Virus record (IMG/VR): IMGVR_UViG_3300044859_000145
Span: 1 to 20,522 of that record
Source: a virus
DNA: 20,522 bases
Strand: one strand, 5' to 3'
Each line of letters begins with the position of its first letter. The first letter of the stretch is position 1. The notes below the pieces were generated by a model. It was not told where the DNA came from and did no database searches. It saw only the letters and a list, made by a program, of their open reading frames with translations. Below, in pieces: positions 1 through 20,522 of the stretch. The position numbers and the translations under genes were made by a program.

Positions 1-1
1 T

Positions 2-1369
2 GATGTGAGCGGTTGGGTGAAACAAGTAGCACGCCAACTAAATGGTGTTGATGAAGGTATGATGGATACAATTAAAAAAGCTGGTAGCAAAGTATTTGAT
101 AAATTGGGTGGCGGAAGTGAAGAAGATTTATTAAAAGATTTACAAAAGAAAGCCGGTGTACCGCAAACTGGTAAGAAGCCTGAATTTGATGCCAAAGCAA
201 AACAATTAGCAAGAACTAACTCAGGTGATCCGGTTGGTGATTTTGCCAAGGGCGGCAAAGATTTAGGTATATTCAAAGAAGATGATGTTGAAGAAAGCGC
301 ACTGCAAGCATCTTTTGGTATTAAGAAGTATGGTAAAAAAGGTATGGATAAACTACGTGCCGCTGGACAAAAACATGCCAGTGAGAAAACAATGCAAAAC
401 ATTCGTGCTGAATACAGTGATAAAGAAAAACCTGTAACAGAAGATGGTGAGTTTGCAGGTAACTATGCTACAGGTGAAGCAGGACAATGGCGCAATAAAG
501 GTCCTAAAGCTAATAAGCCAGCAACGATTGGTGATCTAGTTGGTGAAGGTCAAGAAGAACTTGATGCTATGATGAGATTGTTAGGTGAAGGCTGGAAGGG
601 TGAACTTGCCGGCGGCACTTTAGGCGGTGTTAGTGGAACAGTTGCAGGATCTGCATTAGGAGCACTAGCAGGTGGCCCAGTTGGAGCGGCGATCGGAGGG
701 GTTGTAGGTGGCGCAGCCGGTGGAACTGCTGGTCAAATGGCAGGTAGAGAGTTAACAAAAGAAGAACAACTAAATGAAGTTGCACCATTGTTAGCCGCAG
801 GTGCACGTGCTATTATGCCTTTATTAGCTAAAGTTGGTCCTAAACTGGGTCAGATGGCATCAGGCGCGGGCAAAGCCGGAGCTGAAGTTGCTGGAAAAAC
901 AGCCACAGGTATAGGACGTGGCACAGTAGATGTTGCTAAATCAGCCGCAGGTTCGGCCGCACAAAATGCGGGTCAAATTGGTGTTGGCGTAGGAGCATAT
1001 CAAGCTATTACTGATGTAGCAGATAAGATGGTTGGTGGTGTAGGTGAAGTATACCGTGACGTTGGTAAAGCTGCCGGCGCAATAGCACAATCAGTCGGTG
1101 ATGCAATCGATGGAAAAACAATTGCCGAACTAGCAAGTGCCGCAGTTAAGTATTCAATTCCAATTGGTATAATATTGGCTGTGTTATACGGTGGTAAAAA
1201 ACTTATTGACCAAGTAATGAGTGAAGGTGCTGACGACAGTGAGATGGGTGCGCTTGGTAAAATGGTCGGCTCAGTTACACCAAATCCTAGTGACTTTGCA
1301 CAAGGATTTAAGAAAACATTTGAAGGTCAAGACGACCTAGATACTATTAGACGTTTGTTAAAAAAGTAA
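2..1369 (+). CDS. Virion-like protein with glycine-zipper region, 5' end outside window
   Basis: I do not recognise a defined family. The frame is open to the window edge, so this is probably a 5'-truncated gene; a GTG at 5 is the first possible start but no ribosome binding site can be judged. About 455 residues are visible (numbering from the GTG). Residues 1-180 are charged and Lys/Gly-rich. Residues about 200-248 are a long Gly/Ala repeat of glycine-zipper type. Residues 250-370 are Ala/Gly-rich helices, and residues 383-397 form a short hydrophobic, membrane-like segment. Glycine zippers next to a hydrophobic stretch occur in phage proteins that meet or cross membranes (ejection proteins, tape-measure-like proteins), but that is inference from composition. 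The stop lies 1 bp before the next gene, so the two are probably co-transcribed late genes. Confidence 0.7.
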   Translation, partial: DVSGWVKQVARQLNGVDEGMMDTIKKAGSKVFDKLGGGSEEDLLKDLQKKAGVPQTGKKPEFDAKAKQLARTNSGDPVGDFAKGGKDLGIFKEDDVEESALQASFGIKKYGKKGMDKLRAAGQKHASEKTMQNIRAEYSDKEKPVTEDGEFAGNYATGEAGQWRNKGPKANKPATIGDLVGEGQEELDAMMRLLGEGWKGELAGGTLGGVSGTVAGSALGALAGGPVGAAIGGVVGGAAGGTAGQMAGRELTKEEQLNEVAPLLAAGARAIMPLLAKVGPKLGQMASGAGKAGAEVAGKTATGIGRGTVDVAKSAAGSAAQNAGQIGVGVGAYQAITDVADKMVGGVGEVYRDVGKAAGAIAQSVGDAIDGKTIAELASAAVKYSIPIGIILAVLYGGKKLIDQVMSEGADDSEMGALGKMVGSVTPNPSDFAQGFKKTFEGQDDLDTIRRLLKK

Positions 1370-1370
1370 T

Positions 1371-2843
1371 ATGAAAATATCGTCATTGTTAAGAGAAGCA
1401 CCAAAAGGTCCTGCATTATCGTTAGATAACGATTTAATGCAGAGAGCCATGCTGAGGTTTCCTGGCTATGATAGCCAACAAGCACTATCTTTATACATAG
1501 CTGATAAGGCTGTGCAACAACAGAAAACTGATTCGGCACAGAATAATCTAATCAATACTCAACAGAATGCTATTAAGTCTATTGGGCAAGAGTTACAAGA
1601 TTATGAAGAACAAGCACAAGAGACTGACCGTGAAGTTGAAAGACTGAAACAACTAAGTGGTACACTAACTACCGGTAGCGCAGATAGACAAGAAAAAGCA
1701 AAAATAAGTGCTGATGAGTTAGAGAAACTTCAAAAAGATTTACAACTATTAAAATCTAAACCTGGTATGGATCCAGAGAAGTTTAAAAACTTAGAAACAC
1801 AAATTAAAGAGTTAGTTGATAATCCTGCCGCTGAAGATAAAGACGTTAACAAATTACAAGCATTAATCGCACGTGTTCAGGAAAAACAATCTATAGGTGA
1901 TGCTCAGTTTAATGAACTTGATAAGAAATTAAAACAAACACAGGGTGAATTAGAAGCAAAAGAACGTAGATTTGTAAAGAGTCTTGCAAGAAATACAAGT
2001 CAATTTGATAAGAACGCAAGTGCGCTTAAAAAGTATGCTGACATTGTTGCTGGATATCAACGTACAATTGATAACTTTGAAAAAGAAATGAATACTACAA
2101 CATCGGAAATAAAGAATGATGCTGAAGAGGCTCGTAACATATTAAATGTTATTAAGCAAATATACAATGATACTACGGCTGATGTAGACCCGAATGCGAT
2201 TCCTAAACCAACTACACCAACTAATATCGATATGACTAAAACAGATACTAGAACGCCTAAAATTGAACCAAAACCAGCAAGTCCAAAAGGAAGTCAACCA
2301 CACGTTGATGCAGGTGAGTTAGCCAGAACTGCATTAGATAAAGCATCCACTTCGTCACGTCCGCCTCACTATAGTAAGGCGAGTAAAGACCTTGATAAAA
2401 TGTCAAAGGGAATTGATGTTGATGAACTAGCCGAATCTATTCAATTAGTTGAATATCCGGATGATAAGGCTCCTCCTAAGATATACAAAGATTGGGGTGA
2501 TCCTGATTTTAATGATTGGATGAGAGACCATTTACATATTTTAATTAATATGTTTAAGAGTAAATTCAGAAATGAACTAGGCAGAAAAAGTCCTACGTAT
2601 GGTGATGGGCAAATCTCATATGATATACAGGATGAAGCGTGGTATCTGAAAAAGATATTTGATGGTAATGACCCTATATTGACGGAACCAAAAATGACTG
2701 CTTTTCTAAACCTAGTTAAGATGACATTGTTTAGTCAACCAGTTGAAATATCACAGCAGGATGAATTGTTTAAAGAAAGTTTAGACAGAACATACTCACG
2801 TATGTTGGACAATATAATCGGACTACCCTATATAAAAGGGTAA
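1371..2843 (+). CDS. Coiled-coil virion-like protein, unknown function
   Basis: A 490-residue protein starting 1 bp after the previous stop. The N-terminus (MKISSLLREA) resembles the short leader seen on many structural proteins of environmental T4-like phages. Residues about 45-265 are rich in Gln, Glu, Lys and Leu with heptad-like spacing, suggesting a long coiled coil. Residues 270-335 form a Pro/Thr/Ser-rich linker. Residues 370-490 look like a compact globular domain (Trp375, Trp383, several Phe and Tyr). This layout fits a fibre, scaffold or chaperone-like virion component, but no motif decides which. No terminator-like T-run follows: the stop sits in a small hairpin (TACCC 2824-2828, GGGTA 2838-2842) followed by A residues. 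Confidence 0.75.
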   Translation: MKISSLLREAPKGPALSLDNDLMQRAMLRFPGYDSQQALSLYIADKAVQQQKTDSAQNNLINTQQNAIKSIGQELQDYEEQAQETDREVERLKQLSGTLTTGSADRQEKAKISADELEKLQKDLQLLKSKPGMDPEKFKNLETQIKELVDNPAAEDKDVNKLQALIARVQEKQSIGDAQFNELDKKLKQTQGELEAKERRFVKSLARNTSQFDKNASALKKYADIVAGYQRTIDNFEKEMNTTTSEIKNDAEEARNILNVIKQIYNDTTADVDPNAIPKPTTPTNIDMTKTDTRTPKIEPKPASPKGSQPHVDAGELARTALDKASTSSRPPHYSKASKDLDKMSKGIDVDELAESIQLVEYPDDKAPPKIYKDWGDPDFNDWMRDHLHILINMFKSKFRNELGRKSPTYGDGQISYDIQDEAWYLKKIFDGNDPILTEPKMTAFLNLVKMTLFSQPVEISQQDELFKESLDRTYSRMLDNIIGLPYIKG

Positions 2844-2880
2844 AAAAACCGTAGAAAAAAATGTGTTTACCCGCAAAAGG

Positions 2881-2888
2881 GATAAATA
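2881..2888 (+). promoter_or_regulatory. T4-late-like promoter octamer upstream of gene 32
   Basis: GATAAATA matches the T4-type late promoter core (TATAAATA, with a variable first base in relatives). It lies only 3 bp before the -35 box of the sigma70-type promoter for gene 32. The same octamer precedes several other late-type starts in this window (6277, 9975, 19828, 19854). An early and a late promoter in tandem would give the SSB gene expression throughout infection. In an AT-rich genome a single octamer can be chance. Confidence 0.45.
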
Positions 2889-2891
2889 CTA

Positions 2892-2920
2892 TTGACATTG
2901 AGAGATAGTTTTGCTATACT
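2892..2920 (+). promoter_or_regulatory. Strong sigma70-type promoter for gene 32, with overlapping dyad
   Basis: TTGACA (2892-2897), exactly 17 bp, then TATACT (2915-2920). Only one -10 base departs from consensus. An 8-bp perfect inverted repeat, AGAGATAG (2901-2908) and CTATCTCT (2919-2926), brackets the -10 box, which suggests an operator. The predicted start near 2927 gives a leader of about 75 nt. Confidence 0.8.
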
Positions 2921-2933
2921 ATCTCTAATGTTA

Positions 2934-2954
2934 GTTACTTCATAGGGAAGTAGC
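2934..2954 (+). promoter_or_regulatory. Hairpin in the gene 32 mRNA leader
   Basis: Positions 2934-2941 pair with 2947-2954 (TACTTC with GAAGTA at the core, plus one G-U and one G-C pair) around a 5-nt loop. It lies at the very start of the predicted leader, about 35 nt before the AAGGA ribosome binding site (2988-2992). T4 gene 32 mRNA has a leader pseudoknot that nucleates gp32 autorepression. This could be the equivalent, but I could not identify a pseudoknot partner for the loop. Confidence 0.4.
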
Positions 2955-3001
2955 GAATATTAAAAAACGAGACCATCTCAATTTTATAAGGAAATATTAT
3001 T

Positions 3002-4006
3002 ATGGCATCATTAGCAGACATTCGTGCCCGTATCGCGGCACAAGACAATAAAACAAACAACAAGGGTTCACAAACCCAATCAGATAACTCTATCTACCCC
3101 CATTGGAACATTGACGAAGGCACGACGGCAACAGTTCGTTTCTTGCCTGACGCAAATAGTAGTAATACATTCTTCTGGGTAGAACGTCAACTAATTAAGT
3201 TGCCGTTCAATGGGGTCAAGGGTGATCCTAACATTAAACAAACAATCGTTCAAGTACCTTGTATTGAAATGTATGGTACAGGCGAGACTTGCCCTATCTT
3301 GGCAGAAGTTCGTCCTTGGTATAAAGACGAAACATTGAAAGAAATGGCAAACAAGTATTGGAAGAAACGTAGTTATATCTTTCAGGGTTTTGTACGTCAA
3401 AATCCACTAGGTGATGACAAAGTTCCTGCAAATCCAATTCGCAGATTTGTTATCAGTTCACAAATTTTCAACGTGATTAAATCTAGTTTGATGGATCCTG
3501 AAATGGAAGAATTGCCAACAGATTACTTGCACGGTGTTGACTTCAACATTAAGAAAACAAGTAAAGGTGGCTATGCTGATTACTCTACTAGTAATTGGGC
3601 ACGTAAAGAATCACCATTGAATGAGTCAGAACAAGCCGCTATTGAAGCACATGGTTTGTTTAACTTAACAGACTTCTTACCTAAGAAGCCTAATGAAGCA
3701 GAGTTACGCATCATTAAAGAAATGTTTGAAGCAAGTGTAGATGGTCAACCTTTTGATAATGAACGTTGGGGTAGTTACTATCGTCCTTGGGGACTAGAAG
3801 CACCTGCAGGAGCGACCGCGGATAAACAAACAGCTACTACTGAAACTAGAGCACCCGCAACAGCACCCGTAGCAGAGACTTCAGCACCTTGGGAAGATGA
3901 GCCTGCAACAACAACTGCACCAGTTAGTGTCCCGGCAGCTGGCACATCAAGTGACAAAGCACAAGACATTCTAGCAATGATTCGTGCTAGACAAAACAAG
4001 TCTTAA
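3002..4006 (+). CDS. 32: Single-stranded DNA-binding protein gp32
   Basis: T4 gp32 homologue of 334 aa (T4: about 300). It coats single-stranded DNA during replication, recombination and repair and works with UvsX and UvsY encoded just downstream. The N-terminus carries a basic, LAST-like segment (LADIRARIAAQ). The core (about 30-265) has aromatic- and basic-rich OB-fold features, including CPILAEVRPWYKDE at 97-110 and IRRFVISSQIF. T4 gp32 binds zinc with one His and three Cys; here only Cys87 and Cys97 lie in that region, with no CxxC, so the zinc site appears lost. Residues 265-315 are a Pro/Ala/Thr-rich linker with one acidic WEDE patch. The C-terminus ends in DILAMIRARQ, echoing the N-terminus, instead of a plain acidic tail. 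A good AAGGA site lies 9 nt upstream of the ATG. Confidence 0.93.
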   Translation: MASLADIRARIAAQDNKTNNKGSQTQSDNSIYPHWNIDEGTTATVRFLPDANSSNTFFWVERQLIKLPFNGVKGDPNIKQTIVQVPCIEMYGTGETCPILAEVRPWYKDETLKEMANKYWKKRSYIFQGFVRQNPLGDDKVPANPIRRFVISSQIFNVIKSSLMDPEMEELPTDYLHGVDFNIKKTSKGGYADYSTSNWARKESPLNESEQAAIEAHGLFNLTDFLPKKPNEAELRIIKEMFEASVDGQPFDNERWGSYYRPWGLEAPAGATADKQTATTETRAPATAPVAETSAPWEDEPATTTAPVSVPAAGTSSDKAQDILAMIRARQNKS

Positions 4007-4014
4007 TAGGTGAT

Positions 4015-4036
4015 GGGGCTTAGGCCCCTTCCTAAG
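4015..4036 (+). promoter_or_regulatory. Alternative hairpins before the small gene at 4046
   Basis: Just after the gp32 stop, two mutually exclusive hairpins can form. One is GGGGC (4015-4019) with GCCCC (4024-4028), loop TTAG. The other is CTTAGG (4019-4024) with CCTAAG (4031-4036), loop of 6. The second covers the first half of the AAGGAG ribosome binding site (4034-4039). There is no T-run, so a rho-independent terminator is unlikely; a translational switch or an mRNA 3'-end protector is possible. Confidence 0.45.
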
Positions 4037-4045
4037 GAGAACTCC

Positions 4046-4279
4046 ATGACACTACCAGACGAACGATACCGTGCCCTAAAGCAGGGTAAAAAGTTATTGG
4101 AAGAACTATGCGACCCGGGCAAGACACCTAGAGTGCCTAGTCTAATAAGAGACAAAGCAAGGACTGCATTACGACATTTTCCAAATGACAATGAACTAGA
4201 GCGTATTGCGGATAATTGTCCAGAATACCTTGACAAAGAACCGTTTAGTTTGTATACTAACGGTGTACACAAACAATAA
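4046..4279 (+). CDS. BPSL0761-like small protein
   Basis: A 77-aa protein. The ATG at 4046 is chosen because a perfect AAGGAG lies 6 nt upstream; a GTG at 4010 would force translation through the hairpin region. The pattern PDERYRALKQGKKLLEEL, then DP(x)4PRVP, RxxARTALRHFP and ELERIADNCPEYL matches what I remember of the BPSL0761 family. These are small proteins of unknown function in beta- and gammaproteobacteria, typically starting with a PDERTRA-like motif and carrying PRVP and LRHYP. No catalytic residues are evident and it looks helical. Its place between gp32 and uvsX is unusual for a host-type gene and suggests acquisition from a proteobacterial host. Confidence 0.8.
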   Translation: MTLPDERYRALKQGKKLLEELCDPGKTPRVPSLIRDKARTALRHFPNDNELERIADNCPEYLDKEPFSLYTNGVHKQ

Positions 4280-4287
4280 GGAATAAT

Positions 4288-4479
4288 ATGAAATACTTAG
4301 AAAAATTAAGCAAAGTAAATGAATCATTTACTGTTAACCGATATGACAATGGCTTTATGATTGAAATTGGTGGTCGTGATAATGAAAACGATTGGAAGAC
4401 TTCTAAAATTCTTTGCACTACAGAAGATGAATTATTCGCTGTAATCAAAGAAGCATTAGCAATGGAAATGGATAGCTAA
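4288..4479 (+). CDS. Small hypothetical phage protein upstream of uvsX
   Basis: A 63-aa protein that I do not recognise as a named family. An AAGGAA ribosome binding site (4278-4283) overlaps the previous stop. The sequence suggests a small beta-rich fold followed by a helix: SFTVNRYDNGFMIEIGGRD, a WKTSKILC strand, then an acidic helix EDELFAVIKEALAMEMD. It is separated from uvsX by nothing (TAA directly followed by ATG), so it is probably translationally coupled to it. A role in the recombination module can be inferred only from position. Confidence 0.75.
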   Translation: MKYLEKLSKVNESFTVNRYDNGFMIEIGGRDNENDWKTSKILCTTEDELFAVIKEALAMEMDS

Positions 4480-5547
4480 ATGGCAAAACCTTTTGACGTA
4501 AGTAAATTCCGTAAGGACATTACAAAAAGTATCGAAGGTCTATCAATAGGATTTAACGATCCTACTGATTGGATCTCGACAGGAAATTATGCTCTCAACT
4601 ATCTCATTAGTGGTGACTTTAATAAAGGCGTACCTCTTGGTAAAGTTACTGTCTTTGCCGGAGAGTCAGGCGCCGGAAAATCGTTCATCTGCTCAGGAAA
4701 CCTCGTCAGACACGCACAACAACAAGGAATCTTTGTAGTCTTAGTTGATTCAGAGAATGCCCTTGACGAAGCTTGGTTACACGCACTTGGTGTATCTACA
4801 GAAGAAAATAAACTATTAAAACTAAACATGGCAATGATTGACGAAGTAGGAAAAACTATTTCTATGTTCGTTAAAGATTATAAAGCATTATCGGAAACAG
4901 ATCGTCCTAAGGTATTGTTTGTAGTTGACTCATTGGGTATGTTGTTAACACCAACTGATGTTAATCAGTTTGAAGCGGGTGATATGAAAGGTGACATGGG
5001 TCGTAAGCCCAAGGCATTGACAGCATTAGTTCGTAACTGTGTTAATATGTTTGGTTCACTTGGTATTGGTTTAGTAGCTACTAATCACACATATGCTTCA
5101 CAGGATATGTTTGATCCAGATGATAAAATCAGTGGTGGTCAAGGTTTCGTTTACGCATCAAGCATTGTTGTTGCTATGAAGAAACTGAAACTTAAAGAAG
5201 ATGAAGATGGTAATAAGATTAGTGATGTGCGAGGTATTCGTGCCGCTTGCAAAATTATGAAAACTCGTTATGCAAAACCATTTGAATCAGTACAAGTTAA
5301 AATTCCTTACGAAACAGGTATGAGTCCTTACTCAGGTCTATTAGATATGATTGAGAAGGCCGAACTTGTTAAGAAAGAAGGCAACAGTTTAGTTTATACA
5401 ACACTTGATGGCGAAATCATTAAGAAGTTTCGTAAAGCATGGGAAGCCAACGTTGATGGTTGTTTAGATAAAGTAATGTCCGAGTATAGTCAAAAATCAA
5501 CAACAAAGATAAGTACTGTAACACCTGAGGAGGAGGGTACAGAATGA
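4480..5547 (+). CDS. uvsX: UvsX, RecA-like recombinase
   Basis: A 355-aa strand-exchange protein of the RecA/UvsX family (T4 UvsX is about 390 aa). It forms filaments on single-stranded DNA and catalyses the homologous pairing that starts recombination-dependent replication. Visible features are Walker A GESGAGKS at 61-68, a hydrophobic strand ending LVDSENALDEAWL (88-100), Walker B LFVVD at 146-150, and the DNA-binding loop region with TNHTYASQDMFDPDDKISGG (201-220). The C-terminus is short and acidic (EEEGTE). The ATG abuts the preceding stop without a strong ribosome binding site, suggesting coupling. The end overlaps the next gene by ATGA. It neighbours gp32 upstream and uvsY downstream, its usual partners. 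Confidence 0.95.
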   Translation: MAKPFDVSKFRKDITKSIEGLSIGFNDPTDWISTGNYALNYLISGDFNKGVPLGKVTVFAGESGAGKSFICSGNLVRHAQQQGIFVVLVDSENALDEAWLHALGVSTEENKLLKLNMAMIDEVGKTISMFVKDYKALSETDRPKVLFVVDSLGMLLTPTDVNQFEAGDMKGDMGRKPKALTALVRNCVNMFGSLGIGLVATNHTYASQDMFDPDDKISGGQGFVYASSIVVAMKKLKLKEDEDGNKISDVRGIRAACKIMKTRYAKPFESVQVKIPYETGMSPYSGLLDMIEKAELVKKEGNSLVYTTLDGEIIKKFRKAWEANVDGCLDKVMSEYSQKSTTKISTVTPEEEGTE

Positions 5548-5792
5548 GTTTAGCTTTTACAGCAGAAATATGGGATGCATTACGAACCCATATTGATTTT
5601 AATGACCGTAGCGATGCGGCTGACACATTGATTAATTTATTAATTGATAATGATTATGAAGCAAGTGATATTAAAGATTCTTTTAAGAACGACAAAGAGG
5701 TACTTAAGGCATTAAAAGGTTACACAGACCAACACGATACCGAAGAGTATGAAGAATATGATGAAGACGAAGACCAAGAAGAATGGGATTAA
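5544..5792 (+). CDS. Small acidic-tailed hypothetical between uvsX and uvsY
   Basis: An 82-aa protein starting inside the uvsX stop (ATGA overlap), after a GAGGAGG-rich stretch near 5528 that serves as ribosome binding site. Residues 1-58 look like a helical bundle (AEIWDALRTHIDF, DAADTLINLLIDNDY, DIKDSFKNDKEVLKAL). Residues 62-82 are almost entirely Asp/Glu with Tyr and a terminal EEWD. Such an acidic tail could act as a DNA mimic or bind SSB or recombinase partners, but that is inference. The function is not known to me. Its fixed position between the recombinase and its mediator suggests an accessory role in the same complex. Confidence 0.78.
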   Translation: MSLAFTAEIWDALRTHIDFNDRSDAADTLINLLIDNDYEASDIKDSFKNDKEVLKALKGYTDQHDTEEYEEYDEDEDQEEWD

Positions 5793-6254
5793 ATGTCAAA
5801 TTGGTACACAAGGGTATCACAAAATTTAATTGTGATACCCGATTTCATCTCTCATTTTGAGAATGAATTATTATCAGCAAAACAAGAGGTAAAGGTATAC
5901 GGTAATGTTGAAAAAAATATTGCCGCTATTCCGGGACATACCGAACATCGTTTTAATCAACTACAAGAGATAGAAGCAGTATTAAACTATCTCAATATTA
6001 AATTACGGCAAATTCGCCGTAAACACTTTCAAAAATACTTAGAAGCATATAATAGAGTATTGACAAGTCGTGATGCTGAAAAGTATGTTGATGGTGAGGA
6101 TGAAGTTGTAGACTTTGAAACACTTATCAATGAAGTGGCTTTACTAAGAAACAAGTGGTTAGGCATTATGAAGGGACTTGAAGCTAAACAATGGCAGATG
6201 GGTCACATTGTAAGATTACGCACCGCCGGTATGGAAGATATCACAATAGGATAA
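5793..6254 (+). CDS. uvsY: UvsY, recombination mediator
   Basis: A 153-aa protein (T4 UvsY: 137 aa). UvsY loads UvsX onto gp32-coated single-stranded DNA. Identification rests on size, gene order (right after uvsX and one small gene) and the C-terminal pattern KWLGIMKGLEAKQWQMGHIV followed by RLRTAGMED. This matches T4 UvsY, which ends with a WGILLDFCSGALDAIKSRGF-type helix followed by an IKHIQDMRAFEAG-type segment. A basic central segment (KLRQIRRKHFQKYLEAYNRV, 71-90) is suited to DNA binding. The ATG directly follows the previous TAA. A long inverted repeat lies inside codons 7-16. Confidence 0.82.
   Translation: MSNWYTRVSQNLIVIPDFISHFENELLSAKQEVKVYGNVEKNIAAIPGHTEHRFNQLQEIEAVLNYLNIKLRQIRRKHFQKYLEAYNRVLTSRDAEKYVDGEDEVVDFETLINEVALLRNKWLGIMKGLEAKQWQMGHIVRLRTAGMEDITIG
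5812..5840 (+). promoter_or_regulatory. 11-bp perfect inverted repeat in the 5' end of uvsY
   Basis: GGGTATCACAA (5812-5822) and TTGTGATACCC (5830-5840) are perfect inverted copies around a 7-nt loop. It begins 19 nt after the uvsY ATG. No T-run follows, so it is not a canonical terminator. It could be an mRNA hairpin that tunes uvsY translation or a protein-binding dyad. Confidence 0.5.
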
Positions 6255-6276
6255 AAATTCTTCTATTTTAACCAAA

Positions 6277-6284
6277 CATAAATA
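6277..6284 (+). promoter_or_regulatory. T4-late-like octamer directly before the radical SAM gene
   Basis: CATAAATA ends 6 nt before the ATG at 6291. No Shine-Dalgarno-like sequence lies between. If it works as a T4-type late promoter, with initiation a few bases past the octamer, the transcript would be leaderless or nearly so. Confidence 0.45.
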
Positions 6285-6290
6285 TGACTA

Positions 6291-7316
6291 ATGGATCAAT
6301 ATCAATTAGTCTCACGTTGGATACAGGGCTTTATACCCGATAAAATACTGCCTTGGCAGATAGATTTAGACACAACTAACATCTGCAATCAAGCTTGCTA
6401 TTACTGTAACACCGAGCAATTTAGAACAGAATTGCCGGTGTACCAGCCTATAGAAATGTATAGTAAGTTAATAGATAGATTGCATAACTGGAGAAAACAT
6501 GATCCTAACGTTATCGGTACATTAAGTAATGTTATCTTTAGTGGTGGCGGTGAACCTACGTTGCTTCCAGGATATGAAGATTTATTGGAAGATGTGATTG
6601 ATAAAGGTTACGTAGCAGCCATGAACACAAATGGTACTAAGTTACATAAGATATTAACAATAAGTGATGATAAGTTAAAACGTATGGCTTATTTAGGATT
6701 AGATATTGATAGCGGTAATCCAGACACATATGAGTTGATACGCAAAAGTAAAATGTCAACTAGCCCTTTTGATAGAGTTAAAGAAACTGCAAAAGAGTTA
6801 GGTTCTAGAGGCATTCCATTAGATATCAAAGCTTTACTAATGCCAGAGAACACAAGTCAAATAGAAATCAATAGTATATTTGAATATGCAAGAGATGTTA
6901 AAGCTAGGTCGGTACACTTAAGACCAGTCGTGTTGAATGGTAACAGTTTCATTATGAACAGTGAAGTTGCCGCAAGAATAAAAACTGCAAGTGAATTTTA
7001 TGGAGTAAAGTCAGATATATCCTTAGGTAGATACGACGAACGACAATACAAACGTTGTCATCAGATGTTTTTATTCCCTAGTTTCTGTGCTGATGGAAAC
7101 ATTTATCTTTGTTGTGAGTACAAAGGCCGTGAAGATACTAAACTAGGCTCGTGGATCGATGATGACTTTAGAGATATATGGTGTAGTGATAAGCATAAAG
7201 AAATTTATAATAACTTCCTTACATCATTCTGCAAACCATGCAGACCGAATAACACAAATAATCAGATACAAATGGCCATGAATGATTATAGTAGAGTGAT
7301 TAAATCATTTATCTAA
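6291..7316 (+). CDS. Radical SAM protein with SPASM-like C-terminal cysteines
   Basis: A 341-aa protein. The CNQACYYC motif (Cys32, Cys36, Cys39) is the CxxxCxxC site for the 4Fe-4S cluster that cleaves S-adenosylmethionine. SGGGEPT (84-90) is the usual SAM-contacting GGEP motif. The rest of the barrel follows (GLDIDSGNPDTYELIR). The C-terminal part has Cys256, Cys266, Cys274, Cys275, Cys298, Cys314 and Cys317 in an arrangement resembling a SPASM/twitch auxiliary-cluster domain, including CADGNIYLCCEYKG and LGSW(x)7IW. Such enzymes modify peptides, sugars or nucleotide-linked substrates; the substrate here cannot be read. The gene converges on the leftward glycosyltransferase-like pair, overlapping tail to tail by 8 bp. 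The start at 6291 is favoured because the iron-sulfur motif needs the N-terminal strand. Confidence 0.88.
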   Translation: MDQYQLVSRWIQGFIPDKILPWQIDLDTTNICNQACYYCNTEQFRTELPVYQPIEMYSKLIDRLHNWRKHDPNVIGTLSNVIFSGGGEPTLLPGYEDLLEDVIDKGYVAAMNTNGTKLHKILTISDDKLKRMAYLGLDIDSGNPDTYELIRKSKMSTSPFDRVKETAKELGSRGIPLDIKALLMPENTSQIEINSIFEYARDVKARSVHLRPVVLNGNSFIMNSEVAARIKTASEFYGVKSDISLGRYDERQYKRCHQMFLFPSFCADGNIYLCCEYKGREDTKLGSWIDDDFRDIWCSDKHKEIYNNFLTSFCKPCRPNNTNNQIQMAMNDYSRVIKSFI

Positions 7317-8631
7317 GATGCCAGTCTCTAAAGGTTTCCCAAAAGTCATTTCTTTTGCGTTCGGTATATATTGACTTTAATAAGTTGTAGTTATGTTTGG
7401 TTATACACATTGACTCATAGAAAAAATCTTTCTTTTTACTAGTTGACCAGTTACTTATATTTTTGCATAATGACGCAATACGCATTAATCTGATAGTATC
7501 TTTGGTTTCTAAATCATAAGCCTCATCCCAAAAATCACTGAATGTTTTGTATCCCAAAGACTTCAAGTTTTCTAATGACCCGGTAGGCCCTACTATTATA
7601 AAAGGGTGTTTATTGGCTATTGGCTTCCATGTTTTCTCAGAATGATATATTTGATTACTAACAAAGTTTGATTCAGTAACTACACTAATCAATGTACTAT
7701 CATAAACTGAATATGATTGATTGATGATTTTTTCCATATTAGGAACGTTTGTAATCCCGTCAATATTTAAAGGAAATAAAGCTTGTAAATCATCGGTCTT
7801 ATTTACATCTACTAGATTTAATATTATTTGCCTACGTTTAGCGTCAATCGCATCTAACTCAGGAACTCCTAAACGATATAATGTTTTCCATAATACACCT
7901 GAATCTACACAATGTTCTGGCATACTAAAATAACTGTCAGCTAGAACATCAAACTTATAAAATAATGCTAATAAATCGCTACGATGTGGTTTAGTTTTTC
8001 TGTTATAACATAGAAAAGTTTTACTTCTTTTGTAAAAATTTAGATTTTCAGTGGCTATATAGTTTTGTATTTCTTTGCTAGCGTTTATTTCTCCCCATTG
8101 GTAACTAAAAATAGTTGCTTTATCTATAGGTAAAATCCCTTTATTTTCACACCATTTATTATATTCTTCCTTTACATTAGCATGACCTAATAATAAAATA
8201 GCTTTGTTTATTGGTACTTTATGGGTTATAAAAAGAATGTGAACATTATCAAAAAACGCATCCAAGTTGATTGAATCTTGGCAGGCTTCTAATAAAAAAT
8301 AACCATTATTATTTTTAATCATTTTAAGTATGTTATCTGGTATGTTACATTGCTTTTCAAACAAATCAAATGAATAATTATTTAACCATGATCCTTCACT
8401 TATATTAAGTGTAAGTTCATATAGAAAATAATCATCTTGGTTTAAAGTGTGTGAAATCACATATTCATATCCAGTATTGTCTTTAAACAAATGTAATGTC
8501 CTACTAGGGCATATATCAACGTTATCTTTATCTTTAGCTAATGTTAATGCTGATTTTAAATCTATTTGGTTATTGCTTAAAGGATAATGAGGCCCATACC
8601 AATCATATACTAACTTTATTTTATCTGTCAT
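7309..8631 (-). CDS. Glycosyltransferase-like hypothetical, paralogue 1
   Basis: A 440-aa protein and clear paralogue of the next leftward-coded gene. Shared blocks are KTFLCYNRKTKPHRSDL (204-220), SYFSMPEHC (233-241), SVVTESNF (316-323), SEKTWKPIANKHPFIIVGP (331-349) and LKSLGYKTFSDFWDEAYD (356-373). The block with E332/K333 followed by a hydrophobic strand and GP resembles the donor-binding part of GT10 fucosyltransferase-like enzymes (a TEKxxxA...P pattern). It also resembles hypothetical proteins common in environmental T4-like phages. The glycosyltransferase reading is inference. The start overlaps the upstream gene's stop by ATGA, so the two form an operon. Base composition is very AT-rich. 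The neighbouring radical SAM enzyme suggests a glycan or virion-modification role. Confidence 0.8.
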   Translation of the reverse strand: MTDKIKLVYDWYGPHYPLSNNQIDLKSALTLAKDKDNVDICPSRTLHLFKDNTGYEYVISHTLNQDDYFLYELTLNISEGSWLNNYSFDLFEKQCNIPDNILKMIKNNNGYFLLEACQDSINLDAFFDNVHILFITHKVPINKAILLLGHANVKEEYNKWCENKGILPIDKATIFSYQWGEINASKEIQNYIATENLNFYKRSKTFLCYNRKTKPHRSDLLALFYKFDVLADSYFSMPEHCVDSGVLWKTLYRLGVPELDAIDAKRRQIILNLVDVNKTDDLQALFPLNIDGITNVPNMEKIINQSYSVYDSTLISVVTESNFVSNQIYHSEKTWKPIANKHPFIIVGPTGSLENLKSLGYKTFSDFWDEAYDLETKDTIRLMRIASLCKNISNWSTSKKKDFFYESMCITKHNYNLLKSIYTERKRNDFWETFRDWHLR

Positions 8632-9962
8632 TTTACTAATCCTGTTTCAATCATAAACTTATCCCAAAACTTTAATCTACGATTATCGGGATATATTGAT
8701 TTAAGTAAGTTAAAGTTATGTTCAGTTATATCTTTAACTCCATAAAAGAAATCTTTTTTCTTTTGAGTTGGCCATTCATTTATCTCTTTGCATAACTTAC
8801 CTATTTTTAATAAACGTTGTCCATGTTTAGGTTCATCGTCATAACTCTCATCAAAGAAATCACTAAATGTTTTATATCCTAATGATTTTAAATATTCTAG
8901 TGATTTATATGGTCCTATTAATATAAAGGGATGATAGTTGGCAATAGGTTTCCATGTTTTCTCAGTAAAGAAAACATCCATATATACAAAGTTTGTTTCC
9001 GTAACCACACTTATTAATGACTGATGAAATAAGTTTGGTTCTGGGGCAATCAGTTTGATCCTATCCCATTCATTAATGGTGTTATCTATTACTAATGGTA
9101 ATATACTATTTAAATGTTTTATATCTTTATCTGTTATATTCAGTTCATCTTTAATGTCATTACGATAAGATGTTGCATGTTTTTCTGAGTGATAAAAACT
9201 TTCCCAATCACCTCCCCAATGGTCACATTTTTCAAACATACTAAAATAGCTATGTTTAAGTAAATCATATTTATAAAATATAGTATAAAGGTCTGCTCTC
9301 CAATGTCTATATTTGTTATTATAACATAAAAAGGATTTTTCTACCCTATTAAAATCTTTTTCTTTCGGTAATAATCCTTCAAGTTCCTGTAACTGAATAC
9401 TTGATAACCATTCAAACCAGTCGAATGTAACTATATTCATTCTTTCTGCTATATTTTTTCTGTTACAATATTTTCTATATACATCTGCCCCATTTATACT
9501 ACCAGTATAATATATTACTTTGTTTAATGGTATTTCATGCTTATTAAAATGTAAATGAAACATATCTAGTTCCATATCTCCTAAATATGATTCTGTCATA
9601 TATTCAATTAATAAATAACCATTATTATATTTTATATCATGTTCTATTTTTTCTGGTAAATCTATATTACTCAACATGTATTCTAATAATTCAACCCCAT
9701 ATATATTACGATCACCGGACATTTCTGCCCTTAATGTTATTTCATATAAAAATATATCATCATCTTTTAACATAAAACTAGGAATAAACTCAAAAAGATG
9801 ATTATCTAATACTCTCATAGTTTGCATTGGATTACACAATGCCCACATTTTTCTAGGATTATGTCCATAATGTTCATATGCTATATCCATTGAAGAAAGA
9901 TTATTTATTATGGGATATTCTCTATTGAAATAGTCGTATGCTATTTTTATTTTTTTGCTCAT
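8628..9962 (-). CDS. Glycosyltransferase-like hypothetical, paralogue 2
   Basis: A 444-aa protein sharing with the preceding entry an N-terminal KIKxxYD start, an FLYE(I/L)TL strand, KSFLCYNNKYRHWRADL (209-225), SYFSMFEKC, SVVTETNF (318-325), TEKTWKPIANYHPFILIGP (333-351) and LKSLGYKTFSDFFDESYD (358-375). The two arose by duplication but have diverged widely outside these blocks. Function is unknown; a GT10-like glycosyltransferase is the best structural guess. GC content is strikingly low (about 15-30% in the lines I counted), below the rest of the window, suggesting recent acquisition. A late-type octamer lies 5 nt before the ATG and there is no Shine-Dalgarno sequence. Confidence 0.8.
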   Translation of the reverse strand: MSKKIKIAYDYFNREYPIINNLSSMDIAYEHYGHNPRKMWALCNPMQTMRVLDNHLFEFIPSFMLKDDDIFLYEITLRAEMSGDRNIYGVELLEYMLSNIDLPEKIEHDIKYNNGYLLIEYMTESYLGDMELDMFHLHFNKHEIPLNKVIYYTGSINGADVYRKYCNRKNIAERMNIVTFDWFEWLSSIQLQELEGLLPKEKDFNRVEKSFLCYNNKYRHWRADLYTIFYKYDLLKHSYFSMFEKCDHWGGDWESFYHSEKHATSYRNDIKDELNITDKDIKHLNSILPLVIDNTINEWDRIKLIAPEPNLFHQSLISVVTETNFVYMDVFFTEKTWKPIANYHPFILIGPYKSLEYLKSLGYKTFSDFFDESYDDEPKHGQRLLKIGKLCKEINEWPTQKKKDFFYGVKDITEHNFNLLKSIYPDNRRLKFWDKFMIETGLVK

Positions 9963-9967
9963 AGTGG

Positions 9968-9975
9968 TATTTATT
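9968..9975 (-). promoter_or_regulatory. T4-late-like octamer before the leftward pair
   Basis: On the minus strand this reads AATAAATA, followed by CCACT and then the ATG at 9962. The geometry is almost the same as at 6277-6291 (octamer, 5-6 nt, ATG). It is consistent with a leaderless late transcript for the two-gene leftward operon. Confidence 0.42.
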
Positions 9976-9989
9976 GTAGGTTGCCAAGG

Positions 9990-10018
9990 TTGACAATAAT
10001 TGGGTCCTGTGATACAAT
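9990..10018 (+). promoter_or_regulatory. Sigma70-type promoter, copy 1
   Basis: TTGACA (9990-9995), 17 bp, TACAAT (10013-10018), with an extended TGA just before the -10. It drives the small gene at 10052. A near-identical copy lies exactly 450 bp downstream (41 of 46 bases from 9990 to 10035 match 10440-10485). Confidence 0.8.
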
Positions 10019-10028
10019 ACTTGTATTG
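10015..10028. promoter_or_regulatory. Palindromic operator candidate, copy 1
   Basis: CAATAC-TT-GTATTG is a perfect 14-bp palindrome that overlaps the end of the -10 box and the expected start point (about 10025). That position fits a repressor or activator site better than an mRNA hairpin. The identical palindrome recurs at 10465-10478. Confidence 0.55.
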
Positions 10029-10051
10029 AAACTGATAAAGAGGACTACGAA

Positions 10052-10429
10052 ATGACTACAGAATTCAAATCTTGGGAAGAGTTGACACAGTTGGAACAGG
10101 CCCAATCTATATATTGGGATATGTACAAGGACGCTTACGGTGTTCGCCCTCGCGGTGTTGACACCTCACACTGGACCCTTGAGGATTTTGATGCTGAGTT
10201 TGAAGGACTCGGTGTAGCTATTGAAGCCGAAGATAAGGCCCGCAAAGAGGCCGAAGCTACTGCAACTGTTGTTTTTGAGCAACGGATTCAGTCATTAGTT
10301 GATGCTGGTGCTAAGGACCGTGTTACTGCTATGCGTTGGATCCACGAAGCTGAGGACACTAACGGCGATGATGAGTATTTGGCTTGGACACTTAGCTTAC
10401 CCTATGGGTATTTTCGTAAGGTAGCTTAA
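10052..10429 (+). CDS. Small hypothetical with WDMYKDAYGVRPRG motif
   Basis: A 125-aa protein. The N-terminal segment IYWDMYKDAYGVRPRGVDT (20-38) recalls a motif (YKDAYGxRPR) in small proteins of many tailed phages of proteobacteria, as far as I recall; no function is known to me. A long Ala/Glu/Lys helix (55-90) follows, then an RVTAMRWIHEAEDT stretch and a C-terminal SLPYGYFRKVA. An AGAGGA site lies 7 nt before the ATG. GC content is about 45-53% in the lines counted, well above its flanks, so the gene probably entered from another genome. It sits between two copies of the same promoter, as if inserted together with a promoter copy ahead of the AAA+ gene. Confidence 0.82.
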   Translation: MTTEFKSWEELTQLEQAQSIYWDMYKDAYGVRPRGVDTSHWTLEDFDAEFEGLGVAIEAEDKARKEAEATATVVFEQRIQSLVDAGAKDRVTAMRWIHEAEDTNGDDEYLAWTLSLPYGYFRKVA

Positions 10430-10439
10430 GGCACAAAAT

Positions 10440-10468
10440 TTGACAATAAATGGACCCTATGATACAAT
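10440..10468 (+). promoter_or_regulatory. Sigma70-type promoter, copy 2
   Basis: TTGACA (10440-10445), 17 bp, TACAAT (10463-10468), with extended TGA. It drives the AAA+ ATPase at 10500, whose ribosome binding site AAGGA is at 10490-10494. The expected start is near 10475, giving a leader of about 25 nt. Confidence 0.8.
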
Positions 10469-10478
10469 ACTTGTATTG
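10465..10478. promoter_or_regulatory. Palindromic operator candidate, copy 2
   Basis: The same CAATAC-TT-GTATTG palindrome as at 10015-10028, at the same place relative to the -10 box. Exact conservation of the palindrome, while five nearby bases differ between promoter copies, supports selection on it. Confidence 0.55.
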
Positions 10479-10499
10479 ACACTGAAATAAAGGAAACAA

Positions 10500-11528
10500 A
10501 TGTCTACTATTCGCATTCTCTCTGGCTCTTATCGTAAACAATCTGTAGTCAATACAGAATTTACTTTAGTTAAAGGTTTTCAGACCGGTGCTAAAGGTGG
10601 TTATGTGACTGTTAAAAATGATGGTCAATTCGCAATCAACATACCTGAAGTCAAGGTACTTGTTGATAGTATCAATGAAATTGAATTTTTAAATGGAGAT
10701 AACGTGATAGCTAATACAGTAGAATTTAAAAAAGAATCAGTTAAAGAAACTGAAACAGAAGCAATGGACCGTATTGCGGCTCGTTTCGAGGTCCTCGATG
10801 AAATGTCACGTGCGGCAATCAATGGTGATATCCGTGCTATGATTGTTTCAGGCCCGCCCGGTGTCGGTAAGTCATATGGTGTTGAGACACAAATGGAACG
10901 TGCAAGTATGTTTGACAAGCTTGCAGGTAAGCGTGTGCGCTTTAACATTGTTAAAGGTGCTATGACTGCATTGGGTTTGTATGCTCAGTTGTACAAATAT
11001 TCTGACACTAAAAACGTGTTGATTTTCGATGATTGTGATTCAGTTTTTACTGATGACTTAGCATTGAACATTTTGAAGGCCGCATTAGATTCAGGCAAGA
11101 CTCGTAGAATTTGCTGGAACAGTGATAGTCGTTTGTTGCGTGAAGAAGGTATCCCGAATACTTTCAACTTCAATGGTAGTGCTATCTTTATCACTAACTT
11201 GAAGTTCGGTAACTTGAAGTCTAAGAAACTTCAGGATCACTTAGAAGCATTGCAGTCACGTTGTCACTTTCTGGACCTGACTATTGATGGTGATCGTGAT
11301 AAGATGTTGCGTATCAAGCAGGTGCATCGTGATGCTGATGGTGGTTTGTTTAGTGATTATGATTTCACAGAAGAACAATCACAAATGGTGATTGACTTTA
11401 TGTGGGACAATCATACAAAACTGCGTGAAGTGTCTTTACGTATGTGCTTGAAGATTGCTGACTTAGTGAAGATTAGCCCGAACAACTGGAAAAATCTTGC
11501 ACGTACAACGTGTATGAAATCTGCATAA
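10500..11528 (+). CDS. Phage AAA+ ATPase of unknown role
   Basis: A 342-aa protein. Residues 1-75 form a small N-terminal domain, residues 76-105 a helical linker, and the rest an AAA+ core: Walker A GPPGVGKS (118-125), Walker B VLIFDDCD (173-180), a sensor-1-like strand AIFITNLKFGN, an Arg in QSRCHFLDL, and a C-terminal helical lid. It is not the T4 clamp-loader subunit gp44: the N-terminal domain and spacing differ and the acidic box is DDCD. ATPases of this kind are common in environmental phages and are often annotated only as AAA family; roles in DNA transactions or protein remodelling are plausible. It is expressed from its own early-type promoter and closed by a hairpin at 11573-11594. 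Confidence 0.87.
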   Translation: MSTIRILSGSYRKQSVVNTEFTLVKGFQTGAKGGYVTVKNDGQFAINIPEVKVLVDSINEIEFLNGDNVIANTVEFKKESVKETETEAMDRIAARFEVLDEMSRAAINGDIRAMIVSGPPGVGKSYGVETQMERASMFDKLAGKRVRFNIVKGAMTALGLYAQLYKYSDTKNVLIFDDCDSVFTDDLALNILKAALDSGKTRRICWNSDSRLLREEGIPNTFNFNGSAIFITNLKFGNLKSKKLQDHLEALQSRCHFLDLTIDGDRDKMLRIKQVHRDADGGLFSDYDFTEEQSQMVIDFMWDNHTKLREVSLRMCLKIADLVKISPNNWKNLARTTCMKSA

Positions 11529-11572
11529 ACCCTGCAGTGTGCGTAGAGGCAATGTCAATAAGTCCTCTTCGA

Positions 11573-11594
11573 TAAAGGAGCATATGCTCCTTTA
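11573..11594. terminator. 22-bp perfect palindrome, hairpin after the AAA+ gene
   Basis: Positions 11573-11583 and 11584-11594 are perfect inverted copies. As RNA this gives a 9-bp stem (TAAAGGAGC) with an ATAT loop. No U-run follows beyond the UUUA in the stem, so intrinsic termination would be weak; it may instead protect the 3' end. The interval 11529-11638 holds only this hairpin, a weaker AGAGG/CCTCT pair (11545-11568) and the next promoter. Confidence 0.55.
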
Positions 11595-11604
11595 GCCATT
11601 ATGT

Positions 11605-11633
11605 TTGTAAATACTATTTGATTGTGATATAAT
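11605..11633 (+). promoter_or_regulatory. Extended -10 promoter giving a predicted leaderless mRNA
   Basis: TTGTAA (11605-11610, 4 of 6), 17 bp, TATAAT (11628-11633, consensus) with TGA immediately before it. Only 5 nt separate the -10 box from the ATG at 11639, so the expected start point (about 11640) falls at the start codon. Confidence 0.72.
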
Positions 11634-11638
11634 AAAGA

Positions 11639-12664
11639 ATGGATTTTAAGACACTTGAAGACTTGGGCACCTTTATGCTTATCAATATACGATTGAGCAG
11701 GTATGACCTACAGTTTGTAAATAACTTAACTAATTTTATTGGTATAAAAAATACAATCACTACCAATCAGGATAGTCTCTTTAAAAAAATTGCACTAAAA
11801 TATCGTAAACAGTTCGCACAACAAAAGTTTGATATTGATAGTTTATTAACATTACCTTGGAAATGCAACGTAATAGAAAGCTCACCTCAATATACAAATG
11901 CATCCATTGCTATTGTAAAAGACACTATAGTTTTTAGATCGCCCTTTAAACAAAGCTTTTTGGCCGCATTAAAAAAGAATCCAATACATTCAATGGAATG
12001 GCATAAGGATAAAAGACAATATGAAATTGAGTATGGTCCCACAACATTAAAAATGTTGATTACATTAAGTGCCGACCACTTTGAAGTTATAGACTATTGT
12101 CCAATTACAAAAGATATTATCAATAGTCTTAGCGAATATGAATCAGTTAAATATTGGGAGCCGACACTTGTTTGCAACAACGGTTATTTCTATATAGCCG
12201 CACTCAATGAAGCATTGTATGACATTATCAACGATATTCCACTAACCAATGATTTAGTAATGGTAGCAGATTATGTACAGTATGGTATTACTGTAAGTGA
12301 GTCTGTTATAAAGCATTTTATTAATATAGAAGATCCAATGAAATTAGCTATTGCGGTTAGTTATAGGGTTGAATGTGAAATACGTGATATAGATTCTGTT
12401 ATCAAATGGTTAAGCGAGTTGGGTTGTGACGGATTAACTGAGCCATCAAAGGTATCTTCAAAACAATTATTTTTCCTAAATGAGTCAGCAGAAAAATTAT
12501 TGAATAATTTGAATATGGATATAATAAGAAACCAATCTAACTTGAAATCATACGAGAAACCTGTTATAATTCAATATAGAACATATGGATTCAATGAACA
12601 TCCTTCTGTATTCAAAATTATAAAATGTGTTAACTCAGAACCTGTCAACTTGGGAGATAAATGA
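11639..12664 (+). CDS. Unknown protein encoded just upstream of uvsW
   Basis: A 341-aa protein that I do not recognise. It has mixed alpha/beta character and no nucleotide-binding loop. One segment (FLAALKKNPIHSMEWHKDKR, then QYEIEYGP) is faintly like the HARP-type motif found beside SNF2-like helicases, where a hydrophobic stretch is followed by a small RxWD-like turn. That similarity is weak and untested. A second pattern is YWEPTLVCNNGYFYIAALNE (about 172-191). The stop overlaps the uvsW start by ATGA, so the two are coupled. A free-standing substrate-recognition or partner protein for UvsW is a reasonable inference from position. The ATG at 11639 lies too close to the -10 box for any leader. 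Confidence 0.78.
   Translation: MDFKTLEDLGTFMLINIRLSRYDLQFVNNLTNFIGIKNTITTNQDSLFKKIALKYRKQFAQQKFDIDSLLTLPWKCNVIESSPQYTNASIAIVKDTIVFRSPFKQSFLAALKKNPIHSMEWHKDKRQYEIEYGPTTLKMLITLSADHFEVIDYCPITKDIINSLSEYESVKYWEPTLVCNNGYFYIAALNEALYDIINDIPLTNDLVMVADYVQYGITVSESVIKHFINIEDPMKLAIAVSYRVECEIRDIDSVIKWLSELGCDGLTEPSKVSSKQLFFLNESAEKLLNNLNMDIIRNQSNLKSYEKPVIIQYRTYGFNEHPSVFKIIKCVNSEPVNLGDK
12542..12570 (+). promoter_or_regulatory. Likely internal promoter for uvsW
   Basis: TTGAAA (12542-12547, 5 of 6), 17 bp, TATAAT (12565-12570), with extended TGT. It lies within the end of the preceding gene, about 90 bp before the uvsW ATG. A start near 12577 would give a leader of about 84 nt. It could uncouple UvsW from its upstream neighbour. 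Confidence 0.5.
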
Positions 12665-14112
12665 AACAATGTAAGATAATCGTTAAAGATGAAGTTAACG
12701 TAAAAATAGAAGGACTTGAACTTGCAGAGCGTAAAGCACTGATGAAAATGTTTGAGTACGAAGTACCCGGAGCAAGATATCTACCTGCGGTAAGACTTGG
12801 TAGATGGAATGGTAAGGTAAGCTATTTTAGTTTAGCTGGTAGCACTTACATTAATTTGTTAGAAGAAATATTACCTGTACTTGATAGAGCAGGATATGAT
12901 ATTGAGTTGGATGATACAAGAGATTATACAACTACCTTTGAGTTTGCTGAAGTGTCCGAGGCTACGTTTGCTCATAAGAACTGGCCTAAAGGTCATCCCA
13001 AAGAAGGTACACCCGTAGAACTACGTGATTATCAAATCAGTATAGTTAACAACTTTTTAAAGAATCCTCAATCACTACAAGAGATTGCTACAGGTGCAGG
13101 CAAAACATTGATGACTGCCGCACTCAGTTATAGCATAGAACAATATGGTCGTAGTATTGTTATCGTTCCGAACAAGAGTTTAGTAACACAAACAGAAGCA
13201 GATTATATCAACCTAGGATTAGATGTTGGTGTATACTTTGGTGATCGCAAAGAGTATAACAAAACACATACTATCTGTACTTGGCAAAGTCTTAACAATA
13301 TGCTTAAGAAAACAAAAGCAGGTGAAGCAGATATTATGGACTTCATTGAAGGTGTTGTTTGTGTAATGGTTGATGAAGTGCATATGGCAAAAGCTGATGC
13401 ACTTAAGACATTGCTTACTGGTACATTTGCTAAGGTTCCAATTCGTTGGGGATTGACCGGCACTATACCTAAAGCTAAGTTTGAAGCACAGTCATTGTTC
13501 GTAAGTTTAGGGCCTGTTATCAGTAAACTAAGTGCAAGTGAATTGCAAGATCAGGGTGTATTAGCACAATGTCACGTAAACATTGTACAACTTAAAGATG
13601 ACGTAGAGTTTACTAATTACCAAAGTGAATTGAAACATTTGTTAGAAGATACACATAGGCTTGATGCTATTGCCCAACTCATATTAAAGATTAAAGAAAC
13701 AGGTAATGTATTGATTCTAGTTGATAGAGTTAATGCAGGTAAAGAAATTGTTAGTAGATTACCGGACAGTGTGTTTGTGAGTGGTGCTACTAATATGGTT
13801 GATAGGAAAGAAGAATATGATGAAATTGCAACCAGTACAAATAAAATTATTGTTGCAACTTATGGTGTCGCCGCTGTTGGTATCAATATACCTAGGATTT
13901 TTAATCTGGTTCTCATTGAACCTGGAAAATCCTTCGTCCGTGTTATCCAAAGCATCGGTAGAGGCATTCGTAAAGCAGAAGATAAAGACTTTGTACAAAT
14001 ATGGGACATAACTAGCAGTTGTAAGTTTGCCAAACGACATTTAACCCAACGTAAAGCTTTTTATAAAGAAGCAAACTACCCGTTTGACGTTGAAAAGTTG
14101 ACATACAGATAA
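12661..14112 (+). CDS. uvsW: UvsW, superfamily 2 DNA helicase
   Basis: A 483-aa ATP-dependent helicase of the T4 UvsW family (T4: roughly 500 aa or more, depending on annotation), which unwinds branched DNA and R-loops and moves T4 replication from origin- to recombination-dependent initiation. The N-terminal domain (1-115) keeps the T4-like pattern RYLPAVRLGRWNGKV (39-53). The helicase core has a Q-like motif LRDYQ (121-125), Walker A ATGAGKT (143-149), DEVH (238-241), motif III TGT (266-268), ATYGVAAVGINIP (399-411) and motif VI QSIGRGIRK (430-438). T4's Walker A is degenerate (TSAGRS), so this one is more canonical. It starts by ATGA overlap with the preceding gene and may have its own promoter at 12542. 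Confidence 0.94.
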   Translation: MKQCKIIVKDEVNVKIEGLELAERKALMKMFEYEVPGARYLPAVRLGRWNGKVSYFSLAGSTYINLLEEILPVLDRAGYDIELDDTRDYTTTFEFAEVSEATFAHKNWPKGHPKEGTPVELRDYQISIVNNFLKNPQSLQEIATGAGKTLMTAALSYSIEQYGRSIVIVPNKSLVTQTEADYINLGLDVGVYFGDRKEYNKTHTICTWQSLNNMLKKTKAGEADIMDFIEGVVCVMVDEVHMAKADALKTLLTGTFAKVPIRWGLTGTIPKAKFEAQSLFVSLGPVISKLSASELQDQGVLAQCHVNIVQLKDDVEFTNYQSELKHLLEDTHRLDAIAQLILKIKETGNVLILVDRVNAGKEIVSRLPDSVFVSGATNMVDRKEEYDEIATSTNKIIVATYGVAAVGINIPRIFNLVLIEPGKSFVRVIQSIGRGIRKAEDKDFVQIWDITSSCKFAKRHLTQRKAFYKEANYPFDVEKLTYR

Positions 14113-14126
14113 GAACCTGATATAAT
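14098..14126 (+). promoter_or_regulatory. Perfect consensus sigma70 promoter of the gp62 operon
   Basis: TTGACA (14098-14103), 17 bp, TATAAT (14121-14126), with extended TGA: every element matches consensus. The -35 box overlaps the end of uvsW. Only 5 nt separate the -10 box from the ATG at 14132, so the mRNA should start at or next to the start codon. Confidence 0.88.
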
Positions 14127-14131
14127 ACATT

Positions 14132-14632
14132 ATGCGTATATTAACCCTAGACAACGAATTCTATAACTTAGAAACACTTCCCGAAGAGATTGATGACTTG
14201 CGTTTTGCAATACTAGACAATAGTAATCCACAAAACGTAGACTATCATTATATCCCACTAATCTTTTTAGAATCATTCAATAGCCCTGCACTTGTATTGA
14301 AGATTGGTAACAGCACAATTAAGATGCCAATCGATTGGCAGATCCTTATTGGTGAACAAGAACACGGAGACTTAGAGACACTACCTCTCACTAGTATCAA
14401 TGACAGAGGATTCAATGCGTTTGAGTTTAATCCACTCACTAGTTTTAGCCCTTCGTTTGTACCGATTGAGATTGTAGATATCTATCACGATGTAACTTGG
14501 TATGCACCTCGATTGAAGAACGGACAATTCTTATGTGTCCCGTTAGATGATGGACCTAAACCAAGATGTGTGTATTTTGTAAAAGAGATTAGTCGTAACT
14601 GTGAGATTGTAGATTATAGTCAGGCATTCTAA
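14132..14632 (+). CDS. Conserved-type phage hypothetical, first gene of the gp62 operon
   Basis: A 166-aa protein. It looks like a family I recall next to replication genes in environmental T4-like phages, with no known function. Recognisable blocks are YHYIPLIFLESFNSPALVLK (38-57), a MPIDW turn, LETLPL(x)5RGFNAFEFNPL, an IEIVDIY(x)4WY stretch, and a C-terminal VPLDDGPKPRCVYFVKEISR. The pattern of hydrophobic strands and conserved Pro/Trp/Asp suggests a beta-rich fold. There is no nucleotide-binding motif. It is probably translated from a leaderless transcript. The stop shares one base with the gp62 start (TAATG). Inside the gene a 16-bp perfect palindrome lies at 14325-14340. Confidence 0.82.
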   Translation: MRILTLDNEFYNLETLPEEIDDLRFAILDNSNPQNVDYHYIPLIFLESFNSPALVLKIGNSTIKMPIDWQILIGEQEHGDLETLPLTSINDRGFNAFEFNPLTSFSPSFVPIEIVDIYHDVTWYAPRLKNGQFLCVPLDDGPKPRCVYFVKEISRNCEIVDYSQAF

Positions 14633-15225
14633 TGGCAACAAAGAAAATAGCAATACCTCAAGATGAGAAACTAGAGAATCAAGACTTCAACTTGTTTGAA
14701 GCTATTGCGGCACTAGACAAGAAAGACTATGGTTATTATGACAGGCTAACACCTGAACAGCAACGTAAGTTTGTACCATTTATGTTAATCAAATGGTTAA
14801 GCTACGTAAAAGGTTCAAGTGATATTGCAGGATACTATGCAATGAGTACAGAATATCACGCTAACAAATACTTCTTTAATGAAAACGTATCTAAGCATCC
14901 TAAACTACAATGGTATATGATGTGTGCGGCAAGCCCCGGTAAAGGTAAACAATATCACCAATGGTTACCGCAGATTAAAGAGCGTGTTAGTTTGTTAAAA
15001 GAACCGGCACAAGTGAACGAAATAAAAGAATACTTTACAAAGATTTATCCTAAGGCAAATAGTGAAGATTTAACAGAATATTCAAAGGCATTTGTGCAAG
15101 AGCAAAGAAAGAAAATGCATCTTGCAGAAATATACCCCCATTTAAAAATAGCAGACATAGAAGTATTAAGTAAAACGGTTACAGATGAAGATATCACTCA
15201 ATACGAAAAAGACAGAGGCAACTGA
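14632..15225 (+). CDS. 62: gp62-like small subunit of the sliding-clamp loader
   Basis: A 197-aa protein (T4 gp62: 187 aa). In T4, one gp62 joins four gp44 ATPase subunits to load the gp45 clamp. Evidence is size, an N-terminal FNLFEAIAALDKKDYGYYD helix comparable to T4's EFFEIIGAINNK region, and the central block HPKLQWYMMCAASPGKGKQY (89-108). That block parallels T4's FNYLMAAVPRGKRYGKW. A KW-type segment (MLIKWLSYVKGSSD) matches T4's region before it. As in T4 it lacks a Walker motif. Unlike T4, gp44 is not adjacent and is not in the window. The start overlaps the previous stop by one base, and the 3' end is overlapped 41 bp by the next gene. Confidence 0.8.
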   Translation: MATKKIAIPQDEKLENQDFNLFEAIAALDKKDYGYYDRLTPEQQRKFVPFMLIKWLSYVKGSSDIAGYYAMSTEYHANKYFFNENVSKHPKLQWYMMCAASPGKGKQYHQWLPQIKERVSLLKEPAQVNEIKEYFTKIYPKANSEDLTEYSKAFVQEQRKKMHLAEIYPHLKIADIEVLSKTVTDEDITQYEKDRGN

Positions 15226-15907
15226 TAAGACAATCAAGTATGGTTGTGATTTTTGCAATAGAGAGTTCCTACGTGAATCTACTATGGCTAAACACCTGTG
15301 TGAGAACAAACAACGTTGGATGAACAAAGATATGCAAGGTAATCGTATTGGCTTTCAGTCTTGGTTGCAATTTTATAAAAAGAATACTTCAACTAAAAAG
15401 AATAAAACATACGAGGAGTTCATTCGTAGTGCTTACTATACTGCATTTGTAAAGTTTGGAACACATTGTGCAAATATCAATGCAATCAATATTAGTAGAT
15501 ATGTAGATTGGTTATTAAAAAACAATATCAAAATTGATACTTGGGCCAGTGATAGTGTCTATACAAAATATTTAATTGAGTATTTGCGTATTGAAGATCC
15601 GTTAGATGCTATTGCACGTAGTGTCCAAACTACTATGGATTTAGCAGAGAAAGAGGGCATTGTACCTAAAGACTATTTGTGTTATGGTAACCCCAATAAG
15701 ATATGTCATAGTATTACCAATGGTAAGATTAGTCCTTGGATGTTATATCAAAGTGATAGTGGTGTAAAGTTCTTAGATAGTTTGAATGAATCACAGGTAA
15801 AGATGGTTATTGACTATATCAATCCAGAGTTATGGAAGATTAAGTTTAATCGTGAGCCAGAAAATGTTAAACAAGTTAAGGAATTATTGAATGCAGGCGG
15901 GTACTAG
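15185..15907 (+). CDS. C2HC zinc-finger-like protein overlapping gp62
   Basis: A 240-aa protein. The N-terminus carries Cys21, Cys24, His37 and Cys39 (CDFCNREF, then MAKHLC), a CxxC...HxC zinc-finger pattern suited to nucleic-acid binding. The remainder (60-240) is helical with several Trp residues and blocks such as KFGTHCANINAINISRYVDW and VKMVIDYINPELW. I do not recognise a named family. The ATG at 15185 is the only one upstream of the finger, which forces a 41-bp overlap with gp62 in another frame. A later Met (residue 34) would destroy the finger. No strong ribosome binding site is visible, so translation may depend on ribosomes finishing gp62. A role with the replisome is inferred from position. 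Confidence 0.8.
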   Translation: MKISLNTKKTEATDKTIKYGCDFCNREFLRESTMAKHLCENKQRWMNKDMQGNRIGFQSWLQFYKKNTSTKKNKTYEEFIRSAYYTAFVKFGTHCANINAINISRYVDWLLKNNIKIDTWASDSVYTKYLIEYLRIEDPLDAIARSVQTTMDLAEKEGIVPKDYLCYGNPNKICHSITNGKISPWMLYQSDSGVKFLDSLNESQVKMVIDYINPELWKIKFNREPENVKQVKELLNAGGY

Positions 15908-16085
15908 AGTTCGTATATCATGGGCAAAGGGAAATATCATAGATTGGAATGAAACCTGTGCTTGGGCAATAGAACAATTTGGCTTACCGGGCGATAAGTT
16001 TGAGGCACATGCAACCGAAGATTATATGGATTTCTATTTCAAGGATGAGCGTGATGCCATACTATTTGAGTTAGCACGGGGTTAA
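15891..16085 (+). CDS. Small protein A of the tandem F-x-LRW family
   Basis: A 64-aa protein starting inside the end of the zinc-finger gene (17-bp overlap). Its C-terminal half shows the family pattern: helix ending in CAWAIEQFGLPGD, a turn with HATEDYMDFYF, then KDERDAILFELARG-stop. The next genes in the array share the order helix with (W/L)xxE, aromatic-alternating strand FxF, charged turn with Asp, FxL plus a basic or aromatic end. Function is unknown. Members of this kind seem to be scattered in environmental T4-like phages, as far as I recall, always as hypothetical proteins. Confidence 0.72.
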   Translation: MQAGTRVRISWAKGNIIDWNETCAWAIEQFGLPGDKFEAHATEDYMDFYFKDERDAILFELARG

Positions 16086-16086
16086 A

Positions 16087-16305
16087 GTGCGACAAGTAAC
16101 ATTATACATTGATATTGATAGAACCTTAGAAATAGTTAGAGAGTTAAAAAAACACGGTTGGGTAATGGGTAAAGATTTTGATTTTGCTTATCATAAAACA
16201 AACTATGACAACTTTAGTGGATCCAATTGGGAACTAGAGAAGCATACTGTGTTCACTTTTTACAATGATAGCAATGCTAGTTATTTTATGTTGAGGTGGG
16301 GATGA
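16087..16305 (+). CDS. Small protein B of the tandem F-x-LRW family
   Basis: A 72-aa protein starting with GTG at 16087, 1 bp after the previous stop. A GGGG run from the previous gene's last codons lies just upstream as a possible ribosome binding site. Pattern: LYIDIDRTLEIVRELKKHGW (6-25), a central DFDFAYHK segment, then TVFTFYNDSNASYFMLRWG at the C-terminus (54-72). It is the clearest carrier of the terminal FxLRW motif. The codons for RW (agg tgg) plus the next base read as a Shine-Dalgarno-like element for the following gene. Function is unknown. Confidence 0.72.
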   Translation: MRQVTLYIDIDRTLEIVRELKKHGWVMGKDFDFAYHKTNYDNFSGSNWELEKHTVFTFYNDSNASYFMLRWG

Positions 16306-16628
16306 ATATATCAGAAGAAATTGTTAATCAAGTAGCCGATCAAATGGCTAAAGATATTGACACACTAGTGTTAATGTCTGCATTAGGATGGAATTCTTTC
16401 TACTTTAGCGAAGGTACAGTTTATGAACAAGAGTATTTGACTGCACAACCTGCACAACCACTCAGTGGTGCTAAATGGAAAGAAATGGAAGCATGGATGA
16501 TTGAAACATTTGGACCTACAGCACACGACGGAGTATGGACACCTAATATGCGATGGTATATGAACAATTCTAAATTTTGGTTTCGTGACAAAAAAGATTT
16601 AGAATGGTTTATACTTAGATGGCAATGA
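16302..16628 (+). CDS. Small protein C of the tandem F-x-LRW family
   Basis: A 108-aa protein. The ATG at 16302 overlaps the preceding stop (ATGA) and is preceded by GAGGTGGGG; a GTG at 16296 is possible but adds only two residues. The N-terminal 60 residues (MNISEEIVNQVADQMAKDID and a Trp/Phe/Tyr-rich stretch) look like an added domain absent from other members. The C-terminal part follows the family: WKEMEAWMIETFGP, then SKFWFRDKKDLEWFILRWQ. The IETFG here parallels IEQFG in member A, supporting common descent. Confidence 0.75.
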   Translation: MNISEEIVNQVADQMAKDIDTLVLMSALGWNSFYFSEGTVYEQEYLTAQPAQPLSGAKWKEMEAWMIETFGPTAHDGVWTPNMRWYMNNSKFWFRDKKDLEWFILRWQ

Positions 16629-16861
16629 TATATGAACATTATGACTATGATGCTGGATGGGAAAATACTAAACCCGGTTGGTATGAATGTACAGTACGTG
16701 CTAAACATCTTGCCAAATATAATGAAATAATTAAATGGTTAGAAACTAATATTGGCAAACACGAACGACATTGTAGATGGTGCGTAACTGATGATGACAT
16801 AGTTAGTTTCAAGTTTAGATATGAAAGAGATTACATTATGTTTACGTTGAGGTGGAGTTAA
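16625..16861 (+). CDS. Small protein D of the tandem F-x-LRW family
   Basis: A 78-aa protein. The ATG at 16625 overlaps the previous stop (ATGA); an in-frame ATG two codons upstream (16619) is the alternative. It has WYECTVRAKHLAKYNEIIKW (19-38), LETNIGKHERHCRWC with two Cys, and the family end VSFKFRYERDYIMFTLRWS. In this member the strand begins FKFRYERD, close to FYFKDERD of A and FWFRDKKD of C. Function is unknown. Confidence 0.73.
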   Translation: MIYEHYDYDAGWENTKPGWYECTVRAKHLAKYNEIIKWLETNIGKHERHCRWCVTDDDIVSFKFRYERDYIMFTLRWS

Positions 16862-17127
16862 TGGCAACTATACCTCACATACAAGATTATGATGACGATG
16901 ATCCAGAAATAGATAAACGAAAAAATCGTTGGAACTATTGGGAAGCATTAAAGAAAGTACGTAAAGAATATATGGCACAGAATAAAGAATTTGACGCATA
17001 TGATTTTGAAGACTACCTAGTAGGCCAATATGGCCTAAGGATGAATATAGTTGGAGGTAACATAACTGATGGTTATGAGATTGTTGACGAGAAGAAGTAC
17101 CTAATATTTTTATTAAAATTCCAATGA
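16861..17127 (+). CDS. Small protein E of the tandem F-x-LRW family (divergent)
   Basis: An 88-aa protein. The ATG at 16861 shares its A with the preceding TAA, after AGGTGGAG encoded by the LRW tail of the previous gene. An N-terminal acidic run (DYDDDDPEID) is followed by a basic helical segment and DYLVGQYGLRMNIVGG. The end, EIVDEKKYLIFLLKFQ, is a degraded version of the family tail, with K-F for R-W. A GC-rich inverted repeat lies at 17016-17040, inside the coding region. Confidence 0.72.
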   Translation: MATIPHIQDYDDDDPEIDKRKNRWNYWEALKKVRKEYMAQNKEFDAYDFEDYLVGQYGLRMNIVGGNITDGYEIVDEKKYLIFLLKFQ

Positions 17128-17477
17128 ACACTACTCCCTTTCCCATAACATCTTTACAAAAAGGTAAATTTCTAGTATCATGGCCTAAGTGGGGTAACAT
17201 TCAAACGTTTGATATTAAGAAAAAACTATTGGATGTACTATTTGAAGATATCGGTAGTGATGAAGTTGGTATTGGAATAACTCCCGGATATCTTAGCGAA
17301 ATGGATATTATGTGGATAACATTGACTACTTGGGCGCAAGATATCAATGGTGATTACGCTAGATACCTAGAAGATATGTATGAGATTAAAGGTGTGGCAT
17401 TCAATAGTGAAAATGAAGCCTTAAAGCTACAAGATTACTTAGAGAAGAAATATATTTGGAAAACATTACAATTATGA
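17124..17477 (+). CDS. Small protein F, last small gene of the array
   Basis: A 117-aa protein that starts inside the previous stop (ATGA). It shows only a partial family signature: GVAFNSENEALKLQDYLEKK (93-112) mirrors the strand-turn-helix of the others, but the protein runs on for several residues and ends TLQL rather than LRW. The N-terminal part has a SWPKWGNIQTFDIKKKLLDV stretch. It may be a distant relative or an unrelated gene in the same run. The stop overlaps the ROK kinase start by ATGA. Confidence 0.72.
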   Translation: MNTTPFPITSLQKGKFLVSWPKWGNIQTFDIKKKLLDVLFEDIGSDEVGIGITPGYLSEMDIMWITLTTWAQDINGDYARYLEDMYEIKGVAFNSENEALKLQDYLEKKYIWKTLQL

Positions 17478-18325
17478 ATAAGATTGGTGTTGATATCGGT
17501 AAAACAAAAATTGAGTGCTGTGTATTATCACCCACTAATGATATATTATTTAGAGAGCGTCTACCCACAGATTCCGTATACAAAGAAATAGAATTTCTCT
17601 ATAATAAAGCATTATCCTATACTAGTACAAAAGAACATACATTAGGAATATGTATGCCGGGTTCTATAAGTTATAGAACTGGTTTACTGAAAAATTCCAG
17701 CATAGAATTTTTAAATGATACAGATTTTGTAGGCATATTAGAAACTAAATTAAATCGTAAGATACAAACTGCAAATGATAGTCAATGTTTTGCTTTAGCA
17801 GAAGCCTTATTGGGAGCAGGTAATGGCTATAATACTGTATTTGGAATGATATTGGGTACAGGCGTAGGGGGCGGAATTGTAATTAACAGTTCATTACATA
17901 AAGGATTTCATAACATAAGTGCTGAATGGGGACATACAACACTAGATACAAGTAATAATATAATGTGTCGATGCGGTAGAATCGGATGTGTAGAAACTTG
18001 GTTAAGCGGCTCGGGGATAGACAAATGGGCATTTAATGTTACGAATAAAAAATTATCCACAAAAGAATATTTACAAATTTTGGAGATACAAGAATCTTTC
18101 TTAGAACAGTTTGGATTAGCTATTGCTAATTTAGTTCAAGTGTTAGACCCAGATTGTATTGTAATTGGTGGTGGATTAAGCAATAATGATATCTTATACA
18201 CCCGAGGTATTGAACGTGTGAAAAAGATTATATTCAATGATGAATTTAGTACACCTATCTTTAAAGCAAAATTAGGTGACAGTGCAGGTGTAATAGGAGC
18301 GGCATTATTATGGCAAATGATATAA
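17474..18325 (+). CDS. ROK-family sugar kinase
   Basis: A 283-aa protein of the ROK family (bacterial glucokinases, N-acetylglucosamine and N-acetylmannosamine kinases, about 300 aa). The ATG at 17474 overlaps the previous stop; upstream extension adds only six residues. Motifs: phosphate loop DIGKTK (7-12), ICMPG (59-63), catalytic Asp102 in TANDSQ, LGTGVGGGIV (127-136), sugar-binding EWGH (151-154), and the zinc site of His154 plus CRCGRIGC (Cys165, Cys167, Cys172). IGGGL (231-235) completes the ATP site. All key residues are present, so it should be active. The substrate is not decidable; an N-acetyl hexosamine or glucose is most likely from family knowledge. A sugar kinase in a phage replication operon is unusual. 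The 3' end overlaps the exonuclease gene by 16 bp. Confidence 0.88.
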   Translation: MNKIGVDIGKTKIECCVLSPTNDILFRERLPTDSVYKEIEFLYNKALSYTSTKEHTLGICMPGSISYRTGLLKNSSIEFLNDTDFVGILETKLNRKIQTANDSQCFALAEALLGAGNGYNTVFGMILGTGVGGGIVINSSLHKGFHNISAEWGHTTLDTSNNIMCRCGRIGCVETWLSGSGIDKWAFNVTNKKLSTKEYLQILEIQESFLEQFGLAIANLVQVLDPDCIVIGGGLSNNDILYTRGIERVKKIIFNDEFSTPIFKAKLGDSAGVIGAALLWQMI

Positions 18326-18864
18326 TGATTGATATGGAAACACTTGACACCAGTCCTGATTGTGTTATACTAACCATTGGCGCAGTAAGATTTGATCCTA
18401 AAGGCAGCGGGGTTGTTGAAAGATTGGAGTTGCGACCTACAATTGAAGAACAGACAGAAATATATAATAGGAGTATCAATGAAGATACATTACGTTGGTG
18501 GAGTGAGCAAAGTCCTGAAGCACTTGAAGAGGCTATGGGAGAAGAAGGCAGAATTCCGTTTAGAGAATGTATGGAGATACTTTATAAGTTTTGTTGGAAT
18601 CGCCGTGCTGTGTGGAGTAATGGTGCATCATTTGACGTGGTCGTGGCAGAGTCGGCCTGGAGAAATCTCGAAATGCGTACCCCCTGGCCTTTCTACACCG
18701 TCAGAGATACACGTACCTTGTATGAGATAACCGGAGTAAGTCTTAAAGATGGCGGCCACGTAACCAGTCACAAAGCAGTAGAAGATGCCGAAAGACAAGC
18801 TATTGTTGTACAAAAAGCGTATACTAAATTAATTAAAGCAGAATTGGTAGCACCACCTAAATGA
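18310..18864 (+). CDS. DexA-like DEDDh 3'-5' exonuclease
   Basis: A 184-aa RNase H-fold exonuclease. Asp8 and Glu10 (DMETLD) form motif I, Asp109 (NGASFD) motif II, and His154 with Asp159 (SHKAVEDA) the DEDDh motif III. The spacing and the WWSEQSPEA segment resemble T4 DexA (IEWWKNQSPEA) and the exoribonuclease-like Rv2179c fold. T4 DexA is about 225 aa, so this is a shorter version. It probably degrades single-stranded nucleic acid in nucleotide recycling or repair. The start lies inside the ROK gene (16-bp overlap) and the end overlaps the next start by ATGA. A promoter-like TTGACA-N16-TATACT lies at 18344-18371 within the gene. Confidence 0.87.
   Translation: MANDIMIDMETLDTSPDCVILTIGAVRFDPKGSGVVERLELRPTIEEQTEIYNRSINEDTLRWWSEQSPEALEEAMGEEGRIPFRECMEILYKFCWNRRAVWSNGASFDVVVAESAWRNLEMRTPWPFYTVRDTRTLYEITGVSLKDGGHVTSHKAVEDAERQAIVVQKAYTKLIKAELVAPPK
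18344..18371 (+). promoter_or_regulatory. Promoter-like sequence inside the exonuclease gene
   Basis: TTGACA (18344-18349), 16 bp, TATACT (18366-18371), with extended TGT before the -10. By sequence it is as good as the gene 32 promoter. It is intragenic, so it may be coincidence, but it could supply extra transcription to the DnaE-like gene at 18861. Confidence 0.38.
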
Positions 18865-19445
18865 GAATTGATTCAGACATTGACATTGACTTTGGTGATA
18901 GAGATAAGTTATTAGAACTTATCAAACATACGCCTGCCGCAATGCGTAATGCTAACCCTATACGCAAACATAATACTGGTGTTTATGTTACTGAAATACC
19001 GTATGACCCAGTTAATGATATGGCTGCAATAGATTATGTTGAGGCAGACAAGCGCGGTTATTTTAAATTAGATTTGTTGAATGTTCACGTTTATTCACAA
19101 GTGAGTGATGAAATACACTTAATCAAATTGATGACTACTGAACCTGATTGGTCTATGTTAGCAGATTATGATAAGATGAAAAGTCTAATTCATTTACAGA
19201 ATCATTATCAGAACATCAAAAAGATGCCAGAGCCCATTAACAGTATCCCAAGATTAGCAATGTTTTTAGCTGTAATTAGACCTGCCAAAAAACATTTAAT
19301 AGGAAAGACTTGGAAAGAAGTAAGTGAGACTATATGGGATAAAGGTTCAGATGGTTATAGCTTTAAAAAGAGTCACGCTATTGCATATGCACAGCTAGTA
19401 GTTGTACATATGAATCTACTTACAACATCCGTTTTACTAAAGTAA
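18861..19445 (+). CDS. Miniature C-family (DnaE) polymerase-like protein
   Basis: A 194-aa protein. Three blocks line up in order with bacterial DNA polymerase III alpha. SDIDIDFGDRDKL (5-17) matches the catalytic PDxDIDF block. YFKLDLLNV (67-75) matches the KFDFLGL block holding the third catalytic Asp, here Asp71. GYSFKKSHAIAYA (165-177) matches the YGFNKSHSAAYA block. Between them, AMFLAVIRPAK (133-143) recalls the ALxRPGP segment. DnaE proteins are about 1000 aa or more; this one lacks PHP, most of the fingers and all C-terminal domains. Asp8, Asp10 and Asp71 are all kept. It could be a minimal nucleotidyltransferase, a nucleic-acid-binding relic or a convergent match. Similar unnamed proteins exist in environmental T4-like phages, as I recall. 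It is the last gene of the operon and starts by ATGA overlap. Confidence 0.82.
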   Translation: MRIDSDIDIDFGDRDKLLELIKHTPAAMRNANPIRKHNTGVYVTEIPYDPVNDMAAIDYVEADKRGYFKLDLLNVHVYSQVSDEIHLIKLMTTEPDWSMLADYDKMKSLIHLQNHYQNIKKMPEPINSIPRLAMFLAVIRPAKKHLIGKTWKEVSETIWDKGSDGYSFKKSHAIAYAQLVVVHMNLLTTSVLLK

Positions 19446-19800
19446 TACTGCGGCGTTTGGTTCTGCGCTTGTTTAGTTCAGACATACTACACGTTGGGCC
19501 GTGTATTACTGTTAAACTTTTGTTGTTAAATGTCCTAAGGTATGGTTTAAATATAATCCATTCGTCTTTTAAGAACAGATTGATAGGGATAAGTCTGTTA
19601 CTTTCCCACCACCAAACATCTCCTAATTCTAGGAATTTTTCTCTAGCTGTAGACTCTATTATAGCCCCGTAATCGTATATAGTGGTTACTATATCGTCCC
19701 TGTTTTGAACTATTCCAACATAATCTTGGTTGGCGTATGAACATATAGTTATGAACGGGTGATTTGTTGTTAGTTTATTGAAAAATTCGTTTGTTATCAT
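19420..19800 (-). CDS. Small basic-tailed late hypothetical protein
   Basis: A 126-aa protein encoded leftward, overlapping the end of the DnaE-like gene tail to tail by 26 bp. The ATG at 19800 is chosen because a late-type octamer lies 20 nt upstream; a TTG at 19845 or an ATG at 19830 would start before that promoter. Blocks: EFFNKLTTNHPFITICSYAN, DYGAIIESTAREKFLELGDV, WWWESNRLIPINLFLKDEW (63-81), a PYLRTF strand, HGPTCSMSELNKRR (100-113) and a very basic end (RTKRRSITLVKR). I recall similar unnamed proteins in environmental T4-like phages but no function. The basic tail suggests nucleic-acid binding or packaging; the promoter suggests late expression. Confidence 0.75.
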   Translation of the reverse strand: MITNEFFNKLTTNHPFITICSYANQDYVGIVQNRDDIVTTIYDYGAIIESTAREKFLELGDVWWWESNRLIPINLFLKDEWIIFKPYLRTFNNKSLTVIHGPTCSMSELNKRRTKRRSITLVKRML

Positions 19801-19820
19801 TGTTGTTATATTGACCGAAA

Positions 19821-19828
19821 TATTTATC
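19821..19828 (-). promoter_or_regulatory. Late promoter octamer, leftward
   Basis: On the minus strand this reads GATAAATA, 20 nt before the ATG at 19800. It forms a divergent pair with the identical octamer at 19854-19861. Confidence 0.55.
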
Positions 19829-19853
19829 ATCGGGTAGCCTGGCAATATATTTT

Positions 19854-19861
19854 GATAAATA
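19854..19861 (+). promoter_or_regulatory. Late promoter octamer, rightward
   Basis: GATAAATA in front of the virion-like gene at 19945. Initiation near 19870 would give a leader of about 75 nt ending in a perfect AAGGAG. Only 25 bp separate it from the leftward octamer. Confidence 0.58.
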
Positions 19862-19934
19862 TCATTATGTACTCAACTCAAGTTTTCGTCTATACACAAA
19901 GACAAATCGTTATACTTTTATCAGGATTTTCCCC

Positions 19935-19940
19935 AAGGAG
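19935..19940 (+). promoter_or_regulatory. Ribosome binding site that fixes the start at 19945
   Basis: A perfect AAGGAG 4 nt before the ATG at 19945. An upstream in-frame ATG (19867) lacks such a site and lies directly after the late octamer, so the downstream start is preferred. Confidence 0.75.
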
Positions 19941-19944
19941 CTAT

Positions 19945-20522
19945 ATGCCTCAGTATGCCAAACCACTTACACTTAATAAGGGTGTAGATAATCAGATTCA
20001 GTTTCAGTTCTTAAATCAAGAACAAAAGCCCGTAGATATTACCGGTAAATCAATAGTCTGTAGGATTATTAGTTATGAAGGTACCGTGGTCCTACTACAA
20101 AAAGCATTAACACTGCAACTACCAGCAACTGGTATTGCCGCATTGTTTTTAAACTCAGCCGACTTAGCAAGTATCGATGCACAGAAGTGTTATTACTCAT
20201 TAGAGATCCCTGTAGGAGAATTTGATTATCCGGTATTCGTTGATAGCAATGCCGGAGCACGTGGCGATATGAACATTGTTAATAGTATATTACCTAGCTT
20301 TGTTCCTTCAATGCCGGTAAGTATTCCTACTGGTCAAGACTTCCCTAATCTACACCCAGATGGTAATGGAGAAAGCAACATCACGTATTACACTAGCGTA
20401 GTTGATACCAACGATAGCCCAATACTAACACTTCAAGCACAATACAGTGACTTTTATGGTAACATTGTCATTGAAGGTTCTACCATTGTTGATGGAGATT
20501 GGTATCCTATATTAACTGACAC
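19945..20522 (+). CDS. Virion structural protein start, BppU-like N-terminal domain, 3' end outside window
   Basis: The frame is open from the ATG at 19945 to the window end, 192 complete codons. It starts MPQYAKPLTLNKGVDN, then a beta-rich domain: QFQFLNQEQKPVDITGKSIV, LQLPATGIAALFLNSADLAS, then CYYSLEIPVG. The theme of a strand, a linear term for added values and a Tyr-rich closing strand is typical of BppU-like N-terminal domains of baseplate and tail-fibre proteins; that assignment is by resemblance. The stretch from residue about 113 to 145 is Pro/Asn-rich, followed by another beta-rich region (TLQAQYSDFYGNIVIEG). It is expressed from a late-type promoter and likely begins a structural module to the right. 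The rest of the protein cannot be seen. Confidence 0.8.
   Translation, partial: MPQYAKPLTLNKGVDNQIQFQFLNQEQKPVDITGKSIVCRIISYEGTVVLLQKALTLQLPATGIAALFLNSADLASIDAQKCYYSLEIPVGEFDYPVFVDSNAGARGDMNIVNSILPSFVPSMPVSIPTGQDFPNLHPDGNGESNITYYTSVVDTNDSPILTLQAQYSDFYGNIVIEGSTIVDGDWYPILTD

Follow-up and report, generated by a model that had tools for sequence, protein, structure and literature searches.

The two near-identical promoters that lie 450 bp apart in the window, a 20.5-kb virus record analysed over its full 20,522 nucleotides, probably belong (we put this at about 0.75) to a predicted genome-wide family of host-sigma-70 early promoters in a clade of large T4-like freshwater phages, a family that appears to be modular and to have its cores swapped. 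Judged from sequence, each promoter would join a -35 module, TTGACAATAAAT(GG), through a free spacer to one of several -10/start modules. Most likely these promoters engage host RNA polymerase as soon as the DNA has been injected, each driving one small gene or a short operon within an early slot that is hypervariable, both the promoter activity and the early timing being predictions.

Two class A promoters on either side of a small gene

The features on which the argument rests are the following:

9990..10044, plus strand: class A promoter, copy 1, with TTGACA at 9990-9995, a 17-nt spacer with TG, TACAAT at 10013-10018, a predicted start at about 10025 (from the distance to the -10 box) and Shine-Dalgarno GAGGA at 10040-10044
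10004..10039, plus strand: 36-bp core of copy 1 (spacer, -10, start region and leader), of class A in the window but of class B in close relatives
10015..10028: dyad CAATAC-TT-GTATTG of copy 1, over the -10 box and start site
10052..10429, plus strand: 125-aa gene, function not assigned (phrog_21968), 47% GC, with homologs among Sinorhizobium, Agrobacterium and Mesorhizobium phages
10440..10494, plus strand: class A promoter, copy 2, with TTGACA at 10440-10445, TACAAT at 10463-10468, a predicted start at about 10475 and AGGA at 10491-10494
10465..10478: dyad CAATAC-TT-GTATTG of copy 2, kept before AAA-gene orthologs
10500..11528, plus strand: gene of a 342-aa AAA-type ATPase (phrog_1250, Walker A GPPGVGKS)

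A repeat search found no direct repeat in the window longer than the one formed by the two copies (55 nt, 9990-10044 versus 10440-10494, 47/55 or 85% identical, 450 apart), and the match is far from chance. An earlier note on this DNA had counted 41 of 46 matching bases 450 bp apart, which we confirmed (5 of 46 differ between 9990-10035 and 10440-10485), and had reported the same palindrome in both copies; CAATACTTGTATTG indeed has two occurrences in the window and no others, at 10015-10028 and 10465-10478, with 6-bp arms and a TT centre. Both copies are 11/12 matches to a sigma-70 promoter with a 17-nt spacer and an extended -10 TG, and the pattern TTGACA-N15..19-TANAAT was observed 3 times in the window where 0.42 were expected. 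The 125-aa gene and the leaders account for the 450-bp distance, which recurs in relatives, even in one (G002) whose first promoter is of another class. T4-like replication genes are present on both sides, with a gp32-like gene at 3002, UvsX at 4480 and a UvsW-like helicase at 12661.

A promoter family with two start modules

The earlier note had tied its proposal to further copies of the palindrome and to conservation in relatives, and both were found. In a scan of viral contigs, the 19-mer GATACAATACTTGTATTGA matched at least 119 contig stretches, where we estimate that random sequence would give about one or fewer, and individual contigs of relatives have as many as about 40 promoters that carry the -35 module. 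The palindrome itself is conserved and repeated in relatives, with up to 7 close start-block matches on each of the large related contigs.

Anchoring on the -35 module and -10 box alone yielded 423 distinct promoters, with a spacer of 17 nt in 420 of them, and their start regions fall mainly into two classes, ACTTGTATTGA/ACATGTATTGA (class A) and AGA[A/G]TCTTA (class B). The class A start module, TAYAATAC[T/A]TGTATTGA, contains the palindrome, with the dyad at about -10 to +4, and the class B module reads TATAATAGANTCTTA..CAGT. Loci retrieved only through their proteins show both classes as well, which means that retrieval with the motif did not create them. Class A, whose counts are inflated because many loci were fetched with the motif itself, stands before genes of about 51 families, among them the AAA gene, the 125-aa gene and a gene that reads as rIIA-like from its sequence. 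The two classes can share a genome, as in G005, with 9 class A and 11 class B promoters.

When conservation was computed with weighting by gene family (51 families for class A), it extended in class A promoters over both the -10 box and the dyad as far as +5, one base beyond the palindrome, with 1.5 bits at +5 and 0.2 at +6 in a logo that is partly circular because the right arm was used to define the class. The two centre bases of the dyad are less conserved than its arms. Defining class A by the left AC alone gave GTATTG in 137 of 201 promoters, defining it by the right TATTG alone gave AC[TA]TG in 134 of 144, and the same block emerged either way. Conservation in class B reaches farther than in class A, to about +9, and this class has preferred spacer bases and a start region that has no dyad. 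We counted the dyad AATACNNGTATT 27 times in 1.35 Mb made up of the window and seven contigs. Class A promoters account for 22 of these, and the remaining five are close to the number (about five) that base composition predicts, an expectation computed by hand.

Two further observations concern the same modules. An 11.5-kb viral contig (L079) carries eight class A-like promoters on one strand among small ORFs, forming a dense cassette array. Many class B start modules, for example in L157 and G006, carry GANTC (AGAATC, AGAGTC) directly after the -10 box; GANTC is the CcrM methylation site of alphaproteobacteria and might matter if the hosts belong to that group.

Exchange of the core before the 125-aa gene

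Orthologs of the 125-aa gene are preceded by class A or by class B promoters, which have locus-specific leaders and share the -35 module and the Shine-Dalgarno region. On a tree of this gene (42 sequences) the promoter switches class at least 8 times, and well-supported branches require 4-5 of these switches. Between L199 (class A) and L157 (class B), identity is 96% in the upstream 200 nt, 59% in the core, 86% in the gene and 96% in the downstream 400 nt, and the corresponding values between the window and L124 are 90%, 50%, 94% and 98%. As compared here, near relatives differ mainly in the 36-bp core while the gene stays. This comparison shows that the start module of a gene is changed by exchange of a core of about 36 bp, and recombination through the shared -35 module and Shine-Dalgarno region on either side of it may be what replaces the core. 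The class A and class B start modules would most plausibly set different strength or timing. Before the AAA gene, the promoter is class A in 39 of 54 cases and the class is stable in most relatives. Toggling of one gene between promoter types, with nearly identical flanks, makes regulatory rewiring visible at single-promoter resolution in uncultured phages.

A variable slot and the age of its promoters

Relatives have one to seven such promoters in the slot that separates the UvsX-82aa-153aa block from the AAA gene, mostly with a small ORF behind each and in steps of about 250-450 bp. In G001 the slot contains the 125-aa gene and a second small gene under a class A promoter of its own, in G006 seven class B promoters stand in a row, and the slots of G005, G006, G010 and G011 lack the 125-aa gene.

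From the two copies and the GC content of the gene between them, the earlier note had concluded that the small gene arrived or moved as a promoter-gene cassette. The cassette part stands, in that the slot holds varying units of a promoter and a small ORF, but a recent arrival or duplication of such a cassette in the window phage is highly improbable. The 85% likeness of the copies would fit it, as would a gene GC unlike that of the AT-rich genes on the left; as description the GC contrast is correct, with 47% in the gene, 39% in the right gene and 28% in the two left genes. Against this, the gene sits in the same place and at the same spacing in several relatives, and all orthologs have 43-50% GC, so that a high GC typical of the whole family is no sign of recent arrival. 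Leaders are shared by orthologous promoters across phages (AAACTGATAAAGAGGAC before the 125-aa gene and, in the near clade, ACACTGAAATAAAGGA before the AAA gene) and are more alike than those of the two window copies, indicating that the copies are old and separate. What changes before the 125-aa gene is the core and not the gene, and on synteny, GC and leader comparison we rejected a recent event.

The block at 6291-9962, rather than the 125-aa gene to its right, looks like a foreign, inserted stretch. It holds a radical SAM/SPASM gene at 6291 and, next to it, two AT-rich paralogs (7309-9962, minus strand, adjoining each other, 40% identical, 28% GC) for which no PHROG or Pfam match was found. 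The block is absent from most compared relatives, and G005 has a homolog of the paralogs in the same slot.

The class A core outside the clade

Salmonella phage Munch and Klebsiella phage fENko-Kae01 have the core TATAATACTTGTATTGAAAC in front of genes, at two places in the early region of each, its repetition in fENko-Kae01 arising because the sites lie in the terminal repeat. In these jumbo phages TATAATACTTGTATTGA stands with an unrelated -35, spacer and leader, and nearly the same holds in Vibrio phage K567. Yersinia and Vibrio D419-type phages have close variants that lack the complete dyad, and the core is also found in further unrelated viral contigs with other leaders. Cellular genomes totalling 257 Gb gave four occurrences of the full pattern, and a single contig rich in phage-type genes held two of these; the class A core is essentially a phage element. 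Its recurrence outside the clade may reflect either convergence or spread. The 17-mer TATAATACTTGTATTGA was not found in the literature searched, and many BLAST matches to Vibrio and Klebsiella phages were set aside as weak single-promoter resemblances. Culturable phages such as Munch and fENko-Kae01 offer the same core.

Other phages have inverted repeats at the -10 box as well. In Agrobacterium phage Atu_ph07 (L273), an 8-bp inverted repeat flanks the -10 box in each of thirteen promoters that resemble TTGACATTATTTTTCGATGGTGTATAACTACATCATCGAAA and are nearly identical to one another, and one of the thirteen precedes the homolog of the 125-aa gene. We considered these repeats and those around the -10 box in Sinorhizobium phage phiM12, before the homologous gene, as possible parallels, which did not prove a dyad rule; in Atu_ph07 the right arm is constant and the left varies. 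Another phage promoter family, CTAGTATAATACTAGTATTGTTATAACTTTTGGA (L289, L353, L358, L366 and L372), has the dyad CTAGTAT-A-ATACTAG centred on the -10 box.

What the palindrome may do

The earlier note had supposed that a regulator shared by both genes reads the palindrome, which is possible. The dyad may be the binding site of a dimeric regulator or a start sequence tuned for the polymerase; we regard these as about equally likely, and each only tentatively.

As an operator, the dyad would let a phage- or host-encoded dimeric repressor (or activator) bound over the -10/start region switch all class A genes together. This agrees with an inverted repeat that is conserved over the core region of several promoters, with a conserved block that ends at the dyad edge, with centre bases looser than the arms and with the confinement of the dyad to -10 sites. 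Class A is moreover a defined subset of promoters within a genome, as in G005, and class A-like promoters form arrays in the 11.5-kb contig. Lambda-type repressor operators are likewise short dyads over a core promoter, repeated at several promoters. An operator fits less well with a dyad half of which is the -10 box itself, and with the same core in unrelated phages of different hosts. Covariation between paired arm positions is weak or absent: replacements of the outer C-G pair by T-A are few, an outer-left T with unchanged right G is common, and the enrichment of C-G at the inner pair in unrelated phages (56/128) is not convincing once obvious families are collapsed by hand. In a comparison of contig fragments and ORFs of at least 50 aa, 17 gene families are co-distributed with class A (present in at least three class A contigs and lacking in the class-A-free sister contig G006); no DNA-binding-like regulator was found among them, and in this respect the class A promoters differ from lambda-type operators with their repressor gene.

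If the start module is instead tuned for RNA polymerase, as in other very strong phage promoters, through discriminator, open-complex and initial-transcribed contacts, the palindrome would be a by-product of the -10 box and favoured start bases. The lack of a DNA-binding gene among the 17 families and the overlap of the -10 box with half of the dyad agree with this reading, and the recurrence of TATAATACTTGTATTGA in Munch, fENko-Kae01 and nearly in K567 amid unrelated promoter parts, like the near-variants lacking the full dyad in Yersinia and Vibrio D419-type phages, points the same way. The predicted start is well placed, since a +1 A preceded by T and 7 nt from the -10 box is an ideal start, and class B has a conserved start region too, without a dyad. 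Tuning leaves unexplained why two start modules coexist and are exchanged, and why conservation stops at the dyad edge.

A bolder form of the operator reading, in which a novel early-gene regulator (made by the phage, or a host factor that is broadly conserved) serves several unrelated lytic lineages and genes are re-wired by exchange of the 36-bp core alone, seems to us unlikely. Action of the conserved stretch in RNA, through leader structure or stability, is very improbable and we rejected an RNA hairpin: leaders are conserved per gene, but the left arm, being upstream of the predicted start, would be absent from the transcript, the leaders fold no better than shuffles, and class A genes have no common leader sequence beyond +5.

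Relation to known systems

The closest known system is the PeSL (promoter early stem-loop), a mobile regulatory cassette of T4-type phages (Arbiol et al. 2010; Comeau et al. 2014; both cited in PMC4503421). As described in PMC4503421, PeSLs are almost identical early promoters scattered among the small genes of a hypervariable region and tied to modular exchange in T4-like phages. The promoters described here behave like such cassettes: they are, by sequence, putatively strong early sigma-70-type promoters, they are dispersed in many copies per genome at gene boundaries, and they accompany gene shuffling between related phages, seen in the variable promoter-ORF slot and in core exchange. They differ in having a dyad on the -10/start site, in that no stem-loop/terminator partner was found, and in that the gene stays fixed while its promoter core is exchanged. 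Because the stem-loop was not found, we do not assign them to PeSL as known from PMC4503421 and the titles it cites. No terminator-like site was found between 10410 and 10440, the one candidate (10398-10410) lies inside the 125-aa gene, and the promoter flanks fold no better than shuffles.

The early promoters of phage T5 are strong and have a conserved start region after TATAAT, with a sequence that differs from the one here and no dyad. The T4 early promoter consensus also differs from the promoters here. T4 early promoters share with them great strength with host sigma-70 and extra conserved positions beyond -35 and -10, and the available part of the T4 review describes for them neither a dyad class nor two exchangeable start modules (PMC2988021). 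According to the same review, early shut-off must rely on as yet unknown strategies, and the class A dyad offers a short, concrete DNA element for the question of how early transcription is timed or shut off in large lytic phages.

Other genes of the window

Within the T4-like replication region, a ROK-family sugar kinase gene (17456-18325; PF00480, E 2.6e-61) is shared, among the compared relatives, with G001 only. At 15891-17477, about six short overlapping genes without a family match stand in a row with similar endings (..DEKDYIxFxLRW); they are possibly weak tandem paralogs, and their number and order differ among relatives.
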